The position numbers and the translations under genes are program-made. The notes beneath the pieces are model-generated. The model was not told where the DNA came from. It worked only from the letters and a program-made list of their open reading frames with translations, and searched no databases. Source: Gemmatimonadota bacterium (lineage in GTDB: Bacteria > Gemmatimonadota > Gemmatimonadetes > Longimicrobiales > Gaopeijiaceae). From it: DNA of 64,000 nucleotides. Below are positions 1 through 64,000 of the stretch, piece by piece (the first letter of the stretch is position 1; every line of letters starts with the position of its first letter). The stretch is taken from contig JAJDXM010000050.1 of the NCBI GenBank assembly GCA_022823225.1, positions 1 to 64,000 on the forward strand, read 5' to 3'.

Positions 1-152
1 ACCAAATGTCATGTTTTATTTGCATTTTGGTCCTTGAGGCTCCGCTATGCGTTGCTCCTCGGGCAAATAGCTCTGCTATTCGCCCTTCGTCGCGCCTTGC
101 CAGCCCGGCGCCTCGGCACTCTCGTTAGCACGCGAACTTCCGGGACGGGACA
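1..152. other. Non-coding left edge with two inverted repeats
   Basis: No convincing gene lies here. The first 35 bases are strikingly AT-rich for this window and hold an imperfect inverted repeat (ACCAAATG at 1-8 against CATTTTGGT at 23-31). A second repeat, at 61-85, pairs 10 of 11 positions around a TCT loop (GGGCAAATAGC / GCTATTCGCCC). The second hairpin lies downstream of argR on the minus strand and could help end its transcript, but no clean T-run follows it. A regulatory site of a gene to the left is equally possible. Confidence 0.4.
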
Positions 153-614
153 CTAGCTCTTCCCGGCCAGCTCGGTGAGGGCGGCGGCCACCGCCTCGGC
201 GTTGCGCGCCTCCTGGAGGATGATCAGCACGGTGTCGTCCCCCGCGATCGTTCCGGCCAGTCCCTCGTATTCCTCCCAGTCGATCCCCGACGCCACCGTT
301 TGCGCCGCCCCGTTCAGGGTGCGCACGATCGCCAGATTCCCCACCGTCCGGACCGAAACGAAGAGCGTCGGGAGAATGGAATCCAGAGGGGGCACATGAT
401 CCCACTCCTCCGGCAGGGTGTAGTGAGGCCGTCCGTCCGATCCGGTGACCTTGACCAGGCGCAGATCGCGAATGTCGCGCGACAACGTGGGCTGGGTGAC
501 CGGAAAGCCCTCGCGGGCCAGCAGTTCGCGCAATGCCTCCTGATGGGGCACCCGGCGATCCCTGATGATTCGAAGGAGCGCGGCCTGCCGCTGGCGCTTG
601 CCTCCCGCGGTCAC
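153..614 (-). CDS. argR: Arginine repressor ArgR
   Basis: A 153-residue transcription factor that in its family binds arginine as a hexamer and represses arginine biosynthesis. The N-terminal winged helix contains TLSRDIRDLRLVKV, and the C-terminal oligomerisation/arginine-binding half contains GTIAGDDTVLIIL; both are family hallmarks. I place the start at the GTG at 614, preceded by AGGGAAG about 6 nt upstream, which gives the usual ArgR length. An in-frame GTG at 689 would add 25 residues without a ribosome site, but lies only 6 nt after the stop of the TonB receptor gene. No arginine genes are in the window, so its targets are elsewhere. Confidence 0.93.
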   Translation of the reverse strand: MTAGGKRQRQAALLRIIRDRRVPHQEALRELLAREGFPVTQPTLSRDIRDLRLVKVTGSDGRPHYTLPEEWDHVPPLDSILPTLFVSVRTVGNLAIVRTLNGAAQTVASGIDWEEYEGLAGTIAGDDTVLIILQEARNAEAVAAALTELAGKS

Positions 615-695
615 CGCGTCTTCCCTGCCGGTGCCGGGCCGGACCGCCGGACGCCCAGCCGCCTTCGGTGCCCCGGCGGCTCGATCCACGGGCTG

Positions 696-3413
696 CTAGA
701 AGTCATACCGAACCCGCAGCAGCAGCATCCTGCCGATCTCCGGGGCGCCGACGAACTCCCGGTGCATGTTGTCCAGGATGTTGTTCGCGCTGAGCGACAC
801 GTGCATCCCGGTCTGGAAGGGCACCTGATAGCCGATCGAGGCATCGATGACCTGGTATCCATCCACGTCGCCCAGGTACACGCCCGAGTTCATCGGGAAG
901 CCGGCGTTGAACCGGCCCCTGGCCTGGAGCGTGTAGCCGGCCGAGGGGTCGTCCCAGGTGATGCCGACGGAACCCTTCTGGCTCGGGGCGTTCAGCGCGA
1001 TGTCGTGCAGGCCGACGCAGCGCCCGTCGTTGTCGTCGTCGAAGCAGTCCTCGCTCTGGAAGGAGTAGCTCCCGTCCAGCTGCAGCATGTCGGTGACGAT
1101 CAGCTTGGCCGACAGGTCGGCGCCCCAGTAGCTGACGTCCCCGAAGTTCCGGTAGGTGACCAGCAGGTCGGGCGAGGCGGCGTTGTCGGGGGCGATGGTA
1201 CCGAGCGGCACCTGCGCGACCAGGCCCACGATGCCCAGGACCTCCTCGCGGGTAAGCAGCCCGCCCTGGATCAGCGGCGCCAGACGGTTGAGCACGAAGG
1301 CCCCGGTGCTTTCGGGATCGAAGAAGACGCTGGGGCTGACGACCCGAAGGGGGCCCACGAAATTCTCGATCCGGCTGAAATAGGCATCGGCGGCCAGCAC
1401 GAACCGGTCGCCGACGAAACCCTTGTACCCCACTTCGAAGGTGTTGTTGGTCGTCGGAACCAGCGCCGGGACGTCCGGAAGGGATCCGCTGAACGGTTCG
1501 AAGGGATTTGCGGGATCCTCGGCGGCCAGATTCAGCATCCTCAGCACGGTGCCGATCTGGGGATCGTTGGGACCGGCGCCCGGCATCTTGAGAAGCGGGA
1601 CGATGAGCGAGAGCTGGGGGTCCAGCGAACCGAGCAGATCGACCACGTGATCCCAGACGAACGCCGCATTTGCCGGGATCCCTCCCGACGCGATGGGCGA
1701 GTACATGCAGTACGAGTTGACGCCCCCCGGACACGCGGCGCTGAAGTGGAACCCTTCCGACGGCACGCCCCGGGCCCGCACGTCGTAGGAGAGTCCAGCC
1801 GGGAGATCGATCCGGCCGGCCAGGATGTCGAGGAAGAGATTCGTCGTGGTCGGGGTCGAGAACGAGCGGTTGTAGGTCAGCCGGAAGGACTGGTTTTCAC
1901 CGGGCGTGAACACGAGCGCCGCCCGCGGCGAGATGTTCGGATCCGTCAGCCGGCTGTGGTCGTCGACCCGAATGGCGGTGACCAGGTCCACATTGTCGAG
2001 CAGCGTCGTCTCGGAGTGCAGGTAGGCGCCCACCTCCGAGACGATGTCGTCGTCCTCGTTCGCGCCGAAGATCGTGCCGCCGCTGCGCGGATCCGTCCTT
2101 TGCCAGTCCACGCCGTAGGTGAAGCTCTGGCGGGAGCCGAGATCGAACCCGTACTGGAACTGGAAGGCCATCGTGCGCGACTGGTCCACCACCGGCTCGC
2201 CCGTGCGCAGGCTGAAGGTGCCCTCATCGGCGGCCGACCCGACGTCCGCCCCGGAGTTCGTGATGTTCATGAACGCCTGAGCGAAAAGCCGGCCCTTGGA
2301 GAACCGGGACTGGAGGTAGTTGTAGCCCCAGTTCTTCACCTGGAAGGCGCCGATCCCGGTCATGTCCACCCCGGTGACCAGCCTGGAGCTCCCTGCGTTC
2401 AGAACGAGGTCGCCGTCGCCGCCGACCCGGAAATCGAGTCGCCCGTCGACCGTATACCGCTGGGCCAGATTGTCCCGCATGCAGATGGTGCAGGGGTTAT
2501 TGGGGGCGTTGCGAGCCGCCGCCTCCGCCGGATCGTCGTATTCCCAGTCGTTTCCGCGCATGTATTGGCCCGAAATCTTGAAGCCGAAGTTCTCGCTTGG
2601 CGCGTGGGCCGTGCGGAACTGACCGTGGAAGAGCGACCGCTCTCCCCCCGCGAGCGAGATGCTGCTCCCCTGTCTGTCGAGCGGGGACGAGGTGATCAGA
2701 TGCATCACCCCGTTCGTGGCGTTGGGTCCGTAGAGCGCGGCGCCCGGTCCCAGCGAAACCTCGATGCGATCGAGGTCGAGGTCGTTGGTGGGGAACATGT
2801 TGTACGCGTTGAAGCGCAGCGACGGGACGCGCGCGTAGCGGTTGTCGATGATCGCAAGCAGGGCGCCGGAGAACACGTTGTTGAACCCGCGCGCTACGAC
2901 GGTTCCCTGGTTGATGCCGGTCTGGGCCGCGTCCACCCCCGGCAGGGCCCTGACATGGTCGGCCACGGTGGTGGCCACCGTGCGGGCGACCTCCGTCGAC
3001 GAAACGGTGGAGATCGAGGCCGGCGCCTCCAGCGCCTTCTCCTGGCGCCGCGAGGCGGTGACCACGATGGGGTTGAGCGCAAGTGCCTGGGATCGCACCG
3101 AGATGGTGAGCTCGGTATCGAGGCCAGCGTTGACGATCACACCGTCGATTCGAGTCGTCTCGTATCCGATAAGCGTCACCACAAGGGAGTAGGTGCCGGG
3201 ATCGAGGGTGAAGGAAAACCGGCCCGATGCGTTGGTTCCCTGCCTCTGATCCTGTCCCAACACCTCGACCGCGGCCCCGGAAAGCGCCCCTCCCGTCTCC
3301 GCATCGGTCACCCTTCCGTCTATGGTTCCCTGCTGTCCTTGCACCGTCGAAGGCGCGATTCCGATCACCAAGGCAATCAACAATGACGCGGCCAACCTTG
3401 ATCTGAAGCCCAT
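696..3413 (-). CDS. TonB-dependent outer-membrane receptor with carboxypeptidase-regulatory-like N-terminal domain
   Basis: A 905-residue receptor for energised uptake across the outer membrane; the substrate is not evident. A signal peptide (ASLLIALVIGIAPSTVQGQ) is followed by a CarboxypepD_reg-like beta-sandwich (about residues 28-110), a plug domain (about 120-240, with AALYGPNATNGVMHL) and a long beta-barrel ending in the aromatic RVRYDF. Cysteine pairs in predicted loops (NPCTIC, NSYC) and an Asp-rich DDDNDGRC loop, possibly calcium-binding, stand out. I chose the ATG at 3413 because the signal peptide begins there and GAGGATGG lies upstream; the frame stays open far beyond, antisense to the threonine dehydratase gene. 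I saw no clear TonB box. Confidence 0.93.
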   Translation of the reverse strand: MGFRSRLAASLLIALVIGIAPSTVQGQQGTIDGRVTDAETGGALSGAAVEVLGQDQRQGTNASGRFSFTLDPGTYSLVVTLIGYETTRIDGVIVNAGLDTELTISVRSQALALNPIVVTASRRQEKALEAPASISTVSSTEVARTVATTVADHVRALPGVDAAQTGINQGTVVARGFNNVFSGALLAIIDNRYARVPSLRFNAYNMFPTNDLDLDRIEVSLGPGAALYGPNATNGVMHLITSSPLDRQGSSISLAGGERSLFHGQFRTAHAPSENFGFKISGQYMRGNDWEYDDPAEAAARNAPNNPCTICMRDNLAQRYTVDGRLDFRVGGDGDLVLNAGSSRLVTGVDMTGIGAFQVKNWGYNYLQSRFSKGRLFAQAFMNITNSGADVGSAADEGTFSLRTGEPVVDQSRTMAFQFQYGFDLGSRQSFTYGVDWQRTDPRSGGTIFGANEDDDIVSEVGAYLHSETTLLDNVDLVTAIRVDDHSRLTDPNISPRAALVFTPGENQSFRLTYNRSFSTPTTTNLFLDILAGRIDLPAGLSYDVRARGVPSEGFHFSAACPGGVNSYCMYSPIASGGIPANAAFVWDHVVDLLGSLDPQLSLIVPLLKMPGAGPNDPQIGTVLRMLNLAAEDPANPFEPFSGSLPDVPALVPTTNNTFEVGYKGFVGDRFVLAADAYFSRIENFVGPLRVVSPSVFFDPESTGAFVLNRLAPLIQGGLLTREEVLGIVGLVAQVPLGTIAPDNAASPDLLVTYRNFGDVSYWGADLSAKLIVTDMLQLDGSYSFQSEDCFDDDNDGRCVGLHDIALNAPSQKGSVGITWDDPSAGYTLQARGRFNAGFPMNSGVYLGDVDGYQVIDASIGYQVPFQTGMHVSLSANNILDNMHREFVGAPEIGRMLLLRVRYDF

Positions 3414-3490
3414 GAGAATCCATCCTCGCCTGTGGGTGTGCTCGGCCCATTCACCCTGGAACGGGACTCTGCCAATGCATCCGTGCAGTG

Positions 3491-3520
3491 ATAATAGGTG
3501 GCCACGAAGGTTGGACGCAA
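3491..3520 (-). promoter_or_regulatory. Candidate sigma-70-type promoter of the TonB receptor gene
   Basis: On the minus strand TTGCGT (3520-3515) is followed after 18 nt by TATTAT (3496-3491), about 78 nt upstream of the receptor start at 3413. It sits in the 153-nt divergent gap shared with the threonine dehydratase gene. Recognised by eye only. Confidence 0.45.
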
Positions 3521-3566
3521 TCGCTCGAGACGGGCGGCGGCGCGGCGCGCGGGGGGAGAACCACGA

Positions 3567-4556
3567 GTGTTCAGCCTGTTGACCAGAAGCGACTTCGACG
3601 CGGCCGGACGGAGAATCTCCACGGCCGTCCACCACACCCCCCTGCTGTCGTTCCGCACACTCGGGGGTCCTTTCGGAACCTCGGTCTGGCTGAAGTGCGA
3701 GAACCTGCAGAAGACCGGGTCCTTCAAAGTGCGTGGGGCGCTGAACGCGCTCGCCGCACTGAACCCGGGCGAGCGGGCCCGGGGCGTGATCACCGTTTCC
3801 GCGGGGAACCATGCCCAGGCGGTCGCGTGGGCGGCCGGCCGGGTCGAGGTCAGGTCGGTCGTGGTGATGCCCGAGCGGGCCTCGCCGGCCAAGGTTGCGG
3901 CTGCCAGAGCGTACGGTGCCGAGGTGGTCCTGCACGGTGACGCCGCCGCCGCGTTCGCCGAGGCCTACCGGCGCGCCGACGACGAGGGACTGGCGTTTCT
4001 GCATCCGTTCGATGCGCCGGAGGTCATCGCGGGCCACGGATCCGCCGGGATCGAGATCGCCAGCGATCTCTCCGGCCCCGCGACGATCGTCGTGCCGGTG
4101 GGCGGGGGGGGGCTGATCGCGGGCATTGCCGGCGCGCTTTCCTTGAAGGGAATCCTGGCCGGGCGCGCGATGCGGGTGTTCGGGGTCGAGCCGGAGGGAG
4201 CGGCAGCCATGCGCCGCAGCCTCGCCGACGGACGCGCCGCGCGGCTCGACCGGACCGATACGATCGCCGACGGACTCGCCCCCCCGATGGCCGGCGAGCT
4301 GACCTACCGGTACGTGGCCGAACTGGTGGAGGATGTGGTTCTGGTCTCCGACGCGGAGATCCTCGCGGCCATGAAGCTCCTTCTGACGCGCGCCAGGCTC
4401 GTGGCCGAGCCCTCGGGAGCGGCCGCCGTCGCGGCGCTGATGTACGGTCGCGTCCCCGTGCCGAAGGGGGGGGTGGTGGTGGCGGTGATCACCGGAGGCA
4501 ACGCGGAAAAAAGGTTGATCGGGCGCGCATTGCGGGAAGGCGCGCCGTGGCCCTGA
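3567..4556 (+). CDS. Threonine/serine ammonia-lyase (PLP-dependent, no ACT domain)
   Basis: A 329-residue fold-type II PLP enzyme expected to deaminate threonine to 2-oxobutyrate or serine to pyruvate in the cytosol. KTGSFKVRGA carries the Schiff-base lysine, VSAGNHAQAVAW the substrate loop and VGGGGLIAG the phosphate-binding glycine loop. There is no C-terminal ACT-like domain, so it resembles the catabolic TdcB type or serine racemase rather than feedback-controlled IlvA. The GTG at 3567 has GGGGGAG about 9 nt upstream and gives the usual family length; an in-frame GTG at 3498 would add 23 basic, low-complexity residues. It overlaps the following ABC ATPase gene by 10 nt, so the two are probably co-translated. 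Confidence 0.88.
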   Translation: MFSLLTRSDFDAAGRRISTAVHHTPLLSFRTLGGPFGTSVWLKCENLQKTGSFKVRGALNALAALNPGERARGVITVSAGNHAQAVAWAAGRVEVRSVVVMPERASPAKVAAARAYGAEVVLHGDAAAAFAEAYRRADDEGLAFLHPFDAPEVIAGHGSAGIEIASDLSGPATIVVPVGGGGLIAGIAGALSLKGILAGRAMRVFGVEPEGAAAMRRSLADGRAARLDRTDTIADGLAPPMAGELTYRYVAELVEDVVLVSDAEILAAMKLLLTRARLVAEPSGAAAVAALMYGRVPVPKGGVVVAVITGGNAEKRLIGRALREGAPWP

Positions 4557-5275
4557 TCCGGATCGAAGGCGCGGTGAAGCGCTACGGCGCGGTCGTCGCG
4601 CTCGACGGCGTGTCTCTCCGCGTCGAAGCGGGCGAGTGCCTGGCTCTGGTCGGCGAAAGCGGATCCGGCAAGACAACGCTGTTGCGGACGATCAACCGCC
4701 TCACCGAGCTGGACCGGGGCCGGGTGCTGGTGCGAGGCCGGGCCGTGGACGCCATCGACCCGGTGCGCCTGCGCCGCTCGATAGGCTACGTACAGCAGGA
4801 CGGCGGCCTTATCCCGCACTGGACATGCGCGGCCAACGCTTCGCTGGTGCCTGGACTGCTGGGCCAGGACGACGCTGCCGGGCGCGGCAGGCGCGCACTG
4901 GAGTCGGTTGGGCTCGATCCGCACGCATTTGGCGACCGCTTTCCCCGGGAGTTGTCCGGAGGCCAGCGGCAGCGCGTCGCGATCGCGCGCGCAAACGCGG
5001 CCGGTCCCGACATCCTGCTGATGGACGAGCCGTTCGGCGCACTCGACGCGATCACCCGGACCGAAGCGCAGGACGCGTTCATCACGTTGCGAGAGGATGC
5101 GTCCGTGACCGCGGTCTTCGTCACCCACGACATGGCGGAGGCGCTCCGCGTGGCGACGCGCATCGCCGTCATGCGCACCGGCCGGATCACGGTCGAGGCC
5201 CCATCCGCCGATCTGCTCCGCCGAGCAACCGGCTACGCCGCCCGACTGCTCGAGAAGGCGGGCGTGACGGCATGA
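4547..5275 (+). CDS. Quaternary-amine-type ABC transporter ATP-binding protein (OpuCA/ProV family)
   Basis: A 242-residue cytoplasmic ATPase that powers uptake through the permease encoded next door. It has Walker A GESGSGKTTL, signature LSGGQRQRVAIA, Walker B ILLMDEPFGALD and the switch histidine in FVTHDMAEAL. The LMDEPFGALDAITR segment is typical of the glycine betaine/choline/osmoprotectant group. It stops after the ABC core with no C-terminal CBS pair, so the osmosensing module of OpuA/OpuC ATPases is absent. It starts inside the end of the dehydratase gene and shares an ATGA overlap with the downstream fusion gene: a compact three-gene operon. Confidence 0.9.
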   Translation: MALIRIEGAVKRYGAVVALDGVSLRVEAGECLALVGESGSGKTTLLRTINRLTELDRGRVLVRGRAVDAIDPVRLRRSIGYVQQDGGLIPHWTCAANASLVPGLLGQDDAAGRGRRALESVGLDPHAFGDRFPRELSGGQRQRVAIARANAAGPDILLMDEPFGALDAITRTEAQDAFITLREDASVTAVFVTHDMAEALRVATRIAVMRTGRITVEAPSADLLRRATGYAARLLEKAGVTA

Positions 5276-6921
5276 GAGAGAGGACGAGCACCCCGGCGCC
5301 GCGAGCCGCCAGGTCCCGGGTTCTCCTGGCCTGCGCGATCGGGGTGTCGGGGACCTGCCCGGCGATGGTGCCGTGCGCGCTGTTCGGTCAGGACGCGCAG
5401 CGGCCGATCGTCGTTGCCTCGAAGACCTTCGCGGAGTCGTACATCCTGGCGGAGACCTTCGCCCAGCTCCTGGAGTCCCACGGCTACCGGGTGGATCGGC
5501 GGCCGGGGTTCGGAATGACCGAGCTCCTCATGCAGGCGCTCATTGGTGGAGACATCGACGTCTACCCGGAGTACACCGGCACCGGACTCGCGGCGGTTCT
5601 CGGCGAAACCGCGACGGGTGGAGCCGTCTCGGTCTTCAACCGGGTCAGCGAAGCGTTCGACGCCCGCTGGGGACTGCGCTGGCTGCCGCCCCTGGGCTTC
5701 GAAAACACCTACGCGATGGCGATGCGCCGCGAGGTCGCCGACTCGCTCGATGTCCACACGCTTTCCGGAATCGCCGCGCTGGCGCCCGAACTGGCCGGCG
5801 GGTTTTCGCCCGATTTCATCGGCCGCGCGGACGGGCTCGACGGACTGGCCGCCGCCTACGGAATCCGCTTCCGTGAAACGCGCAGCCTGCTGCAGGCGGT
5901 CAAGTACCAGGCGCTCCAGGAAGGGGAAGTCGACGTGATCGACGCCTACTCGACAGACGGGGCGATTGCGCGCTACGACCTAGCGGTTCTGGCCGACGAC
6001 CGGGGCTTCTTCCCCCCTTATGATGCGGCGGCCCTGGTCGGCCGCGCCCTCCACGGCGAACGGCCCGGCGCGGTGTTGGTGCTGAGCCGACTGTCCGGAA
6101 GGATCGACGTCGCGGCCATGCGGCGGGCCAACCGGCGGCTCGAGGTCGACGGATGGCCGGTTGGGGAGGTGGCGGCGGCATTGCTCGCCGAGATCGGGAT
6201 GCCCGTGGATTCGGCGGCTCCGGGCACCGCGCGGGTCGAACGCGGGCCGCGCGACCGGCGCGCGACGGGGATCCTGCTCGCCCTGCCCGGCCACCTGCTG
6301 GACAACCGCAACGAGCTGGCGCGGCAGATCGCTCGTCACCTGCTACTGGTTCTCACCTCCCTTGCTGCGGCGATTCTCGTCGCGATTCCCACAGGTGTGG
6401 CACTCGAGCGGCGGCGGCGGCTGGCCGGAGCCGCGATACGCGTGGCGGGAATCCTGCAGACCGTCCCCAGCATCGCGCTTCTCGCCTTCATGATTCCGGT
6501 TCTGGGGATCGGCGTGGCCCCTGCGGTCGCGGCGCTCTTTCTGTACTCGCTGCTGCCGATCCTTCGCAATACCCACACCGGGATCATCGAAGCCGCACCC
6601 GAGGCGGTGGGGGCGGGTCGCGCGCTGGGGATGACGGAGTGGCAGCTGCTGCGACGAATCCGGCTTCCCCTGGCGGCTCCGGTGATCATGGCCGGGGTCC
6701 GCACCGCGGCCGTCATCAACGTCGGGACCGCGACCCTCGCCGCCTTCATCGGCGCCGGCGGGCTGGGCGATCCGATCGTGGCCGGGCTGACCCTGTCGGA
6801 TCCGGTGATGATCCTCTCGGGCGCGGTTCCCGCGGCCGCGCTCGCGCTGCTGGTGGACTGGGCACTCGGGGAGGCGGAGGCGGCCGTGGCTCCCGGAGGG
6901 GTGGCGGAGGATCGAAGGTAG
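5272..6921 (+). CDS. Fused substrate-binding protein and permease of a betaine/choline-type ABC transporter
   Basis: A 549-residue membrane protein combining binding protein and channel. A signal-anchor-like segment (residues about 18-42) precedes an OpuAC-type binding domain (about 48-310; SKTFAESYILAETFAQLLE, DVYPEYTGTGL). A permease domain follows with about five helices and the EAA loop EAVGAGRALGMTEWQLLRRI (about residues 335-535). Better known fusions (OpuABC, EgtU type) put the binding domain after the permease; here it comes first. Ligands in this family include glycine betaine, choline, carnitine and ergothioneine, and I cannot tell which applies. The start ATG overlaps the stop of the ATPase gene (ATGA). 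Confidence 0.88.
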   Translation: MRERTSTPAPRAARSRVLLACAIGVSGTCPAMVPCALFGQDAQRPIVVASKTFAESYILAETFAQLLESHGYRVDRRPGFGMTELLMQALIGGDIDVYPEYTGTGLAAVLGETATGGAVSVFNRVSEAFDARWGLRWLPPLGFENTYAMAMRREVADSLDVHTLSGIAALAPELAGGFSPDFIGRADGLDGLAAAYGIRFRETRSLLQAVKYQALQEGEVDVIDAYSTDGAIARYDLAVLADDRGFFPPYDAAALVGRALHGERPGAVLVLSRLSGRIDVAAMRRANRRLEVDGWPVGEVAAALLAEIGMPVDSAAPGTARVERGPRDRRATGILLALPGHLLDNRNELARQIARHLLLVLTSLAAAILVAIPTGVALERRRRLAGAAIRVAGILQTVPSIALLAFMIPVLGIGVAPAVAALFLYSLLPILRNTHTGIIEAAPEAVGAGRALGMTEWQLLRRIRLPLAAPVIMAGVRTAAVINVGTATLAAFIGAGGLGDPIVAGLTLSDPVMILSGAVPAAALALLVDWALGEAEAAVAPGGVAEDRR

Positions 6922-6933
6922 GGCCAGGTTCCG

Positions 6934-8028
6934 GTGGTGAATGCCCTGCGCCGTTTCCTGCTGCCCGGCTTCGTCTTCCAGTCGGTCGTGATCGCGGGGG
7001 GGTATGGTACCGGCCGCGAACTGGTCGAATACTTCCTCTCCCGGGGCCCGCTCGGCGGGCTCCTGGCCATGGCCCTGTCCACACTCCTCTTCAGCGCGGT
7101 GTGCGTGGCGAGCTTCGAGTTCGCACGCGTCTTCCGCGCCTTCGAATACCGGAGCTTCTTCCAGAAGCTGCTGGGGCGCCACTGGGTCGCTTTCGAGGTT
7201 CTCTACATCGCGCTGATGATGATCGTGCTGGCAGTGATCGGCGCGGCCGCCGGGTCGATCTTCGAAGAGACCTTCGGCCTGCACTACCTCGCCGGGGTCG
7301 CGGCCATCATGACCCTGGTAGCCGCTCTGGTGTTCGGCGGCAACCGGTTGATCGAGCGGGCCTTCACCGGGTGGTCCGCAGTCCTCTACCTCGTCTACGC
7401 GATCTTCTTCGTCTGGTGCCTGGCCAGCTTCAGCACGGAGATCCAGGCCGCGCTCTCGAGTGGCGAGATCGAGGGAAGCTGGGTCCGGAGCGGCTTCGAG
7501 TACGTGGGCTACAACCTCGGTGTGTTGCCTGTCGTGCTGATCACGATTCGGCACGCCCGCAGCCGGCGCGACACTTTCGTGTCCGGCCTCCTCGCGGGGC
7601 CCATCGGGATGATCCCCGCCCTTCTCTTCTTCGTGGCCATCGCCGGTCAATACCCCGGTATCGTGGACGAGAGTCTGCCGGCCAACCGGATGCTGTCGCT
7701 GCTGGGCTCGCGCGGCTTCCAGATCGCTTTCCAGGTCATGCTCTTCGGCACCCTGGCGGAGACTGGCGCGGGGCTCATTCACGCGGTGAACGAACGTATT
7801 GCGCAAGGGTACCGCGACAGGGCCCGGGAGCTTCCCTCGCTCACCCGGGTCGTCGCCGCGGTGGGCATGCTCGCTCTCGGCGCCCTGATCGCACAGGTCG
7901 GACTGATCCCGCTGATCGGCGTCGGCTACCGCTATATCTCCTACGGATACCTGGCCGTCTTTGTCCTGCCGGTGCTCACCTGGGGACTGGTCCTGATCGG
8001 CCGGGAGCGCCGCGGCGCAAACGGTTGA
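6934..8028 (+). CDS. YkvI-like polytopic membrane protein
   Basis: A 364-residue integral membrane protein with about ten hydrophobic segments spread over its whole length. It resembles the poorly characterised YkvI family, distantly related to LeuT-fold/APC transporters; the glycine-rich first helix (VVIAGGYGTGRELVEYF) and the later segment YVGYNLGVLPVVL fit. Substrate unknown. The start is one of two adjacent GTG codons (6934, 6937), 12 nt after the ABC fusion gene, so it may be the last gene of that operon. Its 3' end overlaps the convergent MFS gene by 53 nt. Confidence 0.7.
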   Translation: MVNALRRFLLPGFVFQSVVIAGGYGTGRELVEYFLSRGPLGGLLAMALSTLLFSAVCVASFEFARVFRAFEYRSFFQKLLGRHWVAFEVLYIALMMIVLAVIGAAAGSIFEETFGLHYLAGVAAIMTLVAALVFGGNRLIERAFTGWSAVLYLVYAIFFVWCLASFSTEIQAALSSGEIEGSWVRSGFEYVGYNLGVLPVVLITIRHARSRRDTFVSGLLAGPIGMIPALLFFVAIAGQYPGIVDESLPANRMLSLLGSRGFQIAFQVMLFGTLAETGAGLIHAVNERIAQGYRDRARELPSLTRVVAAVGMLALGALIAQVGLIPLIGVGYRYISYGYLAVFVLPVLTWGLVLIGRERRGANG

Positions 8029-9184
8029 TCGCGTGGATGCCCGCAACAGGCCCCAGGGCGAGCAGGGAGAATGCCCAGCGCCAGCCGATGGCCTCGGCAA
8101 CCCAGGGGATCCCCTGCACCGTCAGTGATGCGAGCAGAAAGCCGGCGCACGTCTGGAGCGTCAGGGCGGTCCCGGCGGCCTCCGCCGGCGCCACTTCGGT
8201 TACGAGCGCGCTGAACTGGGCCGAGTCCGCCACGACGAAGAAGCCCCAGACCAGGGTCACCGCGACCACCAGCACGAACTCCTGGCCGAAGACGATCCCG
8301 GCCAGCAGGCAACAGAGTCCGCTGATCGCCATCGCCCGGTTGACCAGCTTCTCGCGCCCGATACGATCCGCGACCAGTCCGCCCCACACGCATCCGAGTC
8401 CGCCGGCTGCCAGTGCTCCGAAGCTCGCCACTTCGACGTAGGCGCCGCCGTGCCCGGCCGCCTCGCTCGAGGCCGCCAGATAGGCGGGCACCCACGCCCA
8501 CATCGCGTAAAGTTCCCACATGTGCCCAAGGTATCCTGCCGTCGCGAGTCGGGTCTCGCGGTGGCGCACCACCCGGGCTGCAAGACCCCAGGAGAACGGC
8601 CCCCTCCGAAAGGCGTGCGGTCCTTCGCGGTAGAGGACGAGCACCAGAACACCCGCGGCCAGCGCACCGGTCGACGCGCCCACGATCACCGTGTCCGCGC
8701 CCGCGTCCGGGAGCGCCTTGAGGAGATACGGCATGGCCTTCCCCACGGTCAGCGCGCCGACGATGGTCCCGATCGCAAGTCCCCGCGCCGACCGGAACCA
8801 GGTGGCGGCCATCTTCATCGCCGGAGGATAGACCCCGGCCAGGAAGAACCCGGTCGCAAAGCGGAGCGCGACCGCCTCGGCAAATCCGGGCGCCAGGAGC
8901 ACACCGGCGTTCGCGAGCGCAGCCAGGGCCGCGGCTGCCGCGAAGTAGAGCCGCGAGCGGATGACGTCGGCCAGATTGAGGACGGCCGCCGCCGCGGTCC
9001 CGGCCACGAATCCAAGGTTGACCGCGGTGGAAAGCCAGCCGGTCCCGGTGGGCGACAGGGCCCATCGCGCTCCGAGGTCCTCCGAAACCGCCGTAGCCGT
9101 GAACCAGAGCGACATCCCCAGCAGCTCGGCCACCCCCAGGAGGGTGAGTATCCACCAGCGCACGGGACCGGCCGTCTCCTTCAC
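7976..9184 (-). CDS. Major facilitator superfamily transporter
   Basis: A 402-residue MFS carrier with about twelve transmembrane segments. The second-half A-motif-like loop GGLVADRIGREKLVNR, between helices 8 and 9, and FFLAGVYPPAMKMAATWF in the first half resemble nitrate/sugar-phosphate-type MFS proteins; the substrate cannot be read. I placed the start at the GTG at 9184, 8 nt after the stop of the upstream regulator gene. The frame stays open to 9298, but that would add 38 non-hydrophobic residues overlapping the neighbour. A basic RRGAPGRSGPVPR tail extends into the end of the convergent YkvI-like gene. Confidence 0.82.
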   Translation of the reverse strand: MKETAGPVRWWILTLLGVAELLGMSLWFTATAVSEDLGARWALSPTGTGWLSTAVNLGFVAGTAAAAVLNLADVIRSRLYFAAAAALAALANAGVLLAPGFAEAVALRFATGFFLAGVYPPAMKMAATWFRSARGLAIGTIVGALTVGKAMPYLLKALPDAGADTVIVGASTGALAAGVLVLVLYREGPHAFRRGPFSWGLAARVVRHRETRLATAGYLGHMWELYAMWAWVPAYLAASSEAAGHGGAYVEVASFGALAAGGLGCVWGGLVADRIGREKLVNRAMAISGLCCLLAGIVFGQEFVLVVAVTLVWGFFVVADSAQFSALVTEVAPAEAAGTALTLQTCAGFLLASLTVQGIPWVAEAIGWRWAFSLLALGPVAGIHAINRLRRGAPGRSGPVPR

Positions 9185-9192
9185 CGGAACCG

Positions 9193-10689
9193 CTACCGCT
9201 CCGGTTTCGCCTCCAGCATATCCGAGCCTTCGGTCATGATGCGAAAGCCCTCGCGCCGCAGGAGAAGGAACACATCCTCCCCCGGTGCGATCCCGCACGC
9301 GCCCAGCGCCTCCCGCAAGCGCCCGATCTCCGGACCATTGGGGTCGTAGGACCTCCAGATGACGGAGGCGTCATGCACACCGGGCGGGTGCTCAAAGGGG
9401 ATCTTCACCGATCCGTCGAGCCCGACGCCCAGGTATTGGGCGATCGCCGGGGAGATCTTCTGACTGTTTCCCTTCAGGTGATGCTCCCCCACGGTGAACC
9501 GGAGCGCCGGCGTCCCATCGGGAGCCCAGACCACATCGCGGGCCTCGGAGAGGTCCTGCCGGGGCGCGGAGGGCGCATCCGCCACCCGCACATGATCGCC
9601 CAGGACCTCGAACTTCCTCGTCCCGAGATAGTTGCGGACCGTCGCTGGAAGGACATCGAACTGCCGGGGTATTTCCTGCACCAGCTGATCGATGCGAGCC
9701 TGCCCGCCACCCTCTTCTATCCGCCGGACCAGAGCGTCCACGACACCGCCGTAGGGCTCGTCGGCCCACTCCTCCAGGCCCCATTTGTCCTTGGTGAAAC
9801 GAACGAAGAGCGGGTCGGAGGAGAGCAGGCTGGAGAGCGACGAGTTGTCTCTCAGGCCGGACTCGAGCGCGATGGTCTGCCTGACGCTGGGCTCGCCGAT
9901 CCTTTCAAGTGCAAGGAAGACCCGGGCGCGCCGCGTGTCGCGCAGCACCAGGTGCCCCTGAAGCCGGACCAGGCCGGCGTTGCGTGCAAGCGACTCCCAT
10001 TCCGCCAGGCCTCCGGCACCGATGGCCTCGCGCAGTCCCTCCTCGTCGATCACGCCCGCGGCGTTGGCCAGTTCGGGGGCGTGCAGCCGCGCCGTCTCGA
10101 TGTGCTTGCGGAACTCAGCGTCCCCGACGACCCCGTCGAGGTATCTGTACCCTCCGGCCTGCATGACCGCCACTTCCGCCGACTCCCTCCACGCCGGGTC
10201 GGAGTCGCCCACGAAAAGGCCCAGGATCCGGCGAAACTTCCAGGGCGGCGCGGCCGGCCCCACGGCACGCCGCAGCCACAACCCGGCCCTCTTCACCACG
10301 GCCCCCACCTGATCCTCAACTCTCCAGCGAAGTCGGACCTCCAGCTGTCTGGCTCTCTCGCGGCTCACCCCGAACCTGCTTCCGAGCGCGGCAAGCCGTT
10401 CAGGAGTCCGGGAGTACGTCCGCTCCCGGGCGATCACACCCTCTCGTGCCGGGAGCGCCGCGAGAACCGTACTGAACTCGGCGCCGATCTGAACATCCGC
10501 CCTGAGGGCCTCTGCGGCGTCGGCAAAGCTGATTTCCGCGGCCTGGCCCCGCAGTCCGCTCTGTTCAAGCAGATTGCTGAAGTCGAGCTTGGCGAGATCG
10601 GCCAGACTCTCGGCCCCGTGAAAAAAAACAGCGCAGGCGAGAACGCGATCCAGCGCGTCGCGGTATGTCAGGGAATCAATCAAGTGCAA
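9193..10689 (-). CDS. Sigma-70 region 4-like, multi-helix-turn-helix regulator of unknown function
   Basis: A 498-residue soluble protein. Residues about 94-120 (RTPERLAALGSRFGVSRERA, then RQLE) match the sigma-70 region 4 helix-turn-helix that contacts the -35 element, but no sigma region 2 or 3 is visible. Two winged-helix-like repeats follow; one runs from ARVFLALERIGEPSVRQTIA to FVRFTKDKWGLEEW, the next from GVVDALVRRIEEGGG to VLGDHVRVAD. A C-terminal domain contains LRFTVGEHHLKGNSQKISP. This layout recalls bacterial 'sigma factor-like HTH' proteins of unknown role. The start appears to be TTG at 10689 without an obvious ribosome site, so the N-terminus is uncertain. It is followed 8 nt later by the MFS gene, which it may control. 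Confidence 0.7.
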   Translation of the reverse strand: MHLIDSLTYRDALDRVLACAVFFHGAESLADLAKLDFSNLLEQSGLRGQAAEISFADAAEALRADVQIGAEFSTVLAALPAREGVIARERTYSRTPERLAALGSRFGVSRERARQLEVRLRWRVEDQVGAVVKRAGLWLRRAVGPAAPPWKFRRILGLFVGDSDPAWRESAEVAVMQAGGYRYLDGVVGDAEFRKHIETARLHAPELANAAGVIDEEGLREAIGAGGLAEWESLARNAGLVRLQGHLVLRDTRRARVFLALERIGEPSVRQTIALESGLRDNSSLSSLLSSDPLFVRFTKDKWGLEEWADEPYGGVVDALVRRIEEGGGQARIDQLVQEIPRQFDVLPATVRNYLGTRKFEVLGDHVRVADAPSAPRQDLSEARDVVWAPDGTPALRFTVGEHHLKGNSQKISPAIAQYLGVGLDGSVKIPFEHPPGVHDASVIWRSYDPNGPEIGRLREALGACGIAPGEDVFLLLRREGFRIMTEGSDMLEAKPER

Positions 10690-10723
10690 GTAGTGAGGTT
10701 GAATTTCTCAAACAACACAGTCT

Positions 10724-10752
10724 AAAATACAAGATCATGTGAGGCGCGGCAA
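10724..10752 (-). promoter_or_regulatory. Candidate promoter of the sigma-like regulator gene
   Basis: On the minus strand TTGCCG (10752-10747) and TATTTT (10729-10724) are 17 nt apart, about 35 nt upstream of the TTG start at 10689. The gap between this gene and the divergent aminotransferase is distinctly AT-rich compared with its surroundings. Confidence 0.4.
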
Positions 10753-10820
10753 CCGGTGTGCGCGAAACGGCCCGAAGCGTTCTCTTGCGGGGTATTACGC
10801 ACACCTCTACCGTCCGTGTC

Positions 10821-11987
10821 ATGAGTCAGCGCACAGCCACCCGCACACATACCTTCACGGAGTCCGTCATCCGCGAGATGTCGCGGGTCGCACGCACGTT
10901 CGATGCGATCAACCTCGCGCAAGGCTTCCCCGACTTCCCGGCGCCCCGGTTGTTGAAAGACGCGGCCTGCCGCGCGATCCAGGACGACATCAACCAATAC
11001 GCGATCACCTGGGGGACTCCTTCGCTACGGTGCGCCCTGGCCCGAAAACACACTGAATGGTACGGCCTGGAGCGTGACCCCGATCGTGAGATCACGGTTA
11101 CCTGCGGCGCCACCGAAGCCATGGCGGCCGTGATGCTCGCTGTTGTGGATCCGGGCGAGGAGGTCATCGTTCTCGAGCCATTCTACGAAAACTACGGCCC
11201 CGACGCGATAATCTGCGGTGCGGCCCCGGTCTTCCTGCCGCTGTCCCCGCCCGGGTTCCGACTCGACCCGGACCGGCTGCGCGCCGCCGTAACGCCGCGC
11301 ACCCGGGCCATCGTGATCAACACGCCGAACAACCCCTCCGGCCGCGTCTTCGACCAGGCGGAAATGGCCCTCGTGGCAGAGGTCTGCACGGAGCACGATG
11401 TCCTGGCGATCACCGATGAGATCTACGAGCACATTGTCTTCGAGGGCCGCCACATTCCGCTCGCCGCGATGCCCGGGATGCGCGAACGCACGATCGTGGT
11501 TTCAGGGCTTTCCAAGACGTTCAGCATCACCGGGTGGAGGATCGGCACGATTGCCGCGCCCCCCGGGCTCACCGACGCGATCCGCAAGGTACACGACTTC
11601 CTGACGGTGGGGGCACCCGCTCCGCTGCAGGAAGCCTGCGCGGCGGGCCTCAAGCAGCTTGGCCCCGACTACTACGCCGGGATCGCCCGGGACTACCGGG
11701 AGCGACGCGACATCCTGTACCGCGGTCTTCGCGACGCAGGCTTTTCGTGCACCGCGCCGGAGGGGGCATATTACATCATGGCCGACTTCTCGTCCCTCAG
11801 CGACCTCGACGACGTTCGTTTCAGCACCTTCATGGCCCGTGAGTGCCGCGTGGCGCCCGTGCCCGGCTCGTCGTTCTACAGCCGTCCCGAAGACGGCGGC
11901 AGCCTGGTGCGGTTCGCCTTCTGCAAGCGGGCCGCGACGCTCCGGGAAGCGGTCGTTCGGCTGCGCGCCTTCTTCGTCGGAGGCTGA
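10821..11987 (+). CDS. PLP-dependent aminotransferase, class I/II
   Basis: A 388-residue fold-type I aminotransferase. INLAQGFPDFPAP near the N-terminus and INTPNNPSGRVF are typical of the kynurenine/methionine/aspartate aminotransferase subgroup. SGLSKTFSITGWRIG carries the PLP lysine, and VRFAFCKRAATL near the C-terminus the carboxylate-binding arginine region. The amino donor cannot be fixed from sequence; methionine, glutamine, kynurenine or aspartate are candidates. I prefer the ATG at 10821; an in-frame GTG at 10758 would add 21 residues unlike the family. Neither start has a strong ribosome site. The SRPBCC gene follows after 3 nt, presumably in the same transcript. Confidence 0.88.
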   Translation: MSQRTATRTHTFTESVIREMSRVARTFDAINLAQGFPDFPAPRLLKDAACRAIQDDINQYAITWGTPSLRCALARKHTEWYGLERDPDREITVTCGATEAMAAVMLAVVDPGEEVIVLEPFYENYGPDAIICGAAPVFLPLSPPGFRLDPDRLRAAVTPRTRAIVINTPNNPSGRVFDQAEMALVAEVCTEHDVLAITDEIYEHIVFEGRHIPLAAMPGMRERTIVVSGLSKTFSITGWRIGTIAAPPGLTDAIRKVHDFLTVGAPAPLQEACAAGLKQLGPDYYAGIARDYRERRDILYRGLRDAGFSCTAPEGAYYIMADFSSLSDLDDVRFSTFMARECRVAPVPGSSFYSRPEDGGSLVRFAFCKRAATLREAVVRLRAFFVGG

Positions 11988-11990
11988 GCC

Positions 11991-12548
11991 GTGGGCGGGT
12001 TCCGCTTCTCGCGCATGCCGCCTGCCGTGGCCCGCCGGGCGGCGCTCGCTGCAGGGATCCTCGCCGCCCTGGCCTCAGTCTTCGTCGTGGTCGGAATACT
12101 CCTGCCCGGCACGGTGGAGGTCACGCGGTCGGTGGAGATCGCGGCACCGCCCGAACAGGTGTTCCCCCTGCTGAACAGCCTCGACGCCTGGACGGAGTGG
12201 ACCCCATGGGGTGACGTGCAATCCCGCATCGAGGGGCCCGCCGCCGGAGCCGGAGCACGGAGGGTATGGGACGACCCGATCATCGGGGCAGGCTCGCTCT
12301 CGATCACCGATTCGCGACCGTTCACGTCGGTGGACTACATGGTCGAGGTCGAGGGGGGAGCGCTGCGTTTCGACGGCAGCATCATCGTCGAGGCGCGCGG
12401 GGCCGGGTCGCTCGTCACCTGGACCGAGCGCGCCGATCTGGGCTGGAACCCCTTGATGGGCTGGACCGCGCTCAACATGGAGGAGACCCAGGGGGCACAG
12501 CTGCAGGACAGCCTCGAGCGTCTGCGGCGACATGTGGAGGAGGGCTGA
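11991..12548 (+). CDS. Membrane-anchored SRPBCC (polyketide cyclase/dehydrase-like) protein
   Basis: A 185-residue protein with one N-terminal hydrophobic helix (AALAAGILAALASVFVVVGI) followed by a START/SRPBCC hydrophobic-ligand-binding fold. TVEVTRSVEIAAPPEQVFPL is the family opening, and TWTERADLGWNPLMGW lies in the later part. Ligand and function are unknown; such proteins are common and mostly uncharacterised. GTG start 3 nt after the aminotransferase stop; it ends 8 nt before the convergent rho gene. Confidence 0.82.
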   Translation: MGGFRFSRMPPAVARRAALAAGILAALASVFVVVGILLPGTVEVTRSVEIAAPPEQVFPLLNSLDAWTEWTPWGDVQSRIEGPAAGAGARRVWDDPIIGAGSLSITDSRPFTSVDYMVEVEGGALRFDGSIIVEARGAGSLVTWTERADLGWNPLMGWTALNMEETQGAQLQDSLERLRRHVEEG

Positions 12549-12556
12549 CAAAGCTG

Positions 12557-13915
12557 CTACAGCCGGTCGAGCGCCCTCCCGATGAGCTCATCGTTCGAGC
12601 GCGTCTGACGCATTACCCGAAGAAGCTCATCCATGGCATCGGCCGGATGCGAATCCGACAGCTGTCGCCTCATGGCCCGCGAGACTCGCAGCGCATCGCC
12701 GGACAGCAGAAGCTCCTCCTTCCGGGTCGCCGAAGCTCTCAGATCGATCGCCGGATAGATCCGCCGATCCGCAAGTTCGCGGCTTAGCACCAGCTCGCTG
12801 TTGCCTGTCCCCTTGAACTCTTCGAAGATCACCTGATCCATCCTGGACCCCGTGTCGACCAGCGCCGTCGCGATGATCGTGAGCGACCCTCCGCCCTGCT
12901 CCTCCTTGATCAGCCGGGCGCTCCCGAGAAAACGCTTGGGCTTTTCCAGCGAACTCGCGTCCAGCCCACCCGAAAGGGTTCTGCCGCTACCCTCCTCGAT
13001 CGTGTTGTGGGCCCGCGCGAGGCGCGTGATCGAGTCGAGAATCATCACGACGTGACCACCCGCCTCGACTCTGCGCCGACACCGCTCCAGCGTCATCTCG
13101 GCGACCTGGCAGTGACGTTCGGCCGTGAGGTCGAATGTCGACGAGATCACCTCGCCGAACCCGCACGCCTCCATTTCGGTGACCTCCTCCGGCCGCTCGT
13201 CGACAAGCAGGATCATCAATTCGCACTCGGGATGGTTCGTGGCAACCCCTTCGGCGATCGACTGGAGTATTGTGGTCTTCCCGGCTTTTGCCGGGGCCAC
13301 GATCATCGCCCGCTGACCCTTGCCGAGGGGACAGAAGAGGTCGATGACCCGGTTGGTCAGGTCGGGCTCTCCGGCGAAGCTCCGGCCGCACTCCAACTTG
13401 AGCTGATGCCGCGGGTGCAGGGCGCTGAGGCGGTTGAAGTCCGGTCGCCGCGCGGCCCCGTCGGGCGGCATCCCGTTGACGAGGTCCAGGTAGCGCAGCG
13501 GCGGACTTTTGCCGTTGCGGGGCCTCCGTCCGACGATCCCGGCCAACTCGTCCCCGGTTCGCAGCCCGAACCGGTGAATCAGCCGGGCGCCGACGTAGAT
13601 GTCGTTCTTGCTCGACACATACCCCGCCTGGGGCTGGCGGATAAAGCCCGATCCGCTGGCCAGAACCTCCAGGATGCCCAGTGGCTTGCCGGGTTCCCGG
13701 TTCTCGTCGCCGCCGGGAGGTCCGCCGCGGTGATGCGGGGGGCCGCCCCGGCCGCGGCCGCGACGCCCGCGCCTTCGCCCCTGTGGCGGTGCCTTCGATG
13801 GCGGCGCCGCGCTGCTCCCGTCCTCCGGAGCAGCCTTCACCGCTTCGGCGCGTTGCTCGGCCGGCCTGGGCTCGGCCCGTTCTTCCCGGGAACCGGGTAC
13901 GTCCTGATCACTCAC
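12557..13915 (-). CDS. rho: Transcription termination factor Rho
   Basis: A 452-residue hexameric RNA helicase that ends transcription. After an N-terminal extension rich in Arg, Gly and Pro (about residues 20-75, RRGRRGRGRGGPP) come the RNA-binding cold-shock-like domain (GSGFIRQPQAGYVSSKNDIY) and the RecA-type ATPase. The latter has Walker A APAKAGKTT, LVDERPEEVTEM, the Q/R-loop region and the C-terminal RRIYPAIDLRASATRKEELL. The GTG at 13915 has AAGGTG 8 nt upstream; the frame stays open to 14170, but that stretch looks non-coding. RG-rich insertions are common in Rho of high-GC bacteria and may add RNA affinity. Confidence 0.96.
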   Translation of the reverse strand: MSDQDVPGSREERAEPRPAEQRAEAVKAAPEDGSSAAPPSKAPPQGRRRGRRGRGRGGPPHHRGGPPGGDENREPGKPLGILEVLASGSGFIRQPQAGYVSSKNDIYVGARLIHRFGLRTGDELAGIVGRRPRNGKSPPLRYLDLVNGMPPDGAARRPDFNRLSALHPRHQLKLECGRSFAGEPDLTNRVIDLFCPLGKGQRAMIVAPAKAGKTTILQSIAEGVATNHPECELMILLVDERPEEVTEMEACGFGEVISSTFDLTAERHCQVAEMTLERCRRRVEAGGHVVMILDSITRLARAHNTIEEGSGRTLSGGLDASSLEKPKRFLGSARLIKEEQGGGSLTIIATALVDTGSRMDQVIFEEFKGTGNSELVLSRELADRRIYPAIDLRASATRKEELLLSGDALRVSRAMRRQLSDSHPADAMDELLRVMRQTRSNDELIGRALDRL

Positions 13916-14542
13916 GTTGGTCACACCTTGCTCGAAGTTCTGCCTGCGTCGCTCGGGGCAGGCAGCTTCTCCGTGACGGATGGGACAAGGGGGCACAGGT
14001 GCGCACATACGACCGCCGCCCCTGGAAATCGGACCGAGCAACCCTCGCCGGGCCCCTTCGATAGCCACGGGTCCCGCGAAGTTCGATGATACGTCGCCAT
14101 CGGCAACAACTGCCTGGAACCTGCTCGGCGCCGTCCCAACCAAGATTGAGAGCCCGTGACCGATTCGCAAGGGCGGACCGCTTCACGTGCCGGTTGCCGA
14201 CCCTTTTCCGCCTCCTTGCCGATGGCCATCTTCATCACATGAAAGGACCGCACAGAGGCGCAGAGGAAAAGGACGAACCGGCACCGTTCGCGGCGAAGTT
14301 CGCATTGACGATCGCCCCGTTCGTTCTCGTTGGGGCATTGCTTCTGTTGCACAGGTGCATCTGACCATGCGTCCCCGGCCGGCAACATCCGGCCGTGGCG
14401 ATTTCGGGACAATGTCGGCCCACTTAGGAGGCTCCAGCCCTGGCAACCGCCTGCAGGACAAGGAATTGCCTGAGCGAACGACTCCTGGCACGGTCGATGC
14501 ATCGAGAATCCCGCATTCGCTGACCGGATCGGGAGAGTGACC
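13916..14542. other. Long intergenic region between rho and the RSAP-repeat protein gene
   Basis: This 627-nt gap contains no convincing gene except a possible 41-codon reading frame (14239-14364). It must hold the leader and promoter of rho (minus) and the promoter of the secreted-protein gene (plus). On the plus strand TTAGGAGG at about 14425, with a potentially pairing CTCCT near 14483, could form a structured leader. I could not match it to a known riboswitch. Confidence 0.4.
14239..14364 (+). CDS. Possible 41-residue single-pass membrane peptide
   Basis: An ATG at 14239 opens a 41-codon frame with a charged N-terminal half (KGPHRGAEEKDEPAPF) and a hydrophobic C-terminal helix (FALTIAPFVLVGALLLLH). 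The charge-then-helix arrangement looks protein-like. There is no recognisable ribosome site, however, and the region is otherwise non-coding, so it may be chance. Function unknown. Confidence 0.25.
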   Translation: MKGPHRGAEEKDEPAPFAAKFALTIAPFVLVGALLLLHRCI

Positions 14543-15802
14543 ATGAAGAAACCAATCGTGATTCTCGCTGCTGCATCGGCGCTCGGGGTGCCGGCGGCCG
14601 GGAGTGCCCAGGTTTTCGAGGGAGTCTTCCTCGGATTCGGCCTGGCCGGACATCACTACCCCGAATACGAATACGGCCTGGGCCTGGGGCTGGCCCGGGT
14701 GCCGCTGGGCGATCCCTACCACTCCCGGCGGGGGTTCAGTCTCGGGGTCGGAGTCGGGTTCGGGGTCGGGTTCGCTCTCTCCTACGACAGCCATGGCCAC
14801 GGTGCCGGCGGCCATCTCTACGACTACTACGGCTTCGGCGCGCGGGACCTCCACTATTGCCACGACTACTGGCACGGGTACTACTGCGAGTGCGCCTACC
14901 ACGCGGGCTGGGCCCACGGCTGGGGATGGCACGATCATTGGTATCGGCCCACTACGGTGGTCTTCGGATGGCCCCGCTTCCACTTCGACCGGTACTCGTT
15001 CGGTCCGTACTGGCGCGACCCCTACCATGACTGGTGGGGCTATCGCGGCTGGGACCCCTACTGGGGATACCAGCGCTACCGCACCGCCTACGTCGACTAC
15101 GACCGGGGATACGGTCGCACCCGCGTGGCAACCCGTTCTCCCCTGTTTGGCCCACGCTACAAGGAAGACCCCCGGCCGGCCGTCCTGGTGACGGACAACG
15201 GTCCCGAGCGCCCGGTGTCGCGGGCAGTTCCCCGAGGCGACCGGACCGACAGGCTGGCCGGGATCGCCAGCAGCCGTCCAAGCACCAGGCGTGGCGACCA
15301 GGGCGCCCGCACCGAGACGACGACCCGAACTGCACAGCCGAGGGTGCGCGCCCGACCGGAGGTGGCACAGGACAGGAGCGCCGGCAGGGCATCGCCGCGC
15401 GAACCGGTGAAGACTTCCAGGCCCGCTGCCCGGATTCGGACGACTCCCACCCGGGGATCGGTCCCCACCACCCGTTCCGCACCGGTGCGGTCAACCAGGC
15501 CCGTGACGCGGTCGTCACCTGCAGTGCGTTCCGCTCCGACGACCCGGTCCGCTCCGCCCAGGGTGCGCTCCGCTCCGACGACCCGGTCCGCACCGCCCAA
15601 GGTGAGATCCGCTCCGACGACGCGGTCCGCACCGCCCAGGGTGCGATCGGCTCCGACGACGCGGTCCGCACCGCCCAAGGTGCGATCCGCTCCGCCCAGG
15701 GCACGGTCCGCTCCAGTCCGGACAACGCCCCCCAAGGCACGCTCCGCCCCGCCCCGGCGGTCTCCGCCAAAGTCTGCCCCGCCCAGGCGGCGCGGCAACT
15801 AG
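14543..15802 (+). CDS. Secreted His/Tyr/Trp/Gly-rich protein with C-terminal RSAP tandem repeats
   Basis: A 419-residue protein of unknown function. A signal peptide (PIVILAAASALGVPAAGSAQ) is followed by a glycine/aromatic region (about residues 25-200) very rich in His, Tyr, Trp and Asp, for example HYCHDYWHGYYCECAYHAGW. A strongly basic, Pro/Ser/Thr/Arg-rich tail follows (about 230-419). Part of the tail is four tandem 13-residue units (VRSAPTTRSAPP plus R or K). The ATG at 14543 has GGGAG 7 nt upstream; a GTG lies two codons earlier. Composition suggests an envelope or extracellular protein whose tail could bind polyanions and whose His-rich part could bind metals; both are guesses. Confidence 0.75.
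   Translation: MKKPIVILAAASALGVPAAGSAQVFEGVFLGFGLAGHHYPEYEYGLGLGLARVPLGDPYHSRRGFSLGVGVGFGVGFALSYDSHGHGAGGHLYDYYGFGARDLHYCHDYWHGYYCECAYHAGWAHGWGWHDHWYRPTTVVFGWPRFHFDRYSFGPYWRDPYHDWWGYRGWDPYWGYQRYRTAYVDYDRGYGRTRVATRSPLFGPRYKEDPRPAVLVTDNGPERPVSRAVPRGDRTDRLAGIASSRPSTRRGDQGARTETTTRTAQPRVRARPEVAQDRSAGRASPREPVKTSRPAARIRTTPTRGSVPTTRSAPVRSTRPVTRSSPAVRSAPTTRSAPPRVRSAPTTRSAPPKVRSAPTTRSAPPRVRSAPTTRSAPPKVRSAPPRARSAPVRTTPPKARSAPPRRSPPKSAPPRRRGN
15524..15679 (+). repeat. Four tandem 39-nt coding repeats
   Basis: Four consecutive 39-nt units begin at 15524, 15563, 15602 and 15641, each encoding VRSAPTTRSAPP plus R or K. Units alternate R-K-R-K at the last residue, suggesting a 78-nt duplication of a pair. 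Degenerate RSAP units flank them on both sides. Confidence 0.9.
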
Positions 15803-15843
15803 CGGATTGATCACCGGGCGGCTGCCCGGGGCCGCGATCCGGA

Positions 15844-17070
15844 TCAATCCGCCGGGACACCGTCCTTGACCAGAGACTTGAGCGGGCTCGCCCCGACCCG
15901 GTAGCACAGCTCGGCCAGGTCGTCAACGTCCCACAGGGCCAGATCCGCGCGCTTCCCGGGCTCCAGGGTGCCGCGGTCGTCATGCATCCCCAGCACCTGT
16001 GCCGCTGCCGACGTGAATCCCAGCAGCGCCTCTTCGGGGGTGAGCCCGAATTGGATGCAGGCGAGGTTCAGGATCATGCCGACACAGGTGATCGGCGACG
16101 AGCCCGGGTTGGCGTCGGTGGCCACCGCCATCGCCACGCCGGCGCGACGCAGTGCATCGACGGGTGGCTTCCTTTCGGCACCGAGCGTGTACGCCGCGCC
16201 CGGCAGGAGCACCGCGCTCACTCCGGCCGCGGCCATGGCTTCGACGCCTTCGCGGGAAAGATACTCGAGGTGGTCGGCGGAGCGCGCTCCGACCGCCGCC
16301 GCGAGGGCGCCACCCCCCAGGTCCGACAGCTGGTCGGCGTGGACACGGCCGTCCAGTCCGGCCGAAATGCCGGCTTCCAGAACGAGGCGCGACTCGGCCG
16401 GGGTGAACGCAATGTCCTCGCAGAAGACATCGATCGACATCGCGTGGCCCTGCTGAAGCGCCGCAGGGAGGATCTCCTCGACGACCAGGCGAAGGTAGTC
16501 GCCGCGCCGCCCCGCGTACTCGGTCGGGACACTGTGGGCGGCGAGCAGCGTCGGTGAGATGTCCGCACGGAGGTGTTCGCGGAGTGAGGCAGCCACTTCG
16601 AGTATGCGGAGTTCGGTTTCCACGTCGAGGCCGTACCCGGACTTGACCTCGATGGTCGTAACGCCCCAATCGGCCAGTTCCCGCCCGCGCGCGGCCGCGC
16701 GCCGCGTCAGTTCCTCGCTTGAAGCCCGCCGGGTCGCGCGAACGGTCGACATGATTCCCCCGCCGGCCCGGGCGATCTCCGCGTAGGAACGGCCCTGCAG
16801 CAGGTGCCGAAAATCATTGCTCCGGTCGCCGCCGAATACAATGTGCGTGTGGCAATCGATCAGCCCCGGCGTCATCCAGGCACCACCGCAGGGGATCACT
16901 TCGGCGGCCTTTCCGCGCGCTCCCGGGGGAAGAGCTTCCTCCCTGCCCACCCAGGCGATGCGCCCCCCGGCGGCCGCAATCGCCCCGTCCGGGACAATCC
17001 CGAGACCTGCGTCCGTCATTGTCGCAAGCTCGACGCCGGTCCAGAGTCGGTCCCATCGCTCCTCGGACAT
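15844..17070 (-). CDS. hutI: Imidazolonepropionase
   Basis: A 408-residue cytosolic metal-dependent amidohydrolase that opens 4-imidazolone-5-propionate to N-formimidoyl-glutamate, the third step of histidine degradation. GLIDCHTHIVFGGDRSNDF carries the metal HxH motif; further hallmarks are EVKSGYGLD, LLAAHSVPTEY, DVFCEDIAF and ATDANPGSSP. Length and ATG start match the family. It is divergent from hutF, with 85 nt between the starts, so one control region probably serves both. Confidence 0.96.
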   Translation of the reverse strand: MSEERWDRLWTGVELATMTDAGLGIVPDGAIAAAGGRIAWVGREEALPPGARGKAAEVIPCGGAWMTPGLIDCHTHIVFGGDRSNDFRHLLQGRSYAEIARAGGGIMSTVRATRRASSEELTRRAAARGRELADWGVTTIEVKSGYGLDVETELRILEVAASLREHLRADISPTLLAAHSVPTEYAGRRGDYLRLVVEEILPAALQQGHAMSIDVFCEDIAFTPAESRLVLEAGISAGLDGRVHADQLSDLGGGALAAAVGARSADHLEYLSREGVEAMAAAGVSAVLLPGAAYTLGAERKPPVDALRRAGVAMAVATDANPGSSPITCVGMILNLACIQFGLTPEEALLGFTSAAAQVLGMHDDRGTLEPGKRADLALWDVDDLAELCYRVGASPLKSLVKDGVPAD

Positions 17071-17155
17071 TGCGCGCCCCTTGTTGCCATGCGTTCCGAA
17101 GCCAGATTGAAGCCATCGATTCGAACCTCACCAAAAAAACCGCCCAGAGGAAGAC

Positions 17156-18559
17156 ATGCCGCCACCAGAGCCCTCGGCGCACCGCGTGTTCCGTTGCGAG
17201 CAACTCCTGGTGGGAGACGCGTGGCTGCAGGATGCGCGTGTGGAGGTCGACTCGCTGGGGCGGATCGCCTCCGTGGCCCCGCACAGTGCGGACAATGCCT
17301 GTGAGCAGATCCCCGGCTGGACGGTCCCCGGGGTGCCCAACCTGCACAGCCACTCCTTTCAGCGCGCGCTGGCGGGACTGGCCGAGGCGCCTGCAGCCGC
17401 TTCCTTCTGGAGCTGGCGGGAAGTCATGTACGGCCTGGCGGAGCTTCTGACTCCCGAGGACATCGAGGCGATCTCCCGGCAGCTCTATGTCGAAATGCTC
17501 AAGGCGGGCTTCACCTGCGTGGGTGAATTCCACTACCTGCACAATCTTCCCGGCGGGGGCGCCTACGCCGACCGGGCGGAGACGAGTCGCCGGGTCGTCG
17601 CGGCCGCGGACGCAGCGGGAATCGGGCTCGTCCACATGCCGGTCGTCTACGAAACCGGCGGACCCGGGGGCGAGCCGCTCGCGGGCGGCCAGCTGCGCTT
17701 TCGGCTCGGCCTCGACGGGGCTGCACTCATTCGCGATGCCCTCGCCGGGGATATCTCCGCGGCCGGCGCCAACCTGGGACTGGCGCTCCACAGCGTCCGG
17801 GCCGTGCGTCCCGAAACCTTCCGCCGCGTTGCCGAAGATCCGCCCGCGCCCGGAACACCCATGCACATCCATGTGGCCGAACAGGAGCGGGAGGTCCGGG
17901 AGAGCGTAGCCCTCCACAATGCGCGACCGGTGGAGTGGCTTTTCGATCATGTGTCCGTGGACGGGGCATGGTGTCTTGTCCACGCAACCCACGTGAGCGA
18001 CGCGGAGTCGGCCGCAATCGTTGATGCGAACGCTGTGGTCGCACTGTGCCCCACCACCGAGGCGAATCTCGGAGACGGTCTCTTCCCGCTGGGGGCCTTC
18101 GCGGCGCGGGGCGGCCGATTCGGGATCGGAACCGACTCGCACGTCTCGAGGAACCCCGTCGAGGAGCTGCGGCTGCTCGAGTACGGGCAGCGGCTCCACT
18201 CCCGAACCAGAACGGTGCCTCACGCCGCTCCGAACGCGGAGCGCGGAGGGGCCCTGGTTGGTGCGGGCGGCGCCCTGCTCCGCCACGCGTGGGAGAACGG
18301 GTGCCGGGCGCTCGCCTGGAACGCCGGGACGGTGGCTGTCGGGCGGCGGGCCGACCTGGTCGTCCTCGAGGCGGAGCACCCGGCGCTCGCCGGGCGCGGG
18401 GGTCACACGGTTCTGGACTCGTGGGTGTTCTCGGGAACGGACAGCCCCGTGCGTGACGTGATGGTCGGTGGCGTCTGGGTCGTCCGGGACGGGTGCCATG
18501 AACACGAAGCCGAGGCGGCCGAGGCCTTCGCCAGGACGGTCCGGGGACTGCGGGGCTGA
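17156..18559 (+). CDS. hutF: N-formimidoyl-L-glutamate deiminase
   Basis: A 467-residue amidohydrolase that deaminates formimidoyl-glutamate to N-formyl-glutamate plus ammonia. NLHSHSFQRALAG is the metal HxH signature with the HutF-specific SFQRA continuation; MHIHVAEQEREVRE, VHATHV and GIGTDSHVSRNPVEELR supply further ligand and active-site positions. AGAGGAAG sits just upstream of the ATG. It indicates the five-step histidine route, which needs an N-formylglutamate deformylase (HutG) not present in the window. It ends 19 nt from the convergent end of hutU. Confidence 0.95.
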   Translation: MPPPEPSAHRVFRCEQLLVGDAWLQDARVEVDSLGRIASVAPHSADNACEQIPGWTVPGVPNLHSHSFQRALAGLAEAPAAASFWSWREVMYGLAELLTPEDIEAISRQLYVEMLKAGFTCVGEFHYLHNLPGGGAYADRAETSRRVVAAADAAGIGLVHMPVVYETGGPGGEPLAGGQLRFRLGLDGAALIRDALAGDISAAGANLGLALHSVRAVRPETFRRVAEDPPAPGTPMHIHVAEQEREVRESVALHNARPVEWLFDHVSVDGAWCLVHATHVSDAESAAIVDANAVVALCPTTEANLGDGLFPLGAFAARGGRFGIGTDSHVSRNPVEELRLLEYGQRLHSRTRTVPHAAPNAERGGALVGAGGALLRHAWENGCRALAWNAGTVAVGRRADLVVLEAEHPALAGRGGHTVLDSWVFSGTDSPVRDVMVGGVWVVRDGCHEHEAEAAEAFARTVRGLRG

Positions 18560-18578
18560 TCCATCCGGCAGAGCCCCG

Positions 18579-20273
18579 TCAACCCATGGGGATTCTGAGC
18601 CCGTGCACGCGCGCCGTGGCTGCCGCCTCCTCGTACCCGGCATCGGCGTGGCGGGCGACTCCGATTCCGGGGTCGTTCGTCAGCACACGCTCGATCCTGC
18701 CGCGCATCTCCGCCGTTCCGTCGGCGACGACGACCTGCCCGGCGTGCAGGGAATCCCCAATCCCCACACCGCCCCCGTGGTGGAAGGACACCCAGCTTGC
18801 CCCTGACGCCGTGTTCAGGAGCGCGTTGAGGACAGGCCAGTCCGCAACCGCGTCCGTCCCGTCCCGCATTCCCTCGGTCTCGCGGTACGGCGAAGCGACC
18901 GACCCCGTGTCGAGGTGGTCCCGCCCGATCACGATCGGAGCGGTGATCTCCCCGCTGGCCACCAGGTCGTTCATCGCCACGCCGAAGCGCGCGCGGTCTC
19001 CCTGTCCCAGCCAGCAGATCCGCGCCGGCAGTCCCTGGAAGGCCACCTGCTCGCGTGCCATCCGGATCCAGCGGCAAAGGTGTGCGTCCTCGGGGAACAT
19101 CTCCAGCACGAGGTCGTCGGTGCGATGGATGTCCGCCGGGTCGCCGGACAGCGCGACCCAGCGGAACGGTCCCCTGCCCTCGCAGAAGAGTGGCCGAACA
19201 TACGCCGGGACGAACCCCGGATAGTCAAAGGCGTCCTCGAACCCCGCCTCGCGCGCGTAGCCTCTCAGGTTGTTTCCATAGTCCACCGCCACCGCCCCGA
19301 GTTTCTTCATCCCGACGATCGCCTCACAGTGGGCGCGGATCGATGCCATCGAGCGCCGGCGGTACGCGCCGCGGTCGCGGTCGCGCAGCTCTGCGGCCTC
19401 GTGCAGCGACAGGCCGGCGGGGACATACCCGTCGACCGGGTCGTGCGCCGAGGTCTGGTCGGTCACGATATCGGGGACGATCCCCCGGGCGAGCAACCCG
19501 GGGAGCACCTCGGCGCAATTCCCGACCAGTCCCACGGACAGCGCCTCCCCGGCCGCTGCCGCGCCTCGCACCCAGCGGATCGCCTCCTCCACGTCACCGG
19601 TCATGCGGTCGCAGTAGCGCGTCTCGATGCGGCGCCGGATCCGCTCCGGATCGACCTCCACGACGAGAACGGCCGCACCGTTCATCGTGGCCGCCAGGGG
19701 CTGTGCGCCGCCCATGCCGCCCATGCCTCCGGTCAGAATCCATCGGCCGGCGAGAGAACCGCCGAAGTGCGTTCGCGCCATGGCGCCGAAGGTCTCGTAT
19801 GTGCCCTGCAGGATCCCCTGCGTGCCGATGTAGATCCAGGAGCCGGCCGTCATCTGCCCGTACATCATGAGGCCCCGCCGCTCCAGTTCGTGGAAGTGCT
19901 CCCACGTCGCCCAGCGGCCGACCAGATTCGAGTTCGCGATCAGGACTCGCGGAGCGCTCGCATGGGTGCTGAACACCGCGACGGGCTTGCCCGACTGTAC
20001 GATGAGCGTCTCATCGTTCTCCAGCTCCCTCAGGCACGCGACGATCGCATCGAAGGCGGCCCAGCTGCGCGCGGCACGCCCGGTCCCTCCGTAGACCACC
20101 AGTTCACCCGGCTTCTCGGCAACATTGGGGTCCAGGTTGTTCATGAGCATCCTCAACGCCGCCTCCTGCGTCCATCCCTTGCAGCCGAGACTTTCGCCGC
20201 GGGGCGCCCTGACCGTCCGCGCGGCGTGGACGGGCTGTGATTCCGATTGAGCAGGTACCGGCCCTGTGGTCAT
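18579..20273 (-). CDS. hutU: Urocanate hydratase
   Basis: A 564-residue NAD+-dependent hydratase converting urocanate to imidazolonepropionate, step two of histidine degradation. [17 protein letters not shown], the glycine-rich [18 protein letters not shown] near the NAD site and [20 protein letters not shown] are family hallmarks. AAGGA lies 7 nt upstream of the ATG at 20273, which overlaps the hutH stop (ATGA); this is a translationally coupled hutH-hutU pair. The frame is open further upstream only as an antisense of hutH. Confidence 0.96.
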
Positions 20274-21787
20274 GTTGAATTCCTTGCCAGGGGGTTCGAG
20301 AGCGCACCGTCGGCGACCAGCTCGAGCACCGCCGCGATGTCGCCCGTCAGGACCCTGTCTTCGATGAGGGGAGGAACCCTGTCCCGGACGGCCTCGAGGG
20401 CGCGCTCGACGCCGCTGCCCGCCTTCAGGGGACGATGGAACTCGATGGCCTGCGTTCCGCACAGCACTTCGGCTGCGAGCACGGTCTCCAGCAGGGTGAT
20501 GCTCCTGCGGAGTTTCCTCGCGGCCGCCATGCCCATCGACACGTGATCCTCCTGGGACGCGCTCGTGGGAACGGAATCGATGCTCGCGGGGCTCGCGAGA
20601 ACGCGCATCTCGGAGAGCGCGTCGGCGGCCGTGACCTGCACGATCATCAGGCCCGAGCGCATGCCGGGTCCGGGCGAGAGGAAGGCGGGCAGGCCCGAGA
20701 GGTCGGGGTTGAGGAGCCGCTCGATGCGGCGCTCCGAAATTGAGGCCAGGTCGGCTGCTGCGATTGCGACGAGGTCGAGGCATTGCGCGACAACCTGCCC
20801 ATGGAAATTGCCGCCGCTGAGGACTAGACCATCGTCGGGGAACAGGAGCGGGTTGTCGGTCGCCGAATTGGCCTCGGTGGCGAGGATCCGCCGCGCGTAG
20901 GCGTTCGCTTCCCGGGCCGCGCCGTGTACCTGGGGCATGCAGCGCAGCGAATAGGCGTCCTGCACCCTCGGATCTCCCTCGCGGTGCGACTCGCGGATCT
21001 CCGAGCCGGCGAGAAGTGCCCGCAGCCGCCGCGCGCTGGCGATCTGTCCCGGATGGGGCCTGGCCGAGTGGATCGGGGCGCGGAAGGGTTGTGGCGTGCC
21101 GCGGAGCCCCTCGAGCGAGATGGCGCCGGCGACGTCCGCGGTATCGAGGGCGCGCCCGAATCGCTGTGCCGCAACGATGCCGATCCCGGTCACGGCCTGC
21201 GTCCCGTTGACGAGTGCGAGCCCCTCCTTCTCGGCCAGTTCCAGCGGCGGGATTCCCGCCCCGGCGAGCAATTGCCCGGCGTCGCCCTCCTCGCCGCCGG
21301 CCTCGGCCCTGCCCTCGCCCATCAAGGCGAGAGCGATGTGCGCGAGGGGCCCCAGATCGCCGCTTGCCCCCACCGAGCCGATCTCGGGAACCACGGGGTG
21401 GATCCCGAGATTGAGCAGGTCCAGGAGTCGCTCGACCACGGCCCGGCGGCACCCGGACTGTCCCCTCGCCAGGGCGTTCGCCCTGAGGAGGAGGATCGCG
21501 CGGACCTCGTCGGAAGGGAGCGCGCGGCCCGCCCCGGCGGCATGGCTTCTCACCATGTTGCGCTGAAGCGCGCGTTGCGCGTCCTTCGCGATGCGCACGT
21601 CCGCGAGCCGTCCGAAGCCGGTGTTGACGCCGTACACGGGGTCCTCGCCCTCGAGGAGGCGGGCAAGGAACTCGCGCGAGGCGCTGATCCGCCGGCCGGC
21701 GCCCTCGTCGAGGCGCACCGGCGCACCCGCCCGCGCCACCGCCTCGACCTGCTCCAGGGTGAGGCTGTGGCCATCCAGCGTGATCAA
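20270..21787 (-). CDS. hutH: Histidine ammonia-lyase
   Basis: A 505-residue enzyme of the MIO-cofactor lyase family that deaminates histidine to urocanate. [14 protein letters not shown] holds the Ala-Ser-Gly triad that cyclises to the MIO group, and [10 protein letters not shown] is the N-terminal signature. I choose the TTG at 21787 because GGAGG lies about 7 nt upstream and the protein then has the family length; the frame stays open to 21946 without family similarity. The TTG overlaps the stop codon of the upstream UGA-containing gene by 4 nt, tying both to one transcript. Confidence 0.95.
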
Positions 21788-22407
21788 CGCCGCCCCTCCC
21801 CCGCGCGCCGCACACGTGCCTCGCGGAGCGCGTCGAATTCGTCCCGTGTGAGGGTGGGCTCCCGGGTGTCCCAGCCGTCTTCGAGTTCCACGCCCAACCC
21901 GTCGGCGAGGCGGTTCACATAGTTGTAGTAGGCGACAATCTGGCAAATATCGAGGATTGCCCGGTCGCTGAAACCCGCTGCGCGCAGGGCACCCGCGTCA
22001 TCCCGGGTCACGCCGCCCGGGTCGCGAGTCAGCTTGCTGGCGTAGTCGAGCATTGCGAGGTCGCGATCATTCAGCGAATCGGGGCGGCGGCCCCTGGCAA
22101 GCGCGCCCGCGATCTCCGGCGTGCCGGTGAGCTTACGGAGGCCCGCCCCGTGATGATTGATTCAATAGAAGCAGTCGTTCTCGGCCGAGACACTGACCGC
22201 GATCATCTCGCGCTGAACGCGCGACAGCGGGGACGGTCCCGCCATCAGGTGCCGATAGAGATCGTAGTGGTGCCGCATGGACGGCGGGTTGAGCGAATGG
22301 ATGCGCAGGATGTTGTCCAGATTCCCGCGCGCATCGGCCAGGCGGGTGTGGAGCGCCGCCAACTGCGTCCCTCCCTCAGCGGGCGATGCGTATCGAATGT
22401 GGGCCAT
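21784..22407 (-). CDS. AhpD-like peroxidase-related enzyme with an in-frame UGA: probable selenoprotein (CxxU)
   Basis: Two abutting reading frames in the same phase read as one 207-residue carboxymuconolactone decarboxylase/AhpD-family protein, separated only by TGA at 22164-22162. The upstream half ends in [20 protein letters not shown] then FY, where relatives have a CxxC redox motif. UGA takes the place of the second Cys (Cys79-Phe-Tyr-Sec82), and homology continues with [15 protein letters not shown]. Family members reduce peroxides or act as thiol reductants through this Cys pair. A hairpin suited to a bacterial SECIS lies just downstream. The start is ATG 22407 (MAHIRYASP) or 22419; no strong ribosome site. 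It heads an overlapped transcript with hutH-hutU. A point mutation giving a pseudogene is the alternative. Confidence 0.82.
22135..22164 (-). promoter_or_regulatory. UGA(Sec) codon and candidate bacterial SECIS hairpin
   Basis: UGA occupies 22164-22162. Ten nt later, 22151-22135 can fold into a six-pair stem (ACGGGG / CCTCCGT read with one G-U pair and closure by G-C) with a five-nt loop CGGGC at 22145-22141. The loop begins about 17 nt after UGA and has G at its second position, matching the loose bacterial SECIS pattern of a small G-containing loop a few helical turns beyond UGA. Folded by eye only. Confidence 0.55.
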
Positions 22408-22469
22408 GATCCATGACATGATGGCGGGTGAGCAGCGCGGTCGAGCGTGCGTCGCCTTCCGATTGCAGC

Positions 22470-22491
22470 GGCGGCCTGTCCATGGGCCGCC
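22470..22491 (-). terminator. Strong hairpin immediately after tRNA-Cys
   Basis: Perfect 7-bp inverted repeat GGCGGCC / GGCCGCC with an 8-nt loop, starting 3 nt after the tRNA-Cys 3' end. No T-run follows, so it is either a U-less terminator, a pause site for Rho, or a processing/stability hairpin at the end of the tRNA transcript. Confidence 0.4.
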
Positions 22492-22493
22492 AG

Positions 22494-22565
<72 letters not shown>

Positions 22566-22644
22566 GATGCGAAAGGGGCGCGGCAACCGCCGTCGCCCCC
22601 CAGTCAGCGGCTCTCAAGCCGCGTCTGGACCAACCGAACTGCAG

Positions 22645-22717
<73 letters not shown>

Positions 22718-22747
22718 ACTTGGACCAAGAAGCCGTGGGCAACCCCG

Positions 22748-22765
22748 TGACGCGAAGGCGCGTCA
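22748..22765. repeat. Perfect inverted repeat in the tRNA leader
   Basis: TGACGCG-AAGG-CGCGTCA forms a 7-bp stem with a tetraloop between the tRNA-Gly promoter and the mature 5' end. It may protect or help process the precursor, or be an operator; nothing decides between them. Confidence 0.5.
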
Positions 22766-22790
22766 AAGTGCTCTGCCACGGCCTCCTAGA

Positions 22791-22819
22791 ACCCTAGAGA
22801 TGGCAGCACGGGCTGTCAA
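22791..22819 (-). promoter_or_regulatory. Promoter of the tRNA-Gly/tRNA-Cys transcript
   Basis: On the minus strand a perfect TTGACA (22819-22814) is followed after exactly 17 nt by TAGGGT (22796-22791), predicting a start about 65 nt upstream of tRNA-Gly. It overlaps the upstream end of the open frame of the beta-barrel gene, which argues that that protein starts further in. Confidence 0.6.
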
Positions 22820-22925
22820 GCGTCCCGGGCCGCCCCTCGCCTTCCGTTCGAGTTTGGGGTCTACGGCATTATCTTCACGAACCGACACGTCCCGATCACA
22901 CCTCTACCGAGCTGCCGAAGAAGCC

Positions 22926-24506
22926 TTGCGTCGAAGAGCAATTCCGGTCGTCGCCGCGATCTGCGGCCTGGCGATGTCCTCGGCGGCCAGCGGCCAGGAA
23001 GCGTACACTCCGCTGGTTCCCCGAGGGAAGATCCGGCTCGACGCCCGGGGCATCTACTCGTCCTTCCATGAGCTGCTTGGAGTGGAGTCGGACCCGGCAG
23101 GTGGCGCCCCCGCGCTGGGTGACGCCTTCAGCGGGATTGTGGGCAGCCGGCTTTTCCCGTTCCTGGGTCCTTCCGAATCCGTCGTGAACTCGATCCTCGA
23201 CGAGCACTGGGACCTCAGCCTCGGATCGATTTCGGCAGCGATGGAGAAGGGCACGGCTTCGGTCCCTCTTGCCATCGATGTCGGGGTGTTCGACTGGCTC
23301 ACGGTGGGCGCTGTCGTGCCCCTGGTCGGCAACGAGACGGAGTTCACCTTGCACTTCGCCGCCGATTCGGCCTTCGCCAACGCCGGTTTCAGCCCGGCTC
23401 GGGACCGGGGCGTGCTGGTAGCCAGCTTCCTGAACGACCTCGGGACTTCGATCAGCGGATACGGAGACTATCGCGACGCGGCGTGCCTGATGGATCCCGA
23501 CTCCCCGGAGTGCGGGGGCGCGACGCAGGTTCTTGGCGCCGCGCGCGCGTTCGAGAACGCCTTGGTGCTCCTGTACGAAGAGATGTTCGCGCCGCTGCAG
23601 GGCTCGCGCGCGGGAGAGGCGCTGCAGGCGAGGCTGGACGAGCTTGGCGCGGCCTTCGCCGAAGCGGGTCTCACGGGACCGGTCGCCGTGCCCCTCGCGA
23701 CCGCCCCGTTGACCGTAGAGGATCTCCAGACGCTCGTAACCGATCCCCTTTACGGAATCGAAGCGAGCCACCCCCTGGCCGGCTGGCGTTCCCCGTGGCG
23801 GCTTGGTGACCTGGAGGTGCGGGCCGATGCGCGGTTGGCCGAGACGGGAGACCGGGGCACCACGCCCAGGATCGTGGCCGGGGCCGGCGCGACGGTCAGG
23901 CTGCCCACCGGGTCCCATGACGATCCCGCCAACTTCCTGGACAGCGGTTCGGGGGACGGCCAGTGGGACGTGGAACTGCGCGGCTGGATGAACGGGCATT
24001 GGCCCCGCGGTCTGGGGCTCTGGGCCGATCTTCGCTATGGCCTGCAGGCCAGCGGCACGACGGAACGGCGCGTATTCGACCAGGGCGTCACCTTCGCACC
24101 GGCCGCATCGCAGGCCTCGCTTGCCTGGAACCCCGGCGACTACCAGCGCCTCGAACTCGCCCCGTGGCTGCGCCTGGCCGACGGGCTGACCGTGCTGGCG
24201 GGCTACCGGTTCTTCCGCAAGGGCGAAGACTCCTTCTCGATAAGGGCCGGCGACGCGCCGGAGGACGTGTCCTCCACGCCGGGGGACCCCGTGCTCCTCG
24301 TCCCGGGAACCGGGTTCAGCGCAAGCCACGTTCTCCTCGGCATGGTATACAACCGATCCGCGGCGGAGTCCGACGGAATCGCGGGGTATCCGCTCGAGAT
24401 CCGCGCCGTGTTCCGGCAGGCGGTGGGAGGCAGCGGAGGCGCCGTCCCGCGCGAGACTTCATTCGAGGTGGGGTTCCGGCTCTTCTACGGCATCTGGGGA
24501 GGCTGA
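22926..24506 (+). CDS. Outer-membrane beta-barrel protein of unknown function
   Basis: A 526-residue exported protein. A typical signal peptide (RRRAIPVVAAICGLAMSSAASGQ) leads into a mature region of alternating amphipathic strands and turns. Examples are GKIRLDARGIYSSF, VGVFDWLTVGAVVPLV, LEVRADARLAE and ELAPWLRLADGLTVLAGYRFF; the last strand ends in VGFRLFYGIW. This resembles transporter-like or porin-like barrels common in this group. The TTG at 22926 directly precedes the signal peptide. The frame is open from an ATG at 22800, but that lies inside the tRNA promoter. The 3' end overlaps recN by 48 nt tail to tail. Confidence 0.72.
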   Translation: MRRRAIPVVAAICGLAMSSAASGQEAYTPLVPRGKIRLDARGIYSSFHELLGVESDPAGGAPALGDAFSGIVGSRLFPFLGPSESVVNSILDEHWDLSLGSISAAMEKGTASVPLAIDVGVFDWLTVGAVVPLVGNETEFTLHFAADSAFANAGFSPARDRGVLVASFLNDLGTSISGYGDYRDAACLMDPDSPECGGATQVLGAARAFENALVLLYEEMFAPLQGSRAGEALQARLDELGAAFAEAGLTGPVAVPLATAPLTVEDLQTLVTDPLYGIEASHPLAGWRSPWRLGDLEVRADARLAETGDRGTTPRIVAGAGATVRLPTGSHDDPANFLDSGSGDGQWDVELRGWMNGHWPRGLGLWADLRYGLQASGTTERRVFDQGVTFAPAASQASLAWNPGDYQRLELAPWLRLADGLTVLAGYRFFRKGEDSFSIRAGDAPEDVSSTPGDPVLLVPGTGFSASHVLLGMVYNRSAAESDGIAGYPLEIRAVFRQAVGGSGGAVPRETSFEVGFRLFYGIWGG

Positions 24507-26159
24507 AGCGAGCAGCGCGCGCGCGTGGTCGAGCGATGACCGCGAATCGGGGTCGCCTCCAAGCATGCGCGCGATCTCCCGGACCCGTTCCCCGGCGTCG
24601 AGACGCCTCAGCTCGGTCAGCGCCCTTGCCTTCACCGTGCGCTTCTCCGCCACGAAGTGGGTGGTCGCGCGCGACGCGATACGCGCCAAATGCGTGATTG
24701 CGACGACCTGCCGGCCCCGGGCCACCTCCACCAGCCGCTCGCCTACGCTTGCCGCGACCGTGCCCCCGATCCCGGCGTCGATTTCGTCGAAAACCAGGGT
24801 GGGCAGTTCGTCGATCCCCGCCAACACCGACTTCAGAGCCAGCATCACCCGGGACAGTTCGCCTCCCGAGGCGATTCGCGACAGGGGGCCCGGGGGGAAG
24901 CCCGGGTTCATCGTGGACATGAACCGGACCCTTTCGAGCCCCACGGACGACGGGGCCGGCAAGGTGTCGAAGTCCACCAGAAACCGACCTCCGTCGAGTC
25001 CCAGTGCCGGGAACACGGCCTCTGCCTCGCGGGACAGGCGGTCGGCCGCACGGCGGCGGCGGCGCGAGAGTTCCGTCGCCGCGCGCTTCCAATCGGCCTG
25101 CGCATCCTCCAGTTGGCGGCCAAGGGCCGCAGCGCCCATTTCGCCGGTTTCCAGTTCTTCCAGCTCGCTCGCCAGGGTCTCGCCGGTCTGGATCACCGCG
25201 GCGAGGGTCGGCCCGTACTTCCGCATGAGCGCCTGAACGGCGGCCTGCCGCTCGCGCAAGTGCTCCAGCCGCCCGGGGTCGTGATCGATCGCGTCCCCGT
25301 ACGACGCAAGTTCCGCGGCGGCGTCCGCAACGCGGTGGTAGGCATCTTCCAGCGACGCCGCGACGGAACTCAGCGCCGGGTCGGTCTCGCTCAGCCGACG
25401 CAGATGGGTCGCCGCACGCGAGAGCGCGTCCGTGACGGCCTCGTCGCCGCTGTGCAGAAGCGCCCGCAGCGCGTGGGTTTCACGCGAAAGCAGATCGGCG
25501 TTCGCAAGACGGCTGACCGCCACGCTCAGCTCCTCGTCCTCGCCTGGACGGATCCGCGCGGCCTGGATCTCACCGAGCCGAAAACGGATGAAGTCGGCGC
25601 GGCTCTCCAGTTCCTCCCTCCGCTGCTCGAGGGCTGCAAGCCGCTGCTGCAGCGCTTCTGCGAGACCATGGAGGTCCCGCACCCGCGACGCCAATGCCGC
25701 GCACCCGCCGAACAGGTCGAGGATTTCCCGCTGGAAACCGGCGGACATGAGCCGCTGGTGCTCGTGCTGACCATGGATGTCCACGAGAAGCGAACCGATC
25801 CGGCGCAGCACGCCCGCTGTCGCCGGGGACCCGTTCACCCAGGCCCGGCTCCGGCCTTCGCCGCGCACCTCCCGCCGCAGGATCAGGTGGCGATCATCCG
25901 CATCGACGCCCAGTTCGTCCAGCAGCGCCGCCACCTCCGCGAGCCCCTGGATGTCGGCCACGCCTTCCACCACGGCGCGCTTCGCCCCGCTGCGCACGGT
26001 GCCGGAAGAAGCACGACCCCCGAGCAGGACCTCCAGCGCGTGGACCACGATCGACTTGCCGGCACCCGTCTCGCCCGAGACGACGTTGAGTCCCGGTTCG
26101 AGCGAGATGGCCAGATCCTCGAGAACGGCGAAGTTGCGGATTCTGAGTTCGATCAGCAT
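24459..26159 (-). CDS. recN: DNA repair protein RecN
   Basis: A 566-residue SMC-like ATPase acting in double-strand-break repair. The N-terminal Walker A GETGAGKSIVVHALEVLLGG, the long central coiled coil (about residues 160-370) and the C-terminal Walker B region LPTLVFDEIDAGIGG with LARIASRATTHFVAEK are all in place. Length is normal. It is last in the rny-to-recN run, 47 nt downstream of nadK, and its 3' end overlaps the convergent beta-barrel gene. Confidence 0.96.
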   Translation of the reverse strand: MLIELRIRNFAVLEDLAISLEPGLNVVSGETGAGKSIVVHALEVLLGGRASSGTVRSGAKRAVVEGVADIQGLAEVAALLDELGVDADDRHLILRREVRGEGRSRAWVNGSPATAGVLRRIGSLLVDIHGQHEHQRLMSAGFQREILDLFGGCAALASRVRDLHGLAEALQQRLAALEQRREELESRADFIRFRLGEIQAARIRPGEDEELSVAVSRLANADLLSRETHALRALLHSGDEAVTDALSRAATHLRRLSETDPALSSVAASLEDAYHRVADAAAELASYGDAIDHDPGRLEHLRERQAAVQALMRKYGPTLAAVIQTGETLASELEELETGEMGAAALGRQLEDAQADWKRAATELSRRRRRAADRLSREAEAVFPALGLDGGRFLVDFDTLPAPSSVGLERVRFMSTMNPGFPPGPLSRIASGGELSRVMLALKSVLAGIDELPTLVFDEIDAGIGGTVAASVGERLVEVARGRQVVAITHLARIASRATTHFVAEKRTVKARALTELRRLDAGERVREIARMLGGDPDSRSSLDHARALLASASPDAVEEPEPHLE

Positions 26160-26206
26160 GTGAGAAGATCACAGGTTCCGGGGGGCGCTGGCATGGCCCG
26201 ACGGGA

Positions 26207-27112
26207 TCAACCGTCCCCGGCCGGGCGCGCGGCCCAGCTCAGCTTCCGTCTGAGCGTGGCAAAGAAGGAGTGCCCGGGCAGGCGGACCAGGGGGACCTTG
26301 AAGGCCCCCATCCGCACCACGACGCGCTCGTTGGGACGCACGGTGCCCCCCTCCTGGCCATCCACCGTCAGGTAGAGCGGGTCGCGGCCGTCGAGCGCCG
26401 CAACGGTGATTTCTTCGTCGCCGGGAACGACGACGGGCCGAAGCGCCAGTGTGTGCGGCAGGATTGGGGTCACCAGGAAGCAGTTCAGCTGCGGCACGAT
26501 GATGGGCCCCCCGGCCGACAGGGAGTATGCGGTGGAGCCGGTCGGCGTGGAGAGGATCACTCCGTCGCCCGAGAAGCTGCCGATTTCCTCCAGGTCGTCC
26601 TGCCGCCCCACCCACATGTCGAGGTGCACGACCTGCGCCGCGCCCGCCTTGTGCACCACGGCGTCGTTGAGCACGGCGAAGGAAAGCCGCGCTTCACCCG
26701 CCGCGTCCCGGATCTCGGCGGCGAGCGTCTGGCGGCGTTCCACGAAAAAGTCTCCATCCAGGACGCTGCGGAGCGACTCACCGATTCCGGTCGCGGAGAC
26801 CGATGTGAGGAATCCCAGGCTCCCGAAGTTGATCCCCAGAACCGGGATGTCGCGTTCGAAGAGGAGCCGCGCCGTGCGAAGCAACGTCCCGTCGCCGCCG
26901 AGGGAAATCACGAGGTCCACCGAATGGGCGCGCAGGTCCACCGTGGCGAGGCCCGGTGCAGCAGCCGCCAATGCAGGTTCAACGGCCACGGTCGCACCGA
27001 AGTCCCCGGCAACGGCGGCGATCTCCCGGCAAGCCGCGCCGATGCGGCCCCCGGAACCACTTGCCGGCGCCCTGGCGATCACGGCGATCTTCCGGAAACG
27101 CAAGCGGCTCAT
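26207..27112 (-). CDS. nadK: NAD kinase
   Basis: A 301-residue cytosolic kinase making NADP+ from NAD+. SLGGDGTLLRTAR is the GGDG phosphate-donor motif, LNDAVVHKAG the NE/D motif and TPTGSTAYSLSAGGP the conserved glycine-rich loop. The ATG at 27112 overlaps the polyprenyl synthase stop (ATGA), so it is translationally coupled within the folD-xseA-xseB-ispA-nadK cluster. Confidence 0.96.
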   Translation of the reverse strand: MSRLRFRKIAVIARAPASGSGGRIGAACREIAAVAGDFGATVAVEPALAAAAPGLATVDLRAHSVDLVISLGGDGTLLRTARLLFERDIPVLGINFGSLGFLTSVSATGIGESLRSVLDGDFFVERRQTLAAEIRDAAGEARLSFAVLNDAVVHKAGAAQVVHLDMWVGRQDDLEEIGSFSGDGVILSTPTGSTAYSLSAGGPIIVPQLNCFLVTPILPHTLALRPVVVPGDEEITVAALDGRDPLYLTVDGQEGGTVRPNERVVVRMGAFKVPLVRLPGHSFFATLRRKLSWAARPAGDG

Positions 27113-28011
27113 CGTCGGCGTTCCACGACGAATCGGGCGAGCTGCCGCAACCGGGGGGCGGCCAGACCGGCCCGGTCCAGGATCGACAGCGCCTGAGCGA
27201 TCAGTTCGCGCCCCCGTTTGCGGGCGCCTTCAACGCCGAGCAGCAGGACATAGGTCGACTTGGCATGCTCAGCGTCGGAGGGGCGTTTGCCGAGGCTCTC
27301 CGCAGAACCCGTCGCGTCCAGCACGTCGTCCATGACCTGGAAGGCCAGACCCACCCGCCGTCCGAACGCTCCCATGGCACGGTATTCGTCGTCGCCGGCG
27401 CCGGCGGCCACCGCCCCCATCTCGAGGGAAGCGGCCAGCAGTGCCCCCGTCTTCATCCCATGGAGCCGCTCCAGCTCCTCTTCGGCAAGAGATCGCCCCT
27501 CGGCCAGGAGGTCCATCGCCTGTCCTCCGATCATTCCTCCCGCCCCGGCGGCCTCCAGCAGGAGCAGCACGATTCGGCGCGCGGCGTCCTCTCCGCATCC
27601 GGACCGCAGGGCCGACTCGAACGCCCAGGCCGCGGCCCAGGGAATCAGCACGCCTCCAGCCACCGTTGCCGCGCGCACGCCATGCGCGACATGGACCGTC
27701 GGACGGCCCCGGCGCAAGGCCGCGTCGTCCATGCACGGCAGATCATCGTGAAGCAGCGAGTACGCGTGGATCGCCTCGACCGACGCCGACAGGTCGTAGA
27801 GAGTCTCGCCGACCTCGCCGCCCAGTTCTTCGCAGGCCGTGACCAACAGCAGCGGCCGAAGGCGCTTCCCGCTGCCGATGACACCGTTTCCCAGCGCGGC
27901 GTGAAGTTCGTCGGGAACGATCCCGGCCAGCCCCGCGACGCACCTGTGCAGAGCGGCCTCCACCATCTGCCCGCGCTCGGCAAGGAACGAGTGGAGCGGC
28001 AGCTCAGCCAT
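27109..28011 (-). CDS. ispA: Polyprenyl (farnesyl/geranylgeranyl) diphosphate synthase
   Basis: A 300-residue trans-prenyltransferase joining isopentenyl diphosphate to allylic diphosphates for quinones, undecaprenyl carriers or carotenoids. The two Asp-rich magnesium sites are LLHDDLPCMDDAALRRGRP and FQVMDDVLDATG; GSGKRLRPLL is the first-arm signature. Chain length (C15 or C20) cannot be fixed by eye. The ATG at 28011 lies inside the xseB stop region (8-nt overlap). The position directly after xseB matches the widespread xseA-xseB-ispA order. Confidence 0.93.
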   Translation of the reverse strand: MAELPLHSFLAERGQMVEAALHRCVAGLAGIVPDELHAALGNGVIGSGKRLRPLLLVTACEELGGEVGETLYDLSASVEAIHAYSLLHDDLPCMDDAALRRGRPTVHVAHGVRAATVAGGVLIPWAAAWAFESALRSGCGEDAARRIVLLLLEAAGAGGMIGGQAMDLLAEGRSLAEEELERLHGMKTGALLAASLEMGAVAAGAGDDEYRAMGAFGRRVGLAFQVMDDVLDATGSAESLGKRPSDAEHAKSTYVLLLGVEGARKRGRELIAQALSILDRAGLAAPRLRQLARFVVERRR

Positions 28012-28234
28012 CGTCTCCGTCCTGGTCCTCGGCACCGTGTCCGACCAGCTCTTCGATCCTCAGCTCCGTTTCGGCCAGAATCTCCCGCGCCCGGGCCAGG
28101 TGTCCCACGCCCTCCTCGAAGAGCGCCAGGGCGTCGTCAAGGCCGAGCGCATCCGAATCAAGCAGGCGCACGATTTCCTCGATGCGTGTGATCCGGCCGT
28201 CGAGACCCGGCCCGGCGCGCGATTCATCGGCCAT
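28004..28234 (-). CDS. xseB: Exodeoxyribonuclease VII small subunit
   Basis: A 76-residue helical-hairpin protein that binds the large subunit to form exonuclease VII. RITRIEEIVRLLDSDALGLD followed by DALALFEEGVGHLARAREIL is the family pattern. The ATG at 28234 sits inside the end of xseA (11-nt overlap) and the stop overlaps ispA. An acidic DQDGDDG tail closes the protein. Confidence 0.92.
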   Translation of the reverse strand: MADESRAGPGLDGRITRIEEIVRLLDSDALGLDDALALFEEGVGHLARAREILAETELRIEELVGHGAEDQDGDDG

Positions 28235-29393
28235 TTTCTTTAGCCACGATGCAGCGAACGCTGCCGTCGACGACCCGGAGTCCGAATCTTCGGGCGGGCG
28301 TGAAATCGCGTCTGGCCCGCAGGAGCCGCCCCCGGGCGTCCAGGGGAACCGCGTAGCCACGCGCCAGGGTGGCGACGGGCGACAGCGCGTGCATGGCGGC
28401 CGCGGCCGCCGCCAGGCGATCCTCGCGTCCCCCGGCAACCCGGCGAACTCCACCGACCAGCTTCTCTCCGGCGCGCTGCACACGCCAACGACGGGCACGG
28501 GCCTGCGCACCCAATCCCCTGGCAAGACGCTGCCGGAGGCCGTCAAGACGACTGGTCAGAGCGCTCCGATCCGGCGCCACGGCTTCTGCCGCCGCCGAGG
28601 GCGTGGCGGCCCGGAGGTCGGCGACAAGGTCGCAAATCGTAACATCGGTCTCGTGTCCCACGCCGGACACCACCGGCACGGGACAGCCCGCCACGGCTCG
28701 CGCGACCGCCTCCTCGTTGAATTCCCAGAGATCCTCGAGCGAACCACCACCGCGCGCGACAATGACGAGGTCCACGCCGCGCGCAGCCACCGCGCCGATC
28801 GCCGCCCCGATTTCCGCCGCCGCGCCCCGCCCCTGCACCCTTGTGCCGCACACGAGCAGGTGCAGCCACGGGGCACGCCGCCTCGTGACTGCGACGATGT
28901 CCCGGAGCGCCGCGCCGTCAGGCGAAGTCACAACCCCCACGGCTCGCGGGAATTCCGGCAGTTCGCGCTTGCGCGCCGGATCGGTCAGGCCCTCTGCGGC
29001 CAGTTTCCGCCGCAGTCGGTCGAAGGCCAGCTTCCAGATCCCGCCGGCTTCCTCGGCCTCGAGCCGGCTCACGACGAACTGGTAGCCGCCGCGCGCCTCG
29101 TACAGCGTCAGGCCCCCGAACAGGCGCAGGGTCATCCCCTCCTCGGGATCGGTCGGAAGCCTTGCGGCCTCGCGCCGGAACATGACGCATCTCAGCTGGG
29201 CGGCGCTGTCCCTCAGGGTAAAGTAGCAGTGACCCGAACGCTGCCGGCGAAAGTTCGCCACTTCGCCCGTGACCCATAGTTGGGGCAGGGTCTGCTCAAG
29301 GAGAAGACGGACGGCCCGGTTGACCTGGCGAACGGTCCACACCCGCGGCTCGGCGGGCCGATCCTCCCGGAACAGCTCGAGATTGTCGCTCAC
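28224..29393 (-). CDS. xseA: Exodeoxyribonuclease VII large subunit
   Basis: A 389-residue single-strand-specific nuclease. An N-terminal OB-fold ([20 protein letters not shown]) is followed by the catalytic region with [32 protein letters not shown] and [20 protein letters not shown], then a coiled coil and a short C-terminal segment (LARGYAVPL). It is shorter than the roughly 450-residue E. coli enzyme, with the coiled coil reduced. The GTG at 29393 overlaps the folD stop (GTGA). Confidence 0.94.
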
Positions 29394-30283
29394 CGCCCGG
29401 CCCTTCCGAGCCGGAGCGCCGCTTCGACCGTGTTGGAAAGCAGCATGGCTATGGTCATGGGTCCAACGCCTCCGGGCACGGGGGTGATCGCGCCCGCCAC
29501 CTCGCGCACGCCGTCGAAGTCGGCATCTCCAACGACGCGGTAGCCGCGCGGGTGGCCGGGATCGTCGACGCGGTTCGTCCCGACGTCGATGACCGTCGCC
29601 CCGGGCCGCACCATGTCCCTGGTGATCGTGTTCGGCCAGCCCACGGCGACGATGAGTATGTCGGCCGTGCGTGTGAGCGCGCCCAGGTCGGCGGTCCGGC
29701 TGTGGGCCACGCTGACGGTTGCGTTGCCCCCGGGCGCCCGCCGAAGGAGCAGCAGGGCCATCGGCTTGCCGACGATGTTGGACCGGCCCACCACGACCGC
29801 GTGCTTGCCAGAGGGGTCGATGCCGCTGCGGACCAGCATCTCGATGACGCCGCGGGGCGTGCAGGGCGCCAGAACATCGGGATCGCCGGTGGCCAGCCGG
29901 CCCACATTCACAGGGTGAAAGCCGTCGACATCCTTCGCCGGATCGATGGCCAGCAGCACCTTCGACTCGTCGATCTGCCGGGGCAGGGGCAGCTGGACCA
30001 GGATTCCGTGAATGGCGGGGTTGGTGTTCAGTTCTCCGATCAGCCCGAGGAGATCGTCCTCGGACGCGGAATCCGGCAGGGTAACGTGGTGCGAGTGAAT
30101 CCCGGCTTCCGCGGCGGCCCGCTTCTTCATTCCGACGTACAGCCTGCTGGCGGGATCCTCCCCGACCAGGACCGTCGCCAGCCCCGGAACGAGCCCCTCC
30201 TCCGCCAGGGCGGCGACCTGCGCATTGAGTTCGTTCCGGATCGTCCGGGCTATGTCCTTTCCTGAAATGATGCGTGCCGGCAT
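29390..30283 (-). CDS. folD: Methylenetetrahydrofolate dehydrogenase/cyclohydrolase
   Basis: A 297-residue bifunctional enzyme interconverting methylene-, methenyl- and formyl-tetrahydrofolate. [14 protein letters not shown] holds the active-site Tyr and Lys of the family, [13 protein letters not shown] and [12 protein letters not shown] are signature strings, and [14 protein letters not shown] begins the nucleotide-binding site. The ATG at 30283 gives normal length. It lies 29 nt after rny and overlaps xseA by 4 nt. Confidence 0.96.
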
Positions 30284-30312
30284 GCAATCTCCTCTGGCGC
30301 CGGGTGACGGTA

Positions 30313-31878
30313 TCAGCGTGCGAAATCGACGGCCCGGGTTTCGCGGATGACCACAACCTTGATCTGGCCCGGGTACTGAAGTTCACTCTCGATCTTCCTG
30401 GCCACCGCCTCCGAGATCAGGGCCATGTCCTCGTCGGACACCCTTTCCGGTTCGACCATCACGCGCAGTTCGCGTCCAGCCTGAATGGCGAAGCATCGGA
30501 CCACGCCGGGGTGCTCGGTGGCGATCTCTTCCAGCTTCTCGAGGCGCTTGACGTACCCTTCGAACATCTCGCGGCGCGCGCCCGGCCGTGATCCGCTGAT
30601 CGCATCCGCGGCGGTGACGAGCCAGGCCTCCACGTAGCGGTGCGGCTCCTCGTCGTGATGGGCGCGGATCGCGTTCAGCACCACGTCCGGCTCCTTGAAG
30701 CGCTTGCAGAGCCGGTGGCCAAGCTCCACGTGCGTGAGTTCCTGCTCGTGGGTCAACCCCTTGCCCACATCGTGCAAGAGCCCGGCCCGTCTCGCCATCT
30801 TCACGTCCAGGCCCATCTCGGCGGCCATGTTCCCCGCCAGCACCGCTACCTCTCTGGCATGCCCGAGCTGGTTCTGCCCGAACGAGGTACGGTACTTCAG
30901 CGCCCCGAGGACCTTCACGATCTCCGGGTGGACGTTGTGGATTCCGAGCCCGTAGAGCGCCTCTTCCGCGGCCTCGCGCATCTCCTTTTCCACATCCTTC
31001 CCGCACCTGGCGACCACCTCCTCGATCCGCCCGGGATGAATGCGGCCATCCTCGATCAGACGGGCCAGCGCCAGCCGTGCGACCTCGCGGCGCACCGGGT
31101 TGTAGCCCGACAACACCACGGCCTCGGGAGTATCGTCGATGATCACATCGATCCCTGTCGCCTGCTCGAAAGCGCGGATGTTGCGGCCCTCGCGCCCGAT
31201 GATCCGCCCCTTCATCTCGTCCGACGGGAGCTGGACCACCGACACGGTCAGCTGTGCCGTCTCGTCGGCCGCCATGCGCTGGATCGCCATGGCAATAACC
31301 CTCTTGGCCTCGCGCTCCGCGGTGCGCTGCGCTTCCTCCTTGATCTCCCGCACGCTGTTTGCGGCCTCTGCACGGGCACGGTCCTCAAGGTCCGCAAGGA
31401 GTTCCGCCCTGGCTTCCTCGGAGGTCATCCCCGCAAGCGACTCGAGGCGGGCACGGGTTTCCACGAGGATCTGCTTCGACTCTTCCCTGCGCCGGCCGAG
31501 GCTGTCCTCCGCGGCGCCCAGCTCGCGGGCGCGCTGCTCCAATGTCTCCTGCCGGCGGTCCAGCTGGTCGGTTTTGCGATCCGCGGCTTCGAAGCGCTGC
31601 ACCAGCCGCCTCTCTCCCCGCTCGACTTCTTCGCGGCGGCGGCTCTCTTCGGATTCCCAGGTCTCGCGAAGCCGCAGGGCGCTTTCCCTGGCCTGCAGCT
31701 CGGCAGCGCGACGGAGGTTTTCCGCCTCTTCCTCTGCCCTGTTGCGGATGCGTGACGCTTCGTCCCGTGCTGCCTCTGTCTCCCTACGCTGTCGCGCCCG
31801 CTCCAGGCCCCTTCCGAAAAAGAAGGCCGCGACCGCAACGGCCACGCCGACCGCCAGGGAAATACCCAGCGGAATCAT
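30313..31878 (-). CDS. rny: Ribonuclease Y
   Basis: A 521-residue membrane-anchored endoribonuclease that starts mRNA decay. An N-terminal helix ([18 protein letters not shown]) is followed by a long charged coiled coil (about residues 25-200), a KH domain ([38 protein letters not shown]) and an HD phosphohydrolase domain ([13 protein letters not shown]). Together these form the complete RNase Y architecture. It begins the run of coupled genes to recN; the 141-nt upstream gap separates it from the cytochrome gene. Confidence 0.96.
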
Positions 31879-32019
31879 GTATTCTCTCCAAGACCGGGCC
31901 GCAACCCGGCCGCAAGGCTCGATATGCGAACCCCGGCCCTTGATCCTGCCGGGTGTTCCCTCTCATGCCTCTACAGTAGGCCGCGGCCGGGTGGGTGGCA
32001 AGCGGGCGGCGAAATGTCC

Positions 32020-32622
32020 CTATCGGACGACGGGCCCGCCCGTGCGGTCGTCGGGTACGAAACGATCGCGTGCGGGCATGGAGATGTTCCGAAGGGACTC
32101 CGCGTCCAGAACGGCATCGTCGGGCACCAATCCGTTGAGGTTCAGAACGAATGCCACGACGGCATAGACCTCGTCGTCGGTGAGGGTGCCCGGGGTCGTC
32201 TGCGGCATGGCTCGCCGCGTGTAGTCGAAGAGCGTCGTGGCGTAGGGCCAGTATGCTCCGACCGCACGGCCGGGCGGCCATTCCTCCCAGGGCGCGGTGC
32301 TGACGAGGCGGTCGTTGGGCCCTTCGATTCCGGTCGGTCCGTGGCATTGCAGGCAGGAGATCTCGTAGACCCTCCGGCCCTCGGCGACCGAACCGCTGCC
32401 TGGCGGGAGGCCCTCACCATCGGGTTTGACATCAATGTCCCAGAGCGCGACCCGCTCCTCGGACGCGGGCGTGCCGAAGCCGAAGCGATCCGGCGCATGG
32501 CCGGCGAGGCCGGTGGCATCGGGCTCACCGCCGGCATCGGGTGCGGGGCTCCCATCCGGCGCACAGCCGGCTGCGGCAAGCAGGCCCGAGGCGACCAGCG
32601 CGCACACCTTCGCCGGGCCCAT
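32020..32622 (-). CDS. Exported cytochrome c, partner of the sulfite dehydrogenase
   Basis: A 200-residue protein with an N-terminal export signal ending in LLAAAGCAPDG, a possible lipoprotein cleavage site. It has one haem site, SCLQCHG (CxxCH), and a plausible methionine ligand in RRAMPQTTPG. Its ATG overlaps the TGA of the upstream molybdenum enzyme gene (TGATG), so it most likely accepts that enzyme's electrons in the periplasm, as SorB does for SorA. It is the last gene of the infC-to-cytochrome run. Confidence 0.85.
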   Translation of the reverse strand: MGPAKVCALVASGLLAAAGCAPDGSPAPDAGGEPDATGLAGHAPDRFGFGTPASEERVALWDIDVKPDGEGLPPGSGSVAEGRRVYEISCLQCHGPTGIEGPNDRLVSTAPWEEWPPGRAVGAYWPYATTLFDYTRRAMPQTTPGTLTDDEVYAVVAFVLNLNGLVPDDAVLDAESLRNISMPARDRFVPDDRTGGPVVR

Positions 32623-33890
32623 CAGACCAGGTCCCCGAGCCCGAAGGTCACGACGCCGTCCGCCGCAACCTTCCAGGCACGCTGATGGTTGTGGTGGTAG
32701 GCCGTTCGTTCGCCACGGGCGTCCCACAGCTGGTGCACCGTCGGCTGCACGTATCCCGTCTCGTCGGTGGCACGGCTCAGGATGATCGTCTCGCGGCCGT
32801 GCCAGTTCCAGAGATGGCGGAAGCGCACCGTCGACTTTGACAGAACGGGCGGCTGGAGCACAGCATCCGCCCAGGTGCGCCCGCCGTCGACGCTGACCTC
32901 GACCCGGGTGATGCGTCCCCGTCCCGTCCAGGCCAGTCCCTCGATCTCCCACCAGCCACGCTCGGGCAGGACGTAGGGGTATGACGGGAATGTGATGATG
33001 GACTTCGCATCCATGACGAAGCTGAATTGCCGCGCGGTGCCGTCCTTGAGCGGATCGGTGTAGCGCGACGTCTCGTCGCGGGTCATGGTCGGGCGGTCGG
33101 TCACCTCGATCCGCCGCAGCCACTTCACCATCGCGTTGCCCTCCCAGCCCGGGAGCAGCAGACGCACCGGATACCCCTGTTCAGGGCGGATGGCTTCGCC
33201 GTTCTGGCCGTAGGCGAGCATCGCGTCGCCCATCGCCTTGTCCAGGGGCACGCTGCGCGCCATCACCGCGGCGTCCCTGCCCTCGGCCAGGATCCAGCTC
33301 GCGCCGGGCCTCACGCCCACCTCCCTCAGAATCGTCGAGAGCATGACGCCGGTCCATTCGCTGGTGCTGAGCAGTCCGTCGAGCTGCTGGGGTGTGATCG
33401 ACACCGGCATCCTGCCGCGGCTGTACGCGCCGCCGCCGTTGCCCGAACACTCGATGAAGCAGATGCGGGAGACCTGCGGATACCTCCGGAGGTCGGCCAT
33501 GCGAAAGACCGTAGGCCGTTCGACCATCCCGTGCACCAGCAGCTCGTGCTCTTCCTGGGCGATCTCCGGAACCCCCGCGTGGTGCCGCTCGAAGTGAAGA
33601 TCGGAGGGAGTGATGGTGCCCTGCAGTTCCTGCAGCGGCGTGCGAGACGAGCTTGAGAGCGCCAGAGTTCGCAGCAGGCGCCGCGGCTGCTCGCCGGGCG
33701 CGCGCCGTCCCACCTCCGAGACGAAGCGTCCAGGCACCCTGGTCGGATCCTGCGGCTGGACGGCCTCCTCCTGTGGCCCGGTCGCCTTTAAGGCATCCAG
33801 CCGGGTCATCGCCAGGCCGGTTGCGGCCGTACCGGCGGCCGCGGCAAGCCATGCACGCCGGGAGAGCCCGGAACGGTCCTGGTTCGGCAT
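32622..33890 (-). CDS. Molybdopterin-dependent sulfite dehydrogenase (SorA/SoxC-like)
   Basis: A 422-residue periplasmic enzyme expected to oxidise sulfite to sulfate. A twin-arginine-type signal (LSRRAWLAAAAGTAATGLA) is followed by the sulfite-oxidase Mo-pterin domain, with the molybdenum-binding Cys in CFIECSGNGGG and pterin contacts in YPVRLLLPGWEGNAMVKWL. A C-terminal dimerisation domain follows (ITRVEVSVDGGRTWADA). The ATG at 33890 lies 4 nt after zapA, an odd neighbour for a respiratory enzyme. SoxC of thiosulfate oxidation and SorA are hard to separate; no other sox genes are in view. Confidence 0.9.
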   Translation of the reverse strand: MPNQDRSGLSRRAWLAAAAGTAATGLAMTRLDALKATGPQEEAVQPQDPTRVPGRFVSEVGRRAPGEQPRRLLRTLALSSSSRTPLQELQGTITPSDLHFERHHAGVPEIAQEEHELLVHGMVERPTVFRMADLRRYPQVSRICFIECSGNGGGAYSRGRMPVSITPQQLDGLLSTSEWTGVMLSTILREVGVRPGASWILAEGRDAAVMARSVPLDKAMGDAMLAYGQNGEAIRPEQGYPVRLLLPGWEGNAMVKWLRRIEVTDRPTMTRDETSRYTDPLKDGTARQFSFVMDAKSIITFPSYPYVLPERGWWEIEGLAWTGRGRITRVEVSVDGGRTWADAVLQPPVLSKSTVRFRHLWNWHGRETIILSRATDETGYVQPTVHQLWDARGERTAYHHNHQRAWKVAADGVVTFGLGDLV

Positions 33891-33894
33891 GTCG

Positions 33895-34191
33895 TCAGTC
33901 CTCACTGGTTGGGCTTTCGATCGCGGTCTCGATGCGATCGGCCATCGCGCGCGACCGCTTGCGCACGCCGGATCGATGCTTGAACAGCTCGTCCGCGAGC
34001 GACAGCGCCGCCATGATCGCCGTCTTCTTCGCGACCGGACTCGCGTCGCCGCTGATCGCCCGCATGCGCGCGTCCACCAGGGCGGCGCAGCGGCGGGCGT
34101 GCTCCGCGTCCGCATCGGTGCGCAACGTGTAGCTCTCGCCGGCGATCTCCACCGTGATGGCGGTGTGACGCCCTGTTTCGTCCTCGTTCAT
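33895..34191 (-). CDS. zapA: Cell division protein ZapA
   Basis: A 98-residue FtsZ-associated protein that bundles protofilaments at the division site. VEIAGESYTLRTDADAEHAR followed by RCAALVDARM is the N-terminal globular pattern, followed by an amphipathic helix (TAIMAALSLADELFK). It starts in an ATGA overlap with the coiled-coil gene upstream. Location just after pheT is common for zapA. Confidence 0.88.
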   Translation of the reverse strand: MNEDETGRHTAITVEIAGESYTLRTDADAEHARRCAALVDARMRAISGDASPVAKKTAIMAALSLADELFKHRSGVRKRSRAMADRIETAIESPTSED

Positions 34192-34499
34192 CGCCGATCC
34201 TCCAGAAAACGAATGCTCGCGAGGATGCGGTCGACACCCTCGCGTCCCCGCCGGATCCGGTCACGCAGGTCCTCGTTTTCCGCTTCCAGTTCCTTCACCC
34301 GTTCGGCCAGCGCCGCGGGGTCCTGTCTTCCGTCGACGAACTGGCGAAGCAGCTGGTCGCTGCGCTCGGCGCGGTCCTGGGCCTCCTTCACCTGCCGACG
34401 AGTTGCGTGCAATTCCTTGACCACGCGATCGACCGCGTCTTCCAGCGCAGCCATCGCCGGGTCTCGGTCACCGGACCCATCAGCTCCTGGGTTCGACAC
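34188..34499 (-). CDS. Small coiled-coil protein between pheT and zapA
   Basis: A 103-residue, highly charged protein, helical for nearly its full length (AALEDAVDRVVKELHATRRQ; VKELEAENEDLRDRIRRGRE). I recognise no named family with certainty. Tight coupling (20-nt overlap with pheT, ATGA overlap with zapA) and its coiled-coil nature suggest a ZapB-like division partner of ZapA, by context only. Confidence 0.7.
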   Translation of the reverse strand: MSNPGADGSGDRDPAMAALEDAVDRVVKELHATRRQVKEAQDRAERSDQLLRQFVDGRQDPAALAERVKELEAENEDLRDRIRRGREGVDRILASIRFLEDRR

Positions 34500-36942
34500 C
34501 GGTTTCCTCCTTCACTCTCGTGAGCACTCTCCGGAAGGCCTTGTCGACCTCCCTGTCCGTCAGGGTCCGGCCACGCGCGCGGAAACGCAAGCGCACGGCC
34601 AGAGAACGGGACCCCGGCGGCAGGTCGCCACCTTCGTAAAGATCGAAGAGCTCCACCGCTTCGAGGAGCTGCCCGCCCCCCGCACGGGCCGACCTCAGCA
34701 CATCCCCCGCGGCGGCCCCGACCGGGAGGAGAAAGGCCACATCGCGCTGCGACGCCGGATGTCCCGGCAGCTCGCTGGCGGTCGCGGCGGCCTTCGGCGC
34801 GGGGCGATCCGGAAGCACCACCTCGGCGCCCACCACCGCCCCCGCCCAGCGCGGCAGGTCCATCGCGGCGGGCGCGATCTCGCCCCCCCATCCCACGATC
34901 TCGCCACCCGGCCCACGGACGGCGTACCACCGTCCCGGCACGAACAGCCCTCCCACGCGCCGCGGCAGCTCGGGCCCGTTCTCACCCGCGCCGCCACACG
35001 GCACGACGCGCCATTCGTGCGAGACCTCCGTCGCGATCAACTCCAGAACCCTCGCGATGTCGTACACGTCGAAGCCGTCGCCCGCATCCGACCACTGCAC
35101 CGGGGCGCGGCGGCCGGTCAGTACGGCCGCGACCCGCGCGGATTCGGCAGGGGGGCCCTCCGGCGCCGGGGCAAAGGCGGTGCCCAGCTCGAAGAGCCTC
35201 ACGTCGCGCACGCCGCGGGCCATGTTGCGCTCAACGTGGCCGAGCACCCCGGTCAGGCGGTCTCGGCGCAGAGCGCTCTCTTCCGCCGACATCGGGTTGA
35301 GCAGCGCCACGTCGCCCGAGCCGGCGGGACCGAGCGCGGGCGTCTGGGCTTCGCTGATTCCGTCGGCGGCCAGAAGAGCGCGCAGACGGTCTTCCAGCTG
35401 GAAGAGCGGGTGGTCGGGCACGGTGCCGGGGCGGAAGGGCGCGAGCGCCTCCGGAAAGGTGTCGTACCCGTAGGCGCGCGCCACTTCCTCGATGAGGTCG
35501 ACCTCGCGCAGGGTATCGTAGCTGCGGTGCCCCGGCACGAGGAATTCGAGTGCGTCGCCCGCGTCGCCCGCCTGCTCCACCACCTCGTAGCCGAGCGGGA
35601 GGAGGAGGCGAACAATCTCGCCCGAGGTGAAGCCGACCCCGAGGAGGTGCTTCACGCGCCCAGGACGCAGCGTGACCCGGGGCTGTTTCCACGGGACGGG
35701 ACAGGCATCGATGATCTCGCCGTCGAGCCGTCCTCCCGCCGTCGCCACGATCAGCGCGGCGGCCCTGCGGACGGCCGTTTCCATCGTGGTGGGATCGACG
35801 CCCCGTTCGAAGCGGTAGCTCGCGTCCGTGGACATGCCGAGCGCGCGCCGCGTCGCCCGGACCTGCTTCGGCTCGAAGAGCGCGCACTCCAGCAGAATGT
35901 CGCGCGTCGCCTCCGAGACCTCGCTGTCGCGTCCCCCCATGACGCCGGCGATCGCCACGGGCCGGTGCGCGTCGCGGATCATCAGCATCTCGGGTGTGAC
36001 GGACCGCTCCTCCCCGTCCAGCGTCACCAGCGCTTCGCCGGGGTTGGCCCGGCCCACTACGATGGTGGCATCGTCGAGCCGGGCCAGGTCGAATGCGTGA
36101 AGCGGCTGCCCCAATTCGAGCATGACGTAGTTGGTTGCATCCACGACGTTGTTGACCGGGCGCGCCCCCGCCGCCCGCAGGCGGTCCGTGAGCCAGCGCG
36201 GCGAATCGCCCACGGCAACCCCCCGGATGACCGCTCCGAGGTAGCGCGGACAGAGTGCCGGATCCTCGATCGCGATCCCGACGCCCGCCGATGTGCTCTC
36301 CGAGCCCCCGCGCGCGAAGCCGGGGTCGACGCCCGAACCGCCGCCGGAACCGTCCGCGCCCAGGGGGAATGCCGGAAGCTCGATCGCCGCCTGCCCCTCC
36401 GGGTGCAGCTCCCGCGCGATCCCGACGTGCGAGAGCAGGTCGCCGCGATTGGGCGTCACCTCGACATCGAAGCGGTGGTCCGCAAGCCCCGCCGCCCTCG
36501 CGAAGGATGCTCCCGCTTCGTACTCCCCCTCCAGAAGCATGATCCCCGCGTGGTCCTCGCCGAGACCCAGCTCGCTCTCCGAACAGAGCATTCCCTGGCT
36601 GACCTCGCCCCGGATCTTGCGCTTTCCGATCCTGAATCCGCCCGGCAGGACGGCGCCGACCGGCGCAAACGGATAGAATGCGCCTTCGTGCACCACGGGC
36701 GCGCCGCAAACCACCGGCACCTCGCCCTCCGGCCCGGCGACGCGGCACAGCGTCAGCCGGTCGGCGTTCGGGTGGGGCCGCGCCTCCAGCACCTGGCCGA
36801 TGACGACATCCCGGAGGCCCTCCGCGAGATCCTCGACATCCTCCACCGGCGATCCCCTCAGTGCGAGGCGCGCAATCGCTTGCCCGGGGGTCAGCTCAAA
36901 CCCCGGCGCCAGATCGCGGAGCCAGCGGTACGACACCTTCAT
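34480..36942 (-). CDS. pheT: Phenylalanine-tRNA ligase beta subunit
   Basis: An 820-residue subunit of the alpha2-beta2 synthetase. In order it has an N-terminal OB-fold tRNA-binding domain (VVIGQVLEARPHPNADRLTL), the B3/B4 editing region (RPVNNVVDATNYVMLELGQP), B5, the catalytic-like core (EVARAYGYDTFPEAL) and the C-terminal ferredoxin-like anticodon-binding domain (LRFRARGRTLTDREVDKAF). The ATG at 36942 overlaps the pheS stop (ATGA). Full length. Confidence 0.97.
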   Translation of the reverse strand: MKVSYRWLRDLAPGFELTPGQAIARLALRGSPVEDVEDLAEGLRDVVIGQVLEARPHPNADRLTLCRVAGPEGEVPVVCGAPVVHEGAFYPFAPVGAVLPGGFRIGKRKIRGEVSQGMLCSESELGLGEDHAGIMLLEGEYEAGASFARAAGLADHRFDVEVTPNRGDLLSHVGIARELHPEGQAAIELPAFPLGADGSGGGSGVDPGFARGGSESTSAGVGIAIEDPALCPRYLGAVIRGVAVGDSPRWLTDRLRAAGARPVNNVVDATNYVMLELGQPLHAFDLARLDDATIVVGRANPGEALVTLDGEERSVTPEMLMIRDAHRPVAIAGVMGGRDSEVSEATRDILLECALFEPKQVRATRRALGMSTDASYRFERGVDPTTMETAVRRAAALIVATAGGRLDGEIIDACPVPWKQPRVTLRPGRVKHLLGVGFTSGEIVRLLLPLGYEVVEQAGDAGDALEFLVPGHRSYDTLREVDLIEEVARAYGYDTFPEALAPFRPGTVPDHPLFQLEDRLRALLAADGISEAQTPALGPAGSGDVALLNPMSAEESALRRDRLTGVLGHVERNMARGVRDVRLFELGTAFAPAPEGPPAESARVAAVLTGRRAPVQWSDAGDGFDVYDIARVLELIATEVSHEWRVVPCGGAGENGPELPRRVGGLFVPGRWYAVRGPGGEIVGWGGEIAPAAMDLPRWAGAVVGAEVVLPDRPAPKAAATASELPGHPASQRDVAFLLPVGAAAGDVLRSARAGGGQLLEAVELFDLYEGGDLPPGSRSLAVRLRFRARGRTLTDREVDKAFRRVLTRVKEETGVEPRS

Positions 36943-37949
36943 GCGAACTGCCGCAGGAAGCGCATGTCGTTCTCGTAGAAGAGCCTCAGGTCGCTGACCC
37001 CGTGGCGCAGCATCGCGGCGCGGGCCGGCCCCATTCCGAAGGCCCACCCGGTGTAGCGCTCGGAATCGTATCCCACGTTCTCGAGTACGGCCGGGTCGAC
37101 CATGCCGGCCCCCATCACCTCGATCCAGTCGGTCGTCTCCCGGCTGCCGTCATCGCGCACGATCACCCGCTTGACGTCCACCTCGGCGGAAGGTTCGGTG
37201 AACGGGAAGAAGGACGGCCGGAAGCGCACCTCGGTCCCCGGGCCCCAGAAACGCCGTCCGAACTCGGCCAGTGTGGCCTTGAGGTCCACGAAGGTGACCC
37301 CTTCGTCGACCACGAGCCCCTCGATCTGGGCGAAGGCGGGCGTGTGCGTCGCATCGTAGGTGTCGCGGCGGTACACCATCCCGGGCGCCACGATGCGGAT
37401 CGGCGGCGGATAGCGCTCCATGGTGCGGATCTGCACCGGCGAGGTGTGGCTCCTGAGCAGCAGGCCCGGGGCCAGGTAAAGGGTGTCCTGCTCGTCCGCC
37501 GCCGGATGGTCCAGCGGGGTGTTGAGGGCCACGAAGTTGTACCACTCGGTGTCCACCTCGGGGCCGCGCGCCCGCGTGAACCCGAGGCTGCGGAAGATCG
37601 CCCAGATGTCGTCGACGACCCGGCTCACCGGGTGAATCGTTCCCCGCCACTTGCGGCGCGCGGGCAGCGTGAGGTCGACGTGTGCCGGATCCGCTTCCGC
37701 CAGCGCGGCCAGTTCGCGGCTCCGCTCATCGAGCGCCTTCTCCAGGGTCTTCCGCGTGCGGTTGGCCGCCGCCCCGGCTGCCGGGCGATCGGCCGGGTCG
37801 ATGGTGCCCAGCTTTCGCAGCAACCCGGAGACCAGCCCCTCCCGGCGACCGAGGTAGCGTACCCGAACCCGCTCGAGCGCCCCGCCGTCCTTCGCCTCGC
37901 GGACAGCCGCTAGGGCTTGCCGCTCAAGTCCGGCAAGCTCCTCGATCAT
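36939..37949 (-). CDS. pheS: Phenylalanine-tRNA ligase alpha subunit
   Basis: A 336-residue class II aminoacyl-tRNA synthetase subunit that carries the active site. An N-terminal coiled coil (residues about 1-80) is followed by the catalytic domain: HPVSRVVDDIWAIFRSLGF, TEWYNFVALNTPLDHPA, LLRSHTSPVQIRTM and motif 3 in GMGPARAAMLRHGV. The order rplT-pheS-pheT places it in the classic translation operon. Confidence 0.97.
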   Translation of the reverse strand: MIEELAGLERQALAAVREAKDGGALERVRVRYLGRREGLVSGLLRKLGTIDPADRPAAGAAANRTRKTLEKALDERSRELAALAEADPAHVDLTLPARRKWRGTIHPVSRVVDDIWAIFRSLGFTRARGPEVDTEWYNFVALNTPLDHPAADEQDTLYLAPGLLLRSHTSPVQIRTMERYPPPIRIVAPGMVYRRDTYDATHTPAFAQIEGLVVDEGVTFVDLKATLAEFGRRFWGPGTEVRFRPSFFPFTEPSAEVDVKRVIVRDDGSRETTDWIEVMGAGMVDPAVLENVGYDSERYTGWAFGMGPARAAMLRHGVSDLRLFYENDMRFLRQFA

Positions 37950-38001
37950 CGCCGTGCCCCGAGGCGCGCGAACGACAAGGCGCCGAGACGCGTGCGCGCC
38001 G

Positions 38002-38361
38002 TCAGTTGCTCAGCGCCGACTTCGCCCGGTTGGCCAGCGACGCAAAGGCGTCGGGGCTCCGGACGGCAAGGTCGGCCAGCGCCTTGCGGTCGAGTTCGAC
38101 GCCCGCGCGCCGCAGCCCGTTCATGAAACGGGAATATGAAAGATCGTTCTGGCGGGCGGCGGCGTTGATCCTCGTGATCCAGAGGCGGCGAAAGTTCCGC
38201 TTCTTCTTGCGACGGTCGCGGTAGGCGTGCTCCCACCCCTTCTCGACCGCGTCCTTGGCCGTCTTGTACAGATTCTTGCGGCCCCCGAAGTAGCCCTTGG
38301 CATGGCGGAGGACCTTCTTCTTCCGCTTGTTGCGCGCGACCGAATGAGTAGAGCGCGGCAT
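38002..38361 (-). CDS. rplT: 50S ribosomal protein L20
   Basis: A 119-residue basic 23S rRNA-binding protein. [20 protein letters not shown] and [20 protein letters not shown] are family signatures. In several bacteria L20 represses its own operon by binding the rpmI leader. It lies 29 nt after rpmI. Confidence 0.97.
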
Positions 38362-38390
38362 CGTCTATCGTCTCCTTGCATTCCCTTGGA

Positions 38391-38588
38391 TCAGGTCCCT
38401 GGAAGCATCCGGCGCACGCGGCGCGCGTCGGCCTCGGACGCGAGCGTCCTGGTACGCAGCCGACGCTTCCGCTTCCGCTTCTTCTTGGTCAGGATATGCG
38501 ACTTGTAGGCCCGCATCCGCACCAGCTTGCCCTTTCCGGTCCTGCGAAAGCGCTTCGCGGCGCCTCTGTTCGATTTCATCTTCGGCAT
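38391..38588 (-). CDS. rpmI: 50S ribosomal protein L35
   Basis: A 65-residue very basic ribosomal protein: [20 protein letters not shown], then [16 protein letters not shown]. It lies only 7 nt after infC and ahead of rplT, the standard infC-rpmI-rplT order. Confidence 0.97.
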
Positions 38589-38595
38589 GGGTCTT

Positions 38596-39111
38596 CTAGT
38601 TCTTGACGGGGGTCAGGATCATCGACATCTGACGGCCCTCGAAGTTGGGGTACTGCTCGACCTTCGCCCATTCGCTCAGATCGCTGGTCACGCGCAGAAG
38701 AACCTCGCGTCCGAGTTCCGGGTGAGTCACCTGGCGGCCCCGGAACATCATCGTGAGCTTCACCTTGTTCCCTTCCTGCAGGAAACGCCGGGCGTGGCGG
38801 AGCTTGAACTCGTAGTCGTGATCCTCGATTCCCGGTCGGAACTTCACCTCCTTGATCTGGACGGTGTGCTGTTTCCTGCGCGCTTCCCGCGCGGCGCGGG
38901 CGGCCTTGTACTTGTACTTCCCGTAATCCATCATGCGCACCACGGGCGGCCGGGAATCGGGAGCGACCTCCACCAGGTCGAGCCCCCGCTGGGCGGCCCG
39001 GGTGCGTGCTTCGTCCAGGGAAACGATTCCGATCTGGCCACCGCCCTCATCGATCAGACGGATGGGGCTGATTCGGATCTGTTCGTTCACCCGGACGCGT
39101 TTTTCTGCGAT
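38596..39111 (-). CDS. infC: Translation initiation factor IF-3, apparently starting at AUC
   Basis: A 171-residue factor that keeps ribosomal subunits apart and proofreads start codons. The N-domain shows [20 protein letters not shown], and the linker and C-domain follow ([34 protein letters not shown]). The strong ribosome site GGAAGGAG lies 8 nt upstream of an in-frame ATC at 39111, whereas the next possible start, GTG at 39090, has no such site. A rare AUU/AUC start is the known device by which IF-3 limits its own synthesis, so I place the start at ATC; a GTG start would give 164 residues. Confidence 0.9.
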
Positions 39112-39298
39112 CTTGGAGTCTCCTTCCTAATGGAAAAGCCCGGAATTCCCGGGCCTTGCGACCTGCCATGGCGCGTCACGGCGCCTCGACACGGGAACCC
39201 GGAAGCCCTTCGAACTGCTTGGGTGAGAGGGGGTCAGTCCTCTACTTCCTGACTTGTTACAGATCTTAACCATCGCGGTTTTGATGGCCTGGTGTCAA
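39112..39298 (-). promoter_or_regulatory. infC leader with terminator-like hairpin and promoter candidate
   Basis: At 39136-39157 the minus-strand RNA can form an 8-bp GC-rich hairpin (AAGGCCCGG / CCGGGCTT, one bulged base) followed by TTTTCC and then by the infC ribosome site. This is what a transcription attenuator or leader terminator would look like. About 135 nt further upstream a perfect TTGACA (39298-39293) may be the -35 box; no good -10 box lies at the ideal distance. Confidence 0.5.
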
Positions 39299-39316
39299 GT
39301 CGCAGTTCGCGGATCG

Positions 39317-40222
39317 CTACAGCGGGGGAGGCCACGGCGTGCGGGTCACCCTGCCGAGGGGCTGTTCCTCGCGGCCCGGGCGGAACGCCTGCCGCTCGGC
39401 CATGTCGTAGCGGTCCCCCGGCGCGAGGAAGTAGAAGAGGCCGCCGCCGTCGAGCGTCGCGTTGTGGTCGTAGATCACGGCGTAGCTCTGTCCCACGACC
39501 TCGAAGCGGTCGCCCTGGACGACAATGGCGGTATTCTCGTCCAGCCCGATCCCGAGGAGTTCCGGCTTGGCGCGGATCACCTCGACCATGTCGAAGTGAC
39601 GATTTCGCCTGAGGAGATGCTGGTCGATTCCCACGCCCTTCAGGAACCCGAGCCCGACCTCGTGGTCCCCCATCATGACCGTGTTGGTGCGGGTGTCGCC
39701 ACGCACCAGGTAGGACCCCTGGATCGACGCGCCCGCCGACGAACCGCCGATGACCCCGCCGCGCTCCAGGACCCCCCAGAGCGCTTCGTGCGTCTTCGTG
39801 TCGAGGTAGGAGTCCGCCAGCCGCCACTGCCGCCCGCCGGTGAACCAGACTCCCCTGGCCCTCAGCAGCGGCTCCACGAAGGCGTCGGTGTCGGCGACCT
39901 CGGGATCGTAGGTGTGAAGGATGGTGATGTCGGTGGCTCCGGCGGCCTCGAAGGGTCTGCGGCCCCGGAAGTACTGATCGTAGCTCTCCCCTCCGCCGGC
40001 CGTCGGAATGATGACGATGGGCGCCGCGGGGCCGCCGGCAAGTTCGACGAAGCGCGCGAAGACGGCGGGATCGGACAGGGCGCCGCCAGCGACGATGAGG
40101 GTCCCGTTGGGGGGGCCGACCTCCTGGGCGCGGGACGGCGGGGGACTGACGGCGGCAAGCAGAGAGAGGAGGGTGGCGGTGACGCTGACCGGGGCAATGC
40201 TGCGCAGGGTGGCGGTCTTCAC
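39317..40222 (-). CDS. Secreted cyanophycinase-like peptidase (family S51)
   Basis: A 301-residue exported hydrolase. A signal peptide (SVTATLLSLLAAVSPPPSRA) is followed by the class I glutamine-amidotransferase-like S51 fold: NGTLIVAGGAL, then RGVWFTGGRQWRLADSYL and the nucleophile Ser in GGVIGGSSAGASIQGSYL. Family members cleave cyanophycin (Asp-Arg polymer) or Asp dipeptides. Extracellular location suggests scavenging rather than storage. GTG start. Followed 85 nt upstream on the same strand by a creatininase-like exported hydrolase. Confidence 0.88.
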   Translation of the reverse strand: MKTATLRSIAPVSVTATLLSLLAAVSPPPSRAQEVGPPNGTLIVAGGALSDPAVFARFVELAGGPAAPIVIIPTAGGGESYDQYFRGRRPFEAAGATDITILHTYDPEVADTDAFVEPLLRARGVWFTGGRQWRLADSYLDTKTHEALWGVLERGGVIGGSSAGASIQGSYLVRGDTRTNTVMMGDHEVGLGFLKGVGIDQHLLRRNRHFDMVEVIRAKPELLGIGLDENTAIVVQGDRFEVVGQSYAVIYDHNATLDGGGLFYFLAPGDRYDMAERQAFRPGREEQPLGRVTRTPWPPPL

Positions 40223-40307
40223 GGGCTTCGTTCCTTGTCGGAGGCGGTGGAGCGGCTCGGCGTGGCGAAAGTGGGGGGAGCGGGAGAAAGGCGCCAGTGC
40301 AGATCCC

Positions 40308-41246
40308 TCAACCCGTCCCGGGCGGACGCAACCGGTTCCAGCGCTCGATGAAGGCGACCGCGGCGTCCACGAAGGCCTCCGTCATCGCCCGGCCCCGCTC
40401 TGCGGAGGCCTCCCGTGGATCGCGCACGCCCCAGACGCCCGTGCTCGACATCTCCGCGGACGAAGTCCCCTTCCCCGTCTGCTCGGCCTTGAGGCCTTCC
40501 GCGAGGAACACCGCGAGGGCGGCCGGGTCGCCCGCGAGCACTTCGTCCACCATGGCCTCGAGGTGGGCCGGCATCGATACGTCGGCGGCGTACGCGGCCT
40601 CGAGATCGACCAGTTCGGGAATCAGGTAGAGCGACGCGGAGGTCTCGCCCGTTCCGCCGTGCCGGTCGAGCACGCGCGGCGACACCGCAGGTGCCGCGGC
40701 CGGCGACACGGTAAACGGACCCGCCACCGCGCCGAGGTCGACCGCGATTCCGGATGTCTCCTGGTTGATGCGGTCGACGATGAACGTCGTGATCGCGCGA
40801 TTGCCCCCGTGGGCGTTCAATATCAGAAATCGCTTGAAGCCATGATGTATAAGACTCTTGACCGCTTCAACATAGACTTCCTGTACCAGCGTCGACGGCA
40901 GGGTGACGGTTCCCGCAAAGCCCATGTGGTAGGGCGACTGTCCCGGGAGCAGAATCGGCGCCACGAGGACATCGGCGCGGAGTCCGATCAGCTTCGCCCG
41001 CTCCACCCCGTTGAGGTAGTCGGTGCCGATCGGGAGGTGCGTGCCGTGCTGCTCAAGCGCGGCGACCGGGATGACGACCATGTCGCTCCGGGTCAGAAGG
41101 TCCTCCACTTCGGGCCTGGTCATGTGCGGCAGGTAGTTGCGCACCTTCACGACGGGCGGCAGTTCGCTCGTCTGGGACGCGGCGGGCGGGACAACGGCCA
41201 GAGCGGCCAGGGGGATCAGCACAAGTAGCAGTCGGCGAGCAGTCAT
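40308..41246 (-). CDS. Secreted creatininase-family amidohydrolase
   Basis: A 312-residue exported metal-dependent amidohydrolase. A signal peptide (LLLVLIPLAALAVVPPAASQ) precedes the creatininase fold with metal-ligand strings ALEQHGTHLPIGTD and LILNAHGGNRA, and a later RHGGTGETSASLYL. Family members hydrolyse creatinine or cyclic amides or act in cofactor synthesis; an exported member points to nutrient scavenging. The ATG at 41246 has GGAG 7 nt upstream. Confidence 0.85.
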   Translation of the reverse strand: MTARRLLLVLIPLAALAVVPPAASQTSELPPVVKVRNYLPHMTRPEVEDLLTRSDMVVIPVAALEQHGTHLPIGTDYLNGVERAKLIGLRADVLVAPILLPGQSPYHMGFAGTVTLPSTLVQEVYVEAVKSLIHHGFKRFLILNAHGGNRAITTFIVDRINQETSGIAVDLGAVAGPFTVSPAAAPAVSPRVLDRHGGTGETSASLYLIPELVDLEAAYAADVSMPAHLEAMVDEVLAGDPAALAVFLAEGLKAEQTGKGTSSAEMSSTGVWGVRDPREASAERGRAMTEAFVDAAVAFIERWNRLRPPGTG

Positions 41247-41335
41247 CTTGACTCTCCATTTCCAGGGCTCGGAGGGGGGACCGCGAGGCGAGTGCGAATT
41301 GTGCGGGAAGCGACCCGGGCCGGCCACCCCGCCCG

Positions 41336-41373
41336 GCAAGAAAACGGGCCCGGGCGCTCCCGCGCCCGGGCCC
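41336..41373 (-). terminator. Intrinsic terminator after groEL
   Basis: A perfect 12-bp GC stem (GGGCCCGGGCGC / GCGCCCGGGCCC) with a 4-nt loop spans 41346-41373. On the minus strand it is followed by GTTTTCTTG. It lies about 105 nt past the groEL stop and is the clearest intrinsic terminator in the window. Confidence 0.75.
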
Positions 41374-41477
41374 TTCCCTTGCTGCCACCATCCGCGGCCT
41401 CTCCCCGCAGGGGGGAGCGGCCGCTCTCGCCCGGCGATCGGCGCCGGTCGCGGCGGCCGAGGTGCTTCCGGCAGCCG

Positions 41478-43109
<1,632 letters not shown>

Positions 43110-43130
43110 TTATCTCGTCTCCTGGGTGGG

Positions 43131-43427
43131 TTAGTTCACGATCGCCAGAACGTCCGACTCACGGAGAATCAGAAGCTGGTCTCCGTCCACGGTCACTTCG
43201 GTGCCGCTGTACTTCCCGTACAGCACGCGGTCGCCCTCTCCGACCTCCATCGGAATCCGGTCGCCGTCGTCGTTCAGCTTGCCCGGCCCCACGGCCACGA
43301 TCTCGCCTTCCTGGGGCTTTTCCTTGGCGGTGTCGGGGATGTACAGGCCACCCCGCATCTGCTCGCCCTCTTCCAGGGCCCGTACCACAACGCGATCCGC
43401 CAGGGGCTGGATCTTCTTTGCGGACAT
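43131..43427 (-). CDS. groS: Co-chaperonin GroES (10 kDa)
   Basis: A 98-residue heptameric lid for Gro[22 protein letters not shown] and the mobile-loop segment [20 protein letters not shown] are typical; it ends in [11 protein letters not shown]. The ATG at 43427 has AAGGAGGAG just upstream; the frame is open to 43514 but runs into the CIRCE region. First gene of the groES-groEL operon. Confidence 0.97.
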
Positions 43428-43503
43428 GCGCTCCTCCTTGGATGAATGGGTTGGTTGGGTTGCGGCCGGCCGCCTTGCGTCAGGGAGCCGTCCGCGCTTG
43501 TTG

Positions 43504-43530
43504 TTAGCACTCAAGATCGGAGAGTGCTAA
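43504..43530. promoter_or_regulatory. CIRCE element (HrcA operator) of groES-groEL
   Basis: TTAGCACTC-N9-GAGTGCTAA is an exact match to the CIRCE consensus, 77 nt upstream of the groES start. HrcA repression of chaperonin genes through CIRCE is established; hrcA itself is not in the window. A perfect TTGACA on the minus strand at 43570-43565 is a good -35 candidate, putting CIRCE just downstream of the promoter. Confidence 0.96.
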
Positions 43531-43668
43531 CACCGCACTGAACGGTGGCGGAACTTCCCGGGGATGTCAACACCCGGCGAGTCAGCCCCTGGTCATCGGT
43601 TCATCGCCCGGACAGCAGCAGCTTCATGAGCCGGATCAACGGCACTCCGGCGTCCGCCCGCCCCGCCG

Positions 43669-44454
43669 TCACCGGCCGGCCAGCCAGGCCCCTGCGATCC
43701 CAAGGCCCTCCAGGGTCAGGAACGGCTCGATCCGGTCCACCGATCCGGCGTGGGGGGCGATCACCGGTGCGAATCCGCCGGTCGCGACCACGAGGAGGTC
43801 GTCTGGCCGCCAGCTCTCGCGGATCCGCGCCACGATCCCGTCGACCGCGTCGACGGCCGAGTAGAACACGCCGCTCTGAATGCAGGTCTCGGTGCGCCGC
43901 CCGATCACGGTCCCGGGTGGCACCAGCTCGACGGTCGGCAGCTTCGCGGTGCTGCGCGCCAGCCAGTCGAGGCCAGCGCTCAGGCCCGGCGCGATCACGC
44001 CCCCCCTGAACACCCCGTCCGCCGTGATGCAGTCGAAGGTCGTCGCGGTGCCGAGGTCCACGGCGATGGTGTTGCGCCCGAAACGGGTCTTCGCGGCCAG
44101 GGTGTTCACGATCCGGTCGGCGCCAACCGTGCGCGGTTCCTCGACGTCGAGGCGAATGGGGAGTTCCGAGTCGGCCGTGACCATGTGGACTTCGCCGTCG
44201 ACGACGGCGGCCATGGCCTCGTGCAGGGTTCGGGTCACCGACGGCACCACCGACCCGATCACGCCCCGGCTGATGCAGCGGGCAGCTTCGGGCCGTTCCG
44301 AAAGCAGCGCATTGATGAGGACTCCGTACTCCGCGGCGGTTCGCGGCACCCGGGTGCTGACGCCCCAGTTCGCGAGCACGCGTCCGCCGGACAGGTCGAG
44401 GAGACCGAAGGCGGTTTCGGTGTTTCCAACGTCGGCTACCAGCTGGCAGTCCAT
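43669..44454 (-). CDS. coaX: Type III pantothenate kinase
   Basis: A 261-residue ASKHA-fold kinase making 4'-phosphopantothenate, the first step to coenzyme A. LVADVGNTETAFGL is the phosphate-binding motif, GADRIVNTLAAKTRFG the pantothenate site, and DLGTATTFDCI the catalytic Asp strand. It is the last gene of the secD-to-coaX cluster, 3 nt after birA, the common birA-coaX pairing. Confidence 0.95.
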   Translation of the reverse strand: MDCQLVADVGNTETAFGLLDLSGGRVLANWGVSTRVPRTAAEYGVLINALLSERPEAARCISRGVIGSVVPSVTRTLHEAMAAVVDGEVHMVTADSELPIRLDVEEPRTVGADRIVNTLAAKTRFGRNTIAVDLGTATTFDCITADGVFRGGVIAPGLSAGLDWLARSTAKLPTVELVPPGTVIGRRTETCIQSGVFYSAVDAVDGIVARIRESWRPDDLLVVATGGFAPVIAPHAGSVDRIEPFLTLEGLGIAGAWLAGR

Positions 44455-44457
44455 GTC

Positions 44458-45303
44458 TCAGCTCCAGGAATCGACGGTTCCCGCGATCACGCGCCAGCGG
44501 CGCCCCGCGCGGTCTCGCACCTCCAGCGACCCGTCCGCGCGCAGACCCACGGCCTCGGCCGCCAACCCCTCCACCGCGCGGGGGCCCTGGCTGGAATCTC
44601 GCACAACTCCGCTGACCGACAACGGTCGCGCGCCCAGCGCCGAGCGCGCGTTGAGGGCGTCCAGCTCGTCGGCGGGGATGCGGGCGGCGGGGTGCTTCCA
44701 CACCGTCGCGAGCGCGTCCAGCACCCGGGGCAGGACCGTGCCGCGCCCCACCCTGCGGCCTCTCTCCAGGCGCAGGGAAGTCGCCGGCGGCACCACGTCG
44801 GGGAGCTCGTCCCCATGGTGGTCAAGGTTCAGGCCGATCCCGGCCAGCACCGCGCCGGAGGCCCGTTCGCAGAGGATGCCGCCGACCTTGCGGCCGCCGA
44901 TCAGGAGATCGTTCGGCCACTTGACCTGGACCCGAACGCCCGGAGCGACCGTTTCGAGGGCCCGCGCCACGGCCAGACCGGCGCGAAGCGGAAGCGTCTC
45001 CACCCCGTCGGTCCACCCGCTGTGCGCGAAAGTGAACCACAGGCCCCACGGCGTGTCCGATTCCCAGCGCCGTCCCCTCCGCCCCCTGCCCCTCCATTGC
45101 CGGTCGGCCACGACGACGGCGGGGAGCGGCCGCCCGGCACCGGCAAGCTCCTTCGCCCGATCACTCGTCGAGGCGATCCGCGTGTGGAACTCGGCCGTTG
45201 CGACCCGGAGGCGCTCGGTCCAGGCCTCCACCGCGCGTCCCTCCCACATGGCGAGAAGGCTGCCGGGCGCGGGCCCGGCGGGGCGCGTCCCGGGCACCGT
45301 CAC
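44458..45303 (-). CDS. birA: Biotin-[acetyl-CoA-carboxylase] ligase (no DNA-binding domain)
   Basis: A ligase that attaches biotin to carboxyl carrier protein. GRGRRGRRWESD binds biotinyl-AMP, VKWPNDLLIGGRKVGGIL is the second signature, and a C-terminal SH3-like domain closes the protein. The N-terminal helix-turn-helix of E. coli BirA is missing, so it should not repress biotin genes. The GTG at 45303 forms a GTGA overlap with uppP, giving 281 residues; the ATG at 45249 (264 residues) is an alternative. Confidence 0.92.
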   Translation of the reverse strand: MTVPGTRPAGPAPGSLLAMWEGRAVEAWTERLRVATAEFHTRIASTSDRAKELAGAGRPLPAVVVADRQWRGRGRRGRRWESDTPWGLWFTFAHSGWTDGVETLPLRAGLAVARALETVAPGVRVQVKWPNDLLIGGRKVGGILCERASGAVLAGIGLNLDHHGDELPDVVPPATSLRLERGRRVGRGTVLPRVLDALATVWKHPAARIPADELDALNARSALGARPLSVSGVVRDSSQGPRAVEGLAAEAVGLRADGSLEVRDRAGRRWRVIAGTVDSWS

Positions 45304-46085
45304 CGCAGGCTCGTGTACCAGAGGAAGGCGGCGCCGGCCAGCCACAGGTACGGCGCGAAGACGTGAAACGAGCGGCGATCGAGCATGGCCCGAAAGGCGC
45401 GGATCGCCAGCACCCCGGTTGCGCACGCGGCCGCCGCCCCCGCGGCAAGCGTCGGAAGCGCGACCGGTCCGCTCGCCGAGATCACCTCGGGGAGCTTGAG
45501 CATCGCGGCTCCGCCCACGGCGACAACCGACATCAGGAAGGAGAACGCGGCGGCCTCGGCGGGGCTGACTCCCCTCCAGAGCGCCGCAACCACCGTCGTG
45601 CCCGACCGGGACACCCCGGGAACAATCGCGGCCGCCTGGGCGAGCCCGACGGCCAGGGCGTCCCGGGCGCCGACCCTGCCGACGGGCCCGCGGGCGAGCG
45701 CCCGCCGCGCCGTCCACACCACGCAGCCGCTCAGCAGGAGGCCCGCGCCGGCGACCCAGGGACGGTCGAAGAGCGATTCGAAGAAGCCGCCGAAGCCGGC
45801 CCCCGCGACGGCGGCCGGCACCGAGGCCAGGAGGAGCAGTCCCGCGTACCGGAGCTGCTCCCGGTCTCCCCGGAAGCTTCCGGAGATGAGCGCGCCGATG
45901 CGAGTCCGGTAGACGATCACGACCGACAGCAGCGTGGCCGCGTGGAGCGCCGTCTCGAACCCCGCGCCGGGCATCTCGATCCCCAGGAGGGCCTGTCCCA
46001 TGACCAGGTGTCCGGAACTCGAGACCGGGAGAAACTCGGTGGCTCCCTGGAGGACGCCGAGCAGGAACGCCTCGAAGAGGGTCAT
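45300..46085 (-). CDS. uppP: Undecaprenyl-diphosphatase
   Basis: A 261-residue integral membrane phosphatase recycling the lipid carrier for peptidoglycan. GATEFLPVSSSGHLVMGQA and PGVSRSGTTVVAAL are the two catalytic signatures, amid about eight hydrophobic segments. The ATG at 46085 overlaps the bshA stop (ATGA). Confidence 0.96.
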   Translation of the reverse strand: MTLFEAFLLGVLQGATEFLPVSSSGHLVMGQALLGIEMPGAGFETALHAATLLSVVIVYRTRIGALISGSFRGDREQLRYAGLLLLASVPAAVAGAGFGGFFESLFDRPWVAGAGLLLSGCVVWTARRALARGPVGRVGARDALAVGLAQAAAIVPGVSRSGTTVVAALWRGVSPAEAAAFSFLMSVVAVGGAAMLKLPEVISASGPVALPTLAAGAAAACATGVLAIRAFRAMLDRRSFHVFAPYLWLAGAAFLWYTSLR

Positions 46086-47203
46086 TGTTCCAGTTGGGCG
46101 CGATAGAGACCCTCGTACGAGGGCAGGATCCCGGAGATGCAGAAGCGCTCGAGGGCGGCCCGCCGCGCGGCTTCGCTGAACCGGCGCCAGACGCCTTCAT
46201 CGCGGAGCAGGCAATCCGCCGCCCCCACCGCTTCTTCCACCCGCCCGACCGGCACGAGCAGTCCGTTCTCGCCGTGGGTCACCACCTCGGGCAGGCCCCC
46301 GGCGCGGTAGCCGACCACCGGCACGCCGCACGAGAGCGCTTCGAGCGCGGCCAGGCCGAACGACTCGCTGTCACTGGTCATGAGGAAGAGGTCCGCACAG
46401 GGCAGCAGCTCCTCCACCGAGGCATGCTTGCCCAGGAAGACGACGTCGCCCTGGACACCGAGTTCCCTGGCGCGCGCGGCGGCGCGGGGGCGGTCCGGCC
46501 CATCGCCCACCAGGACCAGACGGGCGGGAACCTGCCCGCGGATCCCCGCGAATACCTCGATCAGCTCCGGCACGCGCTTCACCGGGCGGAAGTTCGACAC
46601 GTGCATCAGGATCTTCTCGCCGGCCGGCGCGAAGATCCGCCGGTGCGCCACCTGTTTGCGGGGACGGAACAGCTTGGTGTCGACGAAGTTGGGAATCACC
46701 TCGATCCGCTCGCCGGGGATGTCGAAGTCGCGCACGGTCACCTCCTTGAGGAACCGGGAGACCGCCGTGATCCGCTGCGAGCGCAGGATCGAAAAGCGCG
46801 TGATGGCCTTGAAGGAGGGGTGCAGCCCCACCAGCGTCACGTCGGTGCCGTGCAGCGTGGTGACGAGGGGCGGCGCGTCGTCGAGCATCTCGCCCGCGAT
46901 CCAGGCCGAGGTCGCGTGCGGGATCGCGTAGTGGACGTGCACGATGTCGAGGCCCTCGCTCACGGCCGTGTCGTGGATCGCCGCCGCCAGCGCGAGGGTG
47001 TAGTGGGACGTCTCGAAGAGCGGGTAGCGCTCCAGCTCGACCTCGTGGAAGTAGACCCTCTCGTGGAATCCGGACAGGCGGAAGGGCTGGGCATAGGAGA
47101 TGAAATGGACTTCGTGCCCGCGCGCCGCGAGCCCGAGCCCGAGTTCGGTCGCTACGGCGCCCGAACCCCCGTAGGTGGGATAGCAGGTGATGCCGATCTT
47201 CAT
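46082..47203 (-). CDS. bshA: N-acetyl-alpha-D-glucosaminyl L-malate synthase (bacillithiol biosynthesis)
   Basis: A 373-residue GT4 glycosyltransferase joining GlcNAc from UDP-GlcNAc to L-malate, the first step of bacillithiol synthesis. IGITCYPTYGGSGAVATELG, HVHYAIPHATSAWIA, TTLHGTDVTLVG and SDSESFGLAALEALSCGVPV are typical of BshA rather than generic GT4 enzymes. BshB and BshC are not in the window. It overlaps miaA and uppP by 4 nt each. Confidence 0.93.
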   Translation of the reverse strand: MKIGITCYPTYGGSGAVATELGLGLAARGHEVHFISYAQPFRLSGFHERVYFHEVELERYPLFETSHYTLALAAAIHDTAVSEGLDIVHVHYAIPHATSAWIAGEMLDDAPPLVTTLHGTDVTLVGLHPSFKAITRFSILRSQRITAVSRFLKEVTVRDFDIPGERIEVIPNFVDTKLFRPRKQVAHRRIFAPAGEKILMHVSNFRPVKRVPELIEVFAGIRGQVPARLVLVGDGPDRPRAAARARELGVQGDVVFLGKHASVEELLPCADLFLMTSDSESFGLAALEALSCGVPVVGYRAGGLPEVVTHGENGLLVPVGRVEEAVGAADCLLRDEGVWRRFSEAARRAALERFCISGILPSYEGLYRAQLEQ

Positions 47204-48156
47204 GGTGTCTGGCAGTCCGTGGATGAACCCGCGCGCGCCCGCCACGCTTCGGCCACGCGGGCGCATTGCGCCTCGATCGGCGCCGTTCCGTCCACCCTCA
47301 CCGTACCCGGTCCGAGCTGATGGCGAAACCATGTCGCCTGGCGGCGCGCGTACCGGCGGGTGGCCGCGCGGGTGCGCCGCGCCGCCTCCTCCAGGGTGAC
47401 TCGTCCCTCCACGCAGTCGGCCATCTCGCGGTACCCCACCCCGTTCAGCCCGGGATCGTCCCGGGAGCAGCCGGCCCGAAGCAGCGCCGCGACCTCGTCG
47501 GCGAACCCGGCCTCCACCATTGCGCGGACGCGCCGCCCGATCCGCTCGTCCAGCACCTCGCGCGGCACCTCCAGCACGCACACGACGCCCTCCAGCGGTT
47601 CGGCCTCGGTGTTGCGGCGCGAATGCCACCACGACAGGGGCCGGCCCGTCAACAACGCGATCAGAACGGTGCGGGTCATGCGCTGGCGGCCTCCCGCGAT
47701 TGCCACGCCGGCGCGCTGGGGGTCCAGGGCCCACACCCAGCGGGCCAGTTCGGTTCGCGGCAGCCCGGCCAGCGCGGATTCGGCCGCCGCGCGCCGCTCC
47801 CCGTCCAGATCCGGTTCCGCGAACAACGGATCCGTGACCGCCTTGAGGAAGAATCCCGTGCCGCCCACCAGCAGGGGGACGCGCCCGCGCGCCCGGATGG
47901 CCGCGATCCAGCGCCGAGTGTCCCGGCCGAACGCCCCGGCCGAGTAGCGCTCGCCGGGGTCTGCGATGTCGATGCCGTGATGGGGAACCTCGGCGCGCTG
48001 CTCCGGTGTCGCCTTGGCGGTGCCGATGTCCATGCCGCGGTAGATCTGGCGGGAGTCCATCGAGATGATCTCGCCGCCGAGCGCGCGGGCCACCTGCAGG
48101 CTGAGGGCGGTCTTGCCCGCCCCGGTGGGGCCGGTGATCGCAAGGAACGACGCCAA
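47200..48156 (-). CDS. miaA: tRNA dimethylallyltransferase
   Basis: A 318-residue enzyme that prenylates A37 of tRNAs reading UNN codons. The P-loop is ITGPTGAGKTALSLQ; SMDSRQIYRGMDIGTAK and GGTGFFLKAVTDPL are substrate-binding signatures, and RRYARRQATWFRHQ the C-terminal tRNA contact. The only in-frame start is a TTG at 48156 with GAGG about 8 nt upstream, 22 nt after mutL. mutL-miaA adjacency is widespread. Confidence 0.94.
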   Translation of the reverse strand: MASFLAITGPTGAGKTALSLQVARALGGEIISMDSRQIYRGMDIGTAKATPEQRAEVPHHGIDIADPGERYSAGAFGRDTRRWIAAIRARGRVPLLVGGTGFFLKAVTDPLFAEPDLDGERRAAAESALAGLPRTELARWVWALDPQRAGVAIAGGRQRMTRTVLIALLTGRPLSWWHSRRNTEAEPLEGVVCVLEVPREVLDERIGRRVRAMVEAGFADEVAALLRAGCSRDDPGLNGVGYREMADCVEGRVTLEEAARRTRAATRRYARRQATWFRHQLGPGTVRVDGTAPIEAQCARVAEAWRARAGSSTDCQTP

Positions 48157-48178
48157 ACCGGCACCCTCACGCGGCCGG

Positions 48179-49915
48179 CTACGTCCGGCCGAACTTCTGC
48201 CCCAGCTCGTCGAGGCTGAGGCGAACGACGGTTGGCCGGCCGTGGACGTCGTGATACGGAAGGCTCGTCGCGAAGAGCTGGTCGAAGAGCTCCTGCATCT
48301 CTTCCGGGGAAAGCTTCTGTCCCGCCTTGATCGCGCCCTTGCACGCAAAGGTCATCGCGATCCCCTCGCGCTGGTTGCGCGCCGAGCGCAGCAGCTCCGA
48401 GCCCTCGACGATCTCCGCGATCATCTCGCGGATGCAGCTCTGCGCATCGAAGTGGCGGTGCGGGCTCGGCACCGACTGCACCAGCACGGTGTCCGCGCCG
48501 AAGCTCTCGACGACGAACCCCACCTGCGCGAGCGTCTCCTTCACGGCCTCGATCGCCTCCACCTCGGGCCGCGTCAGCCGCACCGTGAAGGGGAAGAGGA
48601 GGCGCTGCCCGAGATCGGCGCCGCTGTCCAGCCCCTCCGTGATCCGCTCGTAGAGGACCCGTTCGTGCGCGGCGTGCTGGTCGATGATGATCACGCCGTC
48701 CCGGGTCTCGGCCATGATGAAGCTGTTGTGTACCTGCAGCAGCGCCGGCGCGGGCGCCTTGAGCGCCTGCGCATCCCCTTCCGTCCGGCCGTCCCCGCGG
48801 GCGCGCTGCGGAAAGAGGTGCATCTGGGGGACTTCGTCTTCCGCGGGAGTCTCCCCGCCGTTGCCCCTCACGCCCTCGCGGACCATCCAGGTCGCCGCCG
48901 ACTCGACCCCCGCCAGTGCCTCGCGCACCGACGCCTCCACGAAGTTCTCGACGCGCAGCCGGTTCCGGAAACGCACCTCGGCCTTGCCCGGGTGCACATT
49001 CACGTCGACCTCCGGGCCGGGCACCGAGAGGAAGAGGAAGAGCCAGGGACGGGTCCCTTCGGAGACCGTGGTCCGGTACCCCCGGTCGGCGGCCGCGACG
49101 ACCCCGGGATCGCGGAAGGGCCGGCCGTTCACAAGGAGATGGACCCGCCTGAACCCCTTCCCGGCTCGATCCGGGCGCTGGATCACCCCCTCGATTGCGA
49201 AACCGCCGCGCCGTCCCGAGAGCGGCAGCAGTCCGGCTTCGGCCGCGTCCGGCCAGATTGCGCCGACGCGCTCACCCGCGGTCCCGGCGGCCGGAAGGTC
49301 GAGCACGCCCTTCCCGTCGGCCTCGAAGATGAAGCGGACACCGGGATTGGCGAGCGCCTGGACATGCACCGCCTCCGCGATGGCCCGCTTTTCGACCCCC
49401 ACGCTCTTGAGGAAGCGGGCACGCACAGGGGTATTCAGGAAGATGTTTCGCACGTCCACGGTCGTCCCAGGCCGCCTGGCAAACTCGTCGACCCCCTGTA
49501 TGCGTCCGGCAAGCACCCGGAGGCGCGTGCCGGTCTCCGCCCCCTCGGCAGCAGTCTCGATCGCCATGCGGGACACTGCAGCGATCGAGGGCAGCGCCTC
49601 GCCCCTGAACCCCAGCGTTTGGATCTCCTGCAGATCCTCGGCCTGGCGGATCTTGCTGGTCGCGTGCCGGTCGAGGCAGGCGAGCACGTCCTCGCGCAGC
49701 ATTCCGGTCCCGTCGTCCGCGACTCGGATGCGCCCCTTGCCTCCCCGCTCGATCGACACCGTAACTGTGCGCGCCCCGGCGTCCAGCGCGTTCTCGACCA
49801 GCTCCTTCACCACCGAAGCCGGCCGCTCCACCACCTCCCCCGCCGCGATCTGGTTGGCCACATGGTCCGGGAGCACCCGGATCCGGGGCGTCGCCCGGCG
49901 GCCGGACCCGGTCAC
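48179..49915 (-). CDS. mutL: DNA mismatch repair protein MutL
   Basis: A 578-residue GHKL ATPase coordinating mismatch repair. VVKELVENALDAGA, RVADDGTGM and FRGEALPSIAAVS are the ATP-site motifs. The C-terminal domain keeps the endonuclease motif IIDQHAAHERVLYE (DQHAx2Ex4E), so this MutL should nick DNA itself, as in bacteria without MutH. The GTG at 49915 overlaps the tatD stop (GTGA). Confidence 0.96.
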   Translation of the reverse strand: MTGSGRRATPRIRVLPDHVANQIAAGEVVERPASVVKELVENALDAGARTVTVSIERGGKGRIRVADDGTGMLREDVLACLDRHATSKIRQAEDLQEIQTLGFRGEALPSIAAVSRMAIETAAEGAETGTRLRVLAGRIQGVDEFARRPGTTVDVRNIFLNTPVRARFLKSVGVEKRAIAEAVHVQALANPGVRFIFEADGKGVLDLPAAGTAGERVGAIWPDAAEAGLLPLSGRRGGFAIEGVIQRPDRAGKGFRRVHLLVNGRPFRDPGVVAAADRGYRTTVSEGTRPWLFLFLSVPGPEVDVNVHPGKAEVRFRNRLRVENFVEASVREALAGVESAATWMVREGVRGNGGETPAEDEVPQMHLFPQRARGDGRTEGDAQALKAPAPALLQVHNSFIMAETRDGVIIIDQHAAHERVLYERITEGLDSGADLGQRLLFPFTVRLTRPEVEAIEAVKETLAQVGFVVESFGADTVLVQSVPSPHRHFDAQSCIREMIAEIVEGSELLRSARNQREGIAMTFACKGAIKAGQKLSPEEMQELFDQLFATSLPYHDVHGRPTVVRLSLDELGQKFGRT

Positions 49916-50694
49916 GGCGCGGCGCTCGCTTCCGCCAGGCCGAAGAACCGCTCGCCGTTCGCCCAGCTGTCCCGGGCCACCTGCTCCAGCGTCTCGCCCC
50001 GGATCCGGGCCACCGCGGCGGCCACGTGCACCACGAACGACGGCTCGTTGCGCCGGCCGCGCTTCGGCACCGGCGCGAGGTACGGCGAATCGGTCTCGAT
50101 CATGTACCGGTCGCTGGGCACCGCGCGAACCACCGCTTCATCGAAGCGCGGAAACGACGCGATTCCGGTGAAGGATACGAACCATCCCGCCGCGAGCGCG
50201 TCGTCGAGCAGCCGCGCCGGGCCGCCGAAGCAGTGAAGCACGCCCCGCACCCGGCCCGCGCATTCCCGCACCACCCCGGCCACGTCGTCTTCCGCGCCGC
50301 GGGAGTGGACGACCAGGGGCAGACCCAACTCCCCGGCGAGTTCCACATGCTGATCGAAGCTGGACCGCTGCAGCTCCCGTGGCACGTTCTCGTAGTGGTA
50401 GTCAAGCCCGGTCTCCCCGATCGCGACGCAGCGCGCATGCTCCGCCGTCTCGCGCAGAACGGCGATCACCGCCGCGTCGACGCCGGTCCCCGCGTCGTGC
50501 GGATGCACCCCGGCCGTGCACCAGATCCCGTCGTGCCGGCGCGCCAGATCCAGCGCCCCCAGGCTGTCCCGGGCATTCGACGCGATCGTTACCATGCGCC
50601 GAACCGACGCCCGGCGCGCCCGCTCCACGATCCCCGCCAGATCCTCTTCGAAGGCCGCCGCCGTGAGGTGGCAGTGCGAGTCGAGGAACCTCAC
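49912..50694 (-). CDS. TatD-family metal-dependent DNase
   Basis: A 260-residue TIM-barrel hydrolase. FLDSHCHLTAAAF has the metal HxH pair, IGETGLDYHYENV the bridging Glu, VVHSRGAEDD a ligand His and IETDSPYLAPVPKRG the catalytic Asp. Family members degrade DNA 3' ends and take part in repair and quality control. The ATG at 50694 overlaps the secF stop. Confidence 0.94.
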   Translation of the reverse strand: MRFLDSHCHLTAAAFEEDLAGIVERARRASVRRMVTIASNARDSLGALDLARRHDGIWCTAGVHPHDAGTGVDAAVIAVLRETAEHARCVAIGETGLDYHYENVPRELQRSSFDQHVELAGELGLPLVVHSRGAEDDVAGVVRECAGRVRGVLHCFGGPARLLDDALAAGWFVSFTGIASFPRFDEAVVRAVPSDRYMIETDSPYLAPVPKRGRRNEPSFVVHVAAAVARIRGETLEQVARDSWANGERFFGLAEASAAP

Positions 50695-51653
50695 ATCGCC
50701 GCAGCCGCCGCGGGCCTCTGGCGCTTGCCCTTGTCCTCGCCGGTCCCGTAGCGCCTCTGGATCTCGAGCAGCGCCGGCGACGCGATGAAGATCGAGGAGT
50801 AGGTGCCGATCGCCACCCCCAGGATCAGCACGATGGTGAAGTCGCGAATGACCGCGCCGCCGAGCACGAGCAGCGAGAAGAGCACCGCCAGGGTGGTGCC
50901 CGAGGTCAGGACGGTCCGGGGCAGCGTCTCGTTGATCGAGCGGTTGACCAGGCGGTACGGGTCCTCCTTGCGTCCGCCCCTGGCGTTGAGGTTCTCCCGG
51001 ATGCGGTCGAAGACCACGATCGTGTCGTTCAGCGAGTACCCGAGAATGGTCAGGATCGCCGCCACCGTGGGCAGGGAGATCTCGACGCGGAAGAGCGCCA
51101 GCAGACCCAGCACGATCAGGACGTCGTGCGCGGTCGCGATCACCGACGCCACCCCGAAGCGGAACTCGAACCGGAAGGCGATGTAAAGAAGCGTCAGCGC
51201 CATGGAGAAGAGGATCGCGAGGATGGCCTTCCGCTCCAGCTCGTCGCCGATCTTGGCACCCACCGACTCCCTGCGGACGATTTCGAAGGTGGCGGAGTCG
51301 AAGGTGGCCGACAGCTGCGACTCGATCCCGGCGGCGACCGCGTCCACGTCGTCGCTCCCCTCCGCGATGGGGGCGCGGACGACGTATTCGTTATCGGCGC
51401 CGAACCGCGTCACCGGCGGGGCCGAGGCACCGCCCAGCGCTCCGCGGATCTGGCCGTCGTCGACCTGCTCGCTGAACCTGACCTGCACCAGGACGCCGCC
51501 GGTGAAATCGACCCCCTCGTTCAGCAGCGTTCCCGTCGTGAAGACGTTGAAACCCATCCCGCCAACCCCGAGGGCAAGCGCAATGGCGGAGATGACGTAC
51601 GCCTTCCGGCGCATTCCGATGAATCCGTACTTCGCGTCGTGAAAGAGCCACAT
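50691..51653 (-). CDS. secF: Protein translocase subunit SecF
   Basis: A 320-residue inner-membrane protein with six transmembrane segments and a periplasmic domain after the first. GVDFTGGVLVQVRF, the conserved YSLNDTIVVFDRIRENL and RSINETLPRTVLTSGTT are family motifs. With SecD it uses the proton gradient to assist export. It follows secD by 28 nt. Confidence 0.96.
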   Translation of the reverse strand: MWLFHDAKYGFIGMRRKAYVISAIALALGVGGMGFNVFTTGTLLNEGVDFTGGVLVQVRFSEQVDDGQIRGALGGASAPPVTRFGADNEYVVRAPIAEGSDDVDAVAAGIESQLSATFDSATFEIVRRESVGAKIGDELERKAILAILFSMALTLLYIAFRFEFRFGVASVIATAHDVLIVLGLLALFRVEISLPTVAAILTILGYSLNDTIVVFDRIRENLNARGGRKEDPYRLVNRSINETLPRTVLTSGTTLAVLFSLLVLGGAVIRDFTIVLILGVAIGTYSSIFIASPALLEIQRRYGTGEDKGKRQRPAAAAAM

Positions 51654-51681
51654 GGCCTTGCTGCCTAGTCTGCCTGGATGC

Positions 51682-53340
51682 CTAGATGCTGATGGGATCC
51701 GAACCGCGCTTCCCCGACAGGTAGAGGAGGAAGAGGGTGCGGGTCACGTAGAGCGCGGAGAAGAAGCTGGCCACGATTCCGATGCAGAGCGTGACCGCGA
51801 AGCCTCGCACGGGCCCGGTTCCGAACTGCAAAAGGATCAGGCCGGTGATGAGCGTCGTGATGTTGGCGTCGACGATGGCCGACAGCGCGTTGCTGAAGCC
51901 GTCCTCGACGGCGGTTCGCGGGGCCCGGCGCCGCTCCAGCTCCTCCCGGATTCGTTCAAAGATGAGGACGTTCGCGTCCACGGCCATCCCGATCGACAGA
52001 ATCAGCCCGGCGATGCCCGGGAGCGTCAGCGTTGCGTTGAGCGTGGACAGGCCGCCCATGACCAGCACCAGGTAGATCGCGAGCGCGAGGACCGCCAGCA
52101 GTCCGGCGGTGCGGTAGTAGGCGATCATGACCAGGAGCACCGCGATCACCCCGACGATCCCCGCGATCTGTCCCTGGTCGATCGAGTCCTGGCCCAGCGA
52201 CGGTCCCACCAGGCGCTCCTCCATGATGTTCAGCCTGACCGGCAGCGCCCCCGCCCTGAGCACCAGGGCGAGGTTGGCCGCCTCCGTGTACGCCGCTCCG
52301 GTGAGCTCGATCTGCCCGCGCGCGCCGATCTCCTCGTTGACTACCGGGGCGCTGACGACCTCGTCGTCCAGCACGACCGCAATATGGTTGCCGACGTTGT
52401 CTCTGGTGATTTCGCGAAAGTCACGGCCGCCCCGCCGGTTGAGCTGGAAGGTGACCAGCGGCTGGTTGTCCTGCGGGTCGCGCGTCGCGGTCGCGTCGAC
52501 GAGCTGCTCGCCGGTCAGAAACGCGTCCTCCTCGAGCACGTACAGCTCGCGGTAGTACCGCCCCGCGACAGCGGTCGAATCCCATCCCCACTGGAGGCTG
52601 ACGCCCCTGGGGAGCGCGCGCCGGAACTCGTCGAGCGCCATGAACTCCGCTGCGGCTTCGACATCGGCCGCGTCCACCGTGTAGACGGGCGCCCGGACCC
52701 CCCCGCTCCTGTTGAGCAGGCCCGTGAAGGGACGCAGGTTCACCTCGGGCTCGTCCTCGGCCGCTTCGTCTCCTTCGGCTCCGCCCGCGTCCCCCTCCTG
52801 TCCGGCCACCGCGCTGTCACCGGCCTCCGCCGTGTCGTCCCGGAGGCCCAGCAAGTCATCGACATTCGAGATGGCCGGGGCGGCAGCCTCGGTGGCCCGC
52901 CCCATGGCCCGCAGTCCCTCCTCGCCCTTGGCGGCCACGACGGCACGATCCAGCCTTTCCAGGGCCTGGTCGACCTCCGTCGTCGGGAGCACGAGCTTCC
53001 ATTCGAGGAAGGCCTGCCGATTGATGATCCGCTTGGCCTCATCTTCATCATCCAACCCCGCCAACTCGACGATGATGCGGTCATTGCCGCTCTTCTGGAT
53101 GATCGGCTCCTCGACCCCGAAGGCGTCGATCCGGGTGCGCAGCACGTACAGCGCCTGGTCGATGTGGCCCTCCTTGACCTCCGGGGTCATGGTGCCCTCC
53201 GGGTCGTCGATCTCCAGGACCAGATGCATCCCGCCCTGCAGATCCAGGCCCAGCTTGAGGCCCCGCGCCCACAGGTACCCGATCGAGATGCCGAGCGCCG
53301 CCAGAATGACGATGATTCGGACTCGGAATGACTTCAGCAT
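51682..53340 (-). CDS. secD: Protein translocase subunit SecD
   Basis: A 552-residue six-pass membrane protein with a large periplasmic region. LKLGLDLQGGMHLVLEID is the N-terminal signature; the P1 region contains an acidic low-complexity insert (about residues 160-205). IAGLILSIGMAVDANVLIFE with RIREEL is the conserved transmembrane-4 motif carrying the proton-path Asp. ATG start. yajC, often just upstream, is not seen. First gene of a nine-gene minus-strand cluster. Confidence 0.96.
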   Translation of the reverse strand: MLKSFRVRIIVILAALGISIGYLWARGLKLGLDLQGGMHLVLEIDDPEGTMTPEVKEGHIDQALYVLRTRIDAFGVEEPIIQKSGNDRIIVELAGLDDEDEAKRIINRQAFLEWKLVLPTTEVDQALERLDRAVVAAKGEEGLRAMGRATEAAAPAISNVDDLLGLRDDTAEAGDSAVAGQEGDAGGAEGDEAAEDEPEVNLRPFTGLLNRSGGVRAPVYTVDAADVEAAAEFMALDEFRRALPRGVSLQWGWDSTAVAGRYYRELYVLEEDAFLTGEQLVDATATRDPQDNQPLVTFQLNRRGGRDFREITRDNVGNHIAVVLDDEVVSAPVVNEEIGARGQIELTGAAYTEAANLALVLRAGALPVRLNIMEERLVGPSLGQDSIDQGQIAGIVGVIAVLLVMIAYYRTAGLLAVLALAIYLVLVMGGLSTLNATLTLPGIAGLILSIGMAVDANVLIFERIREELERRRAPRTAVEDGFSNALSAIVDANITTLITGLILLQFGTGPVRGFAVTLCIGIVASFFSALYVTRTLFLLYLSGKRGSDPISI

Positions 53341-53703
53341 GGAACTTCCCTGGTATCCTGGTTCATGACGCCGGTTTGCCGCCGGTTTGCACCGCGGCCA
53401 GCATCGAAATTTCGCCCGGGCCGCGGGTGCTGTCAATCGCGCCGCGGCGGTCGTCGCCGGGGCGGCCGCGTGCCGCATCGGGACGGTTGCCTGCCGCGTC
53501 GGGACTGTCTGTCAGCACGTTGCTCTCTCCGGTTCGGGCCGGATTCCGGGGGTGATTCCGGCCCTACGACGCGGACGATGGGGGGGATTCAGAGGGGTGG
53601 CTTATCGTGGGTGACTCGGGCCCCGCGACGTGCCGCCGAAACATCAGATGGTACAATCCTCTGGACCTTGTCGAGTTCCAACCTCTCTCTATACCCTAAC
53701 TGC
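53341..53703. other. Divergent intergenic region, secD / ComEC-like gene
   Basis: This 363-nt gap between oppositely transcribed genes has no convincing gene and no yajC. It must hold the promoters of the secD cluster and of the metallo-beta-lactamase gene. TCTCTCTATACCCTAAC just before 53704 is a weak -10-like stretch on the plus strand. I saw no strong repeat or terminator. Confidence 0.5.
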
Positions 53704-54690
53704 ATGTCCCAATGGAGCATGCAAGCGCCCCGAAGGAGGACGGCGCGCCCGGAAGCAGCCGTCAAGCGCGCGGGCGCCCTGTTCGCGGCCATGTGGCTGG
53801 CTCTTGCCGCGACCGCCCGCCCGGCCCTCCCGCAGGCGCACCGGGTGGCCGGGGAGCCGGCTGGCGCGGAGATCGGAGCCGGGCCGGACAACACCGCCCT
53901 CACTTCCCCACCCGACTCGGTCCTCAGGATCATCTTCCTGGACGTGGGCCAGGGCGATGCCGTGCTCATCCGGGCGCCCGAGGGGCAGACGGCGCTTGTC
54001 GACGCCGGGCCGAGCGATGTGGTTCCGCTCCTTCGGCAGCTCGGGGTGGAGCGGATCGACCTGCTGGTGGCCACGCATCCGCACGCGGACCATATCGGCG
54101 GGATGGCGGGCGTGATCGAGTCGCTGCCCGTGCGTTTCTACATGGACAACGGCGATCCCCACACGACTCAGACCTACCGGCGGCTGATCGCGGCGCTGGA
54201 CGCCCGGCCCGAAATCACCTACCTGGAGGCGGTGCCGCGGACGATCTCGCTCGGGAGCGCATCGATCGAGGTGCTGCCCCTGCTGCCGCGCGGCGCGGTC
54301 GGGCTCAACGACCGTTCGGTCGCGCTGGTGGTGCGCTTCGGCGACTTCATGGCGTTTCTAAGCGGAGACTCGGAAGTGCGCCAGCTGTCGCATCTTGTGG
54401 GGCAGCGGGCCGTTCCCGACGTGGCGCTTCTCAAGGCGGCGCACCATGGCAGCGACAACGGGTTCACATGGGAGTTCCTGCGTGCGGCCAGGCCCGAAGT
54501 GGTGGTGATTTCCGTGGGGCGCAACGGCTACGGGCACCCGCGGGCCGAAGCGCTGGCGGCGTACTCGGGGGTGGGCGCGGCGGTACTGCGGACCGACCTG
54601 CACGGTCATGTGGAGGTGCGCGGGTACGGGGACGGGCGCCATGATGTCGTGCCCGGCGGCTGGCGCAGACGGGGGCGGCCGTGGCCGTGA
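53704..54690 (+). CDS. ComEC C-terminal-like metallo-beta-lactamase-fold hydrolase, exported
   Basis: A 328-residue protein with an N-terminal hydrophobic export segment (RAGALFAAMWLALAATARPA) followed by a stand-alone metallo-beta-lactamase domain. The domain has FLDVGQGDAVLIRAPEG, the zinc motif THPHADHIGG, LSGDSEVRQLSHL and LLKAAHHGSDNGFTWEF. These match the C-terminal nuclease-like domain of the DNA-uptake protein ComEC, here without its channel. It may act on extracytoplasmic nucleic acid; this is inference. The start is uncertain (ATG 53704 or 53719). DUF3006 follows, a known pairing. Confidence 0.82.
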   Translation: MSQWSMQAPRRRTARPEAAVKRAGALFAAMWLALAATARPALPQAHRVAGEPAGAEIGAGPDNTALTSPPDSVLRIIFLDVGQGDAVLIRAPEGQTALVDAGPSDVVPLLRQLGVERIDLLVATHPHADHIGGMAGVIESLPVRFYMDNGDPHTTQTYRRLIAALDARPEITYLEAVPRTISLGSASIEVLPLLPRGAVGLNDRSVALVVRFGDFMAFLSGDSEVRQLSHLVGQRAVPDVALLKAAHHGSDNGFTWEFLRAARPEVVVISVGRNGYGHPRAEALAAYSGVGAAVLRTDLHGHVEVRGYGDGRHDVVPGGWRRRGRPWP

Positions 54691-54697
54691 TGCGCTA

Positions 54698-54973
54698 TTG
54701 AGCGGCCCGGAGATCTGGACGGTCGACCGCGTGGAGGCGGGCGTCGCCGTGCTCGTCCGGGACGCTGACGAGCGGACGGCCGAAGTGCCGCTCTCCGGCT
54801 TGCCGGTGGGCACCCGGGAGGGCTCGGTCCTGCGGGTGCAGGACTCCGAGGGCCGGCCGGATTGGGGGGCTGCCGTGCTCGACGAGGAACTACGGCAGGC
54901 TCGCCTCAGCGAGGCCGAGCGGATTCTCCGGCGGCTCAAGCGGCGGGATCCGGGCGGGGACGTGGTGCTGTAG
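54698..54973 (+). CDS. DUF3006-domain protein
   Basis: A 91-residue protein with IWTVDRVEAGVAVLVRDADE, VPLSGLPVGTREGSVLRV and a helical tail LSEAERILRRLKRRD, the DUF3006 pattern of a small beta-barrel-like domain. The start is a TTG at 54698, 7 nt after the upstream stop; no ATG or GTG is available without running back into the metallo-beta-lactamase gene. Function unknown; its association with ComEC-like hydrolases is recurrent. Confidence 0.75.
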   Translation: MSGPEIWTVDRVEAGVAVLVRDADERTAEVPLSGLPVGTREGSVLRVQDSEGRPDWGAAVLDEELRQARLSEAERILRRLKRRDPGGDVVL

Positions 54974-55050
54974 GAGTCCCGCTGGACGGGCTCCGCACCC
55001 GTGCGCTACGCATGTTCCCCCCGCTGAAACCATTTGCGGCAGGCTCGCGT

Positions 55051-55076
55051 ACCATATACCTTGTGGTGCAAGGTAC
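55051..55076 (+). promoter_or_regulatory. Palindromic operator candidate ahead of the PadR/prefix array
   Basis: TACCTTG-TGGTG-CAAGGTA is a perfect 7-bp inverted repeat at 55057-55075, nested in an outer GTACC ... GGTAC. It lies about 30 nt upstream of the first array gene and overlaps TATACC, a possible -10 box, with TTGCGG at 55034-55039 as a weak -35. A dimeric repressor bound here would block transcription. The PadR proteins encoded in the array are the obvious candidates. Confidence 0.6.
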
Positions 55077-55105
55077 ATTGCGGAGCATGGTAAAGGGAGC
55101 CTGGC

Positions 55106-55807
55106 ATGGAGGGCGCTGGACACAGGGGGTTCGATCTCGAGGCCCGGGTCGGCAGGTGGCGCGCGCGGCATGAGCGCACATCCTCCCTGTCGCCACGCGA
55201 GCTGGACGAGTTGGAAGATCACTTGCGCGCGCGCGTCGCGTTGCTAGTCGAGACGAGAGCGAGGCTCACTCCGAAGCAGGCGTTTGCGGTCGCGGCACAG
55301 GAACTCGGGAAGGCGGAAGCCCTGTCCGGCGAGTTCGCCAAATCGGGGAAGCTGCGGTGGCGGAAACTGCTGCTGGTGGGCTGGGCATTGTACGCGGTTT
55401 CGTTCCTCCTGCCGGTTTCCCAGGTCTATTGGACACCGGAATCGGCTATCCCCGGGCTCAGGACGGTCTGGGGATGGCAGGCGTTTGTCGGATCTTTCCT
55501 GACGACAGCGGGAAACCCCATCTCGCTGGCGAGCGGCCTTTCCAACGTTCTGGTTCTGGCGACCTTCCTGAAGCTGCGGGGCACCCGGCCTCCGGAGTCC
55601 ACCTGGCTCGTGCTCGGCCTCATCGGAGCCGCCGTGCTCAACCTCTATTGGGTTTCGGCGGGAGATCTGGATATCGGGATCGGCTACTGGGCCTGGGTAG
55701 CATCGTTTGCCTGTATCGGCTCGGCGCTCTGGATACGCGCCCGTGAGCGGGCTCCGGCCAAGCCGGCAACACCGGCCCGCACATCGGGTACGGGGGTTGT
55801 CGAATGA
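55106..55807 (+). CDS. Permease-prefix-domain membrane protein, array member 1
   Basis: A 233-residue protein. The N-terminal cytosolic helical 'permease prefix domain 1' (residues about 8-82) contains RTSSLSPRELDELEDHLRAR and FAVAAQELGKAEALSGEFAK. Four hydrophobic segments follow: WALYAVSFLLPV, ISLASGLSNVLVLATFL, WLVLGLIGAAVLNLYW and GYWAWVASFACIGSALWI. In typical family members the prefix precedes a MacB/FtsX ABC permease; here it is joined only to a four-helix bundle. The ATG has GGGAG about 7 nt upstream. First of six paralogues, just behind the palindromic operator. Function unknown. Confidence 0.8.
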   Translation: MEGAGHRGFDLEARVGRWRARHERTSSLSPRELDELEDHLRARVALLVETRARLTPKQAFAVAAQELGKAEALSGEFAKSGKLRWRKLLLVGWALYAVSFLLPVSQVYWTPESAIPGLRTVWGWQAFVGSFLTTAGNPISLASGLSNVLVLATFLKLRGTRPPESTWLVLGLIGAAVLNLYWVSAGDLDIGIGYWAWVASFACIGSALWIRARERAPAKPATPARTSGTGVVE

Positions 55808-55826
55808 CTGTCAAGAGGAGATGGCG

Positions 55827-56531
55827 ATGTTTGATCTGGATCGCGAAGTAAGACGCTGGCGAGAGCGTCAGGAGTGCACGTCATCGCTTGCGGCAGCCGA
55901 GCTGGACGAGTTGGAGGATCACCTGCGCGCACGCGTCAATCTGGAGATGGAGCTGATGGCGGTGCCGAGCCGCCGCCGGGCGTTCGCGCTCGCGTGTGAG
56001 GGGATCGGCGAGTCGAACGCGCTGTCCAGGGAATTCGCGAAGGCGGGTACGCCCCGGTGGCGGAAGGTGATGATCGCCGGGTGGACAATGTTCGGAGCGT
56101 CCCTGGTGTTGCCGGTCGCGACATACGATCGAGAGTTGGTTCGTTACGGCTTCGAAGTCCTCTTGACCTTGAGCGGTTTCAACCCGCCGACCCTCTCGAA
56201 CCTCATCGTCCTTTTGACGGTCCCGACCCTGTGGAATGCCCGGCACCTCCGCGGCCGCTGGCTGCCGCGACTGCTGGCGGGACTGCTGGGAGCGGTAGGG
56301 ATCTTCGCCCTGGTATTCGGCTTGGTGCTTACCTTTTGGCCGGAAGTGATCATCTCGGGGTTGGCCGGGTACCAACGGGCCATGTTCGCCAGCGCTCTGG
56401 GCCTCGGATTCTGGCTCTGGGCCGGCTCACTCCTCCCAGTCGCCACCGCCCTCGTGCTTCGCGCGCGTCACTTCGGGCAGATGCAGCCCGGGGCGTCGTT
56501 CACCGGCGCGAACGAAGGAGCATTCGAATGA
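55827..56531 (+). CDS. Permease-prefix-domain membrane protein, array member 2
   Basis: A 234-residue paralogue: prefix (MFDLDREVRRWRERQECTSS, ELDELEDHLRARVNLEMELM), then SREFAKAGTPRWRK at the membrane entry and four hydrophobic segments ending in LGFWLWAGSLLPVATALVLR. The second of two nearby ATGs (55827) has AGAGGAG at ideal distance; the first is at 55821. It is the most divergent in the prefix (LACEGIGESNALS). The stop overlaps the start of PadR copy 1 (ATGA), so membrane protein and regulator are coupled. Confidence 0.8.
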   Translation: MFDLDREVRRWRERQECTSSLAAAELDELEDHLRARVNLEMELMAVPSRRRAFALACEGIGESNALSREFAKAGTPRWRKVMIAGWTMFGASLVLPVATYDRELVRYGFEVLLTLSGFNPPTLSNLIVLLTVPTLWNARHLRGRWLPRLLAGLLGAVGIFALVFGLVLTFWPEVIISGLAGYQRAMFASALGLGFWLWAGSLLPVATALVLRARHFGQMQPGASFTGANEGAFE

Positions 56532-56869
56532 AGAAACAGGTGTCCAAGGAACTCGTCGCCGCCTCGTCCCGCCCGATGGTCCTCTCGATCCTGGCGGGCG
56601 GCGAGAGCTACGGCTACGAAATCCTCAAGCAGGTCAAGCTGCTCTCGGGCGGCAAGCTGGAGTGGTCGGACGGCATGCTCTACCCCGTCCTGCACCGGCT
56701 GGAGCGCGACGGGCTGATCTCCGGCCGCTGGCAACTCACCGACGAGGGCCGGCGTCGCAAGTACTACAGGCTGACCACGCGCGGCAAGCGCCAGCTGGCC
56801 ACCGACCGCGAGGCCTGGCGAACGGTGCACGGAGCCCTCGAACTGTCATGGGGAGGGAGCAATGTCTGA
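56528..56869 (+). CDS. PadR-family transcriptional repressor, copy 1
   Basis: A 113-residue winged-helix repressor. PMVLSILAGGESYGYEILKQ is the helix-turn-helix opening, DGMLYPVLHRLERDGLISGRW the recognition helix and wing, and GRRRKYYRLTTRGKRQL the wing strand. The short C-terminal helix is of the PadR-s2 type that dimerises. It differs from copy 2 at 11 of 113 positions. It is translated from an ATGA overlap and overlaps the next membrane-protein gene by 8 nt, so it probably represses its own array. Confidence 0.93.
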   Translation: MKKQVSKELVAASSRPMVLSILAGGESYGYEILKQVKLLSGGKLEWSDGMLYPVLHRLERDGLISGRWQLTDEGRRRKYYRLTTRGKRQLATDREAWRTVHGALELSWGGSNV

Positions 56870-57554
56870 TCTGGATGCAAGAATCCGGGACTGGAGGCAG
56901 CTGCAGGAACGCGAGACCTCCCTTTCACCTCGCGAGCTGGATGAACTCGAGGACCACCTTCGGGCGCATGCCGACCTCGAAATGGAGCTGAACGCGGTGC
57001 TGACGCCGGAGCAGGCGTTCGCGATCGCGCGGCGCGAACTGGGCAAGCCGGCGACCCTGTCGAAGGAGTTCGCGAAGGCGGGGCAGCCGAGGTGGAGGCG
57101 GCTGGTTTTCGCCGGATGCGCCATGTTCGTGGTGTCGTTTGCTCTGCCCGCGGTGGGCGAACTCACGACGAACCACGGACTCTTCATCATGAATCACGGC
57201 GCCGTCTCGGGCTGGGGTGCTTTCTCGAATGCGCTTTTCTGGGGTGACGGACTCGGCACAGTGAGCGCGTTGACCAACCTGCTCATGGTCGCCGGCCTTG
57301 TTACCCTGGCGATCAGGCGCCGGCCGCCCAGGCGGTGGTTTCCCGCGCTTCTGGCATTGGCAGGAGTCATGAACCTGGTTTATTGGCCGATCTTTGCGGT
57401 GTCGAGGGGTGATCCGCTCACGCTTCTTCTGCCGGGCTACTGGGCCTGGGCAGCCTCGTTCTTCTGCGTGTCGGGAGGGCTGTGGATGCTCGCCAGGGAG
57501 CGGGCGGGCGCCTTCTTCGGCCCCAGCCGCGAACTCCAGCCAGGGGAGGAGTAG
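56862..57554 (+). CDS. Permease-prefix-domain membrane protein, array member 3
   Basis: A 230-residue paralogue. The prefix shows ETSLSPRELDELEDHLRAHA, AFAIARRELGKPATLSKEFA and KAGQPRWRRLVFAG. About four hydrophobic segments follow, the last being PGYWAWAASFFCVSGGLWML, closest to members 1 and 6. The start ATG lies within the end of PadR copy 1. First gene of the second membrane-membrane-PadR unit. Confidence 0.8.
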   Translation: MSDLDARIRDWRQLQERETSLSPRELDELEDHLRAHADLEMELNAVLTPEQAFAIARRELGKPATLSKEFAKAGQPRWRRLVFAGCAMFVVSFALPAVGELTTNHGLFIMNHGAVSGWGAFSNALFWGDGLGTVSALTNLLMVAGLVTLAIRRRPPRRWFPALLALAGVMNLVYWPIFAVSRGDPLTLLLPGYWAWAASFFCVSGGLWMLARERAGAFFGPSRELQPGEE

Positions 57555-58292
57555 ATGTTCGATCCGGACGGAGAGATTCGGCGCTGGCGGGAGCGGCAGG
57601 AGCGCGAGACCTCCCTGTCTCCGCGCGAGCTGGACGAGCTGGAGGACCATCTGCGGGCACGGGTGCAACTGGAGCGGGAGCTCGATCCGGTGCTGCCACC
57701 GGCCCAGGCTTTCACGATCGCCCTGCGCAATCTGGGCGAGCCCGTTGCGCTGTCGAAGGAATTCGCGAAGGCAGGGAGGCCGCGCTGGCGGCGGTGGCTC
57801 CTTACCGGCTGGGCGATGTACGGCGCGTCCTGGTTTCTCCCGGTGATCGATGCGCCGTTTTTCGGCACCGTCCGGGGGTACGAGACGCTGGAATGGGCAG
57901 GCGGCGTGACCGGTGCACTACTCTTCTGCTGCTCCAACCTTGCCATGGCAGCGACCGCGCTGGTGCTCTGGCGCGCCCGCCTTTCAGCCAACCGCTGGGT
58001 TTGGCGATCGGTGGGAGCCGTTGGCGTGTCCGCGCTCGTCTGGATGGGCGGAGGCCTGATCTATGGCTCGATTCAGCGCGGCGACATGAGCTTGATGGTC
58101 CCTCCCGTACTCACGGTGGGTTTCTGGACCTGGGCCGCTTCGTACATCTGCGTGGCGGCCGCGCTGCGGCTGCGTGCAAGGGACGGGGCGTCTGCAGCGG
58201 TGAGAGCTGTGGAAGCGATTGCGCCAGGCGCTCCCGCCCGGGGCACCTCGCCCGATGCAACCGAGGGACTCCGGCGATCGTACCGGACATAG
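57555..58292 (+). CDS. Permease-prefix-domain membrane protein, array member 4
   Basis: A 245-residue paralogue whose ATG abuts the stop of member 3. The prefix (MFDPDGEIRRWRERQERETS, ELDELEDHLRARVQLERELD) is followed by GWAMYGASWFLPV, a cysteine-containing second helix (GALLFCCSNLAMAATALVLW) and a last helix VGFWTWAASYICVAAALRLR. The C-terminal tail is longer than in the others. PadR copy 2 follows after 10 nt. Confidence 0.8.
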   Translation: MFDPDGEIRRWRERQERETSLSPRELDELEDHLRARVQLERELDPVLPPAQAFTIALRNLGEPVALSKEFAKAGRPRWRRWLLTGWAMYGASWFLPVIDAPFFGTVRGYETLEWAGGVTGALLFCCSNLAMAATALVLWRARLSANRWVWRSVGAVGVSALVWMGGGLIYGSIQRGDMSLMVPPVLTVGFWTWAASYICVAAALRLRARDGASAAVRAVEAIAPGAPARGTSPDATEGLRRSYRT

Positions 58293-58302
58293 GAGCGATG
58301 CA

Positions 58303-58644
58303 ATGAAGAAACAGGTATCCAGGGAGCTCGTGGCCGCTTCGTCGCGCCCCATGGTGCTTTCCATCCTGGCGGGCGGAGAGAACTACGGCTACGAGATCCT
58401 CAAGCAGGTCAAGCTGCTGTCGGGCGGCAAGCTGGAGTGGTCGGACGGAATGCTCTACCCCGTCCTGCACCGGCTGGAGCGGGACGGGGTGATCGCGAGC
58501 CGCTGGCAACTGACCGAAGAGGGACGGCGTCGGAAGTACTACAGATTGACGGGTCGCGGAAAGCGCCAGCTGGCGGCCGATCGCGAGAACTGGCGCACGG
58601 TCCACGGGGCCCTCGAGGCATCATGGGGAGGCAGCCATGTATGA
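58303..58644 (+). CDS. PadR-family transcriptional repressor, copy 2
   Basis: A 113-residue near-duplicate of copy 1 (about 90% identical), with the entire SGGKLEWSDGMLYPVLHRLE recognition segment unchanged. Substitutions cluster after it (GVIASRW against GLISGRW) and near the C-terminus. An unchanged recognition helix suggests both copies bind the same operator and may form mixed dimers. GGAG lies about 8 nt upstream of the ATG; the stop overlaps member 5 by 8 nt, exactly as copy 1 overlaps member 3. Confidence 0.93.
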   Translation: MKKQVSRELVAASSRPMVLSILAGGENYGYEILKQVKLLSGGKLEWSDGMLYPVLHRLERDGVIASRWQLTEEGRRRKYYRLTGRGKRQLAADRENWRTVHGALEASWGGSHV

Positions 58645-59299
58645 TCTGGACGGACGGGTTCGGCAGTGGCGGGAGCGGCAGGAGCGCACCTCGTCGCTGT
58701 CGCCAAGGGAGTTGGACGAGCTGGAGGACCATCTGCGCGCGCGGGTCGACCTAGAGATGGAGCTGAACGCGGTAATGGCGCCGGAGCGCGCGTTCGCGAT
58801 CGCCCGGCACGAGCTGGGCGAGGCGGCGGCGCTGTCGAAGGAGTTCGCGAAGGTTGGCAAGCCGAGGTGGCGGCGGTGGCTGGTGGCGGGGTGGGCCGCG
58901 TATGTGGCGGCGTGGTTCCTGCCGGTGGCGAAGATAGGACTGTTCGGCGGCGTGGACGTGTTCTACGGACATGAACTGTTCCGCGATTCGGAGCTTCTTG
59001 TTTTCGTTCCGGTCCACCTGGCGATGCTGGCAACCGTTTCGGCGCTGTGGGGTGGACGCATCTCCCGCGCGCGGTGGCTGCGCCGGCTCCTCGGGTGCGC
59101 GGGCGGCCTGGTTCTCGGGTTCATGGTCGCGGCCGCGTGCTACGCTGTCTCCACCGAAGGCCTGGGCATGTTGTCCTGGTTCGTCCAGATCCCGTTGGCG
59201 ATCTGGTCCTGGGGCGCCTCCATGGTGTGCGCGGCGGTCGGGCTGCGATTGCGCGCGAAGGAGTGGGCGTCGGCGACCCCGAAGAGAGTATCCGCATAG
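58637..59299 (+). CDS. Permease-prefix-domain membrane protein, array member 5
   Basis: A 220-residue paralogue, the shortest. Prefix: MYDLDGRVRQWRERQERTSS, DLEMELNAVMAPERAFAIAR and SKEFAKVGKPRWRRWL. Hydrophobic segments include AAYVAAWFLPVA, LLVFVPVHLAMLATVSALW, LLGCAGGLVLGFMVAAACYA and LAIWSWGASMVCAAVGLRLR. It opens the third unit and overlaps PadR copy 2 by 8 nt. Confidence 0.8.
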   Translation: MYDLDGRVRQWRERQERTSSLSPRELDELEDHLRARVDLEMELNAVMAPERAFAIARHELGEAAALSKEFAKVGKPRWRRWLVAGWAAYVAAWFLPVAKIGLFGGVDVFYGHELFRDSELLVFVPVHLAMLATVSALWGGRISRARWLRRLLGCAGGLVLGFMVAAACYAVSTEGLGMLSWFVQIPLAIWSWGASMVCAAVGLRLRAKEWASATPKRVSA

Positions 59300-59316
59300 T
59301 CCACCGGAGGCAGACG

Positions 59317-60030
59317 ATGTTCGATCTGGACGTGGAGATTCGGCGCTGGCGGGAGCGGCGGGAGCACACGTCGTCACTGTCGCCGCGCGAGCTGGACGAG
59401 CTGGAGGACCACCTGCGCGCGCGGGTCGATCTGGAGATGGAGATCAACCGAGTGCTGGCGCCGGAGCGGGCGTTCGCGATCGCGCGGCGGGAGCTGGGGA
59501 AGCCGGCAGCGCTCGAGAAGGAGTTCGCGAAGGCGGGGAAGCCGAGGTGGAGGCGGTGGCTGCTGGCGGGGTGGGCGGTTTTTGCGGCTTCGTTTTGTCT
59601 GCCGGTGGTGAACCTGGGTTCCTTCCTGGGGGGATGGGCCTTCGGCTGGGAGGCGGCGATCCTTCCGTTCATCGCCCTTTCCCCGCCCCCATTGCTTGGC
59701 GATCCGGGTCCACTGTCTCCGGGAGAGGTCGTTTCTCTCCTTCCCGCCTTCCTCAGCTCACTCACCAACCTTTTGATGCTTGCCACGCTGCTGGAGCTGC
59801 GCGCCACGCGGCCACGCCGGACTCGCTGGCTGGCCGGGCTTGTCGGCGGAGGCGCGGCGCTCAACCTCCAATGGTTGCTCGGGTGGGCGGAACCGGTCGT
59901 GTTTCCTCCGCTGGGCATGGGGATCGGCTATTGGGCCTGGATTGCGTCCTTCTTCTGCGTCGCCACGGCCCTGTGGATGCGCGTCAGGGAGCTGAAGCCG
60001 GCCAGACCGCAGCCGTCGGGGGCTCGATAG
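59317..60030 (+). CDS. Permease-prefix-domain membrane protein, array member 6
   Basis: A 237-residue paralogue closing the array. Prefix: MFDLDVEIRRWRERREHTSS, VDLEMEINRVLAPERAFAIA and KEFAKAGKPRWRRWLLAGWA. Four hydrophobic segments follow, the last being GIGYWAWIASFFCVATALWM. GGAGG lies about 7 nt upstream of the ATG. No PadR follows: the third unit ends here, and a HEPN/MNT pair lies on the opposite strand. Confidence 0.8.
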   Translation: MFDLDVEIRRWRERREHTSSLSPRELDELEDHLRARVDLEMEINRVLAPERAFAIARRELGKPAALEKEFAKAGKPRWRRWLLAGWAVFAASFCLPVVNLGSFLGGWAFGWEAAILPFIALSPPPLLGDPGPLSPGEVVSLLPAFLSSLTNLLMLATLLELRATRPRRTRWLAGLVGGGAALNLQWLLGWAEPVVFPPLGMGIGYWAWIASFFCVATALWMRVRELKPARPQPSGAR

Positions 60031-60057
60031 CCTGTCTCGCGCGGGCCTGGTCTCCAG

Positions 60058-60426
60058 CTACGGAGCCGCGCCGAGCACCCAGACGGCCTCTTCGTCCATC
60101 ATTCGCGCGAACCGCCCGCCCCTCCGTCTCATGCGCTCCCATTCTTCGATGGTGTAGACGAGCAGGTCGGTGGGCACCGGCAGGCGCTCGCAGGGCCACT
60201 CGCGGTTGCGCTCCAGCCGGGGCACCTCGCTCTCGCTGACGACAGCCACGAGATCGAGATCACTGCCGAACCCCGTATCGCCGCGCGCATGGGAGCCGAA
60301 GCAGGCGAGCGCGACCAGATCGGGTCGAGTCGCCGCCAGGGCATTGGCCCAATCCCGAAGGGCCCCCAAAACCTGATCAGGCGTCGGCCAGCGCTTTACG
60401 AACGTAGTCGAGGACGTTACGGGCAT
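60058..60426 (-). CDS. MNT-type minimal nucleotidyltransferase (antitoxin of the HEPN/MNT pair)
   Basis: A 122-residue protein with an intact GSx10DxD active site (CFGSHARGDTGFGSDLDLVA), as in MntA antitoxins that inactivate HEPN RNases by adding AMP to a tyrosine. The C-terminus (TDLLVYTIEEWERM) fits the family. As drawn it overlaps the HEPN gene by 50 nt from an ATG; a TTG at 60369 just after the HEPN stop is an alternative start. It is convergent with the last array gene, 27 nt away. Confidence 0.88.
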   Translation of the reverse strand: MPVTSSTTFVKRWPTPDQVLGALRDWANALAATRPDLVALACFGSHARGDTGFGSDLDLVAVVSESEVPRLERNREWPCERLPVPTDLLVYTIEEWERMRRRGGRFARMMDEEAVWVLGAAP

Positions 60427-60778
60427 ATTCCACCGCCTGCGAACTGTGCAGTGATCCGTAGTGCTCGAAAGCCGGGCCTTCGTCGTGCCCGTTCGGATAT
60501 CTGGCAGGAATGTAGTAGTTGTCCAGCACCCGCGCCCTCTCGATCAGTTCCCGCGGCGGCGGGTCGGGCAACTCGCCGAGCAGCCTTGCCGCGGCATGAC
60601 CCCACGCCTCCTGACCGTGCGCCAGGTGGAGCGCCCTGGCTGCCTTTTCCGACGCCTGATGAGCAGCAAAGCACGCCCAGTCGTGCCTGCCATCCTCGTG
60701 CGAGGCGATGGCTTGTTCCAGGTCGTGTTCGGCCTGGGCGAACCAGTCTTTTGATCGGTTCGGCATTGGTCGGCTCAT
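60377..60778 (-). CDS. HEPN-domain protein (toxin of the HEPN/MNT pair)
   Basis: A 133-residue all-helical protein. KDWFAQAEHDLEQAIASHED and CFAAHQASEKAARALHLAHG form the first helices. VLDNYYIPARYPNGHDEG carries the Rx4H ribonuclease motif (Arg-Tyr-Pro-Asn-Gly-His) and the Tyr-rich stretch that is AMPylated in HepT proteins. Encoded upstream of its MNT partner in the usual order, it should be an RNase kept inactive by AMPylation. Confidence 0.88.
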   Translation of the reverse strand: MSRPMPNRSKDWFAQAEHDLEQAIASHEDGRHDWACFAAHQASEKAARALHLAHGQEAWGHAAARLLGELPDPPPRELIERARVLDNYYIPARYPNGHDEGPAFEHYGSLHSSQAVEYARNVLDYVRKALADA

Positions 60779-60967
60779 CGCTGATCGGTGGATACCGCTG
60801 GGAACTGCCCTGTGGTGGAGAAGCTAACGCCAGATCGTGCGGGAACGAACCCACGGCTGCAGCCTCTGACCGACATGTTGACCACCGCCCGTTCGGGAGG
60901 AGACACGCCTTCGGGTTCGCCGGTGACACACTGGCGCCGGTTTGCGGTCGCGGCTACCCTGAGCACC

Positions 60968-61204
60968 ATGACCAAGCCACATCCATCCCGTATGAGACGG
61001 CCGGTAACTTCGTTCTCGGCAACTTTCGGACTCAGTTACGTCGTCTGCGATGACGGTGCGGTGTTCAGATACGATGAGCCGGGCTGGGAGGAGGTGTCGC
61101 CGATCCCGGGTTCGCCACGGGCGGAAGAGGTTGACCATCCGGCCCCGAAGCTCCTCGGTCCGGCTGGCGCGACCACGCTGCCGCGGGCGGCATCCGAGGG
61201 GTGA
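60968..61204 (+). CDS. Possible small protein of unknown function
   Basis: A 78-codon frame whose middle, LSYVVCDDGAVFRYDEPGWE followed by EVSPIPGSPRAEE, looks like a single beta-propeller-type blade or a small domain of the 'CDDG' kind seen in short hypothetical proteins. The frame is open further upstream (from 60788), so the start is unknown. No ribosome site is evident. The rest of the 60779-61315 gap shows no other gene. Confidence 0.35.
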   Translation: MTKPHPSRMRRPVTSFSATFGLSYVVCDDGAVFRYDEPGWEEVSPIPGSPRAEEVDHPAPKLLGPAGATTLPRAASEG

Positions 61205-61315
61205 CTCTCCGGACATGTGAAACCCCATATCCAGCCTCCACCCGCTTCCCCCCCGCCCCGCCCGCGCGTACGTTGCCATCGGACTGATCTCCCCCTTGCC
61301 GAAAGCGACGTGATC

Positions 61316-63721
61316 ATGCGCACCGCCCGACACCTTGCCGCGGTTCGTCCCGGCGCGGCCGTCATCGCCACGGCCGCCGCCTTCACGGCCCTCACCCCCC
61401 TCCCCGCCCACCCGCAGCAGCGCCTCTTCACACCCGGAATCGCACTCGACGTCCAGGGCGTGAGCATCGCGGCGGTGACGGACGACGGCTCCCGCGTGGC
61501 CGCGACGGTGAGGACCCGGCGCGACCGCACCGGGGTCGACCACCAGCGCTACGGCGACCCCACGTACATCTCCCCCACCACTACGCGGCTGATGGTGATC
61601 GACACGCGGAGCGGGGAGCGCACGTGGGTGCATGAGGAGCCGGCGCAGTTGCGCGGCTTCGAGTGGTCGCCCGACGGGGGGCGGCTCGCGTATTTCATCG
61701 TGGAGGACGGCGGGTCCGGCGAGGGCGTCGGATCGGGCGACGGCGGACGCTCCGGCGAGGGCGGGCGGTACCGGCTCAGGATCTTCGACGCGTCGACGGG
61801 CCGTGCCCGCACCGTGGCGCTGCGCACCGACAGGGCGATCGCGTCGTCGTCGCCGCTGGTGTGGTCGCCCGACGGGGCGATGCTGCTGATCGGCCTGCGT
61901 CCCGACGGTTGGGCGGCCGAGGCGCGCGCAGCCTTCGTGGCGCTTACCGAGGCGCCGGTCATCGTGCAGGATTCCCGTAACGACTTCCTGGCCTGGGACC
62001 GCGTGAGGAACATCGCCGCGCGGCAGATCACCGCGCTTGTTTCCCCCCAAGACGGCAGCGTGCGAGAGATCCTTGCCGACGTGACGCCATCCGGACCGGG
62101 CTTCTCGGAGGACGGTTCCTACATCACCTACTCGACGGCCACGCGAACGAAAACGTCCTACACCCGGCGGGACGGGACCGAGTACGAGCTCTTCCGGCTG
62201 GCGCTCGCGGAGGGCAGCGAGCCCGAGTCCCTGCGGGACACCGGCGAGGAGCGGCTGAGCGCGAACTGGAATGCGGCGCGCGAAGCTTTTGCCTATGGCG
62301 AGCGGGGATCGGTTTTCGTGCGGCGGCTGGGCGAGGACGAGGCGGTCGACGTGACGGCCGAACACCGTGGGCCCGCAGATGAAGGTGTCGGCGCCGAGGA
62401 CGAGGGCGGTGGCGGAGAAGGCGGCGGCGCGGGCGGCACCGGCGACCCCGATGCGGCCGACACCGACTCCACCCGCATCCGATTCTCGCTCCAGCGCTGG
62501 AGCCCTTCGGGCGACCGGCTCCTGCTCAGCTCCCAGGACGCCTGGCACCTCCTCGACCTCGGCACGGGCGATCTGCGCACCCTTCTCGAACTCGAGGGAG
62601 ACGACGACACCCGCCCCCGCCGCCAGGTCCAGGCATGGAGCGACGACGGCCGCCACCTCTACTTCAGCTACTCCGCCCGGGACCGCTGGCAGCGCGGCCT
62701 GAAGCGCCTCGACACAGCGTCGGGCGCCATCGAGACCCTCATGCTCGACGACAACCTCTACCGCTCCTGGAACATCTCCGACGACGGCAGCACCATCGTC
62801 TACACCATGTCCGACGGCGACCACCCGGACGAGATCTGGACCACCGCCACGGACCGCCTCGCGCCCCGGCAACTCACCACCTCCAACCCCCAGCTCGACG
62901 ATGTCGCGCTCACCCGCAGCGAACTCGTCGAGTATCTGGACGTCGATGGTAATACGCTTTACGGCATTCTGTATTACCCCGCCAACTACGAGCCGGGCCG
63001 CACCTACCCCCTCGTGGCCGAGATCTACGAGCAGTACTTCGACAACGGGTTCAACGAGAACATGAACCTGATCACGGCACAGGGGTGGTTCGGGTTCCGT
63101 CCGTCGGTGCGCTTCGAGGAGGGCTTTCCCGGCGAGGCGTGGCTGAAGGCCGTGCCGAACGCGATCAACAAGATCATCGAGCGGGGGCTCGTCGACCCGG
63201 AGAAGGTGGGTGTGTACGGGCAGAGCTACGGCGGCTACGCGACCAACCTGCTGATCACGCAGACCGACCGCTTCGCGGCGGCGGCCAACGTGTCGGGCAA
63301 GGTGAACATCATCTCCTTCCTCGGCGACTCGCCGAAGATCACGACGCGCAACTACGCGGCCGCCGAGGTCGGGCAGGACCGGATCGGCGCCACGCTCTGG
63401 GAGCAGCCGCACAAGTACATCGAGCACTCGGCGGTGATGTTCGCCGACCGGATCGAGACGCCGCTGCTCATGCTGTCCGGCGAGGGCGACTGGAACGTGC
63501 CGGCGACGAACCAGCGCGAGATGTACTATGCACTGCGGCGGCTGGGGAAGGAGGTCGTGTGGGTGCACTACACCGCGGGCGGTCACGGGGCCGGGCGGGC
63601 GAGCACTCCGGCCGACTTCGTGGACCACTGGCAGCGCATGTTCGACTGGTTCGCCGAGCACTTCGGGGAGGAGGACGGGAAGCCGGTGTCGCAGGGGGAC
63701 GGGGAGGCCTCGCGGAGGTGA
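61316..63721 (+). CDS. Secreted S9-family prolyl oligopeptidase/dipeptidyl peptidase
   Basis: An 801-residue exported serine peptidase. After a signal sequence (GAAVIATAAAFTALTPLPAHPQ) comes a beta-propeller (about residues 35-545) with WSPDG-type blade motifs, interrupted by a Gly/Glu-rich low-complexity insert (about 355-380). The C-terminal alpha/beta-hydrolase domain carries nucleophile Ser in GVYGQSYGGYATNL, Asp in SGEGDWNVPATNQ and His in TAGGHGAGR. It cleaves short peptides, often after proline. ATG 61316 precedes the signal peptide; the ribosome site is weak. Confidence 0.92.
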   Translation: MRTARHLAAVRPGAAVIATAAAFTALTPLPAHPQQRLFTPGIALDVQGVSIAAVTDDGSRVAATVRTRRDRTGVDHQRYGDPTYISPTTTRLMVIDTRSGERTWVHEEPAQLRGFEWSPDGGRLAYFIVEDGGSGEGVGSGDGGRSGEGGRYRLRIFDASTGRARTVALRTDRAIASSSPLVWSPDGAMLLIGLRPDGWAAEARAAFVALTEAPVIVQDSRNDFLAWDRVRNIAARQITALVSPQDGSVREILADVTPSGPGFSEDGSYITYSTATRTKTSYTRRDGTEYELFRLALAEGSEPESLRDTGEERLSANWNAAREAFAYGERGSVFVRRLGEDEAVDVTAEHRGPADEGVGAEDEGGGGEGGGAGGTGDPDAADTDSTRIRFSLQRWSPSGDRLLLSSQDAWHLLDLGTGDLRTLLELEGDDDTRPRRQVQAWSDDGRHLYFSYSARDRWQRGLKRLDTASGAIETLMLDDNLYRSWNISDDGSTIVYTMSDGDHPDEIWTTATDRLAPRQLTTSNPQLDDVALTRSELVEYLDVDGNTLYGILYYPANYEPGRTYPLVAEIYEQYFDNGFNENMNLITAQGWFGFRPSVRFEEGFPGEAWLKAVPNAINKIIERGLVDPEKVGVYGQSYGGYATNLLITQTDRFAAAANVSGKVNIISFLGDSPKITTRNYAAAEVGQDRIGATLWEQPHKYIEHSAVMFADRIETPLLMLSGEGDWNVPATNQREMYYALRRLGKEVVWVHYTAGGHGAGRASTPADFVDHWQRMFDWFAEHFGEEDGKPVSQGDGEASRR

Positions 63722-63737
63722 CGCGCGGTGCCCGGGG

Positions 63738-64000
63738 GTGGCCACGCAGGCGGCAAGCGCCGTGAATCGGCCCCTCGCAGGCCAGACCGCGGTCGTCACC
63801 GGCGGCAACTCCGGCGTCGGGCGTTCGGCGACCGAGATGCTCCTGCGGGCGGGCGCGGACGTGACGATGGTCTGCCGGAGCCGCGAGCGGGGGGAGCGGG
63901 CGCTGGCGGAGATGCGGGATGCGGGGATTGCGGGTGGCGCGGCGGAGGGCGCCGAGGATCCGAACGCGCGCGAGACCGGGGATGCTGCCGGACGGCCCGG
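63738..64000 (+). CDS. Short-chain dehydrogenase/reductase, N-terminal part only
   Basis: The window ends inside this gene. The visible 87 codons give the NAD(P)-binding start of an SDR: GQTAVVTGGNSGVGRSATEM (TGxxxGxG motif), then VTMVCRSRERGERALAEMRD. A variable Gly/Glu/Asp-rich stretch follows (EGAEDPNARETGDAAG). The active-site YxxxK lies beyond the edge. GTG at 63738 or 63762 may be the start. Confidence 0.75.
   Translation, partial: MATQAASAVNRPLAGQTAVVTGGNSGVGRSATEMLLRAGADVTMVCRSRERGERALAEMRDAGIAGGAAEGAEDPNARETGDAAGRP

Follow-up and report, generated by a model that had tools for sequence, protein, structure and literature searches.

What does a lone sigma factor region 4 do in a large protein that carries no other recognizable part of a sigma factor? 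The question is raised by an ORF of 498 codons with a TTG start, located on the minus strand (9193..10689) of the stretch of Gemmatimonadota DNA analyzed here, 64,000 nucleotides in its whole length and called the window below. Codon 3 of the ORF is also TTG, and in the alignment this is where the ORFs of the closest orthologues, called mechanically, begin. The ORF is genuine: orthologs are present in all 22 other genomes of the genus that were searched, and the dN/dS ratios for the window gene and seven orthologues range from 0.12 to 0.25, at 0.57–0.68 synonymous differences per site, which is near saturation. This demonstrates purifying selection, and on both grounds a chance ORF is ruled out.

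Domain anatomy of the predicted protein

The sequence-only reading of this locus had proposed a large DNA-binding regulator outside the characterized families, and this description stands. Searches of Pfam, NCBIfam and PADLOC yielded no characterized family matching along the length of the protein, Pfam showed no catalytic domain, and membership in any PADLOC family is ruled out, as the protein has no match there. MzaA of the MZA anti-phage system was rejected as well, NCBIfam model NF041931 scoring 10.2 bits against a cut-off of 800 and covering sigma region 4 only. Searches of viral and PDB structures with the full model or the domain returned nothing at E<=0.001.

The full-length AlphaFold2 model (22-row alignment, pLDDT 85.5), whose pTM of 0.52 makes the relative positions of the domains unreliable, shows in order helices at residues 6–64 (model residues are numbered from codon 2 of the ORF), a sigma-4 part at 67–142 ending in a long helix, four winged-helix-like units and a beta-rich C-terminal domain. 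From this model and the comparisons below, the gene product is predicted to be a large DNA-binding protein made of sigma region 4, winged helices and a B3-like domain. The N-terminal helical region (10495..10671, minus strand; residues 6–64, with pLDDT of 67–79 in blocks from residue 11) has no Pfam family match.

Sigma-70 region 4 (10312..10488, minus strand; residues 67–125) was identified by Pfam, NCBIfam, structure and profile comparisons. For the single window protein the Pfam score lies below the cut-off (16.4 against 24.1 bits; residues 75–118), a weaker Pfam match to DUF3782 falls on the same helix, and partial NCBIfam sigma models cover the same stretch (best E 1.8e-5). At the level of the family, Sigma70_r4 is found at E<=0.5 in 35 of 36 members, including the window protein, and, among PDB sequences, a profile of the 36 family rows finds region 4 of two sigma factors, RpoH (E 4.5e-11) and, more weakly, RpoD; the predicted fold resembles region 4 of SigmaA (VIA Z 8.2; Foldseek E 0.2 with a probability of 1.00). 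The sequence-only reading was therefore right to see a region 4, and also right to see it alone: regions 2 and 3 have no Pfam match in the window protein (none at E<=10 for Sigma70_r2), Sigma70_r2 is absent from the best 25 of 42 Pfam families for the 36 members, and Sigma70_r3 gives a weak match in two of the 36 (best E 0.0014). The recognition helix contains the letters RERARQ (10345..10362, minus strand, located in the sequence), which we take to be the contacts of sigma factors with the -35 element; the form RERxRQ is kept in 29 of the 36 family rows, that of the window included, and in all 21 rows of the core clade described below.

Four winged-helix-like units follow on the minus strand, delimited in the AlphaFold2 model: unit 1 (10123..10245; residues 148–188) and unit 2 (9946..10119; residues 190–247), both assigned by secondary structure, unit 3 (9766..9933; residues 252–307), which ends in the single FVRFTKDKWGLEEW motif, and unit 4 (9583..9750; residues 313–368), which also has structural matches, the region 307–372 giving winged-helix rows in VIA at Z of about 7. 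Residues 296–311 form the wing of unit 3 and have pLDDT under 50. Winged helices had been expected in the form of two FVRF/KWGLEEW-type repeats. The folds are there in the model; the repetition is not, the motif occurring once only (residues 294–307). Since hhalign detected no similarity in any of the six pairs of the four segments (probability under 3% in each), detectable sequence repeats are ruled out among the units, the segments being short, some of them overlapping by a few residues, and a common origin of the units being compatible with this result. HARE-HTH (PF05066) gave a weak match to unit 3 in seven of the 36 members (best E 0.0038) and none in the window protein with Pfam.

The C-terminal domain (9223..9531, minus strand; residues 386–488) had been rightly set apart as a further domain and called uncharacterized; this label can now be replaced by that of a predicted B3-like DNA-binding pseudobarrel, found both with the whole model and with the domain alone. 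Folded alone (17 rows), the domain reaches pLDDT 92.7 and pTM 0.85. The whole model matched VRN1 with a Foldseek probability of 0.98 and, in VIA, LlaJI.R1 at Z 8.1 and VAL1 at Z 7.6. With the domain alone, Foldseek placed VRN1 first (probability 1.00, E 0.029, with nothing in the PDB below this E value) and B3 or ARF domains at all ranks from 1 to 9. In VIA-align, rows 1–23 are all B3-type domains, LlaJI.R1 and At1g16640 being counted among them although their rows are not labeled as such, and row 24 drops to Z 4.0. The top rows are LlaJI.R1 (Z 7.9, rmsd 3.2, 98 aligned) and VRN1 (Z 7.9, rmsd 2.9, 95 aligned), with VAL1 (7.6), ARF1 (7.4), FUS3 (7.3), NGA1 (7.1), EcoRII (6.4) and BfiI (5.8) further down and two NgoAVII B3 entries aligning weakly (3.7 and 3.2), and every one of these domain-alone scores is below 8, in the range where VIA warns of chance similarity. 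It is the uniform list of B3-type rows and the drop after row 23, not Z itself, that make the assignment persuasive. We predict, from the modeled structure, that the domain is a B3-type pseudobarrel, the fold of plant B3 transcription factors and of the restriction enzymes EcoRII and BfiI.

At the sequence level, the B3 family of Pfam was not found in the window protein, neither B3 nor EcoRII-N is among the best 25 of 42 families for the 36 members, and PDB sequences searched down to E<=10 with a profile of 23 domains yielded no B3 chain. A double-psi barrel of the Cdc48-N type, which came first in the 23-row profile (7dg9, E 0.074), was also considered; the domain model exceeds Z 4.0 only with B3-type chains, the absence of Cdc48 from the VIA list being by itself no proof against it. 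The B3 region spans 99 positions, of which 38 are identical in all 21 core rows, for example in the blocks HHLxGNSQK and IWRSYDPNGPE, a share only slightly above that of sigma-4 (21 of 61) and of winged helices 3 and 4 (21 of 60 each; 34–35%); mean conservation is highest in winged helix 3 (0.800 versus 0.789 in the B3 region). The invariant B3 blocks may be the DNA-contacting arms. The sequence-only reading had left two options for the protein, contact with the beta flap of RNA polymerase and DNA binding on its own, and the predicted B3-like domain makes the second more likely.

The chromosomal gene and its neighbors

With the window protein as the query, all 22 genomes of the same genus were positive (the copy in one of them, G013, is cut at a contig end), that is, 23 of 23 together with the genome of the window, while none of 12 genomes from other genera of the family and none of 24 from other families of the order was. 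A profile search of 395 genomes of the phylum, in which two candidates per genome were scored so that all counts are minimum ones, gave among the matches listed long ones in the genus and in G196, G114, G396, G122 (two), G128 and G096; the other matches listed span sigma region 4 and its surroundings alone, at 44 bits or less. The copies in G196 and G114 are window-like: they fall within the core clade and adjoin the same aminotransferase gene.

This aminotransferase gene (class I/II; 10821..11987, plus strand; Aminotran_1_2, 201 bits) is the most constant neighbor. It is divergent from the sigma-4/B3 gene in 18 of 19 loci, comprising 17 genus loci with enough flank and those of G196 and G114, with L039 as the exception. 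Immediately downstream and on the same strand the window contains an MFS transporter gene (7976..9184, minus strand; MFS_1, 72.9 bits), a transport neighbor of the kind that the sequence-only reading had suggested looking for. Of the 17 genus loci, 14 have an MFS hit in the same position and orientation: it is not found in L028, L043 and L039, the MFS ORFs are imperfect in L035 and L038, and there is no MFS neighbor at the loci of G196 and G114. For these comparisons ORFs were called mechanically, and ten genes of the window served as probes, the ABC permease being left out. Such an arrangement, with a divergent gene on one side and a transporter gene on the other, is the layout of a local regulator. 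As a possible GTG start of the MFS gene is 8 nt past the stop codon of the sigma-4/B3 gene, the two genes are likely co-transcribed. Seven genomes outside the genus but within the family, a non-random set taken from the list of aminotransferase matches, all have the aminotransferase gene, and in none of the seven is the sigma-4/B3 gene beside it.

In the tree, the core clade (21 rows) has support 100/100. Next to it is a group (100/99) of five rows from phosphorothioate (PT) defence loci and L092, and the actinobacterial rows and two further PT rows, L032 and L090, are on long branches in uncertain places. The window copy is a fixed chromosomal gene of a separate clade inherited together with its surroundings; one acquisition by the ancestor of the small clade that holds it is possible. 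With its midpoint root, its long branches and the position of L032 and L090 apart from the main PT group, the tree is compatible with change in either direction.

Between the two divergent genes is an AT-rich intergenic region (10690..10820; G+C 0.527), the presumed promoter and operator. The segment 10641–10740, which includes the first codons of the sigma-4/B3 gene, has the lowest G+C content of any 100 bp in the window taken in 10-bp steps (0.44 versus 0.687 overall), so that the AT-rich island pointed out by the sequence-only reading is real. The different ancestry that was read into it is not borne out: the G+C content of the gene (0.670) and its GC3 (0.807) are inside the range of five neighbors (0.665–0.708 and 0.788–0.852, respectively), the synteny is conserved throughout the genus, and the 110 bp upstream of the gene in orthologous loci have a G+C content of 0.47–0.58 in 18 of 21 cases. 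These observations rule out a recent foreign origin deduced from the island, which looks like an ordinary divergent promoter region. A shared operator was sought by aligning the orthologous upstream regions; they align poorly across the genus, and no target site was found in them. By eye, they contain only sigma-70-like TTGAC and TATnnT elements, next to which some members of the genus seem to have a GCYAG.

Relatives in phosphorothioate loci and on plasmids

The window copy is outside any Ssp/Pbe locus, being flanked by the MFS and aminotransferase genes. Defence neighbors, the other kind that had been suggested, are found with its relatives. The genome of the window contains a second, longer member (L030, 2594–4735; about 35% identity), which has no match in phage records, and G018 and G021 contain one such member each; these three genus relatives align with the window protein at 26–34% identity (E from 2e-14 to 7e-64). 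All three are in PT loci: PADLOC identified SspC, PbeA and PbeC next to the first two, the SspC of L030 being truncated where its contig stops, and PbeA and PbeC next to the third. Beyond the genus, PADLOC also places L088, L089 and L090 in PT loci, and the shortened L091, whose alignment starts at residue 200, adjoins SspC and SspD and has no PbeA row. Altogether, at least eight further members occur in Gemmatimonadota; of these eight, seven are in Ssp/Pbe phosphorothioate loci, one of them in the genome of the window. L092, from G096, is a long form in a genome without an SspC or PbeA row, as judged from those rows. The RNA_pol_A_CTD family of Pfam is matched by some of the long relatives, three of the 36 members (best E 8.5e-6), and not by the window protein.

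The gene order in L089 is SspB, SspC, SspD, sigma-4/B3, PbeA, PbeC, and in L030, L031, L088 and L089 alike the sigma-4/B3 gene is between SspC or SspD and PbeA. PbeA scores above 400 bits at eight places in the 395 genomes, a limit that was set after viewing the list and leaves 14 lower rows (207–245 bits) outside the count. Six of these eight loci contain a sigma-4/B3 gene: in five it is directly beside PbeA on the same strand, and in L090 it is about 3 kb off, on the opposite strand and beyond PbeC. In the seventh locus (G186) the sigma-4 gene has no detectable B3; it adjoins a DNA methyltransferase gene and an ORF resembling an ABC ATPase, the latter judged by eye, as were SspA/DndC-like and ATPase-like ORFs without PADLOC names. 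In the eighth (G004:C36) there is no sigma-4/B3 gene in the 14.5 kb covered. Among 16 SspC rows, six are on contigs beside a sigma-4/B3 gene, and five further SspC loci (L106–L110), on contigs without a PbeA row, have no sigma-4/B3 gene detectable by profile at E<=1 (0 of 5; the survey covers 11 of the 16 rows). The link therefore seems to be with PbeA rather than with SspC.

Plasmids of Actinomycetota also carry relatives, at 25–34% identity; one query found 18 records and another 15. Their sigma-4, winged-helix and B3-like segments align with the window protein; unlike it, they have a longer N-terminus and plasmid neighborhoods. On an Arthrobacter plasmid, PbeA (695 bits) is 0.3 kb downstream of the relative and a DndD-type ATPase 6.8 kb on. 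The annotated neighbors of the four Mycobacteriaceae members include no PT genes, and in all four of those aligned RERxRQ is lost from the sigma-4 recognition helix, the rest of the protein being kept.

Proposed roles: local regulator or recognition subunit

Our best reading is that the window protein is a site-specific regulator domesticated from a defence protein or of common ancestry with one. A local regulator is the simplest interpretation, as the protein has three kinds of DNA-reading modules and no recognized catalytic domain, and its gene has a fixed place beside one divergent gene and probably leads an operon. The B3 domain would read a specific site, the winged helices would add affinity, and sigma region 4 would dock on a -35-like sequence or contact RNA polymerase; the genes controlled in this way would be the divergent aminotransferase gene and the operon that the sigma-4/B3 gene itself forms with the MFS transporter gene. 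In defence proteins, however, HTHs of the sigma type may be plain DNA-binding modules, and their presence does not by itself imply a role in transcription. Since Ssp/Pbe loci hold seven of the eight further Gemmatimonadota members, the window gene probably goes back to a defence-type DNA-recognition protein whose domestication, or splitting off, took place in the common ancestor of this genus and two more genera of its family. Computation shows the anatomy (as a predicted structure), the conservation, the synteny, the clades and the link of the relatives with defence, while the sequence specificity, the control of the neighbors, the direction of domestication and any polymerase contact are inferred. 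Taken as a whole, the reading of a chromosomally fixed, site-specific DNA-binding regulator, with sigma region 4 and tandem winged helices between a helical N-terminus and a B3-like domain, and derived in this way from a defence-type protein, has in our estimate an even chance of being correct. If it is, an unnamed family unites three DNA-reading modules that are mostly encountered apart, those of the bacterial sigma factor, of winged helices, and of the B3 fold that plant factors share with restriction enzymes, and the stand-alone copy present throughout the genus would be a natural experiment in the conversion of a defence reader into a regulator.

The defence loci point to a second job of the family. 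R.CglI and R.NgoAVII are described, in the accessible part of the source, as PLD nucleases with a B3 domain that binds 5'-GCCGC-3' and that work with a DEAD helicase (PMC4267653). PbeA is described as combining an HKD nuclease with an SF2 helicase in one protein, PbeC as a CxC ABC ATPase, PbeB as a small protein and PbeD as a DndE cognate (PMC10853773, excerpts), and DndCDEA-PbeABCD protects against a haloarchaeal virus (PMC6459918, excerpts). Relatives of the window protein are encoded inside loci of this type and match none of the named Ssp or Pbe proteins in PADLOC, and the accessible parts of PMC10853773, PMC6459918 and PMC4267653 make no mention of a sigma-4/B3 protein in them. R.NgoAVII and R.CglI, BfiI, EcoRII and LlaJI.R1 have the same fold in their DNA-recognition domains as is predicted for the window C-terminal domain, but there B3 is part of a nuclease or of a system built around one, whereas in the window protein it is joined to sigma region 4 and winged helices. 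The occurrence in defence loci and the parallel with CglI and NgoAVII suggest that members of the family may choose DNA for PbeA, which would give Pbe-type phosphorothioate systems a candidate for the choice of target DNA. A bolder version, that the sigma-4/winged-helix/B3 protein is an overlooked recognition subunit of Pbe loci, a B3 reader acting in trans to PbeA, and that the window gene is such a reader exapted into a transcription factor that has become fixed in this genus and whose sigma region 4 now serves promoters, is conceivable, although we hold it to be doubtful. In that case an immune DNA reader would have turned into a gene regulator on the fold that plant B3 transcription factors use.

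The window protein might also be no transcription factor at all, but the DNA-recognition (specificity) subunit of a restriction machine that directs PbeA, a phospholipase-D nuclease with an SF2 helicase. The B3 domain would then reside in a protein of its own, where R.CglI and R.NgoAVII have it fused to the nuclease, and the window copy would act in trans or be a relic. The six PbeA loci with a sigma-4/B3 gene, five of them with directly adjoining genes, agree with this, as do the G186 locus, where the sigma-4 gene without detectable B3 is beside a DNA methyltransferase gene, the repetition of the pair on the Arthrobacter plasmid, and the pairing of a PLD nuclease and a DEAD helicase with a target-reading B3 domain in CglI and NgoAVII (PMC4267653, accessible part). 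Sigma-like HTH domains are likewise reported, in the excerpts available, from DndH and BrxL (PMC10853773, PMC12839542). However, the core copy does not depend on PbeA, being present in 23 of 23 genus genomes, only four of which (that of the window, G004, G018 and G021) have PbeA above 400 bits; its neighbors in the window are metabolic and transport genes; and the two genes part company in the PT locus L091, which has no PbeA row, and in G004:C36, where PbeA has no sigma-4/B3 gene within the 14.5 kb. For the window protein itself we regard this role as unlikely, and a site-specific regulator of defence-type ancestry as the better interpretation.

The sigma-4 fold is also the basis for regarding the protein as an appropriator of RNA polymerase, in which sigma region 4 would sit on the beta-flap tip and displace that of the holoenzyme while the B3 domain and the winged helices pick promoters. 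The best structural rows for sigma-4 do include chimeras of SigmaA region 4 and the beta flap (8d5v_D, Z 8.2), but this fold matches any sigma-4 structure irrespective of its partner. The alpha-CTD match in the three long relatives would bring two promoter-contacting modules together in one protein, but the window protein has no such match, and an alpha-CTD-like domain in the company of winged helices need not mean transcription: PglW of type 2 BREX, according to the excerpts of PMC12839542, has such a domain with three winged helices after it, in defence. The likeness of PglW is to the long relatives in PT loci, and it differs from them in being a kinase with a STAND-like end, sigma-4 and B3 being unmentioned in those excerpts. 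DndH and BrxL have a sigma-type HTH within a defence protein and differ in being ATPases (of the HerA/FtsK or MCM type), with a B3-like domain unmentioned in the excerpts. Given also that the four aligned Mycobacteriaceae members have lost RERxRQ and kept the rest of the protein, we consider the capture of RNA polymerase to be quite improbable.

Finally, sigma-4-like HTH folds are common, and an ordinary orphan regulator, in which sigma region 4 is one more HTH and which binds only its own promoter and has no functional link to defence, would account for the inheritance with the surroundings, the likely transporter operon and the divergent neighbor, but leaves the architecture in common with the defence-locus proteins unexplained and is very unlikely.

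The modules themselves, including sigma-type HTHs in defence proteins such as DndH and BrxL, are already known. For the combination of sigma-4, winged helices and B3 we found no describing paper in a search that had most subscription journals and supplements outside its reach. The label 'sigma factor-like helix-turn-helix DNA-binding protein', given to proteins on Actinomycetota plasmids, is a phrase not found in the literature searched and an annotation only; one protein that bears it, from Microbacterium chocolatum (WP_197491897.1), is a homolog whose alignment covers 82% of the window protein with 26% identity.

Pbe-type loci and phosphorothioate genes

The locus around PbeA (the fused HKD nuclease and SF2 helicase of Pbe systems) in G004:C36 (L104) is the exception to the linkage between PbeA and the sigma4/B3 gene, as the latter was not found in the 14.5 kb fetched. 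One cysteine desulfurase-like and two ABC ATPase-like ORFs were recognized there by eye.

The Pbe-type locus of L105 (G186:C96, positions 3161-10132) harbors PbeA, a DNA methyltransferase gene (N6_N4_Mtase, 125.7 bits) and an ORF judged by eye to be ABC ATPase-like, along with a gene for a 439-aa protein that has a strong sigma region 4 at the N-terminus (50.8 bits) and no detectable B3. This locus suggests that sigma-4 genes may be more widespread companions of Pbe systems.

The window's genome has phosphorothioate genes of its own, located at the start of G000:C89 and on G000:C26; its SspC is split across these two contigs, with approximately half on each.

Upstream region of the sigma4/B3 gene

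In part of the genus (L034, L035, L043, L046 and others) the motif GCYAG immediately precedes the TTGAC of a sigma-70-like promoter, and is a possible operator. Comparison of upstream regions revealed no GCYAG before TTGAC in the window's own subclade, where CTTGTATTTTA...TGTTTGAGAAAT takes the place of this arrangement.

Paired family members and a repeat-tailed ORF

Two sigma4/B3 family members of Nonomuraea gerenzanensis (L081, positions 5491-7761 and 9635-11479) are neighbors on the same strand. The first has no Pfam match at E<=0.05, but it does match the family profile in the profile's C-terminal portion.

Counterparts of the window ORF at 14537-15802 (plus strand) occupy the same position in orthologous loci, with identity of only 33-49%. 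The first half of this ORF is rich in glycine, tyrosine and histidine, and RSAPPR/TTRSAPP-like repeats form a long tail.

Follow-up and report, generated by a model that had tools for sequence, protein, structure and literature searches.

A PadR-linked array of four-helix membrane proteins in a Gemmatimonadota genome, a candidate expanded HAAS-PadR-type operon

Background

Six related membrane proteins and two PadR-type repressors encoded side by side in a Gemmatimonadota genome raise the question of what such an array does and whether it belongs to a known kind of system. The window analysed here is a stretch of 64,000 nucleotides of contig JAJDXM010000050.1 (positions 1 to 64,000). The original prediction took the array for a membrane-linked PadR regulatory module devoid of permease and ATPase, and for an undescribed system. 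The former description was borne out, as PadR adjoins proteins with helical heads and both MacB/FtsX domains and a nearby ATPase are absent. The novelty has to be withdrawn: the idea of the system is already published (PMC11237479), and the array is not an undescribed class.

In the HAAS-PadR dyad (Ravi et al. 2024), PadR is paired with a membrane protein carrying a helical head, a combination predicted to replace two-component systems at the membrane; the HAAS domain of that study includes prefixes of the present type, the MacB/FtsX permease prefix among them, and its fusions comprise uncharacterised 6TM, 4TM, and 2TM proteins (PMC11237479). Transmission of a signal from the head to PadR is put forward there as a proposal (PMC11237479). 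Autorepression of a PadR-membrane protein pair is likewise on record from experiment, since the lltR-lmo0600 (PadR-DUF1700) operon of Listeria is autorepressed and loss of LltR raises its expression 100-150 fold (PMC6624303).

Architecture of the array

Eight open reading frames on the + strand fill positions 55106-60030 in the order M-M-R-M-M-R-M-M (M, membrane protein; R, PadR), matching the six four-helix membrane proteins and two PadR repressors that had been predicted. The features, including two predicted operator sites ahead of the first gene, are as follows.

55057-55075, unstranded: predicted operator site 1, TACCTTGTGGTGCAAGGTA, a perfect 7+7 palindrome with an N5 core
55074-55092, unstranded: predicted operator site 2, TACATTGCGGAGCATGGTA, which overlaps site 1 (period 17 bp)
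55106-55807, + strand: M1, 233 aa, perm_prefix_1/HAAS-like head and four-helix membrane protein
55827-56531, + strand: M2, 234 aa, architecture as M1; recombinant relative to L007_8015 (head common, membrane half different)
56528-56869, + strand: R1, PadR repressor, 113 aa (PF03551 E 1.2e-24)
56852-56856, + strand: predicted GGAGG Shine-Dalgarno site of M3, inside R1 (codons for ...SWGGSNV*) and 5 nt ahead of the M3 ATG
56862-57554, + strand: M3, 230 aa, starting 8 nt inside R1
57555-58292, + strand: M4, 245 aa
58303-58644, + strand: R2, PadR repressor, 113 aa, 90% identical to R1 (PF03551 E 4.6e-24)
58627-58631, + strand: predicted GGAGG Shine-Dalgarno site of M5, inside the R2 codons for ...SWGGSHV*
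58637-59299, + strand: M5, 220 aa, starting 8 nt inside R2
59317-60030, + strand: M6, 237 aa (AlphaFold model, pLDDT 87)

The equal overlap noted between PadR and the following membrane gene is exactly 8 nt at both the R1-M3 and R2-M5 junctions; M2 and R1 overlap by 4 nt (ATGA), and M4 and R2 are separated by a 10-nt gap. Of 36 related PadR genes, 31 have an M open reading frame that starts at exactly -8 (the counts are not independent, as many of the loci are orthologous to one another), a recurrence by which the order and the 8-nt overlap exceed chance. All M genes of the source genome are confined to the array. R1 and R2 score 86.5 and 84.6 bits against the PadR winged-helix family PF03551 (cut-off 27), and their profiles match solved PadR structures with E-values down to 1e-22; against padR_acidobact (TIGR03433), they reach 92.8 and 94.7 bits, below the curated cut-off of 101.8. 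No Rfam RNAs were found, and scans for sigma-70 promoters and terminators gave signals no higher than in shuffled sequences.

Predicted operator and translational coupling

Ahead of M1, and ending 13 bp from it, lies a predicted operator made of two palindromes, TACCTTG-N5-CAAGGTA/TACATTG-N5-CATGGTA. The window matches the consensus common to the upstream regions, TATACCTTG-N5-CAAGGTACATTG-N5-CATGGTA, without a mismatch at 55056-55092; in shuffled versions of the window, the first 24 bases of this consensus had no match even when 3 mismatches were allowed. The exact palindrome of site 1 occurs once in the 4.19-Mb genome; one other palindrome site with 2 mismatches was detected, within the chance level of the control. 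Across 59 genomes, the exact palindrome had six matches, all located upstream of M/PadR operons (reversed control pattern, 0 matches). Palindromes of the site 1 type recur upstream of most related operons, and the bipartite form is kept in most operator-bearing loci. The geometry, TACC-N11-GGTA, is similar to that of the autoregulatory site of Clostridioides difficile PadR1, TACT-N11/12-AGTA (PMC5050560). These comparisons support a palindromic double operator, new here, which R1 and R2 would be expected to bind; from the uniqueness of the palindrome and its placement at operons in six of six cases, an essentially closed autoregulatory loop is the simplest inference.

A candidate coupling signal, also new here, is supported at the other end of the PadR genes, where the C-terminus encodes the Shine-Dalgarno sequence of the next M gene. 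Close to its C-terminus, PadR has a conserved WGG whose codons read TGG GGA GG, and in the window GGAGG precedes the start codons of the following M genes by 5 nt. PadR genes that are not followed by an M gene (loci L013, L014, and L018) have tails reading SWRGNHG or SWRGNRG, have no start codon at this position, and have lost the coupling signal.

The cytoplasmic head

Pairwise identity among the six M proteins is 42-55%, and their alignment has 44 invariant columns, mostly within the 80-residue head; the motifs that had been listed as common (ELDELEDHLRA, EFAKxG..RW, and W-x-W-x-S) are all among them. In the M6 model, the head is a four-helix unit of residues 4-74 (helices 4-18, 23-43, 49-60, and 63-72). 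Of the GxP motif that marks the third helix in HAAS, G61 is present in 74/74 sequences and P63 in 33/74.

The assignment of a prefix-type head, made in the original prediction, was upheld by profile-profile homology. Single M proteins of the window score at best 23.5-24.4 bits against perm_prefix_1 (NF038403), below its curated cut-off of 30 bits, and 63 of 78 homologues match this family at E<=1 (best 1.3e-7). The head profile aligned with PadR-linked perm_prefix_1/DUF4153-like membrane proteins of the same order, which themselves score 43.6-45.2 bits, above the cut-off, with an hhalign probability of 99.5% (E 3.5e-22), and with the prefixes of MacB-type permeases with a probability of 91% (E 1.1e-6). 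Pfam HAAS (PF22564) had no match in the source genome and is absent among the families listed for the 78 homologues, and against four HAAS-hit sequences the head gave an hhalign probability of 23%. The head alone had no significant match in the PDB, and the DUF1048 structure 2O3L, cited as HAAS, is absent among the matches listed. These profile comparisons make the M heads homologues of NCBIfam perm_prefix_1 and probably place them with the type of domain that forms the head in the published HAAS-PadR dyad.

The array shares with that dyad a stand-alone PadR adjoining a membrane protein whose N-terminal part is a helical head. It differs in having six heads and two PadR genes in one operon under one predicted operator, in lacking PspC, Toastrack, and LiaF domains, in leaving Pfam HAAS unmatched, and in keeping GxP only partly. 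With the perm_prefix_1/TIGR03433-type systems (ADOP/MacB permeases, DUF4153-like proteins), it has in common the homologous head and a PadR gene immediately upstream, whereas its membrane half is unrelated by sequence and its heads and both PadR proteins fall below the curated cut-offs.

Proposed autoregulatory circuit

On balance, the array is probably an expanded, autoregulated operon of the HAAS-PadR type, with several four-helix sensors acting on a single pool of repressor. This reading builds on features legible in the sequence, namely the operon, the uniqueness of the operator, the coupling signal, head homology, topology, and domain swapping. The near-identical R1 and R2 would be pooled as one repressor, which would bind the double palindrome before M1, its only clear target in the source genome, and shut the operon off. 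In each M protein, a variable four-helix membrane domain would carry, on its cytoplasmic side, a conserved helical head, and the heads would bind PadR. Once the membrane domain sensed that the membrane had changed (in lipid packing, or through insertion of an amphiphile or antibiotic), the head would alter its shape, PadR would be taken off the operator, and more M protein would be made until the pool is rebalanced, the M proteins being sensors and products at once. Translational coupling, with the M Shine-Dalgarno sequence in the PadR stop region, would set the ratio of PadR to M, and the recombination of membrane domains onto one kind of head would let one repressor answer several membrane states. 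The roles in envelope stress and as a regulator sink that had been suggested for the array are plausible.

Since PadR proteins of this fold are themselves capable of binding small ligands, the heads need not be sensors. In the main rival reading, conceivable albeit rather unlikely, PadR itself would be the sensor of a hydrophobic compound, in the manner of LmrR, and the M proteins would be effectors under its control (membrane stabilisers, exporters, or immunity-type proteins) whose heads serve only for anchoring or assembly. The closest solved relatives of R1 and R2 include PadR-family regulators of the LmrR type, and drugs are described as releasing LmrR from its operator (PMC5428041, PMC4235314). 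Such an arrangement would also agree with the essentially operon-specific operator, which leaves the M proteins as the sole clear output, and with Listeria, in which an excess of the membrane partner impairs growth in the cold (PMC6624303). The part of M that is conserved, however, is the head and not the membrane half, as expected of a surface for a common partner, and in this order the head accompanies PadR even on unrelated DUF4153-like membrane proteins, which favours communication between head and PadR. The Listeria lltR-lmo0600-lmo0601 operon resembles the array in placing a PadR protein over an operon with a multi-spanning membrane partner (with autorepression inferred for the array) and differs in its single gene copies, other membrane domain, DUF4097 partner, and other phylum.

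The HAAS-PadR dyad was recently predicted by computation as a membrane signalling pair that works without a kinase; the array would provide a testable setting for it, with a defined predicted operator, an essentially closed loop, natural head swaps, and PadR genes without the coupling signal where the next M gene is missing. If the sensor reading is true, many unannotated 'permease prefix domain' proteins would be membrane sensors and not transporters.

Evolution and distribution

The array had been thought to have grown by copying of an M-M-R unit, which the phylogenies contradict. Trees placed the M1, M3, and M6 lineages in one clade and those of M4 and M5 in another, and the AU test rejected the groupings expected from duplication of a three-gene unit (M1/M3/M5 lineages, p 2.2e-5; M4/M6 lineages, p 6.9e-4). 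R1 and R2 each group with their own orthologue in L007/L008, and the commonest order in relatives is PadR-M-M(-M), with two M genes before the first PadR in the closest group.

Orthologues of four of the six window M genes are found in both L007 and L008 in conserved order, and dN/dS between orthologues is about 0.07-0.1 for PadR, roughly 0.1-0.25 for the head, and roughly 0.3-0.6 for the membrane half. DNA identity between M2 and L007_8015 is 87-93% for most of the stretch up to nt 260 and 35-60% beyond it; M3 and L008_3331 likewise have a similar start and a dissimilar remainder, and L011_7694 and L007_11910 show the opposite pattern. The recombination breakpoint near nt 260 is close to the junction of head and membrane half, and head trees conflict with membrane-half trees in keeping with it. 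Judged from these alignments and trees, conserved heads are combined with fast-diverging membrane halves through breakpoints near their junction, which is new here. The orthologue order conserved in sister species and the exchanged heads and membrane halves indicate that the array predates these species and was shaped by recombination, not by recent M-M-R copying.

The organisation is not a one-off. Relatives were found in 39 of 395 Gemmatimonadota genomes, these 39 belonging to only 4 of 138 genera (phylum sample, E<=1e-20), and in 20 of 22 genomes of the same genus. Scanning of GTDB genomes recovered 35 loci, almost all of them from Gemmatimonadota; two carry the label Candidatus Palauibacter and a few are labelled as Gammaproteobacteria bins. 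PadR adjoins the head protein in most loci. Several share secD/metallo-hydrolase genes on one flank and an S9 peptidase gene on the other, which makes vertical inheritance of the site probable; apart from these syntenic flanks, the neighbourhoods of the loci yielded no partner gene that recurs.

Such recombination would also fit an array that diversifies without a multi-sensor role, in which copies arise and decay and one or two M proteins suffice. Loci hold 1 to 8 M genes, decayed copies occur in L011, L024, L036, G010, G018, and G022, one open reading frame in L008 fuses two heads, and in L011 a head is joined to the last helix. In related species, some M copies are frameshifted or deleted, which suggests that single copies may be dispensable. 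The ordered orthologues in L007 and L008 and a dN/dS well under 1 in both halves nevertheless argue that most copies are maintained, and we regard this alternative to the multi-sensor operon as unlikely.

The membrane half

Each M protein is predicted to consist of the cytoplasmic head and four membrane helices, with both termini inside according to the positive-inside rule; this topology is based on hydropathy, the M6 AlphaFold model, and the loop charge bias over 78 homologues. A relation of the C-terminal half to a known transporter or permease family, named in the original prediction as what would refute it, was not borne out, as the libraries searched held no sequence relatives: for the members scanned, the membrane halves had no Pfam or NCBIfam match above cut-off, permease families included, and the profile-profile comparison with DUF4153-like relatives gave a probability of 0.1%; on these searches, a known transporter is rejected. 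They also matched no prefix-bearing protein of the phylum sample, and no solved structure was significantly related to M by sequence. All six proteins lack a MacB/FtsX domain, as had been observed, and the sole ABC ATPase of the window lies about 50 kb away (4601-5035).

Descent from ABC permeases (MacB/ADOP), with M proteins as remnants or subunits whose ATPase was lost, is thus highly improbable: this type of head is best known from PadR-linked MacB-type permeases and one full ADOP permease remains on another contig of the source genome, but the membrane halves match neither a MacB/FtsX model or other Pfam/NCBIfam permease (above cut-off) nor a prefix-bearing protein in the phylum sample, no ATPase is encoded within about 50 kb, and the membrane half is under purifying selection.

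Structural comparison of the modelled M6 membrane half gave alignments with the transmembrane domain of LetA (134 residues, rmsd 3.7) at Z 10.7, which is under the level that excludes a generic bundle, Z below 13 being common for helical bundles, and with TARPs at Z about 9. Identity to LetA, TARPs, and claudins is about 10% and the Foldseek E-value 0.4 at best; the resemblance to the LetA and claudin/TARP fold may serve as a weak lead only. As a tentative extension of the multi-sensor operon, the array could be a constant-head/variable-body system, in which shuffled, fast-evolving sensors on a PadR-binding head let one repressor pool integrate many membrane signals without a kinase, sigma factor, or outside target, the body perhaps being a bacterial relative of the LetA/claudin fold. 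The M6 model also has a small beta hairpin on the outer face between TM1 and TM2.

Genes adjoining the array and its relatives

Directly downstream of the array of M (head plus four-helix membrane protein) and PadR genes lies a gene pair with Pfam matches to a nucleotidyltransferase and a HEPN domain, which is likely a HEPN-MNT toxin-antitoxin pair. Just upstream of the operon, a metallo-beta-lactamase-fold gene is overlapped by a DUF3006 gene.

Window 60058-60426 and 60377-60778 (-): nucleotidyltransferase (PF01909, E 7.7e-7) and HEPN (PF05168, E 1.1e-27)
Window 54608-54973: DUF3006 protein (PF11213)

Among the related loci, the following were recorded:

L008 2889-4083; L011 6092-6298; L024 3901-4596; L036 7566-8673: M genes carrying a fusion, truncation or frameshift
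L021 4601-5869; L022 5097-6533; L029 9168-10385: lipoprotein-like proteins
L013 8115-8151; L018 8108-8144: operator-like sites downstream of PadR

The damaged M genes are leftovers of recombination and decay. The lipoprotein-like genes, which follow the array or an operator-controlled M gene (that of L029 with weak SGL/6-bladed propeller matches), are possible extra regulon members. In L013 and L018, where the PadR gene ahead of these sites lacks the M-coupling tail (C-terminal WGG codons with GGAGG for the next M), the candidate sites possibly control another gene.

The genome itself holds a second pair:

L086 4451-5657 (contig C63 near 10041-10497; -): PadR and prefix-like four-helix membrane protein

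Its membrane protein differs from the array M proteins in membrane domain; BlaI/M56-like genes adjoin the pair.
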